Shown here in pieces: positions 1 to 64,000 of a DNA stretch of 64,000 bases. This DNA is from Sandaracinaceae bacterium (GTDB lineage Bacteria; Myxococcota_A; Polyangia; Polyangiales; Sandaracinaceae): contig JAVJQK010000007.1 in the NCBI GenBank assembly GCA_040218145.1, positions 1 through 64,000 on the forward strand, read 5' to 3'. The stretch's first letter is position 1, and each line of letters starts with the position of its first letter. Below the pieces are notes generated by a model. That model saw only the letters and a program-made list of their open reading frames with translations, did no database searches and was not told the origin of the DNA. Both the position numbers and the translations under genes were made by a program.

Positions 1-2
1 AG

Positions 3-128
3 ACGTTCCGGGCGAGACACGCCGAGTGCAAGGAGCGGTGGTGCGCGGGGGACCGGAGCGTGGTGTTCCCGGCGGGCACGTACTGGATGAAGAAGCACCA
101 CGCGGCGGCGTGCGAGCCGTTCCCGTAG
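3..128 (+). CDS. C-terminal end of a possible transposase (partial)
   Basis: An open frame runs in from the left edge and ends at TAG 126-128, giving 41 residues that contain the stretch SVVFPAGTYWMKKHHAAACE. Ends of the type 'VVFPAGTYWLR' recall the C-termini of IS200-like/REP-associated tyrosine transposases (RAYTs) in myxobacteria. That comparison is from memory. The catalytic part lies outside the window, so the family cannot be confirmed. The downstream 227 bp (129-355) hold no gene or repeat that I can see. Confidence 0.4.
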   Translation, partial: TFRARHAECKERWCAGDRSVVFPAGTYWMKKHHAAACEPFP

Positions 129-355
129 ATCGGCGCTGATCCCGAGAGTCTCATCGTGACCCTGGTGGCATCGCGCCGCCGGGGTCCGTCTGCGTCTCGT
201 GCGGGAGTGTCTTGGGGCTCGTCGTGCGGCCTCTTCGGGGTCGATCTCGGGAGCTCGAGGGGCCAGGGTCGCCCGCCGCGGCCCCAAGCGGCGTCGAGTT
301 GCGGACGTATCACAAGTTTAGTTGACCCGGTACCAGGGGCCGGCTTTTCTCAGCC

Positions 356-2233
356 TCAGATCAGCGGGTTGATGCGCTCGAGGTCGGAGCCGCCGGCGTA
401 GCCGTAGCTGCCGACCGAGTGGTAGCCGTAGACCGTGATGCCGACGGGCCGGGCGGCGTCGACGGTATGGGCGCCGGCGTCGACCGGGCAGGTCACCGCC
501 TCGTAGTTGGTGCCGTCGATCTCCCCGGCGGGCTCGTAGGTGCAGCGGGACATGAACTCGTCGCCGCGGATGTCTCCGCCGTCCAGGAGCACGCTCGTGC
601 CGACCGGGGCGCTGATCACCACGTAGTCCACGCTGAAGGTGCTCGGGGTGAGGAAGACGTAGCTCTCGCGGTACTGCTGGTAAGGCGGATAGAGGATCAT
701 CGAGGGGTCGCCGCCGTGGCCGCTCTTCCAGTCGTCGACCCAGCCCTGGCTGACCAGGATCTGCTCGATGCTCACCGGGGCGTCGGCGCGCATGACGAAC
801 GAGCGCTGGGAGTAGAACTCTCGCCACTGGCCCGGCTCGAGCACGAAGGAGTCGTTCGGGGCCGGGAGGTTGGTCGTGATCGTGGTCCGCGCGCGGTCCG
901 ACATGACCCGGTAGATGTCTGGCTCCGCCCAGGAGCGACCGCGCTGCGGGCTACGCGTCATGACGAAGTCACGGCCCCACGCGGTGGTCGGGAAGACCTG
1001 CTCCTCGAGGTGCTCGGTGCAACACCAGTCGTCCGGCGCGCCGCCGGGCGGGGTCGGCACGCCGTCCGTGTTCAGCGGCGCGATGCCCCGCTCTCCACCA
1101 CTGAAGACCGCCACGGGCGCGCTCGACTCGACGACGGTGCCCGTCAGGTCTCCAGGCGCCCCGTCGCTCTCCAGGTTGAGCACGTCGTACGCACCCAGCA
1201 CGGTCTCGTAGACCTCGCCCGCGGCGAGCGGGCCGATGCCCAGGCCGTAGTTGTCCCCCACGATCGGCGCGCCCGCGGTGACCCGCACTGTGGTCCCCGC
1301 CTGGGTGCCGACGATGGTCACGAAGGAGCGATCCGGGATGCCCTCGATGTTGCCGAACGGCTCGATCGGGTTCGCGCTCCCCCATCCCAGGATCCGATGA
1401 TGCCCGTCCAACCCGCTGGCCGGGATCAGGAGCGAGGCGTCGTTCGAGAACGACTGGACGATCGGGTTGAACTGATACGCGACGACCGGGAAGTTCGTGG
1501 TGATGCGATAGGCGTGGCTGCTCAACCAGGTGCCCCGCGTGTCGGCGTTGTCGGTCTGAGGCCCGTCCACCTCACGCTGGTCCAGCGAGATCTCGAGCAC
1601 GTCCCGCGGACCGACGGTCCCCTGGAAGACCTGTCGCTCCACCGGCGCCGAGCCCAGCGGCGCGTCGTTGACGAAGACCCGCACCGTCGCGGTCACGTCC
1701 GAGGGGTTCGCGATGGCCACCGCGTACTGCTCCGAGTAGGCGTCCTCACTCACCAGGGGCCCGTTCGCGTACGCGTTGTCGAGGTCCACCGCCCAGTACT
1801 CGCAGCCGATGTTCGAGCGGTTCGACACCGCCTCCTCACACGCACCCCGACACTGCCCCACGCGTCCGGCGGCGCTGCACACCTCGTCCCCCGCGCAGCT
1901 GGTCTCGATGTCGTATCCCGAGCCGTCCGCGCGGCAACGGTAGAGGTCGGAGCCGTTGCACATGTAGTGGTCGGGCCGACACGCGACGCAGCCGACGCCC
2001 TCGGCGCAGACGGTGTCCCCGGTGCACGTCATCTCCGGAACGAGCTCTCCGCCGAGGCACCTCGCGACCACCTCGCCCGGCTCACAGTAGGTGCGCCCGT
2101 TCTCGCATGGGCCAGCGTCCGCCACCGACCCGTCCGGGTTCCCCGGGGGCATGCCACCCCCGGTGCTGCAGGCCGCCAGCGTGAGGACGAGGGTGAAGAC
2201 CGAAGCGAAGGCTCGAGCTGCGTGATGTGCCAT
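356..2233 (-). CDS. IgGFc-binding-like secreted lipoprotein
   Basis: 625 residues. The N-terminus is a lipoprotein signal with lipobox LAAC (Cys about 22), followed by a Gly/Pro/Asp-rich linker. Residues ~40-135 form a cysteine-rich module with repeated C-x(5-8)-C spacing. The remaining ~450 residues match the IgGFc-binding N-terminal family common in myxobacteria. Seen in it are alternating beta-rich segments, a WCCTEHLEEQ..P motif (residues ~400-415) and a GRDFVMTRSP segment. It is presumably anchored on the outer membrane and adhesive, but the ligand is unknown. It is transcribed towards the window edge and is not obviously in an operon. The ATG at 2233 is chosen because the signal peptide starts directly there. 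Confidence 0.82.
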   Translation of the reverse strand: MAHHAARAFASVFTLVLTLAACSTGGGMPPGNPDGSVADAGPCENGRTYCEPGEVVARCLGGELVPEMTCTGDTVCAEGVGCVACRPDHYMCNGSDLYRCRADGSGYDIETSCAGDEVCSAAGRVGQCRGACEEAVSNRSNIGCEYWAVDLDNAYANGPLVSEDAYSEQYAVAIANPSDVTATVRVFVNDAPLGSAPVERQVFQGTVGPRDVLEISLDQREVDGPQTDNADTRGTWLSSHAYRITTNFPVVAYQFNPIVQSFSNDASLLIPASGLDGHHRILGWGSANPIEPFGNIEGIPDRSFVTIVGTQAGTTVRVTAGAPIVGDNYGLGIGPLAAGEVYETVLGAYDVLNLESDGAPGDLTGTVVESSAPVAVFSGGERGIAPLNTDGVPTPPGGAPDDWCCTEHLEEQVFPTTAWGRDFVMTRSPQRGRSWAEPDIYRVMSDRARTTITTNLPAPNDSFVLEPGQWREFYSQRSFVMRADAPVSIEQILVSQGWVDDWKSGHGGDPSMILYPPYQQYRESYVFLTPSTFSVDYVVISAPVGTSVLLDGGDIRGDEFMSRCTYEPAGEIDGTNYEAVTCPVDAGAHTVDAARPVGITVYGYHSVGSYGYAGGSDLERINPLI

Positions 2234-2298
2234 CGCGCCACCCGTGCGCCCGCGCCACCGTCAGCGATCACGAGGAGGGCAGGCCCTTGTGCGTTCCG

Positions 2299-3489
2299 TC
2301 ACCAGACATACACGGCCTCTTCACCGTGTCGCTCCACGAGCGCGTCGACGTGGGCCAGCAAGAACTGCCGCCGCGCCTCGAGGTTTCGGAGCTGCCGCGG
2401 GTCCAGGGTCGGCGCGAGGGGATCCTCCGCCAGCCGCGCCTGGTAGGCGTCCACGTCCAGGCTCCGCACCGCATCGACGGTCGAGCGGCGGAAGCGCTGC
2501 ACCTGCCGGAGCCGCCGATCCATCAGCGGGATGCGCGCCCGGCCGAGGGTGAACGCGGCGGCGTTGTCCAGGAACATCAGGGGCCCGCCCTCGCCGACGG
2601 TGCGGATGTTCGTGTTGTTGCCACCCCAGCGGTCGAGGTTGTGGCTGAGGTAGTCGAAGACGATCAGATCACTCATCTCCGCCGGACGGTCCGCGACGTC
2701 CGGCTCGGGCGCCGCCGGCACGGTGCGGGTCCGCCCCGCGGCCCGCGCGCGCCGGTACGCCCCAGGGCGCTGGAACGGAGAGATCTCGGGCGGCTCGCCC
2801 TCGATCAGGAGCCAGCGCTCCCACCCGTCGGGCAGCGCGACGGGGCGGAGCCGCTCGGGCACCCACCAGATGAACGCGCCCTCGATCGTGCCGTCCGCGC
2901 CCGGCCGCAGCTCGTCCACCCGCGCGTCCGAAGACGCCACCGCGGCGAGCGCGTCGTGCGGCAGGGCCCGCGCGACCGACGGCGCGGTCCGACCGAACCC
3001 GAGCTCGCGGTCGAGGTGGTACGCGGCGATCTCCGCCGTCCAGTTCATCCCGTTGAACGACTGCGCGGGCTTGAAGTAGCCCTCGGTGCCGTCGTCGAGG
3101 GTGACGCGGAAGGAGAGCGAGCGGCCGCCGTGTCCTCGGCGCACCTCGGCGACGTCCCCGCGCGAGAGCGCGCGTCGGATCGGCGCGTCCCGGTGCTCGA
3201 AGAAGCGGTCGGCGCGCACGGCCTGCGCAGGCGGCGCCGGCGCTTCGTCCGCCACCGCGCGCTCGGCCACTTCGACGGCGACGAGCGCGGCCGCGACCTC
3301 GGCGGAGACCTCGGCCTCCTCCTGGACGAGCTCCTTGCTCTGCTTGGGCGCCAGGTTCGCCGCGCCAGCGCTCGCGGAGGCCGGACCCTGACCGAGGGCG
3401 ATCAGCAGCAGGATCAGACCCACCCCCCGCCACTTCATCCGGGTCGACCGTGTCCAGCTTGCCGCGCTCCCGTTTCCAAGCTTCCTCAT
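2299..3489 (-). CDS. Secreted FAM20/four-jointed-like atypical kinase
   Basis: 396 residues from the ATG at 3489, which has a GGGGAGGAAG ribosome site on the minus strand about 11 nt upstream. A second ATG at 3438 would give a tighter signal peptide (MKWRGVGLILLLIALG) but has no visible Shine-Dalgarno. After the signal and an Ala/Glu-rich helical stretch comes a kinase-like domain. It contains GTEGYFKPAQSFNG (nucleotide-binding strand and Lys), FDYLSHNLDRWGGNNTN (residues ~278-294, like the catalytic Asp-Arg loop with a downstream Asn) and MFLDNAAAF (~305-313, like the metal-binding HLDNG of FAM20). FAM20/four-jointed enzymes phosphorylate secreted proteins or sugars in animal Golgi; bacterial relatives are poorly characterised. 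The family assignment comes from motif order. The substrate is unknown. It is divergent from a phosphodiester glycosidase gene. Confidence 0.7.
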   Translation of the reverse strand: MRKLGNGSAASWTRSTRMKWRGVGLILLLIALGQGPASASAGAANLAPKQSKELVQEEAEVSAEVAAALVAVEVAERAVADEAPAPPAQAVRADRFFEHRDAPIRRALSRGDVAEVRRGHGGRSLSFRVTLDDGTEGYFKPAQSFNGMNWTAEIAAYHLDRELGFGRTAPSVARALPHDALAAVASSDARVDELRPGADGTIEGAFIWWVPERLRPVALPDGWERWLLIEGEPPEISPFQRPGAYRRARAAGRTRTVPAAPEPDVADRPAEMSDLIVFDYLSHNLDRWGGNNTNIRTVGEGGPLMFLDNAAAFTLGRARIPLMDRRLRQVQRFRRSTVDAVRSLDVDAYQARLAEDPLAPTLDPRQLRNLEARRQFLLAHVDALVERHGEEAVYVW

Positions 3490-3580
3490 CTTCGCGCCTT
3501 CCTCCCCGGGAAATCCCCGTGTTTCGAGGGACGCTGCAGGGAGCGGGCCAGCGGATCGGTGGTTGCAGTGGGTCGTCTCC

Positions 3581-4693
3581 GTGAAGACGTCGCTCATCGT
3601 GGTCCTCCTGCTCCTTCCCCTGACCGCGCTCGCGCAGGAGGGGGAGATCCCGCGCACGCTCGACGCCCCCACCGATGTCTGGACCGAGCCCAACCCGGGC
3701 CTCCGTCACCTCGACCGCCGCTACGCGCGCCCCTCCATCCGCGTGCACGCGCTCGTCGTCGACACCCGCGTCGAGGGGGTCCGGCTCGTCGCCACCCCGG
3801 AGTCGGAGCGCTGGGGCACGGTGACCGACTTCGCCGAGCGCCACGAGGCCGCGGCCGCCATCAACGGAGGCTTCTGGGGTCTCTGGCAGAGCCCACACGG
3901 GATCACGGCCGGCGGCGGCGCGCTCTGGGAGCGGAGCACCCCCGATCCGGACTTCGGTCACTTCGGCGTGCTCGCGAGCGGCCGCGGCGTGGTGCGCGGC
4001 CCGGGAGAAGGCGAGGACGATCGCAGCCTGGCGCAGCTCAGCGAGGCGGTCGCCGGTCGGCCCATCCTCGTCGACGCCGGCCAGGTCGACACCGCTGGGC
4101 TCGACGCGTTCGAGGCCGCGAACCTCCGGCAGCCGCGCACCGCCGTCGGGGTGTCCCGAGACGGCCGCACCTTCGTGCTCGCGGTCGTCGACGGCCGCCA
4201 GGGCCACAGCGTCGGCTTCACCCTCTATCAGCTGGCCCGGCTGCTGGTGGAGCTGGGCGCGCACCGCGCGATCAACCTCGACGGCGGCGGCTCGAGCGCG
4301 ATGGTGGTCTCTCGCGAAGGCGGCCTCGTGACGTCGCCCGCGCGCGGGCGCTGGGTGCGCGCCCTCGGCCTCGGGGAAGAGGAGACCCGGCAGGTGCGCA
4401 CGGAGGACGGCGCCACCGACGTGTACGTGCGCGGCGTCGAGCGCGAGGTGATGAACCACATCGCGGTGATCGCGCCGCCCCCGACCCACGACGTCGCGGT
4501 GCGCGGGGTGGACAGCGCGCTCGCCGATGGGCTCGGGCCTTCGGACCGCGGCGTCGCCGTCCTGGCTCCCGCCCGCTCGTCCCCGATTCGCCTGGGCCAG
4601 CTCCGGGAGGTGCTGATTCCGGCCCTCTACCTCACCGCTCCAGCCCTGCTCCTGCTGGGCGTCGTGGTGCTTCGACGCCGCCGCCTCTCATGA
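3581..4693 (+). CDS. Phosphodiester glycosidase (NAGPA-like), membrane-anchored
   Basis: 370 residues from GTG 3581, which begins directly with a signal peptide (KTSLIVVLLLLPLTALA). An ATG six codons upstream (3563) is less likely. The body carries the NAGPA/phosphodiester glycosidase signature: AAAINGGFWG at ~92-101 and INLDGGGSSAMVV at ~229-241, with the conserved Asp-Gly-Gly-Gly-Ser core. The C-terminus has one hydrophobic helix (ALYLTAPALLLLGVVV) followed by RRRR, so it should sit in a membrane facing the periplasm. The family hydrolyses sugar-1-phosphodiesters; in bacteria it often acts on exopolysaccharide or wall glycans. The last 6 nt overlap the convergent hslO gene. Its divergent neighbour is the FAM20-like kinase. 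Confidence 0.85.
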   Translation: MKTSLIVVLLLLPLTALAQEGEIPRTLDAPTDVWTEPNPGLRHLDRRYARPSIRVHALVVDTRVEGVRLVATPESERWGTVTDFAERHEAAAAINGGFWGLWQSPHGITAGGGALWERSTPDPDFGHFGVLASGRGVVRGPGEGEDDRSLAQLSEAVAGRPILVDAGQVDTAGLDAFEAANLRQPRTAVGVSRDGRTFVLAVVDGRQGHSVGFTLYQLARLLVELGAHRAINLDGGGSSAMVVSREGGLVTSPARGRWVRALGLGEEETRQVRTEDGATDVYVRGVEREVMNHIAVIAPPPTHDVAVRGVDSALADGLGPSDRGVAVLAPARSSPIRLGQLREVLIPALYLTAPALLLLGVVVLRRRRLS

Positions 4694-5554
4694 GGTCGAG
4701 AGCAGCCCGGCCAGCGCCGAGGGCGGGATCTCGTAGACCTTGCTGCAGTAATCGCAGGTGATGTGCAGCGACTCCTCGCTCGACATCAGGTCCTCGATGT
4801 CGGTGCGCGGCAGGGTCGCGAGGCTGCTGAGCACCCGGACGGAGCTGCAGTGACACCCGAAGCGGAGCGCGGTGTCCTGCGTCTTCTCGAAGGGCATCTG
4901 CCACAAGATCTCGGAGAGCATCTCGTCGGGGTCGCTCTGGATGGCTCGCACCACCTTGGGGATGTCGGAGAAGTCCGCGTCGAGACGCTCGGTCATCACC
5001 GCGAGCGGCGCCCGACTCACCTCGGGCAGGAGCTGCACCAGGTATCCGCCCGCCGCGACCAGCTCGTCGCCGTCGAACACACACCCCACGCGGGCCACCG
5101 ACGTGATCTGCTCGGAGCTCTGGAAGTAGCCCATCAGCGCGCCGCTGATCCCCGACGCGGGCACCTCGACCATGCCCTGATTGACCGCGCCCGTCGGGAG
5201 GGTCCGCATCATCACGAGCACCGCGCCGGGCTCGATCGACACCTCGTCGAGCCCCTTCGGCCGCTGGATGAGCCCGCGCGCGCTCCCGTCGGGGTGGCTG
5301 TCGCCGACGAGCGTCCCGCGCTGGTCGGGCCCCCGCACGATACCTTGCACGCGGTAGGTGGGGGCCATGGTCAGGCGCACGAGGATCGTCCCGCTCAGCA
5401 CGTCCGCGAGGTTCTTCGCGTTGTCACCGGTGATCTCCTGCGCGTCGATGGATCGACGCACGGTCTCGGTGGTGCGCATGACGATGACGCGAAAGGCGCC
5501 GTCGTGGGTGACCGCCGTCACGGCGCGATCGGGGCTCGCTTCACTCTCAGCCAT
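4688..5554 (-). CDS. hslO: 33-kDa redox-regulated chaperone Hsp33
   Basis: 288 residues, the usual length for Hsp33, a cytoplasmic holdase that unfolds and activates when its zinc site is oxidised. All four zinc-binding cysteines are present near the C-terminus as C-x-C (CHC, ~234-236) and C-x2-C (CDYC, ~267-270), about 31 residues apart. The N-terminal part has the family's substrate-binding fold motifs, such as TMAPTYRVQGIVRG and ASGGISGA-like segments. It is a stand-alone gene, convergent with the glycosidase gene (6-nt overlap of the 3' ends). Its start is ATG 5554. Confidence 0.9.
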   Translation of the reverse strand: MAESEASPDRAVTAVTHDGAFRVIVMRTTETVRRSIDAQEITGDNAKNLADVLSGTILVRLTMAPTYRVQGIVRGPDQRGTLVGDSHPDGSARGLIQRPKGLDEVSIEPGAVLVMMRTLPTGAVNQGMVEVPASGISGALMGYFQSSEQITSVARVGCVFDGDELVAAGGYLVQLLPEVSRAPLAVMTERLDADFSDIPKVVRAIQSDPDEMLSEILWQMPFEKTQDTALRFGCHCSSVRVLSSLATLPRTDIEDLMSSEESLHITCDYCSKVYEIPPSALAGLLSTS

Positions 5555-5639
5555 GGTGACGCCAGGTGTACGTCTCCAGGGCCTTCGGCGCCACGACGCT
5601 TCTTTGCCCGGAGCACCCCGGGCGCGGCATCATTGGATC

Positions 5640-6647
5640 GTGGCGGAGAGCGAGCGTCAGAGGCTCGGCGACATGCTGGTGGCAGCCGGCCTGGTGACCG
5701 AGGAGCAGGTCGAGGAGGCGCTGGCCAAGCAGAAGCAGCTCGGCCAGCGGCTGGGCGAGACCCTGGTCAGCCTGGGCTACGTGAGCGAGCCCCAGATGAC
5801 CCAGATCGTCTCCAACCAGCTCACCATCCCCTGGGTGAATCTGTATCACGTGGACTTCAGTCGCGAGCTGCTCGACCTCGTGCCGGCCAGCCTCGCGCAA
5901 GAACACTCCCTCGTCCCGGTGTACGTTCGGAACGTCCGTAGCCAGGGCGATACCCTCTACATCGCGATGGAGGACCCGATGAACCTGGACGTCCTCCAGC
6001 TCGTCGCCGACCGGGTGGGCTTGCCGGTCAAGCCCATGGTCGCGTCGCCGACCGACATCCAGAACGCCATCCGCGTCTACTATCTCGGGCTCGCCCCGCT
6101 CGAGGAGGCGCCGAAGAAGTCCTCGCTCCCCGCCCCGCGCCGGTCCGACATCGAGGAGCTCGAGCTGGGCGACGACGAGCTGCAGGAGCTCGCCGACAGC
6201 ATGGCGCCCCCCGCCGCGGCATCGCCCGACGAAGGCGCTCCCGCCGACGGAGAGGTGGAAGAGGACGAGGGGCCCACCGCCACGCCGTCGATCCCGCCCC
6301 CGGCTCGTCCGGCGGGCGGCTTCCTCACCCTGACCCTGCTCGACGGCACGCAGGTGCGGCTGCCCTCCCCGGGCGCGAAGAAGGCCGCGGCGGAGACAGA
6401 AGAAGAAGAGAAGCCGGCGGAGCGCGGGCTGACCACGCGCGACCTGATCCACGCGCTCCAGGCGCGCGCCGCGGGCGAAGACGTCTCGGACGTGGTGGCC
6501 GAAGATCAGTGGGAGCCGCTCGTGGCCGCGCTGCTCTCGGTGCTGCTCCGCAAAGGCCTCATCTCCGACTGGGAGTTCGTCGACGAGTGGAAGAAGCAGC
6601 TCCGCAAGGTGAGCCGCGCGGCGAAGAAGAAGCGACGAGACGAATGA
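5640..6647 (+). CDS. GspE_N (MshEN)-domain protein
   Basis: 335 residues from GTG 5640. Residues ~1-150 are a GspE N-terminal/MshEN domain (RLGDMLVAAGLVTEEQVEEAL..., GQRLGETLVSLGYVSE). This fold occurs at the N-terminus of type II secretion/type IV pilus ATPases and binds c-di-GMP in some members. No ATPase domain follows. Instead there is an acidic, Pro/Glu-rich linker (~170-240) and a short helical C-terminal domain ending in a basic tail (KKQLRKVSRAAKKKRRDE). Such stand-alone proteins are numerous in myxobacteria and may work in gliding, secretion or signalling. It is coupled by an ATGA overlap to the following dehydrogenase gene. Confidence 0.8.
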   Translation: MAESERQRLGDMLVAAGLVTEEQVEEALAKQKQLGQRLGETLVSLGYVSEPQMTQIVSNQLTIPWVNLYHVDFSRELLDLVPASLAQEHSLVPVYVRNVRSQGDTLYIAMEDPMNLDVLQLVADRVGLPVKPMVASPTDIQNAIRVYYLGLAPLEEAPKKSSLPAPRRSDIEELELGDDELQELADSMAPPAAASPDEGAPADGEVEEDEGPTATPSIPPPARPAGGFLTLTLLDGTQVRLPSPGAKKAAAETEEEEKPAERGLTTRDLIHALQARAAGEDVSDVVAEDQWEPLVAALLSVLLRKGLISDWEFVDEWKKQLRKVSRAAKKKRRDE

Positions 6648-7591
6648 CCTTCTTTCTCACCCGCCCGCTCTCGATCGATCCGAAGGAGGTCGTCCGAGGC
6701 GAGGTCGAGGTCCGGACCTTCGAGCACGTGCGCGTGCCCACCCGCGACGAGATCGCGCGCGGCGCCCGTGGCTGCTCCACCCTCCTCACCCTCGTCAGCG
6801 ACCCCATCGACGCGACCCTGCTCGACGCCCTGCCCGAGCTGAAGCACGTCGCCCAGGTCGCCGTCGGCTACGACAACGTCGACGTCGAGGCCTGCCGACA
6901 GCGCGGCGTGATCGTCACCCACACCCCGGGCGTCTTGACCGACGCGACGGCCGACCTCGCGATGACGCTGCTCCTCGCGGTCGCGCGCCGGGTCCGCGAG
7001 GGGGAGCAGCTGCTCCGCGACGGACGCTTCGACGGCTGGTCTCCGACCATGTTGCTCGGCATGGAGCTCCGGGGCCGCGTGCTCGGGATCTACGGCTTCG
7101 GCCGGATCGGGAGAGCGGTCGCGGCGCGCGCGCGGGCCTTCGGCATGGAGGTCGTCTACTGCTCCCGGTCCGAGGTCCCGGGCGAAGACGCGCGCCGGGT
7201 GAGCTTCGACGCGCTCCTCGCCGAGAGCGACGTCATCAGCGTGCACGCGCCGCTGACCGACGAGACCCGGCACGCCTTCGGCGCCGACGCCCTCGCCGCG
7301 ATGAAGCAGGGCTCGATCCTGATCAACACCGCCCGGGGCCCGATCGTGGACGAGCGCGCGCTCGCCGCCGCGCTCGAGTCCGGCCCGCTCTTCGGCGCGG
7401 GCCTCGACGTCTACGAGCACGAGCCGGCCGTGCACCTTCAGCTGCTCGATCGCGACGACGTGGTGCTCCTGCCCCACCTCGGGAGCGCGACCTCCGCCGC
7501 CCGGCGCCGCATGGCCGAGACGGCGCTCCACGACGCGCTCGCGGTGCATCGCGGAGAGGCGCCCTCGTTCCTCGTGCCGGAGCTCGCGTGA
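6644..7591 (+). CDS. D-2-hydroxyacid dehydrogenase (glyoxylate/hydroxypyruvate reductase type)
   Basis: 315 residues from the ATG at 6644, which overlaps the previous TGA (ATGA). It contains the family's Rossmann motif GIYGFGRIG (~146-154), the catalytic Arg in NTARGPIVDE, the Glu in DVYEHEP and the His in LLPHLGSAT. It belongs to the NAD(P)-dependent D-isomer-specific 2-hydroxyacid dehydrogenases and most resembles glyoxylate/hydroxypyruvate reductases, a cytoplasmic reduction of 2-oxoacids. The specificity cannot be read from the motifs. It lies in a tightly coupled trio with the GspE_N and PLD-like genes. Confidence 0.88.
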   Translation: MTFFLTRPLSIDPKEVVRGEVEVRTFEHVRVPTRDEIARGARGCSTLLTLVSDPIDATLLDALPELKHVAQVAVGYDNVDVEACRQRGVIVTHTPGVLTDATADLAMTLLLAVARRVREGEQLLRDGRFDGWSPTMLLGMELRGRVLGIYGFGRIGRAVAARARAFGMEVVYCSRSEVPGEDARRVSFDALLAESDVISVHAPLTDETRHAFGADALAAMKQGSILINTARGPIVDERALAAALESGPLFGAGLDVYEHEPAVHLQLLDRDDVVLLPHLGSATSAARRRMAETALHDALAVHRGEAPSFLVPELA

Positions 7592-8160
7592 GCTTCGACT
7601 TCACGGCCCCCTCGCGCCCGGTGGGCCTGTCCCTCGTCGGCGGCCGCGGTCACTACGAGTCGGTCGTCGCGGCGGTCCAGGGAGCCAAGATCAGCGTCTG
7701 GATCGCGACGGCGAACCTCAAGGAGCTGATGGTCGAGGAGGCGTCGATCGGCCGCAAGAAGCGCTGGCGCAGCGTGCTCGAGATCTTCGATCGTCTCGCC
7801 CAGCGCGGGGTCGAGCTCCGCATCCTGCACGCGGGCTTCCCCTCGCGCGCGTTCCGGGACGCGTTCGACCGTCACCCGCGGCTCGTCGAGGGCGGCCTCG
7901 CTCTGCGCCAGTGTCCGCGCGTGCACCTCAAAACGGTCATCGTCGACGGGCGCCAGATCTACCTCGGCAGCGCCAACTGGACCGGCGCCGGGCTCGGGGC
8001 GAAGGGCGACGCGAGGCGGAACTTCGAGCTCGGCATCTGGAGCGACGACGAGCCCTTGCTCGACCACGTCCAGGGCCTCTACGAGCGCCTCTGGAGGGGC
8101 ACGGAGTGCGCGGCGTGCGGCCGGAGAGACGTCTGCGACGACCCGCTCGACACTCTTTGA
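7588..8160 (+). CDS. Single-domain phospholipase D-like protein
   Basis: 190 residues from GTG 7588, overlapping the preceding TGA as GTGA. There is one HKD motif, HLKTVIVDGRQIYLGSANWTG (His ~112), followed by the typical Gly-Ser-x-Asn-Trp-Thr. A single HKD site means it would need to dimerise, as Nuc-type PLD nucleases do. There is no signal peptide, so it is probably cytoplasmic. The C-terminus has a C-x2-C...C cluster (CAACGRRDVC) that may bind metal. Substrates in this superfamily range from phospholipid to DNA; nothing here decides which. It is the last gene of the 5640-8160 operon. Confidence 0.8.
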   Translation: MSFDFTAPSRPVGLSLVGGRGHYESVVAAVQGAKISVWIATANLKELMVEEASIGRKKRWRSVLEIFDRLAQRGVELRILHAGFPSRAFRDAFDRHPRLVEGGLALRQCPRVHLKTVIVDGRQIYLGSANWTGAGLGAKGDARRNFELGIWSDDEPLLDHVQGLYERLWRGTECAACGRRDVCDDPLDTL

Positions 8161-8203
8161 GCGAGCCAGAGAAGATCGCGCGGCGCCGTGCGTCCGAGCC
8201 CCC

Positions 8204-8539
8204 ATGCGAACCCTCGCCCTCTCCGTGCTCCTCCTCGCGCTGCCGCTCGGCGCCTCGGCCCAGGCCACCGAGATCCAGGAGACCCTCCGTCAGGCGCACC
8301 CCGCGATCCGCGCGTGCGTCGAGCGCTCCGTCGCCGCCGGCGAGCAGCCCGCCGACCGCGTCGACGTCATGACGCGCATCGAGCCGTCGGGCCGCGTCTC
8401 CGAGGCGCGCGTGTCCCGACCCGAGGCGCACCCCCGCTTCGCGCGCTGCGTCGAGTCCGCCGTGGAGCGCCTCCGCTTCCCGCGCCAGGCGGAGGCGGTG
8501 ACGGTCCGCTTCCCCCTATGGACCGCTCCCCGCCGCTGA
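8204..8539 (+). CDS. Small secreted protein with TonB-C/AgmX-like region
   Basis: 111 residues with a signal peptide (MRTLALSVLLLALPLGASAQ). The mature part, with two Cys (~45 and ~87) and the sequence pattern V..RIEPSGRVSEARV...FARCVESAVERLRFP, looks like the AgmX/PglI or TonB C-terminal domain found at the ends of many myxobacterial envelope proteins. It is likely periplasmic. Its last 24 nt overlap the 3' end of the convergent gene at 8516-9811. Confidence 0.68.
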   Translation: MRTLALSVLLLALPLGASAQATEIQETLRQAHPAIRACVERSVAAGEQPADRVDVMTRIEPSGRVSEARVSRPEAHPRFARCVESAVERLRFPRQAEAVTVRFPLWTAPRR

Positions 8540-9811
8540 GGCGCCACAACGCGGGGGGCTCGCGCCCTGAAGCGCTTCGGTGAGGCGCCCCTCCAGCGAC
8601 TGCACGCGCGGGTCGGCGTCGACGCCCGAGACGCCGGGGCGCCGCGTCCCCAGTCCGAGGCGAGGCAGGGCCGCCGGCACACAGCCCTCCGTCAGGCCCC
8701 CCTCGGCGATCTCGATCAGACGCGCCGCGTGACTCTCGCCCGGTCGCGCGCTGTTGGGCCAGGTCAGGGTGCCCTCCGCGACGAGGTCCGGGCCGTGCAC
8801 CCAGGCCCAAGCGAGCCGGGTCTGGCCGCTGTGGGCCCAGCTGCCGGAGCCAAACCCGTACCGGAAGAGCGGCTCGATCCGGAAGCGACGGCGCAGCCCG
8901 CGCGGTGGCGACACGTGTCGGATCCCCACGCGCCGAAGGGACACCGCCTCCGCCAGGAAGAGCATCCACGCGGCCTCGCGCAGGTTGTCGAGCGGGACGT
9001 GGCCTGCCTGGAGAGTGATCGCGCTGGGCTGGGCGCGACGGTCGACGCTGCCGTCCACTCCGAGTGCCATCCCGCGGCAGCTCCGGGCCACGTGTGCGGC
9101 GCCGGTCGTGAGGTCGTAGGCGCGCACCTCGTCGCAGTACCGGTAGTGGCCGCGGCGCCCTCGGAGGACGAGCCAGCCGCGCTCGGGGCGGCGAAAAGAG
9201 GCCAGGGGCAAGGTGCCGCGACGGGGCACGCTGGCCGCTACACATCTTCCCCAGTACACCCATCGTTCTTCGGGAGAAACCCGATGGATCGCGCTCGCGC
9301 AGTCGCGCCCGCGGGCGCGAGCCGCGTCCGAATGCTCCTGCGCTTCGAACGCGGACTCTGCGCGGACACGCCATCCACGGGTCGCCGCTCCGCAGTCGCC
9401 GTCGCCTTCCGGACAGAGGAGCGCGCGCAGGGCGGGCGAGGCGGCGTCGAGCGCGAGAGGCGTCTGCATCTCGGGCGGGATCAGGAGATCTCGTCCACCG
9501 TCGAGCAGACCGAAGAGCCAGGTCCGACCGCCCTCGGCCCACCACGCGCGGAATGTCGGCAGCGACTCGAACCAGGGCCACTCGCCAGTCTCCCGAGCGA
9601 CCTCCAGGCAAGGCTCGTCCCCTACCCGCGCCCACTCCGCGCGCAGCGCTTCGAGGTCCGCGCCCACCTCGAGGCGACGATGGAAGGACCGGAGCGCGTC
9701 GGCCGCGCGGCGCGCTTCGCCAGACCCGGGGTCGCAAGGCTCGACCCAGCCCTGCGCCGCGCTCACGGCCGGGACCCACCAAACGAAGGCGATGAAGAGG
9801 AGGCAGCGCAT
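8516..9811 (-). CDS. Secreted protein of unknown function
   Basis: 431 residues beginning with a signal peptide (MRCLLFIAFVWWVPAVSAAQ). I do not recognise a domain. The mature protein has scattered pairs of cysteines (CDPG, CPEGDGDC, CASA, CVAA, YCDEV, SC), which suggests a disulfide-bonded periplasmic protein. It also has aromatic-rich Trp/Arg segments and a low-complexity Gly/Ala/Ser tail. The open frame has codon use like its neighbours. The stop lies inside the end of the convergent gene 8204-8539. Confidence 0.6.
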   Translation of the reverse strand: MRCLLFIAFVWWVPAVSAAQGWVEPCDPGSGEARRAADALRSFHRRLEVGADLEALRAEWARVGDEPCLEVARETGEWPWFESLPTFRAWWAEGGRTWLFGLLDGGRDLLIPPEMQTPLALDAASPALRALLCPEGDGDCGAATRGWRVRAESAFEAQEHSDAARARGRDCASAIHRVSPEERWVYWGRCVAASVPRRGTLPLASFRRPERGWLVLRGRRGHYRYCDEVRAYDLTTGAAHVARSCRGMALGVDGSVDRRAQPSAITLQAGHVPLDNLREAAWMLFLAEAVSLRRVGIRHVSPPRGLRRRFRIEPLFRYGFGSGSWAHSGQTRLAWAWVHGPDLVAEGTLTWPNSARPGESHAARLIEIAEGGLTEGCVPAALPRLGLGTRRPGVSGVDADPRVQSLEGRLTEALQGASPPRCGASAAGSGP

Positions 9812-9853
9812 CGCCTCCTCGACGCCTCGTCGGCGCAGAGGTTCCCGGGGGGA

Positions 9854-10288
9854 TCAGCGGCCGTAGTTGGCCGGGTCGACGACGGAGATGCAGAACGAGC
9901 GCTCGCCGCGCTCCTCGTCGACGATCTCCGCGATCACGTCGCCCTCGCCGCCGCCGGGCCCCTCGGTGGCCAGGACCTCGTTCGCGGCGAGGCAGATGAA
10001 GTCCTCGCTCACCCGGCACGAGGCGTCGGTCTCGCAGGGCTTCATGCAGGCGGTGAAGGTGAGGCGCGAGGGCTCGGGGCGGAACCGCACGCACACCGCG
10101 TCATCGGGGCAGGTGTCTGCGTCGCAGCCGAAGATCGTGCAGGCCCCGCTGGGCTGCGAGAGGTCGCACTGGCGGTCGCCGTTGATGGAGCAGTCGAAGG
10201 AATTGTTGCAGCCGTCGCCGATCTGCGGCGCGCAACCTACCGAGATCACGGCGAAGACGAGCAAGAGGAGGCGAAGCGGGGACCGCAT
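9854..10288 (-). CDS. Small cysteine-rich lipoprotein
   Basis: 144 residues from ATG 10288. Signal MRSPLRLLLLVFAVISVGC gives the lipid-modified Cys19. The mature part has about a dozen cysteines in a CNNSFDCS..RQCDL..ACTIFGCDADTCPDDAVC pattern. This resembles the EGF-like/'Cys-rich' lipoproteins of myxobacteria whose function is unknown. A -10-like TATGCT (minus strand, 10299-10304) lies 10 nt before the start. It is transcribed away from the lytic transglycosylase gene. Confidence 0.7.
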   Translation of the reverse strand: MRSPLRLLLLVFAVISVGCAPQIGDGCNNSFDCSINGDRQCDLSQPSGACTIFGCDADTCPDDAVCVRFRPEPSRLTFTACMKPCETDASCRVSEDFICLAANEVLATEGPGGGEGDVIAEIVDEERGERSFCISVVDPANYGR

Positions 10289-10332
10289 GGGCGGCGGAGC
10301 ATAGCCGAGGGGTCCGGTCGGGGCACGTGCGG

Positions 10333-10347
10333 TACAAAGGGCCTGTG
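10333..10347 (+). promoter_or_regulatory. -10-like hexamer next to an in-frame GTG
   Basis: TACAAA (10333-10338) lies exactly 6 nt before GTG 10345. That GTG is in frame with the transglycosylase gene, so transcription could begin on it (leaderless mRNA). No good -35 hexamer is visible. Confidence 0.3.
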
Positions 10348-10383
10348 GAATCTCCGCGGCCCGCGGCACGGTTCGTCCCGGCG

Positions 10384-12519
10384 ATGCGACTCGCGTCCGT
10401 CAGCCTCTGCGTCTGTCTCTGCCTCGCGAGTGAGGTCGCCGCGCAGGCCGATCCGTTCGAGCCGGTCGCGCCGCTCGTCCGACAGCGCGAAGACGCGCGG
10501 GCTCTCGCCGCGCTCGGGCGCCTCCCTCGGCCCGTCCGTGAGGGGCCGCGCGGTCGGTACCTGCGGGGGCGACTGCTCGAGCGACTCGGTCGGTGGGCGG
10601 ACGCCGCGGAGGCGTTTCCGGTCGGCGAGGCGTCGGCGGGGCTGCCGGAGTCGGTCCGGCGGGACGCGACGCGCCGCCGGGCCATCGCGCTCGCGCGGGC
10701 CGGCCGCTGCCTGGACGCCATCGCGCTCTTCGAGACCCTGGGCGACGAGCCGCTCGCACAGGCGCGGGCCGCCGAGTGTCGGCTCGCGGCCGGGCGCGAC
10801 GACGCGGTCGAGGCGCTGCGCGGCGTCGTGCGGCGGCGCGCGCCGGTGGTGGACCTCTTCGCCGCGCGCTTCGAGCTGGCCGAGGCGCTCGCGCGGACGG
10901 GCGAGGCGGCGGAGGCGCGGGAGGTGCTGACGGAGCTGGTCATCGACCGGGTCGAGCACCCGGAGGCGGGGCGGGCGTGGGCCGCGCTCGAGGCGCTGAC
11001 CGAAGGCGAGGTCGCGCTGAGCTTCGATCAACGCATGCGGCGCGCGGACCGGCTGATGGAGGTGCGCCGCTATGACGCCGCGCTGACGGAGCTCGACGCG
11101 GCCGGGCGCCCGCAGGCCCGCGCGGACCTCCGACGCTTCCTGCACCTGCGCGGCATGTCGCTCTATCAGACGCGCCGCCGCTACGAGGAGGCGGCCGAGG
11201 TGCTCGGCGAGAGCGCGCGGCTCGGCGGCGCGGACGCGGCGGACGACGAATTCCACGCGGCGCGGGCCCTCTCGCGCGCGGACCGGGATCGCGAGGCGGT
11301 CGCCGCCTATCGGCGCTTCGCGCGCCGTCACCGCGCCCACCGCCGCGCGGCCGAGGCGAGCTACCTCGCGGCGTGGCTCTCGCTCCGCCACGGCTTCCCG
11401 GGCGGCGAGCGGCAGATGAGCCGCTTCGTGCGGAGCGCCTTCGCGGATCGCGCGCCGCGCCTCGCCCGCGACGCGCGCTGGCAGCTCGCCCTGCGCGCCT
11501 TCGAGCGCGGTCAGCACCGCCGCGCGGCCGAGCTCTTCCAGCGCTACGCCGAGACGGACGCGCAGCCGCTCGTGCGCGGGCGTGGGCTCTACTGGGTCGG
11601 GCGCGCGCACCACGCGCGGGGCGACGAGCGCGCCGCCATCGCCGCTTATCGCGAGGCGCTCTACGTCGAGCCGCTCCACTGGTACGCGATGCTCGCGCGG
11701 CAGCGCCTGGTCGAGCTCGGGCAGGACGCGCCGCCGCCCTTCCCCGAGCCACCCGCGGAGACCGACGAAGCGGACGCCGCGGTGGCCTGGCCGGAGGACG
11801 TGGCGCTCTACGCCGCGCTCGGCCTGCGCGAGGACGCGCGCGACGCGCTCCGGGGTCGCGAGCGCGCGCTGCGCGAGGCGGGCGGGCTGCGCGCCCTCGT
11901 CGCTGCCTATCAGCGGCTCGGCGAGCCCTCGCGGCTGGTGCGCCTGGTCGGCGGGCCGTCCACCACGCGGCGTCGCCAGCGGCCTGGCCCGGGCGATCGC
12001 TGGCGATGGGACGCCGCGTACCCGCGGCCCTGGCCGGGCGCGGTCGGGGCCGCGTCGCGCGCGGCGGGGCTCTCGCCCGCGCACCTCTACGCCATCATGC
12101 GGCAGGAGAGCGGCTACGACCCGGACGCGGTGAGCTACGCCGACGCGATCGGCCTGATGCAGCTGATCCCGCCCACGGCCGAGCGGCTCGCCGAGGGCCT
12201 CGGGCTCGAGCTCGAGCGGGAGATGCTCTTCGACCCGGCCGTCAACGTGCGCCTCGGCGCGGCCTACGTCGGCGCCCTGGTCGAGCGCTTCGGGCTGCCG
12301 CTCGCGTTCGCCGCCTTCAACGCGGGCGAGCACCGCGTGGACGAGTGGCTCGAGGAGCAGGGCCGCACCGAGCTGGATCTCTTCGTCGAGCGCATGCCCT
12401 ATCAGCAGACCCGGAACTACGTGCGCCGCGTCACGACGCATTACGCACACTATCTCTACCTGGACGACCCCGACTCCGGCTGGCCCCTGACCCTGCCGAG
12501 CCACGTCGGCGACGAGTGA
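10384..12519 (+). CDS. Slt-type lytic transglycosylase
   Basis: 711 residues from ATG 10384, which starts a compact signal peptide (MRLASVSLCVCLCLASEVAAQ). An in-frame GTG at 10345, preceded by TACAAA, would add 13 residues. The long middle part is a superhelix of TPR-like alpha hairpins (Ala/Arg/Glu-rich repeats, ~30-540), as in Slt70. The C-terminal catalytic SLT domain has LYAIMRQESGYDPDAVS with the catalytic Glu (~580), then GLMQLIPPTA and AFNAGEHRV. The enzyme cleaves peptidoglycan glycan strands to 1,6-anhydro products in the periplasm, for wall turnover. Confidence 0.9.
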   Translation: MRLASVSLCVCLCLASEVAAQADPFEPVAPLVRQREDARALAALGRLPRPVREGPRGRYLRGRLLERLGRWADAAEAFPVGEASAGLPESVRRDATRRRAIALARAGRCLDAIALFETLGDEPLAQARAAECRLAAGRDDAVEALRGVVRRRAPVVDLFAARFELAEALARTGEAAEAREVLTELVIDRVEHPEAGRAWAALEALTEGEVALSFDQRMRRADRLMEVRRYDAALTELDAAGRPQARADLRRFLHLRGMSLYQTRRRYEEAAEVLGESARLGGADAADDEFHAARALSRADRDREAVAAYRRFARRHRAHRRAAEASYLAAWLSLRHGFPGGERQMSRFVRSAFADRAPRLARDARWQLALRAFERGQHRRAAELFQRYAETDAQPLVRGRGLYWVGRAHHARGDERAAIAAYREALYVEPLHWYAMLARQRLVELGQDAPPPFPEPPAETDEADAAVAWPEDVALYAALGLREDARDALRGRERALREAGGLRALVAAYQRLGEPSRLVRLVGGPSTTRRRQRPGPGDRWRWDAAYPRPWPGAVGAASRAAGLSPAHLYAIMRQESGYDPDAVSYADAIGLMQLIPPTAERLAEGLGLELEREMLFDPAVNVRLGAAYVGALVERFGLPLAFAAFNAGEHRVDEWLEEQGRTELDLFVERMPYQQTRNYVRRVTTHYAHYLYLDDPDSGWPLTLPSHVGDE

Positions 12520-12618
12520 CCCTCGGATCGCCGTTGCCGCGGCGTCCCCGGGGCTTACCCCTCTTCGTACCTGATGCGGCGCGACGCGGGGGGCGGCGCG
12601 CTCGACGGAGAGGCTCAC

Positions 12619-14568
12619 ATGAAGCGAGCTCGAATCACGCGAACACTTTCGCTGGCGCTCTGCTGCGCCTGCTTCCTCGCCGCCTGCAACGACGTCGAGG
12701 GGCCCGCTGGCGACGGGAACGCCTACCTCCTGCGCGTCGAGAACGTCGCGGGCCCCGTGTTCCCGACCGCGCTCTCGCCCGGCGTCTGGCTCGCCCACGA
12801 GGACGCCGACCCGCTCTTCACCGAGGGGGAGCGCGACCGGGGCGAAGGGCTCGAGGCGCTGGCCGAAGACGGCGATCCGAGCGCGCTGGCCGCGTCGCTC
12901 GACCCCGCGCTCTCGGGCCGCTTCGGCGACGCGCCGATCCGACCGGGCGAGTCGATCGAGGTCGTGGTCTTCCGCACGCCAGGCGCGTCACGGCTGAGCT
13001 TCGCCACGATGGTGGTCGAGTCCAACGACGTCTTCCTCGCGCCGAGCGGAGCCGGGATCGACCTGGCCGCCATCCGCGAGGAGACCGACGTCACCGACCA
13101 GCTCCAGCTCTGGAACGCGGGGACCGAAGACGACGAGGCGCCCGGCCTCGGGCCGCACCAGGCCCCGCGGCAGTCGGCTCCCGGAGCGGGCCCGGTCGAG
13201 GGGGTGATCCGACACTTCGAGTCGAGCACGCGTGCCCTGCCGCTCAGCTTCGACGTGGCGGAGATCCGGGTGACCGAGGCCGACGGCACCTACACGCTCA
13301 CGGTCGAGAACGTCTCGGCCGACCGCCGGAACTTCGTCACGCCGATCTCGCCCATCTTCTGGGCGCTCCACACCGAAGCGCACCGCGTCTACACGGAGGG
13401 CGAGCCGGCGCCGAGCGGCGCGCTCGCGGAGCTGGTGGAGATCGCCGACGCGCGGGCCCTGGTGCGGGCCGCGATGGAGGCGCCGGGCGTCTCGGCGGCG
13501 GGGGTCGCCAACCAGCGCGTGGGCACGGGCGACTTCGGGCTGGCTCGTCCCGGTGACGCGTTCGAGATCGTCGTCACCCCGGACGCGGAGCACCCGCGGC
13601 TGACCATCGCGACGATGCTGACCGCCACCAACGACGCGTTCCTGGGCTTCCCGGGCGAGGGCCTGCGGCTGCTGAACGAAGACGGAAGCCCGCGGAGCGC
13701 GGCCGAGGTGGAGCGCGACGCGCGGCGGAGCCTGGTGATCTGGGACGCGGGGACGGAGCTCAACGAGGTCCCCGCGGGCGGCTTCCACCAGGGCCCCGAG
13801 GGCTCGCTCGACGACCTCGACGACGACCCCGACCCCACCGTGCGGCGCTACGACGACTTCACCAACGACGTCGCGGGCCCCGGCGCGAACGGGCTCGTCG
13901 AGGTCACCATCCGGCACACCAGCGGGACGACCTTCGAGGTCAGCGTGGCCAACCGCTCCGACCGCATGCGCTTCCAGGCGCTCCTGACCCCGTTCGTGTG
14001 GATCGTGCACGACGAGACGGACGGCTTCTTCTCGGCCAACGGCCTCCAGTCGCCCGGGCTCGTGGAGCTCGGCGAGGACTGCCTGACCAACCTGCTCCAT
14101 CAGGAAGTGCAGATGATGGAGAGCGTGATCAGCTCGGGCGTGGCGAGCGTGCCCGACATGGGCACCGCGTCCGCGCCGATCTTCCCCGGCGAGAGCTTCA
14201 CGTTCGAGGTCACCGCGGACGCGGCGCATCGCTACTTCAACCTCGCGTCCATGCCCTATCCGTCCAACGACATGTTCGTCGCGCTCGAGCCGCCGGGCGT
14301 GGCGCTGCTCGACGAGGGCGGCGCCCCGCGCTCGAGCGCGGCCATCGCGTCCGACGTCCAGGCGCGGCTGTTCGCGTGGGACACGGGCACCGAGGCCAAC
14401 CAGGCGGGCGGCGGCGGCCGCGACAACGTGCCGCTCCAGAACAACGAGGGCCTCACCGACGTGGGCGCGTCGGAGGGCGACGGGAGGGTGCGCGCGCAGC
14501 CCGATCCCACGTTCCACTACCCCGCCCCGTCGGAGCTGGTGCGCGTGACCCTCACGCCCATGAACTGA
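12619..14568 (+). CDS. Lipoprotein with three spondin_N domains
   Basis: 649 residues from ATG 12619, with GGAGAGG 6 nt upstream. Lipobox LAAC precedes three tandem spondin_N-type domains at about residues 30-210, 215-430 and 435-645. Each has the pattern 'V.NVS...P..LSP..W..H......F..G', then '.RLSFATM...SNDVF', then 'L.LW.AGTE..E.P'. Domain 1 is the most canonical (VENVAGPVFPTALSPGVW) and domain 3 the most divergent. Bacterial spondin_N proteins are secreted and presumed adhesive or calcium-binding; none of this is shown here. Single gene, unlinked to neighbours. Confidence 0.85.
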   Translation: MKRARITRTLSLALCCACFLAACNDVEGPAGDGNAYLLRVENVAGPVFPTALSPGVWLAHEDADPLFTEGERDRGEGLEALAEDGDPSALAASLDPALSGRFGDAPIRPGESIEVVVFRTPGASRLSFATMVVESNDVFLAPSGAGIDLAAIREETDVTDQLQLWNAGTEDDEAPGLGPHQAPRQSAPGAGPVEGVIRHFESSTRALPLSFDVAEIRVTEADGTYTLTVENVSADRRNFVTPISPIFWALHTEAHRVYTEGEPAPSGALAELVEIADARALVRAAMEAPGVSAAGVANQRVGTGDFGLARPGDAFEIVVTPDAEHPRLTIATMLTATNDAFLGFPGEGLRLLNEDGSPRSAAEVERDARRSLVIWDAGTELNEVPAGGFHQGPEGSLDDLDDDPDPTVRRYDDFTNDVAGPGANGLVEVTIRHTSGTTFEVSVANRSDRMRFQALLTPFVWIVHDETDGFFSANGLQSPGLVELGEDCLTNLLHQEVQMMESVISSGVASVPDMGTASAPIFPGESFTFEVTADAAHRYFNLASMPYPSNDMFVALEPPGVALLDEGGAPRSSAAIASDVQARLFAWDTGTEANQAGGGGRDNVPLQNNEGLTDVGASEGDGRVRAQPDPTFHYPAPSELVRVTLTPMN

Positions 14569-14614
14569 TGTGAGGAACTGAGCGCGCGGCGGGGGAGCGC
14601 GCTAACCCTCCGGG

Positions 14615-15655
14615 GTGCGCCGCGTCACCCGCCGCTACGACGATCCGCTCGACCGCGTCTGGCTCACTGCGGCCGAGCGCGTCGGCCTGCGTGTGCGGCG
14701 GAGCGCGGACGCCTTCGCGTCGACCGACGGTCGCGGCACCCTGATCATCGGCAGCGCCGACACGCTCGACCCGGACGACTGCCTCGCGCAGATGATCTTC
14801 CACGAGCTCTGTCACTCGCTCGTGCAGGGGCCCGAGAGCTTCGCCCAGCCCGACTGGGGGCTCGACAACGAGGGCGCGCGCGATCTCGTCCGCGAGCACG
14901 CTTGCCTGCGCCTCCAGGCCTTCCTGTCGCGACGACACGGCTTGCGTGACGTGCTCGCGCCGACCACCGAGCACCGCGCGTTCTACGACGCGCTCGGCGA
15001 GGATCCTCTCGAGGGCGGCGACGCCTCGGTCACGCTCGCCCGCGCGGGCGTGTCCCGGGCCGAGCGCGATCCGTGGGGCCCCCACCTCGCTGCGGCGCTC
15101 GAGGCCAGCGCGGCGATCGCGAGCGTCGTGTCGGCGCACCTGCCCCGACCGCCGATCGGCGTGGTGCCGGACGACGCGCCGCCGGCCGCGCTGCCGCCGC
15201 TCTACGCGGACGTCCAGCCCGCCCTGCCCCGTCACCCGACGGGGCGCTTCGTGCACGCGGTCGCGACCCGCACCTGCGCCGACTGCGCGTGGAACGCGGA
15301 TGGCGTCTGCGCGGGCACCGATCTCGTCGACCCCGCGTGGCCCGCCTGCGAGCGCTTCGAGGCGTCGGTCGTGTGCGAGGACTGCGGCGCGTGCTGCCGC
15401 GAGGCCTATCACCAGCTCGAGCTCGCCCCGGACGACCCCTTCGTGGCGCGACACGCCGATCTCGTCGAGCGCGTCGACGGTCGTCTCGCCCTGCGCCGGG
15501 TCGACGGCCGCTGCCCGCCGCTCCGTGGCGACGGAACCGAGGCCGCGCCCTACCGTTGCGACGTGCACGCCGACCGGCCGCGCACCTGCCGCGACTTCAC
15601 CCGCGGCAGCGCCAACTGTCTCGAGGCGCGTCGCCGCGTGGGCCGTTCGATCTGA
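14615..15655 (+). CDS. HExxH metalloprotease-like / YkgJ cysteine-cluster fusion protein
   Basis: 346 residues from GTG 14615. The N-terminal ~170 residues contain a zinc-protease-like MIFHELCHSLVQG (HExxH at ~68), followed about 20 residues later by DNEGARDL, a possible third-ligand region. The C-terminal half begins with CADCAWNADGVC and then the YkgJ signature CEDCGACC (~255), ending with CDVHADRPRTCRDF. The YkgJ family (zinc- or iron-chelate binding) is cytoplasmic and of unknown role; there is no signal peptide here. The pairing of the two parts is unusual. Two further YkgJ-type genes occur at 62000 and 63107. Confidence 0.72.
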   Translation: MRRVTRRYDDPLDRVWLTAAERVGLRVRRSADAFASTDGRGTLIIGSADTLDPDDCLAQMIFHELCHSLVQGPESFAQPDWGLDNEGARDLVREHACLRLQAFLSRRHGLRDVLAPTTEHRAFYDALGEDPLEGGDASVTLARAGVSRAERDPWGPHLAAALEASAAIASVVSAHLPRPPIGVVPDDAPPAALPPLYADVQPALPRHPTGRFVHAVATRTCADCAWNADGVCAGTDLVDPAWPACERFEASVVCEDCGACCREAYHQLELAPDDPFVARHADLVERVDGRLALRRVDGRCPPLRGDGTEAAPYRCDVHADRPRTCRDFTRGSANCLEARRRVGRSI

Positions 15656-15659
15656 CGGG

Positions 15660-15687
15660 TTGTGCTCGACGACCCGTGATCTAGCAT
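15660..15687 (+). promoter_or_regulatory. Candidate promoter of the 15695 lipoprotein gene
   Basis: TTGTGC (15660-15665), a 16-nt spacer, then TAGCAT (15682-15687), only 7 nt before the ATG at 15695. This is sigma70-like and implies an almost leaderless transcript. Confidence 0.35.
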
Positions 15688-15694
15688 CGCCGCC

Positions 15695-16087
15695 ATGAAA
15701 CGAATCGTGCTGGCCTCGCTGCTTCTGTCCGTCGGCTGCGGCCACTACAATCTCGCGAAGCAGTTTCGCCGTCTGCACCCGGACTGTCGCGACGGAGACG
15801 TCGAGTCCATGCGCCGAGGGGACGAGGAGGTCTTCCTCTTGCGTGGGTGTGGCATCGAGGACACCGCTTACCGGGCCTGCGGTGGCAACCGCTGCGTGTT
15901 CCACTTCCAATCCGTCGTCTTGCGACGAGCCGCCTTCGCCACCAGTTGTCCCGAGGAGCAGCTCGTCGTGACGACGCTCTCACCCAACGAGATCGGCGTC
16001 GAGGGCTGCGGCGTGCGCGAGGTCTACCAGGCGAGCGTGGAGGGCTGGATCCCCCGGTCCGAGCCCGAGCGCGTCCCGGTCCGCTGA
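15695..16087 (+). CDS. Small lipoprotein of unknown function
   Basis: 130 residues. A short signal (MKRIVLASLLLSVGC) puts the lipidated Cys at residue 15. The mature part has six further cysteines, including CRDG, GCGIEDTAYRACGGNRC and CPEEQ. This GCG..D.AYR.C pattern recurs in short myxobacterial lipoproteins with no known role. It ends 4 nt before the convergent isopropylmalate-type dehydrogenase gene. Confidence 0.72.
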   Translation: MKRIVLASLLLSVGCGHYNLAKQFRRLHPDCRDGDVESMRRGDEEVFLLRGCGIEDTAYRACGGNRCVFHFQSVVLRRAAFATSCPEEQLVVTTLSPNEIGVEGCGVREVYQASVEGWIPRSEPERVPVR

Positions 16088-16091
16088 CCGC

Positions 16092-17159
16092 TCAGGCGAT
16101 CTGGGAGACGACCCACTCGCCGACGGCGCGGGTGCCGAGCTCGCCGCCGACGTCGGCGGTGCACTTGCCCTCGTCGATCGCGCGGCGGACGAGCTCCACC
16201 AGGCGCGCCTCTTCGTCGGGCCAGCCGAGGTGGGTCATCATCATGCCGATCGTGAGCACGGTCGCGAGCGGGTTGGCCTTGTCCTCGCCCGCGATGTCGG
16301 GCGCGGAGCCGTGCACGGGCTCGAACAGGCCGATGCGGCCGGGGTGCACGTTGGCGCTCGCGGCCATGCCGAGCCCGCCCTGCAGGGCGGCGCCGAGGTC
16401 GGTGACGATGTCGCCGAAGAGGTTGTTGGTCACGACGACGTCGAACTGGGACGGGTCGCGGATGAGGTTGAAGCAGAGGGCGTCGACGTACTGGTGCTTC
16501 GCCTCGATGCCCGGGTAGTCGGCGGCGACCTCGCGGAAGCAGCGCTGCCAGAGCTCGTGCGCGTGCTTCATCGCGTTGGACTTGTCGGCCATGTGCACGC
16601 GTCCGCGGCCGTGGGCCTTCGCGAAGTCGAAGGCGGCGCGGATCACGCGCTCGACGCCCTTGCGGGTGTTGATGTCCTCGTTGATCGCGACCTCGTCCGG
16701 CGTGCCCTTCTTGAACTGGCCGCCGACGTTCACGTAGATGCCCTCGGTGTTCTCGCGGAACACCACCATGTCGCAGTCCTTGGCGGACTTGCCCTTCAGC
16801 GGCATCAGGCGATCGCTGAGGCACTGGATCGGGCGGATGTTGCAGTAGAGGTCGAGCCCGAAGCGCAGCCCGAAGAGGATGTCGCGCGCGTAATCCAGGC
16901 TCGGAACGCGCGGGTCTCCGAGCGCGCCGAGCAGCACCGCGTCGCACGTCTCGCGGATGGTCTGCTGGTCCTCTTCCGGGAAGGTGGCGCCGTCCCGGAG
17001 AAAACGATCGGCGCCGAGGTCGAAATGTACCAGCTCGAACTGGTAGCCTCGCGCCTCGGCCAGGCGCTCGAGGAGCGCGACGCCGACGGAGACCACCTCT
17101 TTGCCGATGCCATCCCCTTCGATGACCGCGATGCGCTTCGAGTTCGACTGCTGCGACAT
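16092..17159 (-). CDS. leuB: 3-isopropylmalate dehydrogenase-family enzyme
   Basis: 355 residues from ATG 17159. It is a member of the isocitrate/isopropylmalate dehydrogenase family: VIEGDGIGKEV at the N-terminus, VVFRENTEGIYVNVGG (Arg for the substrate carboxylate), the catalytic Lys in MADKSNAMKH, then NLFGDIVTDLGAAL with metal-binding Asps and EPVHGSAPDIAG for NAD. The RENTEG form is also found in tartrate and homoisocitrate dehydrogenases, so leuB (leucine biosynthesis, oxidative decarboxylation of 3-isopropylmalate) is the likely but not the only reading. No other leu genes lie nearby. It is divergent from a PP2C phosphatase gene. Confidence 0.78.
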   Translation of the reverse strand: MSQQSNSKRIAVIEGDGIGKEVVSVGVALLERLAEARGYQFELVHFDLGADRFLRDGATFPEEDQQTIRETCDAVLLGALGDPRVPSLDYARDILFGLRFGLDLYCNIRPIQCLSDRLMPLKGKSAKDCDMVVFRENTEGIYVNVGGQFKKGTPDEVAINEDINTRKGVERVIRAAFDFAKAHGRGRVHMADKSNAMKHAHELWQRCFREVAADYPGIEAKHQYVDALCFNLIRDPSQFDVVVTNNLFGDIVTDLGAALQGGLGMAASANVHPGRIGLFEPVHGSAPDIAGEDKANPLATVLTIGMMMTHLGWPDEEARLVELVRRAIDEGKCTADVGGELGTRAVGEWVVSQIA

Positions 17160-17235
17160 GGCGGCGGAAGGTAGCACCCCTCCCGGAGACGGGTCGCGTG
17201 TTCAGGACGAATGTGCGATGGCGAGCACTGGCTTC

Positions 17236-17264
17236 TTGACACTGACGCGCGTTCACGGGAGCTT
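17236..17264 (+). promoter_or_regulatory. Candidate -35 region upstream of the PP2C gene
   Basis: A perfect TTGACA (17236-17241) lies in the spacer before the phosphatase gene. The expected -10 position (around 17259) is poor (GAGCTT), so only the -35 half is convincing. Confidence 0.25.
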
Positions 17265-17294
17265 TTCCGCTACGCGCATGCCCAGGCGCCGGCC

Positions 17295-18062
17295 ATGAAC
17301 ATCATCGCAGCAGGTTTGTCCGACGTCGGGCAGCAGCGGGAGCACAACGAGGACTCCTTCTGCATTTTGCCCGAGTACGACCTCTTCATCGTCGCCGATG
17401 GGATGGGGGGGCATCGTGCGGGCGATGTGGCGAGCAAGATGGCGACGCACACCATCGCGTCGTTCTTCCAGGCCACATCCAAAGAGGACGCCACCTGGCC
17501 GTTCCACTTCGACCCGCACCTGTCGGTCGAAGAGAACCGGCTCATCACCGGCATCAAGGTGGCCAACAAGCGGATCTTCGAGGCGTCGACGCGCTACCGG
17601 GAGGTCCACGGGATGGGCACCACGGTGGTCGGCGCGCTCTTCGCGCCCGAGCGGGGCCGCATGTACGTCGCGCACGTGGGCGACAGCCGCGCCTACCGGG
17701 TGCGGAACGGCGAGATCACCCAGCTGACGCGCGACCACTCGCTGCTGAACGACTACCTGCTCGTCATGCCCGACATGACGCAGGAGCAGCGCGACGAGCT
17801 GCCCAAGAACGTCATCACACGCGCCCTCGGCATGCAGGACTCGGTGGTGGTGGACCTGGTCCCGGAGCAGCCGCACGTCGATGACATCTACGTGCTCTGC
17901 AGCGACGGGCTCAGCGGCATGATGGGCGACGACGAGATCCGCGAGCTCGTCAGCGGCAACGCGGGCGACCTCGAGGCGGCCTCGCAGGCCCTGGTCGACC
18001 TGGCCAACGCGAACGGCGGCGAGGACAACGTCACCGTGGTCCTCCTCAAGATCACCGAGTAG
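17295..18062 (+). CDS. PP2C-type serine/threonine protein phosphatase
   Basis: 255 residues from ATG 17295. It has the metal-dependent PP2C motifs in order: [15 protein letters not shown] (metal Asp), [14 protein letters not shown] (~45), [21 protein letters not shown], and near the C-terminus [10 protein letters not shown] with [11 protein letters not shown]. It is soluble and cytoplasmic, like bacterial Stp/PrpC enzymes that reverse Hanks-type kinase signalling, which is abundant in myxobacteria. No kinase gene is adjacent. An in-frame upstream ATG (17211) lies within the promoter-like spacer and is rejected. Confidence 0.9.
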
Positions 18063-18181
18063 ATTCGAGCGCGTCGAGCGCGGCTCGTGTCTACGGCCTC
18101 GCGCCAGAGCGTGTGCTAATGGCCCCTGCCAATCGCCTGCGCCGTTCGCAGCGCGAGCGCCTGCGCGCCACGGAGGACCTC

Positions 18182-18691
18182 TTGGCCACGAAGATTCAGA
18201 CTCGCGACCACTTCGCCGTCACGCCCGAACAGTTCTGGGACGAGGTCTTCTTCGACGAGACCTACAACCAGAAGCTCTACACCGACGCGCTGGGGTTCAC
18301 CGGGCTCGACATCCAGAAGATGGAGGGCGGCCCGGGCGAGGCGCGCCACCGCGTGATGGTGGCCGAGCCGAAGAGCGAGATGCCCGCGGTGATGAAGAAG
18401 ATCGTCGGCAACTCCCTCGCCTACACCGAGACGGGGCACTTCGACCCGAAGACCGGCATCTGGACCTACCGGGTCGTGACCAACAAGGTCGGCGACAAGG
18501 TGAAGATCGGCGGCAAGCTCTGGTGCGAGCCCAAGGGTGACGACGGCTGCATCCGGATCGCCGAGGTCGAGATCGAGGTGAAGATCTTCGGCGTCGGGGG
18601 CACGATCGAGAAGTTCATCGAGAAGCAGACCCGCGAGAGCTACGAGAAAACCGCGACGTTCACCAATCAGTGGATTGCCGAACGCGCCTGA
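18182..18691 (+). CDS. DUF2505-like START-fold protein
   Basis: 169 residues if it starts at TTG 18182, which has GGAGG 5 nt upstream (18172-18176). In-frame GTG 18113 and ATG 18119 are alternatives, but a GCTAAT -10-like hexamer overlaps them. The sequence HFAVTPEQFWDEVFFDETYNQKLYTDALGF followed by long beta strands and a C-terminal helix (IEKFIEKQTRESYEKTATF) fits DUF2505. That family is related to SRPBCC/START ligand-binding folds. There is no signal peptide. The function is unknown, possibly lipid or hydrophobic ligand binding. A 49-residue membrane protein gene follows 43 nt downstream. Confidence 0.78.
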   Translation: MATKIQTRDHFAVTPEQFWDEVFFDETYNQKLYTDALGFTGLDIQKMEGGPGEARHRVMVAEPKSEMPAVMKKIVGNSLAYTETGHFDPKTGIWTYRVVTNKVGDKVKIGGKLWCEPKGDDGCIRIAEVEIEVKIFGVGGTIEKFIEKQTRESYEKTATFTNQWIAERA

Positions 18692-18734
18692 CGGATCCAT
18701 CCTCCCGCCCGCCCCCCTCTCGAGGAGCCCCGAC

Positions 18735-18884
18735 GTGGCCAAGAAGCAGCTCAACCCCGCGAACGAGAACACCTCCAGCCTGGACATCGCGCTCCTGCTG
18801 TCCATGCCGATCGTGATCACCGTGCTGATCGCCATCATCTGGTACCTCGGCGACGTGACCCGCGTCGCCATGCAGGGCGGCTGA
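18735..18884 (+). CDS. 49-residue single-pass membrane protein
   Basis: GTG 18735 is preceded by GAGGAG about 8 nt upstream. The product has a polar N-terminus (AKKQLNPANENTSSLD) and one hydrophobic helix of ~21 residues (IALLLSMPIVITVLIAIIWY). A short tail follows. It shares the transcript with the DUF2505-like gene. Its size resembles accessory subunits of membrane complexes, but I recognise no family. An in-frame ATG at 18675 would start inside the previous gene. Confidence 0.6.
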   Translation: MAKKQLNPANENTSSLDIALLLSMPIVITVLIAIIWYLGDVTRVAMQGG

Positions 18885-18892
18885 GCTCTCGG

Positions 18893-19786
18893 TCAGTCCA
18901 CGAGCGCCCAGGGGATCCGCACCTGGGCTCGCCGAAACGCGCCCTGACCTTCCGGCTCGATGATCCGGACCAGGGCGTGGTCTGCCTCGTCGCTCACGTC
19001 AGCGTGGAGCGGCATCAGGTGGCCCGACGGATCGGGCAGCGCCCCCAGAGGCACGCGCCGCCATCCGTCCGGTAGGGCCTCGAGCGCCCGCACGCGTCGG
19101 CGGACGATCCGCGCCCAGCTCGCCAGCCCGGCCCCGACCGCGGCGATGGCGATCGGGATGCTGATCGACGCGGAGACCTCCGTGAGCGAGAGCAGCGCGA
19201 GGAGAGACAGCGCGCCCCAGCCGGCCATCGTCGCTCCCACGGCCATGGCGACACGGAGAGGGCCCTCGACGGTGGGCCGCCTGCGCGAGAGGTGCAGCGC
19301 CGGGGCCACGAACCACGCCGCGAGCCCGTACGCGGCGCCGAAGGGCGCCCCCACGAACGCGCCCACGAGCCCCGACACGAGGGCCAGCCCGAGGAGCTGC
19401 GCGGGGTCCAGCCGTCCGGCCGTGATGAACAGCAGGAGCACCGCGGCCGGCACGTTCAGCCAGCCCATCAGGGCGCACGCGCCGAGGGTCTGCCGGCGCA
19501 CAGCTCCGACGACGCGATCGCGCTCGTCCGTCCTGGGTCTGCGAATGCCGCGGAACAGGCCGGCCGCGAAGAGCAGGGTGGTGGTCGCTGCGAGGCAGGA
19601 CTGGGTCTGCCAGCCCAGGAAGGGGGCTGCGGCTCCTGAGGGCACGCTCTTCAGAATGATGGGGGGGAGCAGACCGCCGGAGACGGCGAGGGCCCAGACG
19701 CCGAGGGCCGTCGCGGTGCCTCCGCTGCGTCGTCGGGAGGGCGCCCCTCTCGATGGCGCGAGGCTCCACCGGCGCGTCGGTTCCAT
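18893..19786 (-). CDS. Polytopic membrane protein, paralogue A
   Basis: 297 residues from ATG 19786. Six or so hydrophobic helices are spread through residues ~25-220, followed by a soluble C-terminal domain of ~65 residues. The last 55 residues (W.RVPL..L..P...LMPLH....DEADHALVR) and the end RIPWALVD align with paralogue B at 19924-20853, as does sequence immediately upstream of both genes. I recognise no family. It is convergent with the 18735 gene (8 nt between stops). Confidence 0.65.
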   Translation of the reverse strand: MEPTRRWSLAPSRGAPSRRRSGGTATALGVWALAVSGGLLPPIILKSVPSGAAAPFLGWQTQSCLAATTTLLFAAGLFRGIRRPRTDERDRVVGAVRRQTLGACALMGWLNVPAAVLLLFITAGRLDPAQLLGLALVSGLVGAFVGAPFGAAYGLAAWFVAPALHLSRRRPTVEGPLRVAMAVGATMAGWGALSLLALLSLTEVSASISIPIAIAAVGAGLASWARIVRRRVRALEALPDGWRRVPLGALPDPSGHLMPLHADVSDEADHALVRIIEPEGQGAFRRAQVRIPWALVD

Positions 19787-19904
19787 CGCTTCATCATGTG
19801 GGCCGCTGCGCGACTTGCCAATCTGCGGGTGTCGATTCCCCGCCTTTCGCCGGTGCTCCTTCGATGCTCTTCTCGCCGCGGGCAGGGGCAGGGGCAAGGT
19901 GGGC

Positions 19905-19921
19905 GGTCGCTGAGAGCGACC
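19905..19921 (-). terminator. Hairpin with C-rich tract after paralogue B
   Basis: Seven-base-pair stem (GGTCGCT/AGCGACC) with a 3-nt loop lies 2 nt past the stop of the 19924 gene. On the minus strand it is followed by CCCCTGCCCCTGCCCGC, not by U residues. It may act as a C-rich, Rho-type or atypical terminator. The gene at 42007 has the same arrangement. Confidence 0.4.
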
Positions 19922-19923
19922 GT

Positions 19924-20853
19924 TCAGTCCACGAGGGCCCAGGGGATGCGGATCGCGGCGTCGCGGTAGGCGCCGTCTCCGGCTGGCGCGAGTCGCACGA
20001 GGGCGTGTGCGGGGGCGTCGCCGATCCCTCGGTGGAGCGGGAGCAGGTCGGGGCTGTCCAGCGAGGACAGGGGGACGCGGGCCCAGCCCTCGCTCGTGTC
20101 GTCGCGCGGCTCGCGAACGCCGGCGTCGAGGGCCTCGAGGCGGCGACGGGTGACGGCGCCATGCACGACCGCGACGAGGGCGGGGGCCGCGAGGCCGACG
20201 CTGACCCAGCCGGAGACCGGCGCCTCGAGCCAGAGGCTCAGCAGCGCGGTGAGGGTCGTGGGGACGAGCACGGTGAGGCCCACCGCCGAGGCGATGCGCG
20301 CGGGCGCGTCGAGCGTGGGCCGTTTCCGGGCCTCGTGCAGATGTGTGATCGCGTGGCCCGACGCGATGGCGTACACGAGCCCGGCGCTCCCGCCGACCGG
20401 CAGGCCGACGATCGCCGAGACGAGCAGCGTGGCGAACGCGCTGCCCACCACGCCCACGAGGTCGTCGGACCCCGAGCGGAGCAGGGACGAGACGAAGTCC
20501 GCGACGACGGCCAGGGCAGCGAACGTCACCATCGCGAGCCAGCCGAAATACGCGAAGGTCGTGAAGGAGCGCCGCAACGGGGTGTAGTGGGCGGCGCTGA
20601 CGCGTTTGGCGGGCAGGTCCATCGGGTGGCTCGACACCAAGAGCGCTCGCGCGTGGAAGACCGCGATGGGCAGCGCGACCAGCCACACGTCGGGCGCAAC
20701 TCCGACCGCGCGGTCGACGCGGTACGCGGACAGGTCGACCGCGGTCAGCAACAGATCGAGGCCCATCACGCACACCACGCCGCCGGTCAGGGCGACCGCG
20801 GCGATGCCCCATCGAACAGCCCGGCGAACGACACGGTGGCTCGGCGGCCTCAC
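19924..20853 (-). CDS. Polytopic membrane protein, paralogue B
   Basis: 309 residues from GTG 20853. It has six or more hydrophobic segments and a short soluble C-terminal domain ending RIPWALVD, as in paralogue A. Both genes are preceded by similar sequence ('TTGCCAA' block and ATGATGA), so a whole gene with its leader was duplicated in tandem. The family is unknown. Convergent hairpin and C-rich sequence lie directly downstream. Confidence 0.65.
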   Translation of the reverse strand: MRPPSHRVVRRAVRWGIAAVALTGGVVCVMGLDLLLTAVDLSAYRVDRAVGVAPDVWLVALPIAVFHARALLVSSHPMDLPAKRVSAAHYTPLRRSFTTFAYFGWLAMVTFAALAVVADFVSSLLRSGSDDLVGVVGSAFATLLVSAIVGLPVGGSAGLVYAIASGHAITHLHEARKRPTLDAPARIASAVGLTVLVPTTLTALLSLWLEAPVSGWVSVGLAAPALVAVVHGAVTRRRLEALDAGVREPRDDTSEGWARVPLSSLDSPDLLPLHRGIGDAPAHALVRLAPAGDGAYRDAAIRIPWALVD

Positions 20854-20911
20854 CGACTCATCATGGGAGCCGCCGCGAGGTTTGCCAACCTCGACGAGGC
20901 TGGGCTCTTCG

Positions 20912-22660
20912 TCAGCGACCCGCGGGGCGGCCGCCCTTGCGGGGATCGCTCGCGGCGAGGATCTGCACGCGGCCGTCTTCTCCGCGCACGATCCGGATCA
21001 TCTGCACCACGGCGGAGTGGTCGACGGACTCGAGGTCGTGGCCGCGCGCGCGCAGGCCGCGGAGGGTCGCCTCGTCCATGCCCTCCTCGTAGCGGAGCGT
21101 GCGCGGGATGCCCTGGTGGTGGACGCGCCGACGCGCGAGCGCGGCCCCGGGGCTGTCGCCGAAGAGCACGCCGAAGAGCGCGGCCTGCTGGGTCGCGGTG
21201 ATGATGCGGCTGCCGCCCGCGGCGCCCACGCAGAGGATGGGCTGGCCGCTCGGGTCGAAGACGATGGTCGGCGACATGCTCGAGAGCGGCCGGCGGCCGG
21301 GGCCGGGCAGGTTGGGGGCGCCGCCGACGAGGCCGAAGGCGTTGGGCTCACCCACCTCGCGCGCGAAGTCGTCCATCTCGTCGTTCATCACGATGCCCGC
21401 GGCCGTGAACCGAGCGCCGAACGGCAAGTTGACGGTGGTGGTCACGGAGGCGATGTTGCCCTCCGCGTCGACGACGCAGAAGTGCGAGGTGCCGTGGTCG
21501 CCGCCCGGCTGCGCGGGGCGGGTCTCGCGGCCCGCGAGCGGCAGGTCGTAGTGCTCGGCGCGCTGGGCCAGCATCGGGTGGAAGCGCGCGGCGCGGGCGT
21601 CGGCCCGCTCGCCCTCGAGCAGGGCCGCGATCGGCACGTCGACGTGGTCGGTGTCGCCGAGGTAGTGGTGGCGGTCGGTGTAGGGACCCTTCCAGCTCTC
21701 GGCGAGGGCGTGGCGGAAGAACGCCGAGTCGGCCTGGCGGTGCGGCGCGGGCAGCCAGCGCTCGAGGAGCGCGAGGGAGCTGAGCATGGTCACCCCGCCC
21801 GCGCTCGGCGGCGGGGACGAGACCCAGCGGTGGCCGAAGTACGTGCCGCTGACCGGCTCGCGCATGCGGACCTCGTACGCCGCGAGGTCGGCCATGGTCA
21901 TCACGCCGCCCTCCTCGCGCACGCGCCGCACGATCTCGCGCGCGATGGCGCCCCGGTAGAAGGGCTCCGCGCCGCGCGCCGCGAGCTGCTGCAGGGAGCG
22001 CGCGTGCGCGGGGTTCCGGATGCGATGCCCGGGCGGGATCACGTCGCTGCCCTCGGGGAACCAGGTCGAGAAGACCGGGTCGCGCCGCATCTCGGCCCCG
22101 ATCCAGCGGGTGAAGCGCTCGAAGACCGGGCTCGCCTCGTAGCCCTCCTGCGCGTGGCGGAGGGCGGGCGCGACGATCTGGCTGCGCGTCACGTCGCCCG
22201 AGCCGAACTGATCGATCAACGCCATCACGCCCGCGGGCTCACCGGGCACGCCCACCGCGAGGCCGCCCGCGCGGGAGCGGTTGGCGGCCTGGTCGTCGGT
22301 GTCGCCCTCGCGCCGCGCGAACATCTCCGCCGTGGCCGCGCTCGGCGCCTCCTCGCGGAAGTCGATGAAGTGCGTGCTCTGGTCGCTCGCGCGGTAGTAG
22401 AGGGCGAAGCCGCCGCCGCCGAGCCCGCTCGAGGCCGGGCTGACCACGCCGAGCGCGAGCATCGTCGCCGCCGCCGCGTCCGCCGCGTTGCCGCCCGCGG
22501 CGAGCACCTCCGCGCCCGCCTCCGAGGCGAGCGGGTGGTCGGCCGCCACCGCGTGCTCGCGGTACGCCAGCTCCGTAGACTCGCTCTCGGCCTGGCCGAG
22601 GAGCGCGAAGGTCAACGCGCCGAGCGCGGCGAACCGGAAGACCAGGGGGAGCTTTCGCAT
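20912..22660 (-). CDS. ggt: Gamma-glutamyltransferase (periplasmic)
   Basis: 582 residues from ATG 22660, with a signal peptide (MRKLPLVFRFAALGALTFALLG). Conserved segments include the N-terminal HPLASEAGAEVLAAGGNAADAA, SGLGGGGFALYY, FREEAPSA and the autoprocessing site HGTSHFCVVDAEGNIAS. Its Thr (~389) becomes the N-terminal nucleophile of the small subunit. Near the end are PLSSMSPTI and VGAAGGSRI, which form the oxyanion/gamma-glutamyl pocket. It hydrolyses or transfers the gamma-glutamyl group of glutathione in the periplasm. Glutathione synthetase lies at 28182, not adjacent. Confidence 0.92.
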   Translation of the reverse strand: MRKLPLVFRFAALGALTFALLGQAESESTELAYREHAVAADHPLASEAGAEVLAAGGNAADAAAATMLALGVVSPASSGLGGGGFALYYRASDQSTHFIDFREEAPSAATAEMFARREGDTDDQAANRSRAGGLAVGVPGEPAGVMALIDQFGSGDVTRSQIVAPALRHAQEGYEASPVFERFTRWIGAEMRRDPVFSTWFPEGSDVIPPGHRIRNPAHARSLQQLAARGAEPFYRGAIAREIVRRVREEGGVMTMADLAAYEVRMREPVSGTYFGHRWVSSPPPSAGGVTMLSSLALLERWLPAPHRQADSAFFRHALAESWKGPYTDRHHYLGDTDHVDVPIAALLEGERADARAARFHPMLAQRAEHYDLPLAGRETRPAQPGGDHGTSHFCVVDAEGNIASVTTTVNLPFGARFTAAGIVMNDEMDDFAREVGEPNAFGLVGGAPNLPGPGRRPLSSMSPTIVFDPSGQPILCVGAAGGSRIITATQQAALFGVLFGDSPGAALARRRVHHQGIPRTLRYEEGMDEATLRGLRARGHDLESVDHSAVVQMIRIVRGEDGRVQILAASDPRKGGRPAGR

Positions 22661-22858
22661 GCCTGCGACCTTGCCGCCTTCTGGTTGGGATGACCAGTGC
22701 CCCCCGATCGAAGGCGTGAGCTTCCCGTTTCGCGAGAAATATCCGCCCCTTAGTCGGGTGGCCACTCCGGCCGCCACGGTGTCCAGAGTCTGAACGGTGT
22801 GACTGGGCGTTCTGGCGCGATCTGCGGCCGCGGGCCCGGAATCCTGCGATCCCGATGC

Positions 22859-22879
22859 CGCAACTGTCCCGCGGTTGCG
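22859..22879. promoter_or_regulatory. Inverted repeat in ggt/amidase divergent spacer
   Basis: CGCAAC (22859-22864) and GTTGCG (22874-22879) flank a 9-nt spacer, about 58 nt before the amidase ATG. It could be an operator or a small hairpin; GC-rich chance pairing is not excluded. Confidence 0.25.
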
Positions 22880-22936
22880 CTGTGCAAAGTGCGGGCACGA
22901 TAGCTGCGAAGAGGTCCCCTCGAGTTGGAGCGGGAC

Positions 22937-24523
22937 ATGACGAACACGACGAAGACGATCGCGATGATGCTGGCCCTCACCGGATGCACGCTCACTGGAT
23001 GCACCGGGCAGCTGTCAGTCGACGAAGAGGAGCTCGGTCACGACAGCCACGAGATGCTGGTGACGCCGGCCGAGCTGACCGACGGATGGAGCCGGGACGG
23101 CGACTGGCTGGTCTCCCCCGCGCTGGACGCGCCGGACGGAGCGAGCCGGGTCGGCGTGTTCGTCGGCCTGGTCGAGGAGGGCGCCCTGCCCACCCTCGAG
23201 GCGCGGCCGCTCCTGGGCGGCGAGCCGGTCGGCGACTGGGTGGCGATCGACGCGACCTGGAGCGAGGTCGACCACCACGTCGGCGTCGCGGAGCTGGGCA
23301 CGATCGGCGACGGCGCGGAGCTCCGCATCGCCGCGAGCGAGTCCGAGCGGCTGGCGCTCTTCCGCTGGAGCGCGGTGATCCCCGAAGAGGCGGTGCCGAT
23401 GAGCGTCGACGAGGAGCTGGGCGCGAGCCAGGAGGCGCTCCGGCGCGAGCTGTCCGGGCTCGGCATCGTCACGCGCTCGGCGTGGGGCGCGCGGGCCACG
23501 CGGTGCACGAGCCGTAACTCGAGCAAGGCCCGCATGGCCATCCACCACACCGTCACGCCGAGCAGCAACCCGGCGCGGCAGATGCGCGGCATCCAGCGCT
23601 ATCACATGGACTCGCGCGGCTGGTGCGACGTCGGCTACCACTTCCTCGTCGGCCAGGACGGCAAGGTCTACGAGGGGCGGCCCCTGCACCTCATCGGCGC
23701 CCACGTCGGCGGCCACAACACGGGCAACATCGGGATCAGCTTCATCGGCTGCTTCCATCGCAGCGGCTGCAACACGTCGACCTACGGCCCCAACCGCCCG
23801 AACGACGCCTCGATCCGCGCCGCCGGGCGGCTCGTCGGCGAGCTGTCGCGCCTCTACGGGATCACGATCAACACGAGCAACCTCAAGGGGCACCGCGACC
23901 ACAGCGGGCAGGGCACGAGCTGCCCGGGCGACTACCTGCACGCGCGCCTCGGCGACATCCGCTCGATCGGCCGCAGCGGCGGCGGAGGCTCCACGCCTCC
24001 CCCCTCGAGCGGGGGCAGCTGCACGCACAGCCTCGGCGGGAGCTACGCGAACCGCGCGTGCAGCGCGAGCTGGCAGTGCTGCGATGGCCGCTGGGGCAGC
24101 CGCGGATCGTGCGGGAGCTGCCTCTGCACCGAGACGAGCGGCCGCACGGGCTGCACGAGCGCGGGCGGAGGCTCCACGCCGACCCCGCCGCCCGGCGCGA
24201 GCTGCACCCACAGCTACGGCGGGCGCTACGTCAACACCGCGTGCAGCGCGAGCTACCAGTGCTGCGACGGACGCTGGGGCAGCCGGGGCTCGTGCGGGAG
24301 CTGCTTCTGCACCGAGACGAGCGGGCGCACCGGGTGCAGCAGCCCGAGCGGTCCGCCCCCGCCCCCGCCCGGCGCGAGCTGCGGCCACAGCTACGGCGGC
24401 CGCTACGCGAACACCGCGTGCAGCGCGAGCTGGCAGTGCTGCGACGGCCGCTGGGGCAGCCGTGGCTCGTGCGGGAGCTGCTACTGCACGGAGGAGAGCG
24501 GCCGGACCGGCTGCGGGACCTGA
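22937..24523 (+). CDS. PGRP-type N-acetylmuramoyl-L-alanine amidase with three Cys-rich repeats
   Basis: 528 residues from ATG 22937 (a TTG four codons upstream is possible). The lipoprotein signal ends LTGC. After a ~150-residue beta-rich region comes an Amidase_2/PGRP domain (~180-350) with zinc ligands visible: His in MAIHHTVTPS, His in LKGHRDHSG and Cys in GTSCPGD, plus the GYHFLVGQDGKVYEGR core. From about residue 358, three ~50-residue modules follow at a ~60-residue period. Each contains CSAS(W/Y)QCCDGRWGSRGSCG, separated by Gly/Pro linkers. The repeats may bind wall or prey polymer. It cleaves the muramoyl-alanine bond outside the inner membrane. Confidence 0.88.
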   Translation: MTNTTKTIAMMLALTGCTLTGCTGQLSVDEEELGHDSHEMLVTPAELTDGWSRDGDWLVSPALDAPDGASRVGVFVGLVEEGALPTLEARPLLGGEPVGDWVAIDATWSEVDHHVGVAELGTIGDGAELRIAASESERLALFRWSAVIPEEAVPMSVDEELGASQEALRRELSGLGIVTRSAWGARATRCTSRNSSKARMAIHHTVTPSSNPARQMRGIQRYHMDSRGWCDVGYHFLVGQDGKVYEGRPLHLIGAHVGGHNTGNIGISFIGCFHRSGCNTSTYGPNRPNDASIRAAGRLVGELSRLYGITINTSNLKGHRDHSGQGTSCPGDYLHARLGDIRSIGRSGGGGSTPPPSSGGSCTHSLGGSYANRACSASWQCCDGRWGSRGSCGSCLCTETSGRTGCTSAGGGSTPTPPPGASCTHSYGGRYVNTACSASYQCCDGRWGSRGSCGSCFCTETSGRTGCSSPSGPPPPPPGASCGHSYGGRYANTACSASWQCCDGRWGSRGSCGSCYCTEESGRTGCGT

Positions 24524-24527
24524 GCTC

Positions 24528-25547
24528 TCAGCGCCCCGACCACGCGAGGGCGACCGCGCGGTGGGTGTCGGGGATGCTGTAGAGCAGCTCGCACTCGCCG
24601 CGCCGGGTCATCCGGTAGAGGTGATACTGCTCCTCGGAGCCGCCTTCGAGCTCGCCATCGACGAGCGCGAGGGCGGCGTCTCCGTCTGCGGCGACCGAGG
24701 CGTAGTCGGCGTCGTTTGCGGGGAGCGGGGTGCCCGCGAAGGCCGGCCACTGGCAGTGGGTCGGGCCGAGGAAGGCGCGCGGGAGCTCGGGCGACCACCA
24801 GGAGATGCCATCGTCCTGGGCGACGACGATCCCGGCGCTCGGCTCCCCGCCGACGAGGTCGACGGCGTTCGCGGTGCCGCCCCGGGGGAGCGCGATCTGC
24901 AGCTCGCCCGTGGTCGAGGGCTCGGTGGCGCCCGGGTCGAGGCGGTACTCCTGCAAGCCGTCGGGCGAGCGGAGGGTCGCGAAGCGTGAGGCCTGGCCGC
25001 TGGGCGCGGGCGTGACGGCTTTGTCCTCCCAGTCGGCGTCGAAGCTGCCGATGAGGGAGAGGTCGGAGAGGCGGTACAGGTCCAGCTGCTCGCCGCTCCG
25101 GCTGCTCGACGTGAGCGAGCCCCAGAGCACGGCGAGGGCGCCGCCTTCGAGGGGGACCTCGGTCACGGAGATGGGGCGGTACGCGTCGCTCTCGACCCGG
25201 CCGGCCTCGGCCGTGCCGTCGAAGATCACCACCGAGCCGCCGCGCGTGGTGGAGAAGCCGACCAGGTCGCGTCCGTCGCGCAGCCCGCCGACCGTCTCGA
25301 GCGTGCCCCACTCCTCGTCCGGCAGAGACAGGCCCTGGCAGGGCTGCAGCGCCGCGTCGAAGCGAAGGAGCGCCGGCTCCGCGCTCGAGGTCCGGAGGAA
25401 CAGGCCCATCAAGAGGTGAGGCCCGGCCGGGCACGCGTCGAGGCGCGTCGGATCGCTCGGGGTGGGGCGGCTGACGCCGTCTCCGCGCCGACAGCCCGCA
25501 GTGAGCGAGAGCGCGAGAGCCAGCGTGACCAGGACGACCGAGCGCAT
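24528..25547 (-). CDS. Lipoprotein, paralogue of the divergent 25632 gene
   Basis: 339 residues from ATG 25547 (a GTG three codons upstream is possible). Lipobox LTAGC. The mature part shares with 25632-26693 an N-terminal CP...PHLL....LRTS..ALLRFD segment, a repetitive beta-strand architecture suggesting a propeller, and a C-terminal GECELLYSIPD/GGCDLLIDG motif. The function is unknown. It ends 4 nt after the amidase stop on the other strand and is divergent from its paralogue across an 84-bp spacer with a palindrome. Confidence 0.7.
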   Translation of the reverse strand: MRSVVLVTLALALSLTAGCRRGDGVSRPTPSDPTRLDACPAGPHLLMGLFLRTSSAEPALLRFDAALQPCQGLSLPDEEWGTLETVGGLRDGRDLVGFSTTRGGSVVIFDGTAEAGRVESDAYRPISVTEVPLEGGALAVLWGSLTSSSRSGEQLDLYRLSDLSLIGSFDADWEDKAVTPAPSGQASRFATLRSPDGLQEYRLDPGATEPSTTGELQIALPRGGTANAVDLVGGEPSAGIVVAQDDGISWWSPELPRAFLGPTHCQWPAFAGTPLPANDADYASVAADGDAALALVDGELEGGSEEQYHLYRMTRRGECELLYSIPDTHRAVALAWSGR

Positions 25548-25577
25548 GCGCGTCACGGTGATGCAGGGCGGGGAGAC

Positions 25578-25593
25578 GTTCAACCGCTTGAAC
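25578..25593. promoter_or_regulatory. Palindrome between divergent lipoprotein genes
   Basis: GTTCAA-CCGC-TTGAAC is a perfect inverted repeat with a 4-nt spacer, centred in the 84-bp divergent spacer. Each arm reads TTGAAC on one strand, which is also a good -35 hexamer. It could be an operator that controls both paralogues. Confidence 0.4.
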
Positions 25594-25631
25594 CTCCGAG
25601 GAAGGCAGCATACGAGTGAGACGTACCGGAG

Positions 25632-26693
25632 ATGGTGAGAGGCGCGCACAGCACGACCTACGCTCTGGCGTTGGTTTTTTCCCTGCTCGGCGCCGGATGT
25701 CTGCCGGACCTCGACGGCTACACCATCGTGGCGCGCGGGGGGGACGGCTCGCAGCCCCTGCCCACGGACGGCGGCGCGGGCACGCCGAACCCGATCGACC
25801 TCGGCGCGCCGTGCGGAGATCCGCACCTGCTGCTCGCGACGCGCACCAACACGAGCGACGACGCGCGCCTGCTCCGCTGGGACGTCGCGTCCAACGCGTA
25901 CTGCCGCGCCGCGCCCGCGCTCGAGCGCCAGCGCGCCTTCGACTACGAGATCCTCGACGTGGACTGGCACCCCGAGACGCGCGACGTGCTCGGGCTCACC
26001 AACGCGGTGGTGGGGCTCGACGCGCAGGGCTTCGTCGGCTGGCGCCATCAGCCCTTCGACGACTCGACCTTCCGGGGCAGCTGGGTGGTCGCGCTCGGCA
26101 GCGGGCCGTCGCTGCGCGTGGCCGCCTTCTGGACGGAGCGCAGCAGCAGCTCGCTCGAGTACGGCCGGCTCCTCGACCGCAACGGCTTCGTGACGAACGA
26201 GCGCTTCGAGCTGCCCTTCTCGCACTCGCGCGTGGTCGCGGCGCACCCTTCGGGCGACGGGCGGGTCTTGATGGCGAGCGGCGGCCCCATCTTCGCGTTC
26301 GCGGTGGGCGACGGGACCGAGCGGCTCCGAGACGCCGACGGCGAGGATCTCTTCCCCGGCATGTCGCCGACGTTCGGGGAGATGGGGGGCACGCGGCGCC
26401 ACCTCGACACGGATCTGGCGACCCGGCGCGTGGCCATGACGCACGAGCGCGGGGTGTTCCTCTGGACCCTCGGCGGGCCCGCGCCGACTTCCATGTTCAC
26501 CTGCCCGAGCTTCTGCGAGACCTACTCGGTCGCCACCCCGGGGCGCGACTCGGAGGTGTTCGCGATCTGCGACGGGACCGACGACCACCTCGTCCGCATG
26601 AGCGCGGGGGGCGGCTGCGATCTCCTGATCGACGGGATGGGGCTCGGCAGTCACTCGCTCCAGGACGTGGTGCTGGTGCGAGAGAGCCGCTGA
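25632..26693 (+). CDS. Lipoprotein, paralogue of the 24528 gene
   Basis: 353 residues from ATG 25632. Lipobox LGAGC (signal SLLGAGC at ~17-23), followed by a Gly/Asp/Pro linker. Shared features with the divergent neighbour are CGDPHLLLATRTNTSDDARLL at the start of the mature domain and CDLLIDGMGLGSHSLQDV at the end. In between are blade-like repeats with GV..W.L and F...DG motifs, plus a C-PSFC pair. Probably an outer-membrane propeller lipoprotein of unknown role. Confidence 0.7.
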   Translation: MVRGAHSTTYALALVFSLLGAGCLPDLDGYTIVARGGDGSQPLPTDGGAGTPNPIDLGAPCGDPHLLLATRTNTSDDARLLRWDVASNAYCRAAPALERQRAFDYEILDVDWHPETRDVLGLTNAVVGLDAQGFVGWRHQPFDDSTFRGSWVVALGSGPSLRVAAFWTERSSSSLEYGRLLDRNGFVTNERFELPFSHSRVVAAHPSGDGRVLMASGGPIFAFAVGDGTERLRDADGEDLFPGMSPTFGEMGGTRRHLDTDLATRRVAMTHERGVFLWTLGGPAPTSMFTCPSFCETYSVATPGRDSEVFAICDGTDDHLVRMSAGGGCDLLIDGMGLGSHSLQDVVLVRESR

Positions 26694-26859
26694 GGCGCCG
26701 GCCGCGGCGCGTGGCTCGCGCCGCTCGAGTGTCCGCGGGCGCGCTTCGACCAGATCCTGCACGCGATTCGTGACAGCCCGTCGCGAAGCGGGTCCGATCG
26801 CGGGGCGACCGCGACCTCGAGATCGCAGCCGCACGTCGGCGCCTCGACGGCACGCGGCT

Positions 26860-26876
26860 TGTAATCGATCCGCGCG
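26860..26876 (+). promoter_or_regulatory. -10-like hexamer of the 26877 gene
   Basis: TGTAAT (26860-26865) lies 11 nt before the ATG, so any leader would be a few nucleotides. No -35 hexamer is obvious. Confidence 0.28.
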
Positions 26877-28172
26877 ATGCGACGCCTCACCCTCCTCGCT
26901 CTCTTCGCTCTCACCTCGGCCTGCGCCGCCCCGACCGACGTGGGCGTCTCGCAGGAGAAGCTCTCGCACCCGGGCCCCTGGGACATCCCCGCCGACACCC
27001 TGGCCATCGGGGACACCCAGGACGTCGACTACACGGGGGCCGGGCCCTGGGTCGGCTCGAGCGGCTGCGGCGGCTCGCTCCTCGGAGGCACGGCGGAGCT
27101 GCGGGACTGGCTCGGCGCCGCGTTCCCGCAGATCACCCACATCGGGGGCTACTCGTGCCGGCACATCAACGGCGACAGCAGCCGCATGAGCGTGCACGCG
27201 ACCGGGCGGGCGATGGACATCTTCATCCCCCTGCACAGCGGCGACGCGGACAACGACCTCGGCGACCCGGTGGCGAACTGGCTGATCGAGCACTCGGAGG
27301 AGATCGGGATCCAGCTCGTGATCTGGGACCGCTGGACGTGGGGCCCGCACCGCACGCCCGGCGAGAAGGAGCGCGCGTACGGCGGCGCCCACCCGCACCA
27401 CGATCATCTGCACGTGGAGCTGTCGACCGAGGCGGCCGCGCTGGGCACGCCCTGGTTCTCGGGGCCGCGAACGCATCCGGGCCGGGACTGCGAGACGCTG
27501 CCCGCCGACGGCGGCGTGCTCGAGGAGACGAGCGACTGCTTCGCGGCCTACGGGCCGGCCACCTACTGGCGGAGCGAGGCGACGGGGCACGGCGGCTCGA
27601 TGCTCTGGACAAACGCGTTCGAGAGCGACGAGCCGAGCAACTGGGCGCGCTGGCACGTGCACGTCGGGGAGCCGGGTGAGTACCGCGTGGAGATCTACGC
27701 CGAGGCCGCGCGCAGCGCGCACCGCGCGGTCCGCTACACGGTGCGCCACGCGAGCGTCGACGAGCCGCTCGAGCTGGACCTGAGCGGCGCGGGCGGCTGG
27801 GTGGAGCTGGGCGTGTTCCACTTCAGCGGCGACGGCGCCGAGCACGTCAGCGTCTACGACCACAGCCGCGTCCCGGTGGGCGCAGACCCGCACATCCCGG
27901 CCGACGCGGTGCGGCTCACCCGGACCGATCGCGTCGAGGCGATGGGCCCGCGCGCGACGCCCGTGGAGGCGGTCTTCTACGAGGCGCCGCGGATCGAGGG
28001 CGGCGACCCGCGGCTCGACGACGACCCGATGCTGCCGCCCGGCCGGGACGAAGGGCTGAGCGGCGGCTGCGCTGTCTCTCGAGACGGCTCCGATCCCGGC
28101 GCGCTCTTCTTGCTGATGCTGGGGCTCTGGCTCGGCCGTCGACTTGCCACGAGAGGCCTTCGTGCCCCATGA
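26877..28172 (+). CDS. M15-like peptidase domain + golvesin-like domain, MYXO-CTERM-like tail
   Basis: 431 residues. The signal ends LTSAC, so it may be lipidated. Residues ~60-190 match the extracellular ARB_07466-type domain with M15-like metal motifs: SVHATGRAMDIF (His, Asp) and HHDHLHVEL (His). Residues ~220-345 are a golvesin/xly-type beta domain (CFAAYGPATYWR..., GEYRVEIYAEA). The tail GGCAVSRDGSDPGALFLLMLGLWLGRR is MYXO-CTERM-like: a Cys, a hydrophobic helix, then Arg. A periplasmic or surface wall-active role fits. D-Ala-D-Ala-type peptidase activity is inference. Confidence 0.78.
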   Translation: MRRLTLLALFALTSACAAPTDVGVSQEKLSHPGPWDIPADTLAIGDTQDVDYTGAGPWVGSSGCGGSLLGGTAELRDWLGAAFPQITHIGGYSCRHINGDSSRMSVHATGRAMDIFIPLHSGDADNDLGDPVANWLIEHSEEIGIQLVIWDRWTWGPHRTPGEKERAYGGAHPHHDHLHVELSTEAAALGTPWFSGPRTHPGRDCETLPADGGVLEETSDCFAAYGPATYWRSEATGHGGSMLWTNAFESDEPSNWARWHVHVGEPGEYRVEIYAEAARSAHRAVRYTVRHASVDEPLELDLSGAGGWVELGVFHFSGDGAEHVSVYDHSRVPVGADPHIPADAVRLTRTDRVEAMGPRATPVEAVFYEAPRIEGGDPRLDDDPMLPPGRDEGLSGGCAVSRDGSDPGALFLLMLGLWLGRRLATRGLRAP

Positions 28173-28181
28173 GAAGGCGAC

Positions 28182-29117
28182 ATGCGCATCGTCTTCGTCA
28201 TGGACCCCCCGTCGACCGTGCTCGTCGACGAGGACACCTCGTTCGCCCTGATGTTCGAGGCCCAGAGCCGCGGGCACCGGGTCGATCACTGCATGGCCCA
28301 GGAGCTCTTCCTGCGCGGCCAGAGCGTCGGGGCGCGGGTGCGGCGCGCGACCTGCGAGCGGGATCCGAAGAACCCGATCACCCTCGGTGAGCCCGAGGAC
28401 GTGCTCCTCGCGGACGTCGACGTGGTCTTCGTGCGCAAGGATCCGCCCTTCGACGACGACTACATGTGGGCCACCCAGCTGCTCGAGCACGCGCGCGGGC
28501 AGACCCTGATCGTCAACGATCCCCGGGGCTTGCGGGACGCGAACGAGAAGATCTACGCGACCTATTTTCCCGGTCTCATGCCTGAGACCCTCATCGCCCA
28601 CGACAAGACGCGCATCAAGGCGTTCATGAACGACGTCGGGGGGCGCGCGGTGCTCAAGCCGCTGAGCGGCGCGGGCGGCGAGGGCATCTTCGCGCTGAAC
28701 GAGGGCGACCCGAACCTCAACGCCTGCATCGAGACCGTCACCCGCGGCGGCCGTCGGCTCGCGATGGCCCAGGCGTTCCTCCCCGAGGTCACAGCGGGCG
28801 ACAAGCGCATCCTGCTCCTCGACGGGGACCCGCTCGGCGCGATCCTCCGCGTGCCCCAGGGCGGCGACCTGCGGAGCAACATCCACGTCGGCGGTCGGGT
28901 CGACGCGGCGGAGCTCGACGACGCGGATCGGCGCATCATCGCGGCGGTGGCGCCGCGGCTCCGTCGAGACGGCCTCTACTTCGTCGGCCTCGACGTGATC
29001 GGCGGCAAGCTGACCGAGGTCAACGTCACCAGCCCCACCGGGATCCAGCAGGCCTCGCGCCTCGGCGGCGAGAACCTCGAGGCGAAGGTCCTAGACTGGC
29101 TCGAAGCGAAGGCGTGA
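28182..29117 (+). CDS. gshB: Glutathione synthetase
   Basis: 311 residues, the usual GshB length. The ATP-grasp signatures are present: GGRAVLKPLSGAGGEGIF (~150-167, ATP loop), MAQAFLPEVTAGDKRILLLDGDP, and VGLDVIGGKLTEVNVTSPTG (Asp and Asn metal ligands) at the end. The N-terminus MRIVFVMDPPSTVLVDEDTS is typical. It ligates gamma-glutamylcysteine and glycine in the cytoplasm. It starts 9 nt after the 26877 gene stop. No gshA is in the window; ggt at 20912 would be the matching degradative enzyme. Confidence 0.93.
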   Translation: MRIVFVMDPPSTVLVDEDTSFALMFEAQSRGHRVDHCMAQELFLRGQSVGARVRRATCERDPKNPITLGEPEDVLLADVDVVFVRKDPPFDDDYMWATQLLEHARGQTLIVNDPRGLRDANEKIYATYFPGLMPETLIAHDKTRIKAFMNDVGGRAVLKPLSGAGGEGIFALNEGDPNLNACIETVTRGGRRLAMAQAFLPEVTAGDKRILLLDGDPLGAILRVPQGGDLRSNIHVGGRVDAAELDDADRRIIAAVAPRLRRDGLYFVGLDVIGGKLTEVNVTSPTGIQQASRLGGENLEAKVLDWLEAKA

Positions 29118-29120
29118 CCC

Positions 29121-29162
29121 TGGGCCCTGGCGTGCCGGGGATGGGCCCTGGCGTGCCGGGGA
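29121..29162. repeat. Two 21-bp tandem repeats
   Basis: TGGGCCCTGGCGTGCCGGGG plus A occurs at 29121-29141 and again at 29142-29162. It runs directly into the first 86/87-bp palindromic element. Confidence 0.8.
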
Positions 29163-29244
29163 CGCTGATCGTCTTATCGTCATTCGAGAAAGCTCAATCA
29201 ATTCAGTGGCTTCTAGCTATGACGATATGACGAAGAGCGTCCCC
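29158..29244. repeat. Palindromic element, copy 1 (87 bp)
   Basis: Ends GGGGACGCTGATCGTC... and ...GAAGAGCGTCCCC are imperfect inverted repeats of ~25 nt: GACGCT, ATCGTC and ATCGTCAT on the left answer ATGACGAT, TGACGA and AGCGTC on the right. A transcript would form a long hairpin. It is lower in GC than the genes around it. It may be a RAYT-type REP or a MITE. The 390-bp spacer 29118-29507 holds only these repeats plus the 21-bp tandem; no gene is seen. Confidence 0.85.
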
Positions 29245-29297
29245 GTTCTCCAGGGCGCAGCCGGCCGACGTCGCCGCCCGACCGCCCGTGATGCGCA

Positions 29298-29383
29298 GGG
29301 ACGCTGATCGTCTTATCGTCATTCGAGAAAGCTCAATCAATCCAGGGGCTTCTAGCTATGACGATATGACGAAGAGCGTCCCC
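29298..29383. repeat. Palindromic element, copy 2 (86 bp)
   Basis: Direct copy of the element at 29158-29244, same orientation, with only two substitutions in the loop region (AATTCAGTGG versus AATCCAGGGG). The copies are separated by 53 nt of GC-rich sequence. Confidence 0.85.
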
Positions 29384-29507
29384 GCTTCCTGGCTGACGCG
29401 CTCGCCACCTCCGGCGGGACTGGGCGCCCAACCGGCGACTGAGCCTGCCAGCTGAACGCCCCAGCCACCCACGGGCGCCGTGGATCGTGTGTTGCAGTCC
29501 CCCGCGC

Positions 29508-31262
29508 ATGACCAAGCGCACCCTCGGACTGCTCGTGTCGATCCTGGCCCTCGGCGGCTGCGTGTCCGAGCTGGACTCCCCCGACGGCATCGACGACGTG
29601 GGCGTCGTCCCCGGGGGCAAGGCCGACGGAGGCGACTACAGCGCGTGTGAGCTCGGCGCGGTGGTCAGCTGGCTCAACGAAGGTGCCAGCGTCGATACGC
29701 TGAAGGAGGCCGGCGTGCACACCCGCGCGGCCCGCAACCTGGTGGCGCACCGCGACGGCGCGGACGGAGTCTTCGGCACCGAGGACGACGATCTGTTCGA
29801 CGACATCCGCGAGGTCGACGACGTCAGCTGGGTCGGCCCGGTGGCGATGAGCCAGCTCGTCGAGGCCCGCGCCGACGTCTGCGCGGCGGGCGCGGCGGGG
29901 GCCGAGGTGATCTTCTCGCCCCAGGACTACGAGGCCAGCCACCTCGCGCGCATGGTGGAGCTCATCGACGCGTCCACCCGGAGCGTCGACATCGCGATGT
30001 ACAGCTTCCGCGACGCCGCGATCTCCGACGCGCTCGAGCGCGCGGTCGCGCGGGGGGTCAGCGTCCGCATGATCTTCGAGAAGGCCAACGACGACCGCCG
30101 CGACCCGGAGGGCTCCGCGAGCGCCCGCCTCGAGGACGCCGGCATCGAGGTCCGGTACGTGAACAAGATCATGCATCACAAGTTCGCGATCTTCGACGGA
30201 CCGCGCGCCGACCTCGCCTTCGCGACCGAGGGCACCCTCGCGAGCGGCAGCGGCAACTGGTCCAACAGCGCCGCCACCCGCTACGACGAGAACACGCTCA
30301 TCGTCGCGGGCAACGCCGAGCTCAACCTCCGCTTCCAGCGCGAGTTCAACCACCTCTGGGACAACGGCCGCCTCTTCGTCTGGAACGAGAGCCTCGACAG
30401 CGTGACCCACGTCGCGATCACCGACGCGGACATCCCGGACGACCCGGCGGTGGACGCCATCTTCACGAGCGCGAACTTCCGCACCTACGAGTCCTCCCGC
30501 TACGGCCCGACCTTCAGCGTGATCCGCGGCGAGAACGAGGTCTCGGATCGCTGGGTCCAGCTCATCCGTGGCGCGCGGCGCAGCATCCGCATCGCGAGCG
30601 GGCACCTCCGCAGCCGCCCCATCTCCGAGGCGCTCATGCAGGCCCAGGCCGACAACCCCGAGCTCGACGTGCGCGTCTACCTCGACGGCCAGGAGTACCT
30701 GAGCGAGTGGTCCCACGACCGCCAGCAGCGCGACCTCCAGGACTGCCTGGTCGAGGCCGGCGACAGCGAGGCCCGTCAGCAGGACTGCATGGATACGGGC
30801 TTCCTCTTCAGCTACGCGCTGCACACCGAGGGCGTGCCCGTCCGGTTCAAGTACTACGCCTACCGCTGGGACTACTCGTACGCCGCGCAGATGCACCACA
30901 AGTACATGATCGTGGACGACGAGATCCTGATCACGGGCAGCTACAACCTCTCCGACAACGCCGAGCACAACACGATGGAGAACGACACCATCCTCCAGGG
31001 CGCGGCGTTCCAGGGTGTGATCGACGGCTACATCGACAACTTCGACGCGCTCTGGGTGACGGCGGAGGAGGCGGGGCTCTACGGCGCGCTGATGAGCGAG
31101 ATCACCGAGACCGCGGGCGACTTCCCGATCGTGTTCGAGTCCATGGCCCTGGACTGGGATCAGGTCACCGCGCTCAAGGACGCCATCCGCGATCACTGCC
31201 CCGACATCAACAGCCCCGACTACCGTGAGAACCCGGGGCGCCACCGCTACTGCGATCGCTGA
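29508..31262 (+). CDS. Lipoprotein phospholipase D-like, two HKD domains
   Basis: 584 residues from ATG 29508. Lipobox LGGC (MTKRTLGLLVSILALGGC). A ~110-residue region with helix-hairpin-helix-like content comes before the PLD fold. There are two catalytic HKD motifs, HHKFAIFDG (~222) and HHKYMIVDDEILITGSYNLS (~461), each with downstream Gly-Ser-x-Asn. With both sites in one chain it can act as a monomer. It is presumably exported and lipid-anchored, and may act on phospholipid or nucleic acid outside the cell. It is in the same direction as the DUF4215 lipoprotein gene 20 nt downstream. Confidence 0.85.
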   Translation: MTKRTLGLLVSILALGGCVSELDSPDGIDDVGVVPGGKADGGDYSACELGAVVSWLNEGASVDTLKEAGVHTRAARNLVAHRDGADGVFGTEDDDLFDDIREVDDVSWVGPVAMSQLVEARADVCAAGAAGAEVIFSPQDYEASHLARMVELIDASTRSVDIAMYSFRDAAISDALERAVARGVSVRMIFEKANDDRRDPEGSASARLEDAGIEVRYVNKIMHHKFAIFDGPRADLAFATEGTLASGSGNWSNSAATRYDENTLIVAGNAELNLRFQREFNHLWDNGRLFVWNESLDSVTHVAITDADIPDDPAVDAIFTSANFRTYESSRYGPTFSVIRGENEVSDRWVQLIRGARRSIRIASGHLRSRPISEALMQAQADNPELDVRVYLDGQEYLSEWSHDRQQRDLQDCLVEAGDSEARQQDCMDTGFLFSYALHTEGVPVRFKYYAYRWDYSYAAQMHHKYMIVDDEILITGSYNLSDNAEHNTMENDTILQGAAFQGVIDGYIDNFDALWVTAEEAGLYGALMSEITETAGDFPIVFESMALDWDQVTALKDAIRDHCPDINSPDYRENPGRHRYCDR

Positions 31263-31282
31263 TCCGGGAGTAGGCTTCCCCC

Positions 31283-32572
31283 ATGCGGTGGGGGAGCGCG
31301 GCGGGGGCGCTGTTGATGGTGGGCTGCGGCCTGACCCTGGATCTCGATCCGCCCGACCCGGACGGCGGCGGGCTCGACGCCGCGCCGACGGACGCGTTCG
31401 TTCCGGCCGATGAATGCGACGGGCAGCCGGACGGCGCCCCCTGCGGGCTGGGGATCTGCCTGGACGGGCGCTGTCAGCCGAGCGTGTGCGGAGACGGATT
31501 CGTGGACGCGAACGCGGGCGAGGAGTGCGAGGGCGAGCGCGCCGACTGCGTCGAGTGCCGCTTCGAGTGCGACTGCCCCGACCTGGACGCGCCCTGCCTC
31601 GACGGCGTGCGCTGCGTGGGCGGAGGCGCGTGCGTGCTCGACTGGCTCCCCGACGGAACGGTCTGCGGCGAGGCGATGGGCGTCGAGGGCGTCTGCGTGG
31701 AGCGACGATGCGTGCCCCTGGGCTGCGGCGACGGTGAAGTCGAGGGGACCGAGGAGTGCGACGACGGCAACTCCACGGCCGACGACGGCTGCGAGCCGGA
31801 CTGCACCTTCTCCTGTCGCGAGAACGCGGACTGCGACGACGGGGACGTCTGCAACGGGTTCGAGACCTGCGTGGAGCGCAGCACGGGCGGCACGGTCGCG
31901 GCGCGCAAGTGCGAGGTCACCGCGGTCGGTCCGTCACCGGGACCCTGCGAGCGCTGTGACCCCGGCTCGGGGCCGTTCGTGCCCGACGCGGACGGCGACG
32001 GATTCGCGGGGGAGGACGCGCCCGACTCCTGCCCGGAGCGCGACTGCGACGACGCCAACCCCGCCGTCTTCCCGGGCGCGGCCGACGAGTGCGACGGGCT
32101 CGACAACGACTGCGACGGGCTCATCGACGAGGAGGCGACGACGACCGCCTGCGGCCCCGATCGCGACGGGGACGGCTGGGCGGGCACGGACCCCGGCGCC
32201 GTGATGCCGGGCTGCGGCGCGTGTCCCGCTGGCAGCGCGCCCGTTCGCTCGGAGGGCGTGGACTGCTGGGACGTCGCCGACGCCTTCGGGCCGATGGTGA
32301 ACCCGGCGCAGACGGGCTTCTTCCCGTTCCCCTTCTGCGCGCCGGGGGACCCCGGCTGCGAGGACGGCTTCGACTGGAACTGCGACGGGACCATCGAGCG
32401 CCAGCTCCAGCGAGAGGTGGACTGCGACAGCCTCCGGGTCCGCGGCTGCCGTGGAGACGGCTGGCAAGACGGCGTGCCGGCGTGCGGCGACACGGCCAGC
32501 TTCGTCACGTGCGAGCCGCGCGTGCTCTTCTGCGGGAGCAGCCGCGCGACGGCCACCCAGGCCTGCCGCTGA
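31283..32572 (+). CDS. Cys-rich DUF4215/MopE-type lipoprotein
   Basis: 429 residues. Signal with lipobox MVGC, then an Asp/Pro linker. The DUF4215 'Myxococcus cysteine-rich repeat' appears twice (CGDGFVDANAGEECEG and CGDGEVEGTEECDDGN). Residues ~235-285 have the MopE-type metal-binding motif DCDDANPAVFPGA.DECDGLDNDCDG. Further cysteine pairs run to the end. Such proteins are exported, disulfide-rich and likely calcium- or metal-binding; the precise role is unknown. It starts 20 nt after the PLD lipoprotein gene. Confidence 0.85.
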   Translation: MRWGSAAGALLMVGCGLTLDLDPPDPDGGGLDAAPTDAFVPADECDGQPDGAPCGLGICLDGRCQPSVCGDGFVDANAGEECEGERADCVECRFECDCPDLDAPCLDGVRCVGGGACVLDWLPDGTVCGEAMGVEGVCVERRCVPLGCGDGEVEGTEECDDGNSTADDGCEPDCTFSCRENADCDDGDVCNGFETCVERSTGGTVAARKCEVTAVGPSPGPCERCDPGSGPFVPDADGDGFAGEDAPDSCPERDCDDANPAVFPGAADECDGLDNDCDGLIDEEATTTACGPDRDGDGWAGTDPGAVMPGCGACPAGSAPVRSEGVDCWDVADAFGPMVNPAQTGFFPFPFCAPGDPGCEDGFDWNCDGTIERQLQREVDCDSLRVRGCRGDGWQDGVPACGDTASFVTCEPRVLFCGSSRATATQACR

Positions 32573-32596
32573 CGTTGACACCCCCTCGACTCGAAG

Positions 32597-32764
32597 GCTA
32601 GAGCACATCTCGAGACCTCGGACCGAGCCCCGGCGAGCGCGACGGGCGCCAGCTGTGGCTCGGGACGACGAGGAAATGTGGGGCATTTTCGAGGAGGCAC
32701 GGGCCGCAGATGGCGCCCGTCCCGCCGCCGAGGCGACGGGAGAGGTTTTCGAGATGTGCTCCGG
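32597..32764 (-). repeat. ~168-bp element with terminal inverted repeats, copy 1
   Basis: Reverse-oriented relative of 53716-53881. Ends are TAGAGCACATCTCGA and, at the other side, TCGAGATGTGCTCC, so one TA/TAG end is altered. Shared interior blocks include CCCGTCGCCT, GGCGGGACGGG, CTCCTCGAAAAT, CATTTCCTCGTCG and GCTCGGTCCGAG. It fills almost the whole spacer between two lipoprotein genes, 24 nt after one stop and 20 nt before the next start. It looks like a non-autonomous mobile or structured element. Confidence 0.85.
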
Positions 32765-32784
32765 AGCCGGCGGGCGAGGTGAAC

Positions 32785-34842
32785 GTGCCGACGAACCAGA
32801 AGATCCTGATCGCCCTCTCTGTCCTCCTCACGACCGCGTGCGGCCCGACCGCGCTGCGGGGTCGATCGGGTGGGCCTTCGCTCTCGCTCGGCGGGACCTC
32901 GAGCCGGGGCGTAGAGACGCTCACCGACCTCGAGGAGGTGCGGGACGTGCTCGTGCGCGACTCGGGCGACGTCTACGTCGCGACCGACGCCGGGCTCTTC
33001 CTGCACCCGGCCGACGGCATGTCCCCGTCGGTGGTGGAGGGGCTCCCGAGCGACGACGTGCGCGGGCTGGTCGACGACGAGGGCGCGATCCTCGTGGCCA
33101 CCGACCGGGGCCTGGCGCGGATCGCCGACGGACAGGTCACCCCGGTCGAGGGCGCGCCCCGGATCGGCCACCTGACCGACATGAAGGAGGCGGCCGACGG
33201 CACCGTCTGGCTCTGCGGTCTCGGCGGCGTCGCGCGTCAGGCGGAGGGCGGCGGCTGGGAGATCTTCGGCGATCCCGTGCGCTGCACCGGCCTCGCGCCC
33301 ACTCCGGAGGGGCAGATCTGGGTCGGGACCACCTCGGGCCTCTGGTACGTCGAGGGTGACGTCATTCGCGAGCACCCCATCAGCGGCGGCATGCCCGACG
33401 GCTACGTGCGCTCCGTGGTGCCCGTGCTCCCGGGCCAGATCCTCGCCCTGCTCCAGGGTCCGAACGACGCGCAGATCGGCTTCTGGGATGGCGAGCGCTG
33501 GTACGGCTACACGATCCGCGGGCTCGAGGGGCAGGCCGCGAGCCTGATCCGGCGCGGCAACGACGTGCTGCTCATCAGCCAGGATCAGGTGATCGCCATC
33601 GCGCCGCGCGGGCAAGGCGTCCCGCTCGAGCCGCTCTCGACCGCCGAGGGCACCGTGCGGAGCTTCCGCCCCAACCTGCAGCCCGCGGCCGAGCATCAGC
33701 CGGGCGAGCTGCCCGACCCCGACGTGCTCGAGGAGCCCCGGCGGCTCGCCGAGGTGCCCGAGAACCGGCCCTCGATCAGCGCGCCGGAATTCCGCGCGCG
33801 GGTGCTCGACGTGGAGCTGCCCGGCCGCGCCTACCGCGCGATGGTGCGCGGCCCCGACGCCTTCCTCGCGATCTCGAACGGAGGCGTGCTGCAGCTCCCG
33901 GGCGACGGCCGGCCGCCGCGCCTCTTCCGCACCCTGACGCTCGTGCCCGAAGAGGACATGCAGATCGCCACCGACAGCGCGGGCACGGTCTGGACGATCT
34001 CGCGCGAGGGGCACCTCGCGAAGTTCGTCAACGGCCGGCTGCGGCGCGTGCGGCTGCCCGAGGGCTACGTGGCGCAGGCCGTCTCGGGCGGGCCCGCGGG
34101 CGCCTACCTCACGGCCCTGAAGCCGAGCGTCGGCCCCAGCACCGTGCAGATCTTCTCCAACGCCGGCCGGGGCTGGACGGAGCTGGCCGAGCGCACCCTC
34201 GAGGTGCCCACCGAGCTCGTCGGGATCCCCTTCATGGGCGTCGATCAGGACGGCCACGTGTGGCTCGCGGTCGAGATCCAGCGGGAGACCGGGAGCGGGA
34301 CGCGCGTGCGCGGCGCGGCGGTCATCGACCCCGGCCAGGAGCGCGTCGTCTACCACCACCGCGGCGCGGACCGCGAGAGCGGCGGCCTGCCCTTGCCCGA
34401 CGAGATCAGCGCGGTCGACTTCGACACCGACAACGCCTGGTTCTCCACCCTCAGCGGGCTCGTCCGCGTGGGCTCGAGCCAGGCGGTGACCTTCGGCGAG
34501 GCGCGCGGCGTGCGCGGCGAGGTCGTCACCGACGCGGTGGTCGGCAGCGGCATCATCTGGCTCGCCGCGGCGGAGGGCCTCGGCAGCTACGACCGCACCG
34601 ACTTCACCTTCGCGCACCCCGAGATGGTCCAGGACGCGCGCCCGACCAAGCTCGCGATGGACCTGGCCGGCCACCTCTGGATCGCCACCCCGCGCGGCCT
34701 GATCCTGCACGAGGGCGAGGAGTGGCTGATGCTCGACCAGGACGACGGCCTCCCGGTCACGGATCTGCGCGACGTCGAGGTCGACGGCGCCGGGCGCGTC
34801 TGGCTCCTCGCCGAGGACCGCGTGATGCTCCTCGAGCGCTGA
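32785..34842 (+). CDS. Propeller-type lipoprotein (two-component regulator propeller repeats)
   Basis: 685 residues from GTG 32785 (GAGGTGA upstream). Lipobox TTAC (SVLLTTACGP). The protein is built of repeated blades with signatures VYVATDAGLF, ILVATDRGLARIADG, IWVGTTSGLWYVEGD and VWTISREGHL..F. This is the 'reg_prop' pattern of the sensor part of hybrid two-component proteins. Here no membrane helix, kinase or response domain follows, so it is a stand-alone outer-membrane or periplasmic propeller. An in-frame ATG at 32710 lies inside the repeat element and is rejected. Confidence 0.8.
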   Translation: MPTNQKILIALSVLLTTACGPTALRGRSGGPSLSLGGTSSRGVETLTDLEEVRDVLVRDSGDVYVATDAGLFLHPADGMSPSVVEGLPSDDVRGLVDDEGAILVATDRGLARIADGQVTPVEGAPRIGHLTDMKEAADGTVWLCGLGGVARQAEGGGWEIFGDPVRCTGLAPTPEGQIWVGTTSGLWYVEGDVIREHPISGGMPDGYVRSVVPVLPGQILALLQGPNDAQIGFWDGERWYGYTIRGLEGQAASLIRRGNDVLLISQDQVIAIAPRGQGVPLEPLSTAEGTVRSFRPNLQPAAEHQPGELPDPDVLEEPRRLAEVPENRPSISAPEFRARVLDVELPGRAYRAMVRGPDAFLAISNGGVLQLPGDGRPPRLFRTLTLVPEEDMQIATDSAGTVWTISREGHLAKFVNGRLRRVRLPEGYVAQAVSGGPAGAYLTALKPSVGPSTVQIFSNAGRGWTELAERTLEVPTELVGIPFMGVDQDGHVWLAVEIQRETGSGTRVRGAAVIDPGQERVVYHHRGADRESGGLPLPDEISAVDFDTDNAWFSTLSGLVRVGSSQAVTFGEARGVRGEVVTDAVVGSGIIWLAAAEGLGSYDRTDFTFAHPEMVQDARPTKLAMDLAGHLWIATPRGLILHEGEEWLMLDQDDGLPVTDLRDVEVDGAGRVWLLAEDRVMLLER

Positions 34843-34858
34843 GGATCACCTCCGGACG

Positions 34859-35836
34859 TCAGCCGTCGATTCTCAGGACGATCGCGCCGAGTCGATCTTC
34901 GGACTGCACACGCTCGTGGGCCAACGGAGCTGCGGACATGGGCAGCTCGGAGTCGACGAACGGCCTGATCTCCTCTCTGGCCAGCATCCCCGCCAGGTCG
35001 TCCAGCTCTCCCTGGGCTTCGGCGGCGAAGCGCACGAAGAGCTCCCGCCGAAACACCCATCGCGCCCACGGCGCCATCAGGAGGTGAGCGAGTCGCGGGT
35101 TTCCGTTGACGAACCGTCCGCCCTCGCGGAGGACGCCGAAGCAGGCCCGCGTCGAGATGCCGGCGACGGTGCTGAACACCACGTCGAAGGCCTGCCCGCG
35201 GGTGGCGAAGTCCTCGCGCGTGTAGTCGACGAATTCGTCCGCGCCCGCGTCCTCGACCAGGTCACGCTTGCGATGGTGGTCCACCGCCGTGACCCGGGCG
35301 CCCATCCTCTTGGCGATCTGGATCGCGAACAGACCGATGCTGCCTCCCCCGCCGACGATCAACGCGCTCGTGCCCGGCTCGATGCGCGCCGCCCGCATGA
35401 AGTGAAGCGCGTTCAGTCCGCCGAGGGGCACCGCCGCGGCCTGGGCGAACGTCAGCGCGTCCGGGATCTTCGCCAAGGTGTACGACTCCGGGACCGCGAG
35501 CCTCTGGCCGTAGCCTCCGAAGCGGAACCGAGAGGCGCCGAAGATCCGATCGCCCACCCGAAAGCGCGTGGCCCCCGTCCCCAGGCCGATGACCTCGCCC
35601 GCGAAGTAGCCACCGAGGACGCGTCGTCGTGGGCGCCGCACGCCGATCGCCAGGCGCACGATCGGGGAGACCCACCTCACGGGGAACTGGAGGCTTCGAA
35701 GCTCGCAGTCCGACTTCGTCGCCTCCGCCGCCTTCACCGCGACAAGGACCTCACCCGGAGCCGGCTCGGGGTCGGGCAGAGACTCCACTTGGAGCACGGA
35801 AGGTGGACCGTATCTGGAGTACGTAATCGCTTGCAT
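34859..35836 (-). CDS. Zinc-independent MDR oxidoreductase (quinone-reductase-like)
   Basis: 325 residues from ATG 35836. N-terminal MQAITYSRYGPPSVLQVE and AVKAAEATKSDCELR are typical of NADPH:quinone reductase/MDR enzymes. The Rossmann motif is VGGGGSIGLFAIQIAK (~160-175), then ADEFVDYTREDF and VFSTVAG. The Cys/His zinc ligands of alcohol dehydrogenases are absent, so it probably reduces quinones or enones with NAD(P)H in the cytoplasm. It is convergent with the propeller gene and preceded on the same strand by a 31-codon open frame. Confidence 0.85.
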   Translation of the reverse strand: MQAITYSRYGPPSVLQVESLPDPEPAPGEVLVAVKAAEATKSDCELRSLQFPVRWVSPIVRLAIGVRRPRRRVLGGYFAGEVIGLGTGATRFRVGDRIFGASRFRFGGYGQRLAVPESYTLAKIPDALTFAQAAAVPLGGLNALHFMRAARIEPGTSALIVGGGGSIGLFAIQIAKRMGARVTAVDHHRKRDLVEDAGADEFVDYTREDFATRGQAFDVVFSTVAGISTRACFGVLREGGRFVNGNPRLAHLLMAPWARWVFRRELFVRFAAEAQGELDDLAGMLAREEIRPFVDSELPMSAAPLAHERVQSEDRLGAIVLRIDG

Positions 35837-35868
35837 CGGAGCCAGAGGGGTCGAGGCGAGGGAGCGCC

Positions 35869-35964
35869 TCAGCGCTCGATCCGGACGCCCCGCGCGGCGA
35901 GGCGGTCGGCGACCACGCCGAGCATGAACCCCGTGTCGGGGATGAAATCCTTCGCGACCGCCAT
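35869..35964 (-). CDS. 31-residue open frame with good ribosome site
   Basis: ATG 35964 has GGAGG 7 nt upstream on the minus strand. The product contains MAVAKDFIPDTGF and ends DRLAARGVRIER. No family is recognised. It may be a small protein, an upstream leader of the oxidoreductase gene 33 nt further on, or the start of a decayed gene. Confidence 0.35.
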   Translation of the reverse strand: MAVAKDFIPDTGFMLGVVADRLAARGVRIER

Positions 35965-36033
35965 CGAGCGCCTCCGTCGAGAGTCGACGACGGCGAACGC
36001 TGAGAGTCAAGCCACCGCCGCTCGGGTGGGCCC

Positions 36034-36978
36034 TCACACGAGCTCGGCCAGTCGCCGCGCGAGCGTCTGCGCCGTGTCGCAGTCGAGCTGACCGACGACG
36101 CGCGTCCGCGCGCGGGTGTCCGGGTCGACCAGCGCGACCGAGAAGTCGACGGGCGCGTCGACCCGGTTGCGGCGCACCGACCACACGACGCCCCGGCCGC
36201 GCTTCGGCTCGACCCAGCCGCGCCGACGCCAGGGCAGGGGCTCTCGGGTCAGGGTCACGGCGCGCCCACGGACGACGATCCGCGTGTCCGACAGGGCGCG
36301 GACCAGCGCCGCGTAGAGCCCGACGAGGCAGACGGCGCTGATGAGCCCGAGCACGACGAGCTGACCCCACTGCGGCGTCCGGCCGAGCAGGGTGGACCAG
36401 GCGGCCATCATCGCGGCGACGCTCGCGGTCGCGAAGAGCCATCCCTTCCAGCGGCGTCCATGCCTCACGACGAGGTGGGTCTCGCCCTCGTGCTCCTCCA
36501 GCTGCACGCCGCGCGGCGCGTCGTCCAGGAGGGCCTCGTCGAACACGAAGTCGCAGCGGGGGCAGCGCTCGTGGCGGCTCACCACGGTGCAGACGGTGCA
36601 GACGCGCAACGGGTACGGGCCGGCGGGGCGGATCAGGTAGCGGTAGATCTCCCACGCATAGACGGCGCCACCGACGCACGCGGGTACGAGGCCGACCCAG
36701 TGCGCGGTCGACGCCCCTCGGGTGCCCACGAGCATGGCGACCTGCAAGGCGCCCAGCGCGAGCACCCCGAGCAGGCCCACCAGCACGGCGCTCGTGGCGT
36801 GGCGCTCGCCGAAGACGCCCTCAAGCGCGAGCAGGCCGACCGTGCACGCGCCGTAGGGGAGGAGCGCGCCCGCCGCCGCGGCCCAGGTCCAGCTGCCAGC
36901 GGGCGCCTGCTCGAGGAGCCAGAACGAGCCGCCCATGAAGGAGAGCATCGCGAGCAGGGCGTATTGATGCTTCCACAT
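36034..36978 (-). CDS. Membrane protein with a zinc-ribbon insert
   Basis: 314 residues from ATG 36978. Four helices at the N-terminus (~5-110) are followed by CTVCTVVSRHERCPRCDF (~125-145), a four-Cys zinc ribbon (C-x2-C, C-x2-C). Two more helices lie at ~180-235, with a soluble C-terminal domain after them (VVRGRAVTLTREPL, DFSVALVDPDT). I do not recognise a family. No partner is obvious; the gene is divergent from the lipoprotein gene at 37239. Confidence 0.62.
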   Translation of the reverse strand: MWKHQYALLAMLSFMGGSFWLLEQAPAGSWTWAAAAGALLPYGACTVGLLALEGVFGERHATSAVLVGLLGVLALGALQVAMLVGTRGASTAHWVGLVPACVGGAVYAWEIYRYLIRPAGPYPLRVCTVCTVVSRHERCPRCDFVFDEALLDDAPRGVQLEEHEGETHLVVRHGRRWKGWLFATASVAAMMAAWSTLLGRTPQWGQLVVLGLISAVCLVGLYAALVRALSDTRIVVRGRAVTLTREPLPWRRRGWVEPKRGRGVVWSVRRNRVDAPVDFSVALVDPDTRARTRVVGQLDCDTAQTLARRLAELV

Positions 36979-37238
36979 CGCGCGCGAAGGTGACACGGAG
37001 ACACCTGACTGTCCCGTCCCGCACGCTCGTCGTCGCGGTCGACGGTGGGTCGCCGGCACACGGCGACCGCGCAGATGGACCACCACATGGCGCAGGAGCC
37101 GTGGTCTTCGAGGCCAGGCCGCAGCCGAGTCGCGGCGAGCGCACCGGCTCGGTCCGTCGACGAAAGCCGAAGTCAGTGGTCGTGCGCGCTGGCGTCGACG
37201 AGCATGGCTGCGCGCAGAACGCCGCGCCCGGAGGACGA

Positions 37239-38510
37239 ATGACCCCCAAAACACGACTCGAGACGGCGGAGTACCGCGGTGGCTCCCGCCGAGGGGCGGC
37301 GGGCTGGCTCATGGCCATGCTGCTCTCCATCCCGGCCGTGGCTGCCGGGTGCGGAGACGACGAGAGCTCGGAGCCTCCGCAGGATGCCGGGCGAGAGCGC
37401 GATGCTGGCCAGCAGGACGCCGGCGAGGCGACGGACGCCGCGCGGCGAATCGACTCTGGCCGGGTCCGTGACGCGGGCGGGGGGCTCGGCGGTTTTTCTC
37501 CAGAGCCGGGCTTCATGGTCACCGACAACGGCGACGGCACCCTGACGATCCACGACACGAGTGGAGAGCAGCGCTTCGGCAGCAAGCCCAACGGCGCGGC
37601 CCCGCTCTACGTCATCGATCTCTCCGACGGGGGCGCCGGAGGCTCGAGCCCCTACAGCAGGCGCTCGATCGATGGCGCGACCCTCTGGGGCAACCAGGGA
37701 ACCGAGACGATCGTCTCGGACGAGGTCGTCAAACCTGGCTCTCACTACTCGCGGAGCGCCGCTCCTGGGAGCGCCACGAGCTACAGCACCCCCATCCACT
37801 CGCAGATCGATGTCTCCGGCAACGAGGGTCGCAACTGGTATTACTACGTGGATTGGTACAACGGCTGGACGCCCGACGAGGTGAGGAGCTCGAACGGGCG
37901 AGGGAACATCAACGTCAAGTGGCTGCGGTGGCAGCACCACACGGCACAAGCCGGCCCGTACGTGCCGCAGACGATGCAGGCCAGCACTCAACGGTGGGCC
38001 TTCTCCGGCGGCAGCCTCGGCGCTTACGAGCTGTCGTTTCGGCTCGACGAGCAGTACGGCAGCCGACGGTGGCGCAGCGAAGAGAGCCTGCACTCGGTCT
38101 CGTCGGCCCCGGACGCTCGGGACGCCTACGTCGCGAGCTATCTCGATGGGCGGCGCGTGTGGGAAGCGACCGACGCCATCTCGCACAAGGACTCCTTGGA
38201 CCCCGCGGAGAACAACTGGGACCACTTCAAGCTGCTCGCCACGGCCGAATGGGGTCAGCCGGAAGACGACCTGCGATTCTACTACGACCTCATCTACCTC
38301 GACGACTCGTGGTGCCGCGTCTTCGTGTCGGAGCTGTCTACCTGGCCGAACGACCGCGAGTACGCTCGCGAGATTCAGATCCCGACGGACTGGCATCCTG
38401 GCTCGGTGACGATCCTTCAGCGCCTCGGATCGTTCGACAGCCTCTCCGGGACATACCTCTGGGCCGCGGACGACGACGACAACCGATACCTGATCGGTCG
38501 ATTCGAATAG
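37239..38510 (+). CDS. Secreted lipoprotein of unknown function
   Basis: 423 residues from ATG 37239, with GGAGG directly upstream. The signal has a long basic N-terminus (MTPKTRLETAEYRGGSRRGA) and ends VAAGC. An Asp/Gln/Glu-rich linker follows. The mature domain starts near DNGDGTLTIHDTSG and is rich in Trp and Tyr (NWYYYVDWYNGW, WLRWQHH), as in sugar-binding or jelly-roll folds. I cannot assign a family. An in-frame start at 36990 would run through the divergent promoter region and is rejected. Confidence 0.62.
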   Translation: MTPKTRLETAEYRGGSRRGAAGWLMAMLLSIPAVAAGCGDDESSEPPQDAGRERDAGQQDAGEATDAARRIDSGRVRDAGGGLGGFSPEPGFMVTDNGDGTLTIHDTSGEQRFGSKPNGAAPLYVIDLSDGGAGGSSPYSRRSIDGATLWGNQGTETIVSDEVVKPGSHYSRSAAPGSATSYSTPIHSQIDVSGNEGRNWYYYVDWYNGWTPDEVRSSNGRGNINVKWLRWQHHTAQAGPYVPQTMQASTQRWAFSGGSLGAYELSFRLDEQYGSRRWRSEESLHSVSSAPDARDAYVASYLDGRRVWEATDAISHKDSLDPAENNWDHFKLLATAEWGQPEDDLRFYYDLIYLDDSWCRVFVSELSTWPNDREYAREIQIPTDWHPGSVTILQRLGSFDSLSGTYLWAADDDDNRYLIGRFE

Positions 38511-38577
38511 CGGGCCGCCATCGAGCTCGCTTCGCGAAGCCCCGGGGACCGTGCCTCGTCCAGAGCGGGGGCCGCGG

Positions 38578-40437
38578 TCAGTCCCGGCCGAGGAAGCTCA
38601 GGGCGCTCTCGCGGAGCTCGCTCGGGTCGGTGACCGGCATGGAGCAGGCCTCGCTCGTGCAGAGGAAGACGGCCGGCTCGCCGGGGTAGGGGTAGCGGCT
38701 CGCGCCGGGGCGGCCGAGCTCGACCAGGCGGGTGGGCTCGTAGAGGTCGACGGCGGCGCGGTGGAGCGCGGTGGTGCGCGGGTCGTCGGGGCCGACGACG
38801 CTGAGCAGCACGTAGCCGGCGTCGAGGGCCTCGAGCGCGAGGAGGTACTCGCCGACCATGCGGCCGAGGGAGCGGAGCTCGCCCGGGCGGGCGCTGGCGC
38901 GCAGCGCGGCCACCGCGGCGTCCCGGTAGCGGGCCTCGTCCTTCAGGCGCGACAGGGTCAACAGGGCGCGCGCGGCGACGCCGTTCTCCTCGATGGGCAC
39001 GCGCCGGTCCGCGAAGAAGCCGGCCGCGCGCGGGTCCTCGGTGTGGGCGTGGAAGCCGCCTTGCTCGTCCTGGAGCTGCTCGAGCATCGCGTCCGCGAGG
39101 CGCTGCGCCTCCTCCTCCCAGCGCGCCTGGCCGGTGGCCTCGTGCAGCGCGAGCCAGGCCGCGAGCACGTGAGCCTGGTCCTCGAGGTAGAAGAGCGGGT
39201 CGTCGCTCTCGGCGTCGTGGCGGAAGAGGCCGCTCTGCGCGCGGTGGGTGCGGAGGATGCGCTCTCCCGCGGTGAGGGCCTGGCTGAGCGGGGCGCGGCG
39301 GCCCGACGCGACGTGCAGATCGGCGAGCGCCTCGATGAGCAGGCCGTTGTTCGACGCGTAGACGTGGGTGTCGATGCGGGGGACGCCGAGCGCGCGGCGG
39401 CCCTCCTCGTCGAGCGCGTAGTACTCGTCGCCGGGCACGTGAGGACCCGGCTGGCCGTGACCGCCGAGGTCCGCGTCCTGCGCCGTGTAGAAGGCGCCGT
39501 CTTCGGCGCGGAGGAATTGCTCGACGTAGCGGTGCACGTCGAAGGCGTGGCCGAGCCAGCGCTCGTCGCCGGTGGCGCGGTAGGCCTCCCCGAACGCGCG
39601 CATCGCGCCGGCCTGCACGGAGACGATCTTCTCGAAGTGCGGCCGGTCCCACACGTCCGGCACGGAGTACTGGTACATGCCGCCGAAGACCGGATCGATG
39701 AGCCGCGCGTACTGGGCGAGGCTGTCGAGCGCGCGCTCTCGCCACTGGCGCTCTCCCCGCACCGCGGCCCGGAAGAAGGCGTGCTCGACCGGCGCCGCGA
39801 AGGGGTAGCGCTGCCGCCGTCCCCAGCCGCCCGCCTCCTCGTCGTACATGCCGTCGAGCTGCGCGAGCAGGGCGATCCGCACCGCGTCGAGATCTTCGGC
39901 CGGCGCCTCGCCCCCGCCCGCGTCGTCGTCGAGCGTGCGGTCCTCGGCGTGCGCGCTCAGCACGTCGGCGAGGATGCCGCGGAAGCGCTCCGGGGGGCGG
40001 TAGCCGCGCAGGCCGAGGATCTGCTCGCCCTCGGGGGAGAGGAACACCGTCGCGGGCCACGCGTAGCGCTGGTAGCGGTCGGCGAGGTCGGGGCGCGCGT
40101 CGCCGTCGGCGCGGATGAGCACGAAGTGCTCGGCCAGCTCGCGCAGGACCTCTGGATCGCGATAGGTCGTGTCGTTCATCACGTGGCACCAGTGGCACCA
40201 CCCCGCCTGCACGCTGAGCATGATGGGCTTGTCCTCGCGACGCGCGCGCTGGAACGCCTCCTCGCTCCACTCGCTCCAGTCGGGGCCCTCGCTCGCGACG
40301 GCGTGGGCGGTCTGGCTCGAGGTGGCGGGCCCGCCGCAGGCGGCAAGGAGGAGTGAGACGAGGGCGGCGCGTTGCACGCCCCTGCATACGACGGAGGCCG
40401 CGGTTCGGTTTGCGCGCGGGTAGCCAGGTGCGGTCAT
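38578..40437 (-). CDS. DUF255 (YyaL/SSP411-type) thioredoxin-like lipoprotein
   Basis: 619 residues from ATG 40437. A GTG at 40377 would start exactly at a lipoprotein signal (VQRAALVSLLLAAC). The Cys of the lipobox is ~34 in this numbering. An N-terminal thioredoxin-like domain has GWCHWCHVMN (C81-x2-C84), followed by an (alpha/alpha)6-barrel-like region with the family's EDQAHVLAAWL, FYTAQDAD and Y.WPATVFLSP. The family is conserved, but its reaction is unknown. A thiol redox or N-acylglucosamine-isomerase-like function has been suggested. It is divergent from the hydrolase gene. Confidence 0.82.
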   Translation of the reverse strand: MTAPGYPRANRTAASVVCRGVQRAALVSLLLAACGGPATSSQTAHAVASEGPDWSEWSEEAFQRARREDKPIMLSVQAGWCHWCHVMNDTTYRDPEVLRELAEHFVLIRADGDARPDLADRYQRYAWPATVFLSPEGEQILGLRGYRPPERFRGILADVLSAHAEDRTLDDDAGGGEAPAEDLDAVRIALLAQLDGMYDEEAGGWGRRQRYPFAAPVEHAFFRAAVRGERQWRERALDSLAQYARLIDPVFGGMYQYSVPDVWDRPHFEKIVSVQAGAMRAFGEAYRATGDERWLGHAFDVHRYVEQFLRAEDGAFYTAQDADLGGHGQPGPHVPGDEYYALDEEGRRALGVPRIDTHVYASNNGLLIEALADLHVASGRRAPLSQALTAGERILRTHRAQSGLFRHDAESDDPLFYLEDQAHVLAAWLALHEATGQARWEEEAQRLADAMLEQLQDEQGGFHAHTEDPRAAGFFADRRVPIEENGVAARALLTLSRLKDEARYRDAAVAALRASARPGELRSLGRMVGEYLLALEALDAGYVLLSVVGPDDPRTTALHRAAVDLYEPTRLVELGRPGASRYPYPGEPAVFLCTSEACSMPVTDPSELRESALSFLGRD

Positions 40438-40532
40438 CGTGGGCGAGTATGCGCGGCGCGCGATCTCGTTGCTCGTGTTGAAGGAGGACAGGGAATGCTG
40501 GGAATCGAGAAGATCGCCTACGAGGCGCACCC

Positions 40533-41360
40533 GTGAGCGCGGAGCTCCAGCACGTCGAGGCCAACGGCGTGCGCTTCGCCTACTTCGAGGAGGGCGAGGG
40601 GCCGCTGGTGTTGCTGATCCACGGCTTCCCGGACACCGCCCACACCTGGGACGACCTGCGGCCCCGCCTCGCGGCGAAGGGCTATCGCGCCGTGGCCTAC
40701 TTCCAGCGCGGCTATCACCCGAGCGCGATCCCGATGCGGGACCCGGATCAGGAGACGATCTCGCGCGACGCGCTGGCCCTCATCGGCGCGCTGGGGGAGA
40801 AGAAGGCGATCGTCGTCGGGCACGACTGGGGCGCGACGGCGGCCTACGGAGCGGCCGCGATCGGCGGGCCGAAGAAGGTCGAGAAGCTCTTCACGGTCGC
40901 CATCCCGCATCCGCTCGCGATCAAGCCCACCGTCTCGAAGGTGTGGGGCGTGCGCCACGTCGTCACGTACAAGCTGCCCGGCGCGGCCAAGCGCTTCGCC
41001 AAGGACGACTTCGCCGCGCTGCGCGAGCTCTACGCGCGCTGGAACCCGAGCTGGACAGACGTGCCCGAGTCGGAGCTCGCGCCGGTCAAGCGCGCCTTCT
41101 CCAACCGCGCGAGCCTCGAGGCGGCGCTCGGCTACTACCGCACGCTGAGCCCGACTCCGCCGCCGTACCTTAAGAAGAAGATCGAGGTGCCGACGGTCGC
41201 CGTCGCGGGCACCGACGATCCGATCGCCGAGCTGAGCGACTATGAGCGCGCCGAGCGCTGGTTCACCGCGGGCTACACGGTGGAGACGATGCCCGGCGGG
41301 CACTTCCTGCACCGCGAGCACCCGGAGATCTTCGCCGAGAAGGTCCTCGCGCACCTGTAG
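40533..41360 (+). CDS. Alpha/beta hydrolase, epoxide-hydrolase-like
   Basis: 275 residues from GTG 40533. HGFPD (~30-34, oxyanion) and the nucleophile elbow VVGHDWGATAAY, whose Asp98 is typical of epoxide hydrolases and haloalkane dehalogenases. GTDDPIAEL and PGGHFLHREHPE supply the remaining acid/His (His ~257). Tyr residues that would activate an epoxide lie in the cap (KLPGAAKRF, ALGYYRTL) but cannot be pinned down. Cytoplasmic; substrate unknown. A 646-bp gene-free stretch of repeats follows. Confidence 0.85.
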   Translation: MSAELQHVEANGVRFAYFEEGEGPLVLLIHGFPDTAHTWDDLRPRLAAKGYRAVAYFQRGYHPSAIPMRDPDQETISRDALALIGALGEKKAIVVGHDWGATAAYGAAAIGGPKKVEKLFTVAIPHPLAIKPTVSKVWGVRHVVTYKLPGAAKRFAKDDFAALRELYARWNPSWTDVPESELAPVKRAFSNRASLEAALGYYRTLSPTPPPYLKKKIEVPTVAVAGTDDPIAELSDYERAERWFTAGYTVETMPGGHFLHREHPEIFAEKVLAHL

Positions 41361-41366
41361 CGGAAC

Positions 41367-41402
41367 GGGGGCTCGCGCAAAGGCGCAAAGTCGCAAAGAG
41401 GA
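41367..41402 (+). repeat. Flanking direct repeat, left
   Basis: GGGGGCTCGCGCAAAGGCGC followed by AAAGTCGCAAAGAGGA. A near copy lies at 41806-41841; together they frame the hairpin array. Confidence 0.75.
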
Positions 41403-41426
41403 GGCCTCTGCGATCGAAGTGCGCAG

Positions 41427-41805
41427 ACTCAGTTGAAAGTGAGATCGCAGCGTTCCAACTGAGCCCACACAGTCCAGTTGAGAGAGCCTATCGACTGAAC
41501 TGTGGCCACGCAGTTCAGTTGAGACCATCAATCAACTAAGTTGCGTCCGCACAGTTCAGTTGAGACCGCGCATCAACTGGATTGTGCTGGCACAGTTCAG
41601 TCGAGAGCGCCTATCAACTGAGTTGCGTCCGCACAGTTCAATTGAGACCGCCTATCAACTGGACTGTGCTGGCACAGTTCAGTCGAGAGCGCCTATCAAC
41701 TGGACTGTGCCCGCACAACCGCGAGCTCTGGACGCGACGTTCTGACTGAGCTCACGCAGTTCGATCGAGGGCGTACATCGATCGGGCTGTGTCCACGCAG
41801 TTGGA
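41427..41805. repeat. Array of 41-bp palindromic tandem repeats
   Basis: Five exact-period 41-bp units occupy 41494-41698 (starts 41494, 41535, 41576, 41617, 41658), with degenerate or shortened units on both sides (from ~41458 and to ~41803). Each unit holds a hairpin such as CTGGACTGTGCTGGCACAGTTCAG with a linker GAGACCGCCTATCA. Units alternate between two versions (GTTGCGTCCGCACAGTTCA and ACTGTGCTGGCACAGTTCA), giving an 82-bp higher-order period. GC is much lower than in the flanking genes. No coding signal. This array, its flanking repeats and a G-rich tract account for the stretch 41361-42006. Confidence 0.85.
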
Positions 41806-41841
41806 GGGGGCTCGCGCAAGGGCGTAGAGGCGCAAGGAAGA
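41806..41841 (+). repeat. Flanking direct repeat, right
   Basis: GGGGGCTCGCGCAAGGGCGT followed by AGAGGCGCAAGGAAGA, matching 41367-41402 with a few changes. Confidence 0.75.
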
Positions 41842-41953
41842 ACGGTATCGGCCTCGGGCCCCGTCTTGGGTATCGCACGCGTTGCTGACAGCTGCGGAGC
41901 CATGGCGTCTTTGCGCGAAATCTGTCCGTGCCGAGCTCGGCAGGCTCGAGCGC

Positions 41954-41987
41954 GGGCAGGGGCACGGGCAGGGGCAGGGGCAGGGGG
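41954..41987 (+). repeat. G-rich GGGGCA microsatellite
   Basis: Runs of GGGCAGGGGCACGGGCAGGG and further GGGGCA units. It could form a G-quadruplex on the plus strand and is C-rich on the minus strand, where it follows the stop and hairpin of the 42007 gene. A shorter relative lies at 19880-19898. Confidence 0.7.
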
Positions 41988-42008
41988 AGCAGGGCTTTGG
42001 CCCTGCTC
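41987..42008 (-). terminator. Hairpin with C-rich tract after the 42007 gene
   Basis: Nine-base-pair perfect stem GAGCAGGGC/GCCCTGCTC with a 4-nt loop, overlapping the stop codon. On the minus strand it is followed by CCCCCTGCCCCTGCCCCTGC. There is no T-tract. Same layout as at 19905-19921. Confidence 0.45.
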
Positions 42009-42549
42009 AGCGGATGTGGGTGATGTACCAGCGCGGGCCCCAGTTGATGAGGGTGCGCAGCTCGAAGCGGCGCTCGGCGCCGTCGACGCGGTAGTAGATC
42101 CAGTCGTGCCGGGAGGCCCAGTAGGGGACCGCGTTGGCCTCCTCGCGGCGATCGACCCAGCCGCCGCGGCGGGTCATGACGAGGCGGTCGAAGGTGGCGC
42201 CAGCGGGGATCTCGCCGTGCAACGCGTGGATGTCGCGCTCGTAGTGGCGAAGCAGGACCTCCCAGTAGCGCCGCGGGTCCGCGATGCCCTTGACGACGAG
42301 GAAGGGCTCGAGGGGGAAGAAGAAGTCGCGCGCCAGGGAGGGGTCGTCCTCGAGGATGGCCGTGAAGAGCTGCTCGGCGCGCTGCGCCGCGTCACCCACG
42401 GGGGGCCGACGGGCCGGGGGATCGCGCCAGTCGTTCTCGGCCGGGATGGCCAGCTCGCTCGGCTGGGCGGCGGCCATGGGGGACGCGGTGAGCGGCGTCG
42501 CGCTCGCGGCGAGGGTCAGCAGCGCGAGCGCGGGGAGGAGCTTTCGCAT
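42007..42549 (-). CDS. Secreted protein of unknown function
   Basis: 180 residues from ATG 42549, with a signal peptide (MRKLLPALALLTLAASATPLTAS). The mature part is a compact domain containing RAEQLFTAILEDDPSLARDFFFPLEPFLVVKGI, HYERDIHALHGEI and WASRHDWIYYRVDGAERRFELRTLINWGPRWYITHI. I do not recognise a family. The spacing suggests an NTF2-like or similar small alpha+beta fold, but that is a guess. Downstream are the hairpin and C-rich tract. Confidence 0.6.
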   Translation of the reverse strand: MRKLLPALALLTLAASATPLTASPMAAAQPSELAIPAENDWRDPPARRPPVGDAAQRAEQLFTAILEDDPSLARDFFFPLEPFLVVKGIADPRRYWEVLLRHYERDIHALHGEIPAGATFDRLVMTRRGGWVDRREEANAVPYWASRHDWIYYRVDGAERRFELRTLINWGPRWYITHIR

Positions 42550-42594
42550 CGGCGGACTGTACGACCCTGGCCCGGCGAGTTCTATTCGACGTGA

Positions 42595-45438
42595 CTACTC
42601 GATGACGGGGAACGACTCGGGGCTGCGGGTCCGGTACTCGGCGTCGACGTGCTGCATGAGGTCGAGGAGGAAGGTCTGCATCTGCGCGCCGCCGGGGACC
42701 TCCTCGGGCGCGTCGGTGTAGAAGGTGCCGCGCAGGCACTCGCTCCCGCGGCAGCGGCCGTCCGGGAAGACGAGGATCATCTTCTGCATCCGGCGCGAGC
42801 TGCCGACGCGCGGGGTGTTCATGTCGGCCCACATCAAGAGGCCGAGCGCGACGAGGTCCTCGGGCGACATGCCGTAGCCGTGGAGGAAGTAGACCACCGG
42901 GTAGCTCCGCCCGGCGTTCTCCTCGAGGAAGTAGCCAGGCGGCAGGACCATCGAGACCGGGCCGGTGCGGCCGGTCGACGCGGTGAAGTCGAAGACGAAG
43001 GTGTTGACGTAGCCGCACGCCTCGCGGTCGTTCTCGGCGCAGATGCGGTCCTGCGTCACGCGGCGCCGATCGCCGTCGGGCCAGCGCGCGTCCATCATCA
43101 TCAGGCCCGAGCGCAGCCGGTCGATGAGCTGACCGCCCGTGCCGACGTGGCCGCCGTCGCCGGCCGTGATGAAGCGCGGGTCGATGTCGGGGTCGCCGTA
43201 GCGGACCATCGCCGCGCGCCCCACGTCCTCCCACGGGACGTCGAAGTGCTCGAGCTCGAGGCGCCCGTCCATGTGCAAGGCGGCGTGCCCGTTGTAGTAG
43301 CGGACCGGGAAGCCCCGGTTGCTCCAGCCGGCCATCGTGACGTTGGCCATCACGACCCAGTTGAAGAGATCGCGGATGCCGCCGTCGGCGAAGACGTCGA
43401 CGTCACGCAGGGTCTCGAGATCCATGTGCTCCGCGAGCCAGCGGGGCGAGGACTCGATCATGCGGTTGGCGCCGCGCGCCCGGTCGAAGCAGCCGTTGCC
43501 CTCGCCGATGTCGAAGCCGCCGCCGGGAAGGTCCGCGGTCGGCGCGAGCTGGCGAGTGCCCATCAGCCCGTCGATGCCGACGTCGAGGAAGGCCTCGGCC
43601 ACCCCGGCTTCGCCCGCGGTGCACTGATCTTCGCCCACCACGTCGCGGTTCCAGTTGCCCTCGGTGCCGCCGGGGTTGAACTGGAAGTGGAAGTCGTCGC
43701 CCGCCGGGTCGGGGTTGGTGACGGGATCGTAGGGCGTCCCGTCGGGGCTCGTCTCCATCGCGCTCGGCACCCCGTCGAGGCCGAAGTCGTCGAAGGGCTC
43801 CCGGCCGTTGCGGATCACCGGCTCGCCCGCGTCGCGCACGCCGTTCCCGTTCACGTCGACCGCGAGCACGACCTCGATGGGCATGCCGTGGCCGCCGTCG
43901 GGGTTCCAGTGGCCGATGTCGCCCGGGACCTCGCCGCCGTCGCAGAAGGTGATGACGGGGTGCTGGCCGTCGGGGTTGAACTCGTCGTCGAAGAAGCCCG
44001 CGCCCTCGCTGCCGCTGAGGAAGTCTCCGTCGCCGTCGAAGGGCGGGACGATGATCTGGGCGTCCGGGGCGCAGCGCGCGCTCGCGGGCATGGTGCGCAC
44101 CTCGTCGGGCACGCCGGGCGGGGTGACGCTCGGCTCGCTCGGGTCCGCGGTCCGGTCGTAGTTCGGGTTGCCGAACATGGTGGCCAGGTCGCGGAAGATC
44201 GAGATGTAGTCGGTGCGGTTGAAGGTGCCGCCCTGGCCCTCGAAGCCGTCCTCGTACCACCAGTGCTCGAAGTGCTGCGGGTGCTCGTGGATGTGCTCGA
44301 CGGGCGGGGTGCGCGCGAGCGAGGCGCCCATCGCGCAGCCCTCCGGGTCCAGCTGCCGCTCGGTCTCGGTGCAGAACCCGCCCACGTGATAGTTGCGGAT
44401 GTGCTCGAGCATGAAGGTCCAGTCGGTCGGGCCGCCGAGCGGAGCCACGAAGTCGAACAGCTCCGGGTTGCCGAGGCCGATGCGCCCCGAGCCGCTGCCT
44501 CCCATCGAGAAGCCGAGGATGCCGCGGAAGACGAACTCGCGGTCTCGCCGCGTCGGCGCGTCCTCGCGGACCACCGCCTGGTAGGTGCCGAGCCGCGCCA
44601 TCTCGAAGGTGAGCGTGCCGCCGCCCGCGGAGCCCTGGAAGCGCGGGCTCGCGATGCCCACGAGGCGCGCCTCCTCCATGTGGGGGCCGCGCCACACGAC
44701 CTCGACGTGCCCGAGCCCGGCCCCGCTCGGGAGGCGCGCGCTCGTCACGGGGATGGTGAGCGGGATCTCGCGGTTCAGGATCGCGTGCGCGGGCCCGAAG
44801 GTCACCGCCGGCCCGAGCGCGAGGTAGCCGGCCGGGGTCATGTCCTCCGCGCAGTCGATCGCCGCGTCGAAGGGGTCCACGTGGTAGCGGTCGTCCCGCG
44901 CCGCGCCCTCGGGGAGCGCGATCGCGGCGCCCGCGAGCGCGCCGGAGTCCACGGAGAGCCCGCCCGCGGGGGCGACGTTTCCGCTCGCCGACCCGTCGCA
45001 CGCGGCCACCGGCGCGTCGTCGATGACGACCACCTCGAGGGCCGCCTCGCTCGTGTCGCCGCCCTCGTGGGAGGCGGTCGCGGTCAGGGTGATCGTGCCG
45101 GGCGCGACGCCGGTGAGCACGAGGTCGACGCGGTCGCGCGTGGGCGGGATGCTCACCGTGGCCGGCGCGTCGACCACGCCGTCCGCGCTCGCCGTGAGCG
45201 TGAGCGTCGCGCCGGGGAGGCAGTCCTTGTCGAACGTCAGGTGCACGGCCCGCTCGGCCCCGACCGCCATGCCCACCGACGTGCGCGACCAGGTCAGCTC
45301 CGGGAACGCCACGCTGCCGCAGCCCATCACCTCGGCGCCCGCGTCTCCCGGGCCTCCGTCGGAGTCGGTCACGCCGTCGTCGCAGGCGGCGAGCGCGAGG
45401 GTCAGAGAGAGGGAGACGAACAAGCCGGTGAAGCGCAT
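42595..45438 (-). CDS. Large lipoprotein with esterase-like C-terminus
   Basis: 947 residues from ATG 45438. Lipobox LAAC (SLSLTLALAAC). An Ig-like domain follows (~40-140, LTFDKDCLPGATLTL...). A large central region contains repeated MG/WN segments, including HIHEHPQHFEHWWYEDG (~400). The last ~120 residues resemble the start of a putative esterase/PHB-depolymerase domain (PVVYFLHGYGMSPEDL, KMILVFPDGRCRG, VDAEYRTRSPESFPVIE). The stop comes where the G-x-S-x-G nucleophile elbow should begin, so the hydrolase is either truncated or has lost its activity. Confidence 0.7.
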   Translation of the reverse strand: MRFTGLFVSLSLTLALAACDDGVTDSDGGPGDAGAEVMGCGSVAFPELTWSRTSVGMAVGAERAVHLTFDKDCLPGATLTLTASADGVVDAPATVSIPPTRDRVDLVLTGVAPGTITLTATASHEGGDTSEAALEVVVIDDAPVAACDGSASGNVAPAGGLSVDSGALAGAAIALPEGAARDDRYHVDPFDAAIDCAEDMTPAGYLALGPAVTFGPAHAILNREIPLTIPVTSARLPSGAGLGHVEVVWRGPHMEEARLVGIASPRFQGSAGGGTLTFEMARLGTYQAVVREDAPTRRDREFVFRGILGFSMGGSGSGRIGLGNPELFDFVAPLGGPTDWTFMLEHIRNYHVGGFCTETERQLDPEGCAMGASLARTPPVEHIHEHPQHFEHWWYEDGFEGQGGTFNRTDYISIFRDLATMFGNPNYDRTADPSEPSVTPPGVPDEVRTMPASARCAPDAQIIVPPFDGDGDFLSGSEGAGFFDDEFNPDGQHPVITFCDGGEVPGDIGHWNPDGGHGMPIEVVLAVDVNGNGVRDAGEPVIRNGREPFDDFGLDGVPSAMETSPDGTPYDPVTNPDPAGDDFHFQFNPGGTEGNWNRDVVGEDQCTAGEAGVAEAFLDVGIDGLMGTRQLAPTADLPGGGFDIGEGNGCFDRARGANRMIESSPRWLAEHMDLETLRDVDVFADGGIRDLFNWVVMANVTMAGWSNRGFPVRYYNGHAALHMDGRLELEHFDVPWEDVGRAAMVRYGDPDIDPRFITAGDGGHVGTGGQLIDRLRSGLMMMDARWPDGDRRRVTQDRICAENDREACGYVNTFVFDFTASTGRTGPVSMVLPPGYFLEENAGRSYPVVYFLHGYGMSPEDLVALGLLMWADMNTPRVGSSRRMQKMILVFPDGRCRGSECLRGTFYTDAPEEVPGGAQMQTFLLDLMQHVDAEYRTRSPESFPVIE

Positions 45439-45526
45439 CGCGGAGAGGATAGCGAGATTGGCCCGACCGATCTCGGGCAAGGCCGACTGGAAACCGCCGT
45501 AAGGCTCGTGTCAGGGTTCTGGCGCG

Positions 45527-46678
45527 ATGCGCGGCGCTCTCCTCTCCCTCCTGTTGGTCCTCGCCGGGTGCGGTGGGGAGTCGGTGGCCCCCGATGGCGG
45601 CGTGGGCCTCGACGCGTACTCGCCTCCGCCCCCGGACGCGGGCCCCGCCGAGCCCACACCCGACGCGCGGGTCCCCTTGCCGGGCCGAGACGCGGGCGTC
45701 GAGCCGAGCGAGGATGGCGGCGCGCCCGACGCTGGCCCGCCGCCGCCCGACGACGTGCGCTTCGTGCTGATGGGCGACACCGGCGAGGGCAACGCCGATC
45801 AGCGCGCGGTCGCGGTGGCCATCCGCGACTACTGCGCGCTCGAGGGCTGCGACTTCGTCATCCTGCTCGGCGACAACATCTACGACTCGGGCGCGTCCTC
45901 CGTCGACGACCCGCAGTGGACGACGAAGTTCGAGGAGCCCTACCGCGACGTGGAGCTGCCCTTCTACGCGGTGCTCGGCAACCACGACTACGGCGGCGTG
46001 CTCTTCGGGCGCGACTCGGGCGGGCTCGGCAACGAGTGGGACAAGGGGCCGGTCGAGGTGATGTACTCGGCGCGCTCGACCAAGTGGACGATGCCGGACA
46101 CCCACTACACCTTCCAGGTGGGCAACGTGGGGTTCGTGATGATGGACACCAACTCCATCCTCTGGGACGACACCACGAACGGCGACCAGCGCGCGTGGTT
46201 CCCCGGCGCGGTCGCCGATCTCCGTGCCTCGGGCGCGGACTGGATCATGGCCGCGGGCCACCACCCGCTCCGGAGCAACGGCGCGCACGGCAACGCGGGG
46301 AGCTACGAGTCGCTCGAGATCGGCGGCGTCGACGTGCCCATCCCGATCCCCATCATGGACGGGCGCAACTTCCGGCGCTTCATGCACGACTACGTCTGCG
46401 GCAACGTGGACTTCGCCTTCGCGGGCCACGACCACAACCGTCAGTGGCTCGACGAGCCCGACGCGTGCGGCGGCACGGAGCTTGTCGTCAACGGCGCGGG
46501 CGCCAAGACCAAGTCCTTCGACCGCGACGACCGCAACGCCGCGCACTGGCAGAACGACGCCATCGAGGGCTTCATGTACGTGCACATCTCGGGCGACACC
46601 ATGATCGGCCGCTTCATCGACTCGAGCGGCGCCGTCGAGTACGAGCGCATGCTGATGCGTCCCAGCGCGAGCTGGTAG
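45527..46678 (+). CDS. Secreted metallophosphoesterase (purple-acid-phosphatase-like)
   Basis: 383 residues from ATG 45527. Lipobox LAGC, then a long Pro/Asp/Ala linker (~25-75). The calcineurin-like metal-binding motifs occur in order: MGDTG (~82-86), GDNIYDSGASSV (~115), GNHD (~151), GHHP (~244) and GHDHNRQW (~300). The dimetal centre is complete. Purple acid phosphatases and 5'-nucleotidases of this class hydrolyse phosphate esters outside the cell. Substrate unknown. It is divergent from the esterase-like lipoprotein gene. Confidence 0.88.
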   Translation: MRGALLSLLLVLAGCGGESVAPDGGVGLDAYSPPPPDAGPAEPTPDARVPLPGRDAGVEPSEDGGAPDAGPPPPDDVRFVLMGDTGEGNADQRAVAVAIRDYCALEGCDFVILLGDNIYDSGASSVDDPQWTTKFEEPYRDVELPFYAVLGNHDYGGVLFGRDSGGLGNEWDKGPVEVMYSARSTKWTMPDTHYTFQVGNVGFVMMDTNSILWDDTTNGDQRAWFPGAVADLRASGADWIMAAGHHPLRSNGAHGNAGSYESLEIGGVDVPIPIPIMDGRNFRRFMHDYVCGNVDFAFAGHDHNRQWLDEPDACGGTELVVNGAGAKTKSFDRDDRNAAHWQNDAIEGFMYVHISGDTMIGRFIDSSGAVEYERMLMRPSASW

Positions 46679-46725
46679 TCACCGCGCGCCTCGACGCGCG
46701 TACGCTCCGGCCCCAGGGAGGTCAG

Positions 46726-48372
46726 ATGAGCGACACGGTGACGATCTCGAAGAAGGCGCCTCTGCGGGTGGCCACGTGGAGCGAGCTGGAGGATCGGGTG
46801 CCGGCCTACGCGCTCGCGCTCCAGACGGATCTCGTGGTGATCCGGCTGGGCGACGAGGTCTCCGTGCTCTACGGGCGCTGCCTGCACCGCGGGGCGCTCA
46901 TGGCCGACGGACGGATCGAAGGCGACAACCTCATCTGTGGTCTTCATGGCTGGGACTACCGGGTCGATACCGGCGTCAGCGCGTACGCGAACGACGAGAT
47001 CCTGCACAAGTTCGACGCGCGCATCGACCCGTCCGAGGACGCGGTGTTCATCGAGGAGGCGGACGTGCGCGCGTTCCAGCGCGTCCACCCCCAGCCCTAC
47101 GACCGCGAGGCCTATCTCGGGCTCTATCAGGACCCCCACGGCGCGCCGGAGGAGGACGCCAACGGCTACATCCAGCGGCTCGCGCGCGAGGGGCTCGAGA
47201 AGACGGGGCACCACGGCGTGGTCAGCGCGATGGGCGTGCCGCGGAGTCAGCTGCCGCGCTGGGACTCGCTCCAGCTGCTCACGGCGCAGCTCGCCCGCCG
47301 CCCGCTCGCGGACGACGCCGAGGTCGGCACGGAGCTCGTCATCGGGCCGCGGGCCGACAAGCCGCTCCGGCTCGCGATCCCGCTCTTCGTCAGCGACATG
47401 AGCTTCGGCGCGCTCAGCGAGGAGGCGAAGATCGCGCTCGCCAAGGGCGCAGAGGGCGCGGGCACGGGCATCTGCTCGGGCGAGGGCGGCATGCTGCCCG
47501 AGGAGCAGGCGGCCAACTCCCGCTACTTCTACGAGCTGGCCAGCGCGCGCTTCGGCTGGAGCATGGACAAGGTGAAGCGCTGCCAGGCGTTTCACTTCAA
47601 GGGCGGGCAGGGGGCCAAGACGGGCACGGGCGGGCACCTCCCGGGCAACAAGGTCGTGGGCAAGATCGCCGAGGTGCGCGGGCTCGAGCCGGGCACGCCC
47701 GCGGTGAGCCCGAGCCGCTTCGAGGACCTCGCGAGCGTCGACGACTTCCGGCGCGTGGCCGACGAGGTGCGCGAGGCGACGGGCGGGATCCCGATCGGCT
47801 TCAAGCTCAGCGCGCAGCACATCGAGGCCGACCTCGACTTCGCCGTCGCGGCGAGCGCGGACTACGTGATCCTCGACGGGCGCGGCGGCGGGACCGGGGC
47901 CGCGCCCGAGATCTTCAAGGACAACATCAGCGTGCCGACGATGATCGCGCTGGCCCGCGCGCGCGCTCACCTCGACCGACGCGGGCTCGACGATCTGACC
48001 CTGATCATCACGGGCGGGCTGCGAACCGAGGGGGACTTCGTCAAGGCGCTCGCGCTCGGGGCGGACGGGGTGGCGATCGCGAACAGCGCCATCCAGGCCA
48101 TCGGCTGCCTCGGCATGCGGGCCTGCCACACCAACAACTGCCCGGTGGGCATCGCGACGCAGAAGGAGAGCCTGCGGGCGCGCCTCCAGATCGACGAGAG
48201 CGCCGCGCGCCTGACCCGCTTCTTCGAGTCCACCACCGCGCTGATGAAGATCCTCGCCCGCGCCTGCGGCCACGCGCGGCTCGGCGACTTCGCGCTCGAC
48301 GACCTGACCACCTACGACCGTGACCTCGCCCACCTCACGGGCGTGCCCTACGCAGGGCTCGGCCAGATCTGA
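46726..48372 (+). CDS. Rieske domain-glutamate synthase-like (GltB2/FMN-binding) protein
   Basis: 548 residues from ATG 46726, with AGGGAGG upstream. N-terminal Rieske [2Fe-2S] motif C52-x-H54-x16-C71-x2-H74 (GRCLHRGALM, LICGLHGWDY). The remainder is the FMN-binding glutamate-synthase alpha-subunit fold: PLFVSDMSFGALSEEAK, GEGGMLPEEQ, HFKGGQGAKTGTGGHLPGNK, then IITGGLRTEGDF and MRACHTNNCPVGIATQ, whose Cys cluster should bind an Fe-S centre. The usual glutaminase domain is absent. It is likely a redox enzyme of unknown substrate. Confidence 0.85.
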   Translation: MSDTVTISKKAPLRVATWSELEDRVPAYALALQTDLVVIRLGDEVSVLYGRCLHRGALMADGRIEGDNLICGLHGWDYRVDTGVSAYANDEILHKFDARIDPSEDAVFIEEADVRAFQRVHPQPYDREAYLGLYQDPHGAPEEDANGYIQRLAREGLEKTGHHGVVSAMGVPRSQLPRWDSLQLLTAQLARRPLADDAEVGTELVIGPRADKPLRLAIPLFVSDMSFGALSEEAKIALAKGAEGAGTGICSGEGGMLPEEQAANSRYFYELASARFGWSMDKVKRCQAFHFKGGQGAKTGTGGHLPGNKVVGKIAEVRGLEPGTPAVSPSRFEDLASVDDFRRVADEVREATGGIPIGFKLSAQHIEADLDFAVAASADYVILDGRGGGTGAAPEIFKDNISVPTMIALARARAHLDRRGLDDLTLIITGGLRTEGDFVKALALGADGVAIANSAIQAIGCLGMRACHTNNCPVGIATQKESLRARLQIDESAARLTRFFESTTALMKILARACGHARLGDFALDDLTTYDRDLAHLTGVPYAGLGQI

Positions 48373-48399
48373 TGGAAGACCGCTGATCGGAAACCTCGC

Positions 48400-48422
48400 C
48401 CGCGCTCGGCCGAAGAGCGCGG
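48400..48422 (+). terminator. Hairpin between the Rieske gene and coxB
   Basis: Eight-base-pair stem CCGCGCTC/GAGCGCGG with a 7-nt loop, about 28 nt after the stop at 48372. No T-tract, so termination is uncertain. Confidence 0.3.
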
Positions 48423-48491
48423 CGTGACTTCCCGAACCGCCTCCGTGACCCCCCATCCCCTCGGGAGCCATCCTCTCGGGAGGGAGCGGAG

Positions 48492-49490
48492 ATGACGCAG
48501 AACGCGTCCGACTACGCCGACGCGCTGGCCGCGCACGTCACCGACGCGGCGTGCGCGATCGGGCTCAGTGTGCTCGCGCTCGTGGTCGTGCTCGCCATCG
48601 CGTGCCTCCGCCGCCCCGGCTCGAGGGATGTCGCGCGTCTCCTGCTCGCGCCGATCGCCATGCTGCCCTTCGCGCTCTTCCTGGGGACGACGCCGCCCCC
48701 CGTCCCGACCCTCGCGCGCGGGGAGGCCGTCGTCATTCACGCCCGCGCTCACCGCTGGCGCTGGGAGTTCGAGCAGTCCAATGGAATGATCGAGGGCCGG
48801 CTCCTCGTCCCGGTGGGGCGGACCGTGCACCTCGTGCTGACGAGCGAGGGGCCCGCGCCGACCGTTCATTCGTTCCACGTCCCCGCCCTCGGGATCGGGG
48901 TGGACGTCGCGCCCGGCCAGAAGCGCCACGTCCTCTTCGTGGCGGAGCGGGAGGACGACTACCTCATCGAGTGCGGCGCCTTCTGCGGCACGGGTCACGC
49001 GCGCATGTCGGCCTCGCTGGTCGTGCTGTCGCAGGCCGAGTTCGACCCCCCCTACGGTTGCACTCTCGGCTTGCACGCGCCTCTGGACGTCACGATGGCG
49101 GAGTGGGGCGAGAGGGTGTTCGCGAACAACGGCTGCCCCGCGTGTCACACCGTGGGCGAGGCGCGCTCGGACTTACCCTCGACGCAGCCCTCGAGCCTGC
49201 CCGACGACGAGCCCTCGCGCCCGCCCTTGGTCCTGGTGGGCCCCGGCCTCTACGACCTCGTGATGCGCGAGCGCCCGCTGACCGACGGCGCGGTGGCCCT
49301 CGCCGACGCCGACTACCTGCGGCGCGCGATCGTGAGGCCCCAGGACGACGTCGTGGTCGGCTACGAGCAGATGGCGATGCCCGCTTTCAACTTCTCGGAG
49401 GCGGAGCTCGACGCTCTGCTGGCCTATCTGCATGCGCTGTCGGCCAGCCCTGAGATCCGCGAGCGGGCGAAGGACTTCGAGCCCTACTGA
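48492..49490 (+). CDS. Cytochrome c oxidase subunit II-like protein with cytochrome c domain
   Basis: 332 residues from ATG 48492 (GGGAGCGGAG upstream). Two helices at the N-terminus (~18-39 and ~48-64). The typical HRWRWEFEQ follows. CuA ligands His129, C161-x3-C165, H169 and M172 are present (ECGAFCGTGHARM), but the Glu usual between the cysteines is Ala. A class I cytochrome c follows: CPACH (C215/C218/H219) and EQMAMP (Met ~294). It resembles caa3-type subunit II. No coxA or coxC neighbour is present, so it may serve a distant oxidase or act alone as an electron carrier. Confidence 0.85.
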   Translation: MTQNASDYADALAAHVTDAACAIGLSVLALVVVLAIACLRRPGSRDVARLLLAPIAMLPFALFLGTTPPPVPTLARGEAVVIHARAHRWRWEFEQSNGMIEGRLLVPVGRTVHLVLTSEGPAPTVHSFHVPALGIGVDVAPGQKRHVLFVAEREDDYLIECGAFCGTGHARMSASLVVLSQAEFDPPYGCTLGLHAPLDVTMAEWGERVFANNGCPACHTVGEARSDLPSTQPSSLPDDEPSRPPLVLVGPGLYDLVMRERPLTDGAVALADADYLRRAIVRPQDDVVVGYEQMAMPAFNFSEAELDALLAYLHALSASPEIRERAKDFEPY

Positions 49491-49502
49491 GCGAAGCTCT
49501 CT

Positions 49503-51623
49503 TCAGGCCGCGTCGCTCGAGGTGCAGACGCGGTTGCGGCCCGAGCGCTTGGCGGCGTAGAGCGCGTTGTCGGTGACCTTGAAGAGCGTCTCGGGCGAGT
49601 CGGCGTCGTGCGGGAAGGTCGCGACGCCGACCGAGCACTTGACGCTCAGCTTGCCCAGCTCGGTGGTGAACACCGTCTCGCCCAGCTCCTCGCGGATGCG
49701 CTCGGCGAGCGTGATGGCGCCCTCCGTGTCCGTCTCCTCGCAGAGCACGCAGAACTCCTCGCCGCCGAAGCGCGCGACCGCGTCCGTGTCGCGCTTGACC
49801 CGGTTGAGGATCGCGCCGAGCTCCTTGATGACCACGTCGCCCACGTCGTGCCCGTAGGTGTCGTTGACGCTCTTGAAGTGGTCGATGTCGGTGACCAGGA
49901 GCGAGAGCTTGCGCCCGAAGCGGTCGGCGCTCTTGAGCTTCGCGTCGAGCTCCTCGAGGAACGCGCGCTTGTTCAGGCAGCCCGTGAGCCCATCCGTGGT
50001 GGCCATCTCCTCGAGGCGCCGCACCGCGGCCGCGTTGCTCATCGCCACCGCGAGCTGGTTGGCCAGCACCTGCAGCGTGGGGCGAACCGCGTCATTGAAG
50101 GCGTCGCGGCGGTGCGCGGCCAGGGCCAGCGTGCCGATCGCGTCCTCGCGCACCACGAGCGGCAGGATCAGCAGCGACGACATCTCCTTGAGGTTCGCGC
50201 GCTTGGTGTAGACGACCTGCTGCCGCGCATCGAACTCGCCGCGGTAGGGGAGGTAGTGGCGGTTCTTGACCGCCATCGCGGTGAGCGACGTGTTGTCGCG
50301 GAAGGTGAGCTTGGCGAAGCGCTCCGCCTCCTCGCCCACCGCCTTGCGCACGCTGTGGCGCTTGCTCTCCGCGTCGTAGAGCGTGATGGCCGCGAAGTCG
50401 TAGGGGGCGATGTCGCCCGCGGCGCTGAGCCCGGCGTCGATGACCTGGTCCTCGCTCAGCGCCTCGCCCAGCGCCTGGGACGCGCGGTAGAGGTGGGTCT
50501 GCTCGCGCTTGCTGCGCTCGAGCTGCACGAAGACGCGCTCGTTCTGGATCGCGCGCAGCACCTGGGCGACCGCGCCCGTGAGGACCTCCTCCTCCTGCGG
50601 CGTGAACGGCCGCGCGCCGAGCCGGTCGGCGCAGAGCGCGCCCTGCACGTTGCCGCTGCCCGGGTCGGTGACCGGCACGCCGAGGAAGGTCCCCACCCGC
50701 GCGCCGTTCTGGTAGTAGCAGAGCCCCTTGTAACCTGGCTTGAGGTTCTCGAGGTTCATGGTCAGCCCGCGGCTCGCCACCGCGCCGACCGCGCCCTCAC
50801 CGGCCGAGAACGGCCCCTCGGCCACGTCGTCCGAGTCGGTGGCCAGCTCGACGATGCGGAGCTTGCCCGTGTCGTCCTTCATGAAGAGCACACAGGTGTG
50901 CAGATCGAGCGTGCGCTTGAGGAGATCGAGCACGTGGTAGAGCGCGTCGTGCACCTGCTCGAGGCTCGAGCGGAAGACCTTGTCCTCCGCCTGGGCCGAG
51001 GCGTCGCTGCTCGCCGCGCCGACCAGCCGGAACAGGCGGCTCTCCTCGCGCACCTTCTCCCGCTCCTGGTCGAGCTCCTTCTTGCTGCGCTCGCGGACCC
51101 GGGCGATCTCCGCGCGGGTGAAGACCACGTTCAGCGCCCCGAAGAGCACGATGAAGACGCCGTGCAGGGCGAAGCGCTCCCAGTCCGCCCGCGCCTGGGT
51201 CAGCCACCAGAGCGCGGCCTCGAAGCCGAGCGCGAAGAGCACGAGGGTGGTGCCCATCGGGCTCCGCGCGAAGGACGCCAGGAACGCGACCAGCACGTAG
51301 ATCGCCGGGTAGACCGGGCCCTGGAGCCCGCCCCCGAGCTGCACCCCCGCGTGCGCGGCGATGAGCAGCAGCACGCCGAGCTCGAGGTCCAGCCACTTGC
51401 CCTCCTCGGCCCCGGGCTTCTCCCGCGCGCGCTTGGCGGCTCGGACCCCGAAGATGGCGAGCCAGGCCAGCCCGACCGCGCCGTGCTCGACCCCGAGGGA
51501 CTCCGGATCGACGAGGAACACCCCGAGCAGCACCAGCACCGCGAACGCGCTCGCGGCGACGAAGCCGAACGAGGCCCGCGCGGTCTTTCGGATGGTCAGC
51601 GCTGCGTGGACGAGGGACGACAT
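49503..51623 (-). CDS. Diguanylate cyclase with membrane, GAF and GGDEF domains
   Basis: 706 residues from ATG 51623. Four to six helices (~20-170) with a coiled coil after them (~175-205), two GAF domains (~230-370 and ~400-535), and a C-terminal GGDEF domain. The active-site signature is intact, GGEEF at 620-624. The inhibitory RxxD site (RDTD at 611-614) is five residues upstream, so product inhibition is likely. It should synthesise c-di-GMP from GTP at the inner membrane in response to a signal sensed by GAF. The GspE_N protein at 5640 may be one type of receptor. Confidence 0.9.
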   Translation of the reverse strand: MSSLVHAALTIRKTARASFGFVAASAFAVLVLLGVFLVDPESLGVEHGAVGLAWLAIFGVRAAKRAREKPGAEEGKWLDLELGVLLLIAAHAGVQLGGGLQGPVYPAIYVLVAFLASFARSPMGTTLVLFALGFEAALWWLTQARADWERFALHGVFIVLFGALNVVFTRAEIARVRERSKKELDQEREKVREESRLFRLVGAASSDASAQAEDKVFRSSLEQVHDALYHVLDLLKRTLDLHTCVLFMKDDTGKLRIVELATDSDDVAEGPFSAGEGAVGAVASRGLTMNLENLKPGYKGLCYYQNGARVGTFLGVPVTDPGSGNVQGALCADRLGARPFTPQEEEVLTGAVAQVLRAIQNERVFVQLERSKREQTHLYRASQALGEALSEDQVIDAGLSAAGDIAPYDFAAITLYDAESKRHSVRKAVGEEAERFAKLTFRDNTSLTAMAVKNRHYLPYRGEFDARQQVVYTKRANLKEMSSLLILPLVVREDAIGTLALAAHRRDAFNDAVRPTLQVLANQLAVAMSNAAAVRRLEEMATTDGLTGCLNKRAFLEELDAKLKSADRFGRKLSLLVTDIDHFKSVNDTYGHDVGDVVIKELGAILNRVKRDTDAVARFGGEEFCVLCEETDTEGAITLAERIREELGETVFTTELGKLSVKCSVGVATFPHDADSPETLFKVTDNALYAAKRSGRNRVCTSSDAA

Positions 51624-51744
51624 GGCGGCGGCAGTCCCCCATCCGGTAACGGATCGCGCGGTCGGTGGTCAAAAAAGCGGAGGCGGGCGCGAGGGCCCCG
51701 ATTTCTGGACGGATCGGCGGCCGCGTGGCGAGCATGGGCCGCCC

Positions 51745-52038
51745 GTGTCTCGACTCGGAAGCGCGCTCGCCTGGATGCTGCCCTTCGGGCTCTTGATCTT
51801 GTCGATCGTGAGCGTGCCGCTCGCGATCCTCGATGAGGAGGGCCTGCCGCGCTACCGCGCGCTCAAGGGGGAGCTGGCCGAGGTGGACCGGGTGAACGGG
51901 CGCCTGCGCCGCGAGGTGGAGCTGCTGCACCGCGAGGTCGACGCCTTGCGCACCGACCCCGAGACCATCGAGCGGATCGCCCGCGACGAGCTGGGCATGA
52001 TCCGCGACGACGAGCTGATGTTCCAGTTCTCCCAGTGA
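51745..52038 (+). CDS. ftsB: Septum formation protein FtsB/DivIC
   Basis: 97 residues from GTG 51745 (an ATG 11 nt upstream is out of frame). One N-terminal helix (MLPFGLLILSIVSVPLAIL) and a coiled coil (ALKGELAEVDRVNGRLRREVELLHREVDAL), followed by the family ending PETIERIARDELGMIRDDELMFQF. FtsB joins FtsL and FtsQ in the inner membrane to activate septal wall synthesis. The stop abuts the stop of the convergent MgtC gene (52038/52039). Confidence 0.85.
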   Translation: MSRLGSALAWMLPFGLLILSIVSVPLAILDEEGLPRYRALKGELAEVDRVNGRLRREVELLHREVDALRTDPETIERIARDELGMIRDDELMFQFSQ

Positions 52039-52488
52039 CTACAGGGCGTCGGCCGGCGGCGGCTGCTCGGTGGGCTCGGGGGTCATGCGACGGAGCACGG
52101 CCAGGACGATCAGGATCAGGACGGCCAGGCCCACCGCGAGCAGGTAGCGGCCGAGGCCGGCCGCGGTCCCGAGGGCGGCGGTGGCCAGGAGCGACGCCGC
52201 GGTGGTCAGCCCGACCACGCGGTCCTTGGAGATGAAGACCGTGCCCGCGCCGATGAAGCCGATCCCGGCCACGATCGCCTCGATGGCGCGGATCGGATCG
52301 AGGCGCGCGTTGCTGGCGTCGACCAGGTCCACCAGGAGGAGCGCGATGCCGCTGAAGGCGGCCGCGCTCGCGGCCACGAGCATGTGGGTGCGCAAGCCAG
52401 CCGGGCGGGCGAGCCGCTCGCGCTCCCAGCCCACGGGGATGGCGAGGGCCAGAGCCAGCCCCACCCGGAGCAGCAGGATGGCGTCCAT
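52039..52488 (-). CDS. MgtC/SapB family membrane protein
   Basis: 149 residues from ATG 52488. Four to five helices. The family motifs are GWERERLARPAGLRTHMLVA (~19-38), then DPIRAIEAIVAGIGFIGAGTVF and LTTAASLLATAALG. MgtC proteins sit in the inner membrane and modulate F-ATPase or magnesium-stress physiology. It lies back-to-back with ftsB and upstream of hrcA. Confidence 0.85.
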   Translation of the reverse strand: MDAILLLRVGLALALAIPVGWERERLARPAGLRTHMLVAASAAAFSGIALLLVDLVDASNARLDPIRAIEAIVAGIGFIGAGTVFISKDRVVGLTTAASLLATAALGTAAGLGRYLLAVGLAVLILIVLAVLRRMTPEPTEQPPPADAL

Positions 52489-52569
52489 CTCCACGCTCCG
52501 TCCTCTATCCCCACCCCTCGGCCGAGCAACGACGGGCCCCGCGGGATGTGGCGCATCTGCCGGGGATGC

Positions 52570-52602
52570 TTGACACTTTCTCGGCGCCTCCCTATTGCCG
52601 AG
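52570..52602 (+). promoter_or_regulatory. Candidate promoter and operator-like repeat of hrcA
   Basis: TTGACA (52570-52575), a 17-nt spacer, then TATTGC (52593-52598). An inverted repeat CTCGGC (52580-52585)/GCCGAG (52597-52602) with 11-nt spacer overlaps the core promoter. Canonical CIRCE (TTAGCACTC-N9-GAGTGCTAA) is not present. Confidence 0.45.
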
Positions 52603-52626
52603 GTTGCCCTCGGAGCTGACCACCGC

Positions 52627-53691
52627 GTGCCTCACCCCAGTCGACCTGAGCTGACCTTTCGCGCTCGGAAGATCCTGTACGCCGTGATCACCGAGTACGT
52701 GGCGAGCGGCGAGCCGGTCGGGTCCCGTCGGCTGGCCAAGCGCTACGGCATCAACCTGTCCGCGGCCACCATCCGGAACGTGCTCGCCGATCTGACCGAC
52801 GCGGGCTTCCTCGGGCAGCCGCACACCAGCGCGGGGCGCGTCCCGACCGAGCGCGGCTTCCGCGTGTTCGTCGACGCGCTCATCCAGATGCGCGAGGTCA
52901 CGGCCGAGGACCGAGACGCGGTGATGCAGCGCATGCGGGATCTGCGCCCCGGCGTGGACGATCTCGTGAAGGAGGCGGGCCGGCTGCTCGCGACGATGGC
53001 CGGCGCCGCGGCCGTGGTCACCCGCCCCCGCGCGGACGCCGAGCCGCTCTCGCAGATCCGCTTCCTCGAGCTGCGGCCCGGGGAGCTGCTCGCGCTGATC
53101 ATCACGCGCGACGGCGCCATCCAGAACCGGGCCATCCCCGCGCCCGAGCTCACCCCGTCCGCGCTCGAGCGGCTGAACAACTACCTGGCCGAGAAGGTGG
53201 CCGGCAAGACGCTCGCGGAGGTCCGCAAGGCGCTCTCGAGCGAGGTGGCGGACGAGCGCACGCTCCAGCAGCAGGCGCAGCAGGTCCTCGAGGCCGCGGC
53301 CTCGACCCAGGACGAAGAGCGCGACATCGTCATCCAGGGCCACACCGTGCTCTTCGACCGGCCCGAGTTCTCGGACTCGGAGAACATCCGGCGCTACCTG
53401 CGCACGTTCGAGGAGAAGGAGCGCCTGCTCGGCCTGCTCGACTCGACCATCGCCGCGGGCGGGGTCCAGGTGCTCATCGGCTCCGAGACGGAGCTCGAGG
53501 AGGTGCCCGACATCTCGCTCATCAGCGCCAGCTACCAGCGCAGCGGCCGCACCGCGGGCACGGTCGGCATCATCGGCCCCACCCGCATGGACTATGGCAA
53601 GCTCGTGCCTCTGGTCGGCTTCACCGCGCAGGTGATCAGCGACGTGCTCGACGGTGTGCACTCCGACGAAGAGGAGCCGGACGACGCGTGA
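52627..53691 (+). CDS. hrcA: Heat-inducible transcription repressor HrcA
   Basis: 354 residues from GTG 52627. N-terminal winged helix (LTFRARKILYAVITEYVASGEPVGSRRLAKR), with AATIRNVLADLTDAGFLGQPHTSAGRVPTERGF, followed by the GAF-like core and C-terminal VGIIGPTRMDYGKLVPLVGF. HrcA represses the dnaK/groE genes at normal temperature and needs GroEL for folding. It is the first gene of the hrcA-grpE-dnaK cluster, though a repeat element of 166 bp separates it from grpE. Confidence 0.93.
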   Translation: MPHPSRPELTFRARKILYAVITEYVASGEPVGSRRLAKRYGINLSAATIRNVLADLTDAGFLGQPHTSAGRVPTERGFRVFVDALIQMREVTAEDRDAVMQRMRDLRPGVDDLVKEAGRLLATMAGAAAVVTRPRADAEPLSQIRFLELRPGELLALIITRDGAIQNRAIPAPELTPSALERLNNYLAEKVAGKTLAEVRKALSSEVADERTLQQQAQQVLEAAASTQDEERDIVIQGHTVLFDRPEFSDSENIRRYLRTFEEKERLLGLLDSTIAAGGVQVLIGSETELEEVPDISLISASYQRSGRTAGTVGIIGPTRMDYGKLVPLVGFTAQVISDVLDGVHSDEEEPDDA

Positions 53692-53715
53692 GGTTGGGCT
53701 TTGGGGATTACGGTG

Positions 53716-53881
53716 CTAGAGCGCATCTCGAAACCCTCCCGTCGCCTGGCCGGCGGGACGGGCCCCATCCGCGGCCGGTCGCTCCTCGAAAATACTCCGG
53801 CATTTCCTCGTCGCGCCCAACCACGGCTGGGACCCGTCGCGCTCGGCCATGCTCGGTCCGAGTCTCGAGATGCGCTCTAGC
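53716..53881 (+). repeat. ~166-bp element with terminal inverted repeats, copy 2
   Basis: Perfect 17-bp terminal inverted repeats GCTAGAGCGCATCTCGA/TCGAGATGCGCTCTAGC. The interior is related to 32597-32764 in opposite orientation. CTAG at both ends leaves a TA that could be the target duplication of an IS630/mariner-like MITE. It begins 24 nt after the hrcA stop and interrupts the hrcA-grpE spacer. Confidence 0.88.
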
Positions 53882-53903
53882 GCCTGGAATTCGCGAACCT
53901 TTC

Positions 53904-53933
53904 TGATCAAACTCCGGCGCGCTGGACTATGAT
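53904..53933 (+). promoter_or_regulatory. Weak promoter candidate before grpE
   Basis: TATGAT (53928-53933) with TGATCA (53904-53909) 18 nt upstream, in the ~90 nt between the repeat element and grpE. It could give grpE-dnaK a promoter of their own, separate from hrcA. Confidence 0.25.
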
Positions 53934-53971
53934 GGGCCGCTCTGGTTCCCGGCCCAGGGAGTGAAACGGTC

Positions 53972-54571
53972 GTGAGCGACGTGGATATCAAGAGCCCCGA
54001 CGAAGAGACCGGCGAAGAAGCCGAGCCCAACGCCAAGAAGCCGGTAGCGACGCTGCCCGAGGACGACGCGGGCGAGGCCCAGCTGTCGCCCATGGAGGAG
54101 CTCGAGGCGGAGCGCGCGAAGCTGAAGGACCAGCTGCTGCGTACGGCGGCCGACTTCGACAACTACCGAAAGCGCGCCCGAAAGGACGTGGAGCTCGCCG
54201 AGCGCAAGGGCAAGGAGGCGGTCCTCCGCGAGATCCTGCCCGTGATCGACAACCTCGAGCGCGCGGTGGCCGCGTCCGCCGACGCCGTCGACGTCCAGGC
54301 GGTCCGGGACGGCGTCAACATGGTGCTGAAGAGCTTCGAGGAGTCGGCGGCCCGGCTCGGCATCGAGCGCGTGGAGTCCGTGGGGCAGCGCTTCGACCCG
54401 AACCTCCACGACGCCTTCCAGCAGGTCGAGACGGACGAGCACGTGCCCGGCACGGTGGTCCAGGAGTATCAGCCCGGATATAAGATGGGGGACAAGCTCC
54501 TCCGCCCCGCGATGGTCGTCGTGGCCCGCAAGGTGCCCGAACCCAAGACGGAGGAGGGCGACGCCTCCTGA
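53972..54571 (+). CDS. grpE: Nucleotide exchange factor GrpE
   Basis: 199 residues from GTG 53972. An acidic, disordered N-terminus (~1-35) and a long coiled coil (ELEAERAKLKDQLLRTAADFDN) are followed by the family's DNYRKRARKDVELA, LPVIDNLERAV and C-terminal FDPNLHDAFQQVETDEHVPGTVVQEYQPGY. It releases ADP from DnaK in the cytoplasm. dnaK follows 18 nt downstream. Confidence 0.95.
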   Translation: MSDVDIKSPDEETGEEAEPNAKKPVATLPEDDAGEAQLSPMEELEAERAKLKDQLLRTAADFDNYRKRARKDVELAERKGKEAVLREILPVIDNLERAVAASADAVDVQAVRDGVNMVLKSFEESAARLGIERVESVGQRFDPNLHDAFQQVETDEHVPGTVVQEYQPGYKMGDKLLRPAMVVVARKVPEPKTEEGDAS

Positions 54572-54589
54572 CGTCGCGCCCGCGCTCGT

Positions 54590-56404
<1,815 letters not shown>

Positions 56405-56439
56405 CCGGATCTGGCTCGGGGATCTGTGGAGGTTCCCTG

Positions 56440-57333
56440 ATGCGCCTCGTTTCGCTCTCTCTCTCCGTGGCGTCGCTCTGCGCCGTCGCGGCCACACACA
56501 CGCAGATCGCACGCGCGCAGGACATGCCCGCCGCGGCGGTGCTCGAGACCCAGGTCGCGGGCGGCGTCGACGCGGGCACGGGCGGCGCCGTGGACCGGCT
56601 GATCCGCGCGGAGCTCGACGGGCTCGGCACGGTCCGCACGTCCAGCGGGGTCGCGCTCGACCTCGGTGAGGTGCAGCTCGCGCTCGGCTGCGTCGGCGAG
56701 ACGCCGGAGTGCCTCGGCCCGGTCGCGGCCGAGCTCTCGGTGGCGCTGCTGGTGATCCCGCACCTCGACCAGAGCGGCGCCGAGCAGATGCTGACGATCG
56801 CGCTCTTCGACCGGCGAGACGGATCCATCCATCGGGTGGTGCGGCGCGCGCAGAGCCGGCCGGAGCTGCTCGACGCGATCGAAGGCCAGCTCCGGGAGCT
56901 CTTCGGGCTCCCCGCCGCGGTCGACCCCGAGCCGGGGCCGACCCCGACGCTCTCGCCGCCTCCTTCGGAGCCGGACCTGGTCCCCGGGATCACCCTGATG
57001 GTCGTCGGCGCGATCGGGCTGGGCGTGGGCGGCGCGATGGGCGCGCTCCACCTCGACGCGCAGAGCGAGTTCGAGGCCGCGCGGCCGTCCACGATGGCCG
57101 AGGCGGACGCGGCGGCCGACGCCCTGTCGCGCTCGGAGACGTTCGCCATCACCGCCGACGTGCTCTTCGCGGTGGGCGGCGTGGCGCTCGCGGGCGGGCT
57201 CGTGTGGTTGCTCGCCGAGGTGCTGAGCGCGGGAGGCGAGGCCGACAGCGACGCCGACACCGATACGGACGAGGTCACCCTGCGCCCGGGCCGCGGCGGC
57301 TACGCGCTTCAGCTGGAATGGGGGACGCGATGA
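56440..57333 (+). CDS. Secreted/membrane protein of unknown function
   Basis: 297 residues from ATG 56440. Signal peptide-like start (MRLVSLSLSVASLCAVAATH), then a mature domain with LDLGEVQLALGCVGETPECLGPVAAELSV, as in periplasmic 'PEGA-like' proteins that sum several gene products. Two transmembrane helices lie at ~180-205 and ~225-250. An Asp-rich loop (DSDADTDTDE) precedes the C-terminus. It is coupled by an ATGA overlap to the Cys-rich lipoprotein gene, so the two may form one envelope complex. Confidence 0.68.
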   Translation: MRLVSLSLSVASLCAVAATHTQIARAQDMPAAAVLETQVAGGVDAGTGGAVDRLIRAELDGLGTVRTSSGVALDLGEVQLALGCVGETPECLGPVAAELSVALLVIPHLDQSGAEQMLTIALFDRRDGSIHRVVRRAQSRPELLDAIEGQLRELFGLPAAVDPEPGPTPTLSPPPSEPDLVPGITLMVVGAIGLGVGGAMGALHLDAQSEFEAARPSTMAEADAAADALSRSETFAITADVLFAVGGVALAGGLVWLLAEVLSAGGEADSDADTDTDEVTLRPGRGGYALQLEWGTR

Positions 57334-58535
57334 AGCGTTCGACGATGACCCTGCTCGCGCTCGTGTTCGCGGGCTGCACCGCCAACCCGGGCGCCAACCC
57401 GAGCTTCGGCTGCGAGACCGACGCCGACTGCGACCGCGGCGTCTGCTACCGCGGCTTCTGCGTCGAGGGCGGCATGGACTCCGGGGTCGGCCCGGCCTGC
57501 GACGACTCCGCGCGCTGCTTCAGCGGCGAGGCCTCGCTCCGCGGCGTCGGCGCGTGCGCCGAGGGCTGCCTCCAGGACGTCGACGGCACCGAGATGTGCG
57601 TCGGCGAAGGCGCGCCCTCCGAGGAGACCTGCAACGAGGTCGACGACGACTGCGACGGCACGACGGACGAGAACTTCGATCTCCTGCAGGATCGCAACAA
57701 CTGCGGCGCCTGCGGCGCGGTCTGCGGGGTGGGGCTCGAGTGCTGCTCGGGTCGCTGCGTCGACCAGTCGGGCGACGCGCTCAACTGCGGCGCCTGCGGC
57801 AGGGACTGCGCCGAGGGCGAGGGCTGCTGCGGCGGGAGCTGCGCCCCGCTCGATCAGCCTGATAACTGCGGCGTCTGCGGCAACGCGTGCGGCCCGGGCC
57901 AGACCTGCTGCGACGGCGCGTGCGTGAACCCGCAGACGAGCCGTGACCACTGCATGACGTGCGGCAACGCCTGTGACGCGGGCGAGGACTGCTGCGGTGG
58001 GACCTGCGAGCTCGAGGACGCGCCCGCGTGCACCGCGTGCGATCCGACGTGCACGGGCGTCGACACCTGCTGCTTCGGGAGCTGCGCCGACACCGACAGC
58101 GACCCCCTCAACTGCGGCGGCTGCGGCATCGCGTGCGGCGCGGGCGAGCTGTGCTGCGGCGGCAGCTGTGTCGCCAACGACGAGGCCAACTGCGGCATGT
58201 GCGGGCGGACCTGCGGCGGGACCGAGCTGTGCTGCGGAGGCAGCTGCGTGGCCGAGGACAGCCGGAACTGCGGCACGTGCGGGATGACCTGCGACGCCGG
58301 CGAGCAGTGCTGCGCCGGCGGCTGCGTCGACACGCGCACCGACGAGCTGAACTGCGGCACGTGCGGAGAGATGTGCCGCGCCTCGGAGGAGTGCAGCAAC
58401 GAGAACTGCTGCCCGGCCGGTCAGAACTTCTGCGACGGCCGCTGCCGGGAGAACAGCAATGAATACTGCGGGTCGGGATGCGAGAGCTGCGGGTTGCTCT
58501 CGGGCTGCAACGGAACGAGGTGTGTGGGGCTGTAG
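57330..58535 (+). CDS. Large cysteine-rich repeat lipoprotein
   Basis: 401 residues from ATG 57330, which overlaps the previous TGA. Lipobox FAGC. After ~20 residues a DUF4215/MopE-like segment (CNEVDDDCDGTTDENFD) leads into about nine tandem ~25-30-residue modules. Each is of the type NCG.CG..C..GE.CC.G.CV. The repeated CC and C-x-x-C pairs suggest a rigid disulfide ladder on the cell surface. Function unknown. It is the second gene of a two-gene operon. Confidence 0.82.
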   Translation: MKRSTMTLLALVFAGCTANPGANPSFGCETDADCDRGVCYRGFCVEGGMDSGVGPACDDSARCFSGEASLRGVGACAEGCLQDVDGTEMCVGEGAPSEETCNEVDDDCDGTTDENFDLLQDRNNCGACGAVCGVGLECCSGRCVDQSGDALNCGACGRDCAEGEGCCGGSCAPLDQPDNCGVCGNACGPGQTCCDGACVNPQTSRDHCMTCGNACDAGEDCCGGTCELEDAPACTACDPTCTGVDTCCFGSCADTDSDPLNCGGCGIACGAGELCCGGSCVANDEANCGMCGRTCGGTELCCGGSCVAEDSRNCGTCGMTCDAGEQCCAGGCVDTRTDELNCGTCGEMCRASEECSNENCCPAGQNFCDGRCRENSNEYCGSGCESCGLLSGCNGTRCVGL

Positions 58536-58550
58536 ACCGTCGTCCCGCGC

Positions 58551-59605
58551 CTACCAGAGCGTGGGCTCGCGGTGGAGCTCCACCCCGAACCGATCCCGCA
58601 CCGCGGCGCGCACCCGCTCGGCCAGCTCGAGCAGCTCCCGGGTGGTGCCGCCGCCGTGGTGCACGAGCGCCAGCGCGTGCTTGGTGCTGATGCCCACCTG
58701 GCCGTGGCGCGTGCCCTTGCCCATGCCCGCGCGCTCGATCAGCCAGCCGGCGGCGAGCTTGACCTGATCGCCCGAGGGCCAGCGCGGCACCTCGCTCGGA
58801 TCGCTCACGATCCCCTCCGCCAGCGCCCTCTGGACCACGGCGTCCGCGGCCCCGGCGTCGACGATGGGGTTGGTGAAGAACGAGCCCGCGCTGCGGTGGT
58901 TCTCGTCCGCGAAGTCGAGCACCATCGACTTCCGACGCCGCAGCGCGATCACCGTCTCGCGCACGTCCGAGAGCGAAGGCGTCTCCAGCCCCGTCAGGGC
59001 GCGCTCCAGCTCGGCGTAGCGGATCGCGGGCGCGCCGCCGGGGCGCAGCGCGAAGGTCACCGAGAGCACCACGTAGCGCTCGGGGTCTCGCTTGAAGGCG
59101 CTGTCGCGGTAGGCGAAGTCGCAGGCCTCGGGGGGCAGGGTCTCGACCCGCAGCGTCTCGCGGTGGAGCGCGCGGACCTGGGCGATGGTCTCCGAGACCT
59201 CCTGTCCGTAGGCGCCGACGTTCTGGATCGGGGTCGCCCCGACGCGCCCGGGGATGCCGCTCAGGCACTCCAGCCCTTGCAGCCCCGCGGCCACGCAGCG
59301 CTCGACGAAGAGGTCCCAGTCCTCGCCCGCCTGGGCGGTGACGAGCGCGCGGCCGTCCTCCTCCCGCTCCTCGATCCCCTGCTGGGCCATCTCGACCACG
59401 AGCCCGTCGAAGCCCTCGTCCGAGACGATGAGGTTGCTGCCCCCGCCGAGCACGCCGACAGGGAGGCCGAGGCGCTCGGCCCAGCGGAGCGCGTGCGTGA
59501 CGGACTCGGCGTCCTTCGCGCGGAGGTAGTGCTTCGCCCGCCCGCCCAGCTGCAGGGTGGTGCGAGGGGCGAGGGCCACGTCCTCGAGGATGTCGATGCC
59601 CGGGA

Positions 59606-59609
<4 letters not shown>
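58551..59609 (-). CDS. murB: UDP-N-acetylenolpyruvoylglucosamine reductase MurB
   Basis: 352 residues from TTG 59609, whose TTGA overlaps the serS stop. No in-frame ATG precedes the conserved TLQLGGRA. Seen are the FAD-binding GVLGGGSNLIVSDEGFDG and SGIPGRVGATPIQNVGAYGQE, the catalytic Ser in SAGSFFTNP, and the final LIERAGMGKG...HREPTLW with the conserved Glu. It makes UDP-MurNAc for peptidoglycan. It is translationally coupled to serS. Confidence 0.92.
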
Positions 59610-60913
<1,304 letters not shown>

Positions 60914-60919
60914 GCCGCG

Positions 60920-60925
60920 GCTATA
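60920..60925 (-). promoter_or_regulatory. -10-like hexamer of serS-murB
   Basis: TATAGC on the minus strand, ending 6 nt before the ATG at 60913. That places +1 at about the first base of the start codon. Confidence 0.35.
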
Positions 60926-60969
60926 GCACGTTCGTCCTGTGGTAGCGTGCGGCCGCGGAGGTCCCGAGA

Positions 60970-62007
60970 GTGCGCAAGCGTTGGTTCCGTTGGGCGTTGG
61001 CGGTCGTCGCCGCTTTCTGGTTGGGGCTGGGCGCGTACCCCGTGGTCGCGCAGTCGACGGGCGGCAGCTTCGGCGGCGGCAGCTTCGGTGGCGGCGGCGG
61101 TGGCGGCAGTTACGGCGGCGGCGGCGGCAGCTACGGCGGCGGCAGCAGCTACGGCGGAGGCTACTCGTCCGGCGGCTACTCCGGCGGCGGGGGCGGCGGC
61201 GGGGGGCTGTCCTGCGCGTGCGTGGTCCCGTTGATCATCGGCCTGGTGCTGCTCGTCATCGTGACGAACGCGATGAAGAAGAAGGGCGGCTCGAGCCACG
61301 GCAGCCGCGCCTGGGGCAACGTCGACATCAGCGCGATCCGCCTCGGCGTCGACTGGCGCGCGCGCCGCGAGCTGCAGGCGCACCTCGAGCGGCTCGCCAA
61401 GAGCGGGCAGACCAATAGCCAAGCGGGCCTGGCGAACCTGCTGCGCGAGACGATCCTCGGGCTCCGCCGCGCGGAGCTGGCCTGGCTCTACGCGGACGTC
61501 TCCAACTACAAGCCGATGAGCGCGGCGAGCGCGGAGGGCATCTTCCGGCAGCTCGGCAGCGACGCGCGCGCCCGGTTCCGGCACGAGCTGGTCCGCAACG
61601 CCGACGGCACCCAGACCTCGAAGGACGCCCCCGAGATGCGGGCGCACCCCAACGAGGGCGAGGGCGTCGTGGTCGTCACCCTCATCGTCGCCGCGCGGCG
61701 CGAGATCCTCGACGTCGCGAACGTGCAGGACGCCAACGGCCTGCGCGCGCTCCTCGACGACATGACCGCGGTGGCCAACCCGCACACGCTGATGGCCCTC
61801 GAGGTGATCTGGTCGCCCGCGGCGGAGAACGACCGCATGAGCACGGCCGAGCTCGAGCAGTTCTACCCGCAGCTGAAGAAGATCGACGAGCGCTCGATCG
61901 CGGGCCGCGTGTTCTGCGCCTACTGCAAGGGCCCGTTCGCGATGGAGCTGCTGAACTGCCCGCACTGCGGCGCGCCCGCGCCCGGCACCGACCACCAGCA
62001 TGGCTGA
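60970..62007 (+). CDS. DUF1517-like protein with Gly-rich region and zinc ribbon
   Basis: 345 residues from GTG 60970. Signal-like helix (~8-27), then a Gly/Ser/Tyr-rich stretch of ~50 residues (GGSFGGG, SYGGG). One membrane helix follows (CACVVPLIIGLVLLVIVTNA), then the DUF1517-type domain (~120-300) and a terminal zinc ribbon CAYCKGPFAMELLNCPHCG. It may be an inner-membrane protein with its domain in the cytoplasm. Function unknown. Its last 8 nt overlap the YkgJ gene. Confidence 0.72.
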   Translation: MRKRWFRWALAVVAAFWLGLGAYPVVAQSTGGSFGGGSFGGGGGGGSYGGGGGSYGGGSSYGGGYSSGGYSGGGGGGGGLSCACVVPLIIGLVLLVIVTNAMKKKGGSSHGSRAWGNVDISAIRLGVDWRARRELQAHLERLAKSGQTNSQAGLANLLRETILGLRRAELAWLYADVSNYKPMSAASAEGIFRQLGSDARARFRHELVRNADGTQTSKDAPEMRAHPNEGEGVVVVTLIVAARREILDVANVQDANGLRALLDDMTAVANPHTLMALEVIWSPAAENDRMSTAELEQFYPQLKKIDERSIAGRVFCAYCKGPFAMELLNCPHCGAPAPGTDHQHG

Positions 62008-62503
62008 GAGCCTCTGCACGTCCTGCGGGGCGTGCTGCGACGGCAGCCTCTTCCGGTTCACGCCGATCTCCGAGGAGGAGGCGGCGTGGGCCCGGCGGCG
62101 CTCCCTCGCGCTCCTTCCGTCTCGCGAGCCGAGGATGGTCCAGCCGTGCGGGGCCCTCGAGGGCGCGCGCTGCCGCGTCTACGAGGAGCGCCCCGAGACC
62201 TGCCGACGCTTCCGCTGTCGCGTGCTGAAGCGCCTCGAGAGCGGCGACATCGACCGGGCGGAGGCGGAGGCGCGCGTCGCCCGCCTGCGCGAGCTCATCG
62301 CGCGCGTGCGGCTCCGAACCGGACCCGGGCCGCTCTGGGAGCGCGTCCGCGAGAGCATCGCGCAGCAGACGCCGACCGCGATGGACGCGGCGTTCCTCGC
62401 CTGGATGCTCGACGTGGCCGAGCTGCGCGCCTACGCGCGGACCACGTTCTTGCCCGAGGGTCACCCCGGCGCGTTGGACGAGCTGCCGCCCGGGCCGACC
62501 TGA
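62000..62503 (+). CDS. YkgJ-type cysteine-cluster protein
   Basis: 167 residues from ATG 62000. The CTSCGACC motif at the N-terminus and CGALEGARCRVYEERPETCRRFRC later make the eight-Cys YkgJ (zinc- or iron-chelate-binding) pattern, followed by a helical tail. Cytoplasmic. It overlaps the upstream DUF1517 gene by 8 nt, so they are likely co-translated. Role unknown. Confidence 0.82.
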   Translation: MAESLCTSCGACCDGSLFRFTPISEEEAAWARRRSLALLPSREPRMVQPCGALEGARCRVYEERPETCRRFRCRVLKRLESGDIDRAEAEARVARLRELIARVRLRTGPGPLWERVRESIAQQTPTAMDAAFLAWMLDVAELRAYARTTFLPEGHPGALDELPPGPT

Positions 62504-62535
62504 CCTCGCTCGAACACGCGCCCCGGGGGCTCCGG

Positions 62536-62955
62536 TCAGCGGCAGATGCCGCCGCCCGTGCCGCGTGGGTCACAGAGCGCGACGCCCTCGCACGCGGTGC
62601 ACGCTCGACCCGCGTGGCCGCAGGCGAGGTCATCGGTGCCGCTGCGACAGGTGTCCGTCTCATCACAGCAGCCGTCGCAGTTGAAGGGGTTGCACATCTC
62701 GCAGGTGCCGCCGCCGACACCCGTCTCGCCGCACATCGCGGGCGACGAGCACTCCACGCAGCGGTTGCCGGAAGAGCCGCAGGCGAGCGTCGAGAGCCCG
62801 TCGACGCACCGACCGTCGTCGGTGCAGCATCCCTCGCAGTTGAAGGCCGAACAGGCCTCCCCTGCGTCGGTCATGGGGGCTGGCTCACGTCCGCTGTCGC
62901 CGCCGCAGTCGAACAGGCCGAGGGCGAAGAGGCAAAGCAGTCCAATGATCTTCAT
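62536..62955 (-). CDS. Small Cys-rich lipoprotein with two repeats
   Basis: 139 residues from ATG 62955. The signal is short (MKIIGLLCLFALGLFDC) with a Phe-Asp before the Cys, an unusual lipobox. Two ~45-residue repeats follow, each with FNC(E/D)GCC, RC..G...LACG and C..C..... (about twenty Cys in all). It belongs to the cysteine-rich surface lipoproteins of this organism, of unknown role. Confidence 0.7.
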   Translation of the reverse strand: MKIIGLLCLFALGLFDCGGDSGREPAPMTDAGEACSAFNCEGCCTDDGRCVDGLSTLACGSSGNRCVECSSPAMCGETGVGGGTCEMCNPFNCDGCCDETDTCRSGTDDLACGHAGRACTACEGVALCDPRGTGGGICR

Positions 62956-63106
62956 GGTGAGTCCTTCTCACCGCACCGGCGCGACCCCCAGGCAAACCTC
63001 GCGCCATCGTGGAAGCACGGTAGCCGTAGGCGCGGCCCCGTACGGCGTGAACAGCGCTTCACGGTTCGTCGCGACGTCGCGTCACGCCGCAGCCTCTCGC
63101 CCGTCG

Positions 63107-64000
63107 TCACTCCGGACGGTCAGCGGGCTCGTCGCCACGTCCCAGCGACTCGAGGAACGCGCGGTAGTCGTCGGCCACGCCGACCGCCTCCACCACCGCG
63201 ATCGCCTCGGCCATGGCGCGATCCGCGCGGGCGCCGTCCTGCTCGAGCTCGCCCGCGATCTGGCGCGCGATCGCCACGCGCGACGACAGCTCGGACCGCG
63301 CGGCGCGGAAGGTGCCGAAGAACGCCCACTCGAGCGACCACACGTAGTCGGCCACCCAGTCGCGCAGCATCTCCTCCGGGTCGCCCGGCTCGGACCGCGC
63401 CTCGGCGCGATCGAAGGCGTCACCCCACGGGAGCGCCGCGTCGATGTCGTCGGTGGGCCGCTGGCGGAGGGCGAGGATCGCGGCGCCGAAGCGACGGATG
63501 GCCGCGCCGAAGCGTCCGCCGCCCTCCTCGCTCGCGAAGTCCACCGCGAGCGCGTCCCATCGCTCCGCGTCGCCCGAGAGCGGCGCCGCGTCGAGCACGT
63601 CGAGCGGATCCTCTCGCTGAAGACGCGCGATCAGCGGCGCCTCCATGATCTCCCACTCCTCGACGCTGACGGAGCGCTCGTCGTCGAGCCAGAGCGGGCC
63701 CGCGATGTGGCGGGTCGCGTGCGTCGTCGAGGCGAGCGCGGCGTCGGAGGTGAGCGGCGCGCGCTCCCCCATGCTCCGACACGGGCAGCGGTGCTCGGTC
63801 GTCACGCGCCCGCCCGTCGGGGTGGTCACGAGCATGAACGGGAACTGCTTGCAGCTCGCGGGCTTCACCTCGGGGCCGAGCCGCGCGTGCAGCTCACACA
63901 CGCCCGGGCCCGCGAACATGCAGCGCCCGTCGACGGTGGTCACGAGCACGCGGTCGTCTCCGCTCCACGCGAGGATGCGCTCGTCGATCGCGTTCAGGAC
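63107..64000 (-). CDS. YkgJ-like cysteine-cluster protein (5' end outside window)
   Basis: The frame is open to the right edge, giving at least 297 residues; a GTG at 63949 is only an internal candidate start. Near the N-terminal part are GRCMFAGPGVCELHARLGPEVKPASCKQFPF and HRCPCRSM, the second half of a YkgJ-type metal cluster. The first Cys pair would lie beyond the edge. The remaining ~200 residues are helical, with an acidic C-terminus. Third YkgJ-type protein in the window. Confidence 0.68.
   Translation of the reverse strand, partial: VLNAIDERILAWSGDDRVLVTTVDGRCMFAGPGVCELHARLGPEVKPASCKQFPFMLVTTPTGGRVTTEHRCPCRSMGERAPLTSDAALASTTHATRHIAGPLWLDDERSVSVEEWEIMEAPLIARLQREDPLDVLDAAPLSGDAERWDALAVDFASEEGGGRFGAAIRRFGAAILALRQRPTDDIDAALPWGDAFDRAEARSEPGDPEEMLRDWVADYVWSLEWAFFGTFRAARSELSSRVAIARQIAGELEQDGARADRAMAEAIAVVEAVGVADDYRAFLESLGRGDEPADRPE

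Follow-up and report, generated by a model that had tools for sequence, protein, structure and literature searches.

A 41-bp tandem array of hairpin units in a Sandaracinaceae genome and its probable kinship with arrays adjoining a helical-protein gene family of Myxococcota

In a Sandaracinaceae genome, an alpha/beta hydrolase gene and a gene of uncharacterised product face each other with their 3' ends. What is the row of short repeats in the intergenic (3'-3') space between them? The row occupies positions 41427-41805 of the 64,000-nucleotide stretch that was analysed as a whole (the window). The original prediction had described it as a 41-bp tandem array, and this was borne out by TRF, which gave a score of 270 at a period of 41 bp (75% identity) and of 330 at a period of 82 bp (84% identity). 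The 41-bp units stand in strict register, and both the existence of the array and its unit length are certain. The five exact units that had been counted became nine units, one of them strongly degenerate, plus a fragment, and the copies in register are 60-81% identical to the reference unit. In order, there is first an end unit of variant sequence (T), then a run of six core units (I), then a degenerate unit (T') resembling the reverse complement of T, and finally one more I and a partial T. The features are listed below; the repeat units have no strand assigned, and the bit scores are matches to R1, a covariance model built on the core unit.

40533-41360, + strand: alpha/beta hydrolase gene, neighbour of the array
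41426..41465: end unit T, variant hairpin CTCAGTTGAAAG..GCGTTCCAACTGAG; related variants start the arrays L011, L012, L014 and L015
41466..41506: core unit I1 (48.1 bits)
41507..41547: core unit I2 (40.6 bits)
41548..41588: core unit I3 (47.8 bits)
41589..41629: core unit I4 (46.1 bits); its junction type differs in the genome of Sandaracinaceae MED-G138
41630..41670: core unit I5 (48.2 bits)
41671..41711: core unit I6 (50.6 bits)
41712..41752: degenerate inverted T', similar to T in reverse complement
41753..41793: extra core unit I7 (37.1 bits)
41794..41805: truncated unit closing the array
42007-42549, - strand: gene of uncharacterised product, the other neighbour

The units had been predicted to be hairpins, and each core unit indeed forms one with an imperfect stem of about 14 bp and a 9-nt loop. 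When the array was folded and compared with shuffled sequences, none of 100 shuffles was as stable (z -10.3). A second dyad is found at each unit junction, so that dyad centres recur every 20.5 bp, and the 82-bp period arises because two junction types alternate. Covariation in the alignment of the core units was no higher than in column shuffles and was for this reason kept out of the evidence for an RNA. A 36-bp direct repeat of the GCAAAGGCGCAAAG type is present on both sides of the array (41367-41402 and 41806-41841, 83% identical), and sequences like it are found in other genomes (L018, L019).

Further arrays in the same genome were searched for with blastn and R1, as had been suggested. 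Six clear ones were found on the contigs C80, C94, C68, C71, C85 and C120, along with one weak single unit on C122; the counts of array types rest on such targeted searches. C80, C71, C68 and the window have the plan T - six I - T' in common; typically, the core units are six in number, with a variant unit at one end and an inverted one at the other. T and T' are inverted copies of each other in L014 and L015 (the loci on C71 and C68) and less clearly in L011 and in the window. In L014 and L015 the orientation of the units largely alternates. These two loci share the array together with 85 bp, in opposite orientation, but not the gene G described below, which indicates that the array was copied as a unit.

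When 56 further genomes of the order were searched with R1, no array was found, and among 84,980 species genomes a pattern scan matched only the sister genome MED-G138. MED-G138 has several arrays, most of them at orthologous places. At the locus orthologous to the window array the DNA is 98% identical and the number of units is equal, but one junction is of the other type. The proposed A-B alternation is therefore present in the window and not conserved in its orthologue. Unit number changes elsewhere between near relatives, as the prediction had asked to be checked: at C94 the window's genome and MED-G138 are two units apart, C85 has one core unit versus at least three, and one orphan array differs between two other genomes (see below). 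We propose that these changes occur via recombination or slippage. Two further observations concern MED-G138. About 160 bp from the array orthologous to that of the window, near a GGGCAG repeat (window 41954-41986), lies an insert of about 1.5 kb (L088:1791-3275) with a 368-aa open reading frame that, judged by eye, resembles an IS110-type transposase. Contig C282 stops, at the 3' end of L092, inside an array whose units are near-identical and number at least three; arrays may thus interrupt short-read assemblies and be undercounted.

Two arrays of the window's genome adjoin paralogs of one gene, here called G. Paralogs flank the arrays on C80 and C68 and that on C668 of MED-G138, share 59-72% protein identity with the C68 copy, and in all three cases point away from the adjoining array. 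The family is multi-copy, with 10 matches in the window's own genome, 12 in the complete genome G001, 9 in the complete genome G006 and others elsewhere. Its distribution is patchy, with 28 of 284 sampled Myxococcota genomes in several families and classes. Apart from the array, no conserved neighbour gene was found beside G, which has the layout of a solo cassette. A paralog is also present on the window's own contig (C7:148381-149145); it lies downstream of the array, at a distance of about 107 kb, and has no detectable array adjoining it.

The product of G has about 250-270 residues and is all-helical in an AlphaFold2 model (pLDDT 88.5). Four of the six G proteins checked are acidic, with a core pI of about 5, which is unusual for a simple DNA binder. 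Fold searches with the model returned nothing but generic helix bundles, whose scores were too low to be meaningful for helical models, and comparison with Pfam, NCBIfam, PHROGs, PADLOC and the PDB gave no credible match. The closest resemblance was to DUF6261 (PF19775), to which G aligns over most of the profile with a sub-threshold E value of 0.059. G is the best match to this profile in the 11 Mb genome, but its scores of 13.7 and 15 bits lie below the curated cut-off of 27 and do not make it a member.

The linkage between G and the arrays was measured in the flanks of 83 G copies, where arrays with a period of 39-44 bp and a score of at least 90 were counted and stretches of the same loci served as controls. 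Arrays were present in 51 of the 166 one-kb flanks compared to 2 of the 144 control stretches. This corresponds to 32.5 versus 1.1 arrays per 100 kb, an enrichment of about 30-fold per kb. The periods in the flanks were 40 bp (1), 41 bp (11), 42 bp (20), 43 bp (18) and 44 bp (1); the double period of 79-88 bp was also enriched, and other periods were not. Altogether, 55 of the 83 copies have a tandem array with a unit, or double unit, of 40-44 bp within 1 kb. An independent lag scan placed 56 of the 83 above the 97.5% control level, with best lags of 41-43. In 28 copies no array was detectable, in some of them owing to contig ends. Where the side could be given (n=50), the array was upstream of G in 30 cases and downstream in 20. 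We regard it as close to certain that arrays of 41-43 bp units are linked with G.

The arrays beside different G genes are not all alike. Where two G copies are at least 70% identical, their arrays are mostly similar in sequence, 9 of 10 such pairs exceeding the 99th percentile of the null, whereas pairs below 50% identity almost never share an array sequence, yet have the same period. By these pairwise sequence comparisons the array sequence is shown to track the sequence of G, and the unit length remains constant at 40-44 bp even between arrays of unrelated sequence. A single genome holds several mutually unrelated array types in few copies each. Units can be nearly uniform, with 95-98% identity in the G-linked arrays L011, G30_60 and G248_220. 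At L126, upstream of the G copy on C124 of the window's genome, and at L133, we observed an 82-bp repeat with two halves that have become dissimilar, which may be an intermediate in the evolution of the arrays.

The array types of several G genes also recur without the gene. Such dispersed copies are found in the window's own genome and in G001 and G006, at loci unlinked to G and scattered over the two complete genomes. Among 12 such places examined in G001 and G006, at least 10 have clear 41-42 bp arrays, and tblastn detected no G in the 7-8 kb examined at any of the 12. Likewise, tblastn found no G around the window array (13 kb) or at L012, L013, L014 and L016. The window array is thus very probably an orphan of the G-linked system of the C68/C80 type. 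One orphan at 6.644 Mb in G001 is missing from the aligned site in G006, where no target-site duplication was seen and the difference spans a wider intergenic stretch. At the orthologous orphan L259/L276, G001 has 5+5 units in two types of 41-bp block and G006 about seven units of one type. The guesses of a protein-binding array and of a growing hairpin family were good ones; arrays multiply and change length.

Is the array read as DNA or as RNA? The reflection symmetry of the unit consensus was compared with dinucleotide shuffles in 50 arrays and reached p<0.05 in 16, about a third. The combined p is about 1e-11 (2e-9 when the window type is left out), with the reservation that related arrays are not independent. 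In most single arrays the symmetry is non-significant, and exact palindromes are not universal. The excess of folding is near equal on the two strands (mean z -1.7 and -1.5), and in the stems of the window type G-T and A-C mispairs are equally frequent (45 vs 43). This lack of strand bias speaks against an RNA, since a constraint on single-stranded RNA should favour one strand. A spacing of four helical turns, which would place the sites on one face of the helix, had been proposed earlier and fits both the 40-44 bp units and their self-complementarity without strand preference. The fixed four-turn length and the missing strand preference therefore suggest that the sites are duplex DNA and serve a protein that is dimeric or multimeric, and on balance we favour the view that the array acts as duplex DNA bound by G.

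In the explanation that we prefer, by a modest degree of confidence, the window array is an orphan of a two-part element whose array is read as duplex DNA. The first part would be gene G with its all-helical protein of about 250-270 residues, and the second the tandem array of 41-43 bp units adjoining it. The array would present dyad-symmetric half-sites in a row, one every two helical turns or so, which its own G protein may recognise in cooperative fashion. In orphan arrays that protein would then have additional sites, spread in trans, in a relation that resembles that of RAYT transposases to REP/REPIN sequences with an unrelated protein. That the spread is driven by G is a more tentative proposal. 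With similar reserve, we suggest a new class of Myxococcota element, in which a helical protein might recognise, maintain and spread its own four-turn array, with a private sequence for each diverged paralog. The pairing of G with an array is apparently undescribed: no description was found in the literature, of which our coverage was incomplete, and absence from the resources searched is not proof.

An RNA could also account for a gene with an adjoining repeat array. The repeats would be transcribed, and the 41-43-nt units would bind G as in a type III toxin-antitoxin system or act as a protein sponge. The strong hairpins of the window type are in line with this idea, and so is the layout, as the single gene of ToxIN and its relatives is likewise accompanied by short tandem repeats (PMC8860590). 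However, the array of G is not fixed upstream, neither folding nor mispairs show a strand bias, and orphan arrays occur without a gene. No promoter- or terminator-like site was found at the window array. G is a helical protein of 250-270 residues without a match to a toxin or defence family, and no ToxN-like endoribonuclease was recognised in it by Pfam or PADLOC. We consider the RNA version unlikely, and a type III system was dropped as an identification on account of the variable side and the lack of a toxin match.

Less probable still is that the arrays are ordinary tandem repeats or MITE-like debris, and that they and G merely share intergenic niches that tolerate repeats. Intergenic repeats are common in bacteria, orphan arrays exist without G, and the inverted end units T and T' recall the terminal inverted repeats of MITEs. 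The BIMEs of enterobacteria are likewise extragenic arrays of imperfect palindromes, and the alternating orientation of units in L014 and L015 is reminiscent of them, but G-type arrays differ from BIMEs in unit sequence and length and are paired with G. Debris would not be expected to keep a period of 40-44 bp across unrelated sequences, to be enriched about 30-fold beside G over controls from the same loci, or to follow the identity of G in its sequence.

A role in nucleoid or chromosome organisation, with parS-like or macrodomain-like sites, G as a bridging protein and the spread as a by-product, appears quite improbable. It would suit the four-turn unit and the several scattered arrays per genome with several sites each, but G is present in only 28 of 284 genomes, and the array types do not form a genome-wide set of sites because they are mutually unrelated and have few copies each. 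A replication landmark, which the original prediction had considered, is not supported, as arrays are scattered across the complete genomes of relatives.

Among the known systems, RAYT/REPIN comes closest to the duplex-DNA element proposed here. There, a protein gene is flanked by its own palindromic repeat, with several types per genome and dispersed copies without the gene (PMC3116915). G similarly has its own adjoining repeat type that is also dispersed, but it has close paralogs, its repeats are 41-43 bp tandem arrays at few loci per genome, and it is not a Y1/HUH protein. No Y1_Tnp domain (PF01797) was matched in 33 G proteins, and the contigs that carry the two Y1_Tnp genes of the window's genome, C113 and C3, yielded no array unit; a RAYT was therefore dropped. 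TIGR-Tas loci have short tandem units or stem-loops up- or downstream of a protein gene, with a sequence that varies between loci (PMC12045711). The arrays of G share the tandem organisation, the placement on either side and the difference between loci, but they lack variable dual spacers, their units being up to 95-98% identical, and they are dispersed in the chromosome as orphans. In G, Pfam detected no Nop domain, and no Nop protein was among the structure matches listed. TIGR-Tas, considered for its stem-loop arrays, was dropped for want of variable spacers.

The remaining candidates were rejected. CRISPR had been doubted from the start, and rightly so, as whole units are repeated head to tail without unique spacers. 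Coding repeats do not fit units of 41 and 43 bp, which are not multiples of 3, and Rfam gave only a chance microRNA match. A phage or plasmid origin was discarded because the array and G had no match except for one weak Streptomyces plasmid stretch (E 0.9).

The link between G and the arrays turns an unexplained class of intergenic repeats into a system that can be tested. Should each G protein recognise its own array, some genomes would contain about ten orthogonal pairs of protein and DNA array, which would be a natural data set on the evolution of binding specificity and a possible source of tools. If the element is real, it would be a second, independent case like RAYT/REPIN of a gene and a dispersed repeat persisting together over the long term, and what keeps such pairs alive would become testable in cultured myxobacteria.

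Two other tandem repeats are present in the window, at 23981-24514 (about 180 bp) and 58134-58329 (about 78 bp). Both resemble cysteine-rich coding sequence and are probably ordinary repeats of secreted proteins.
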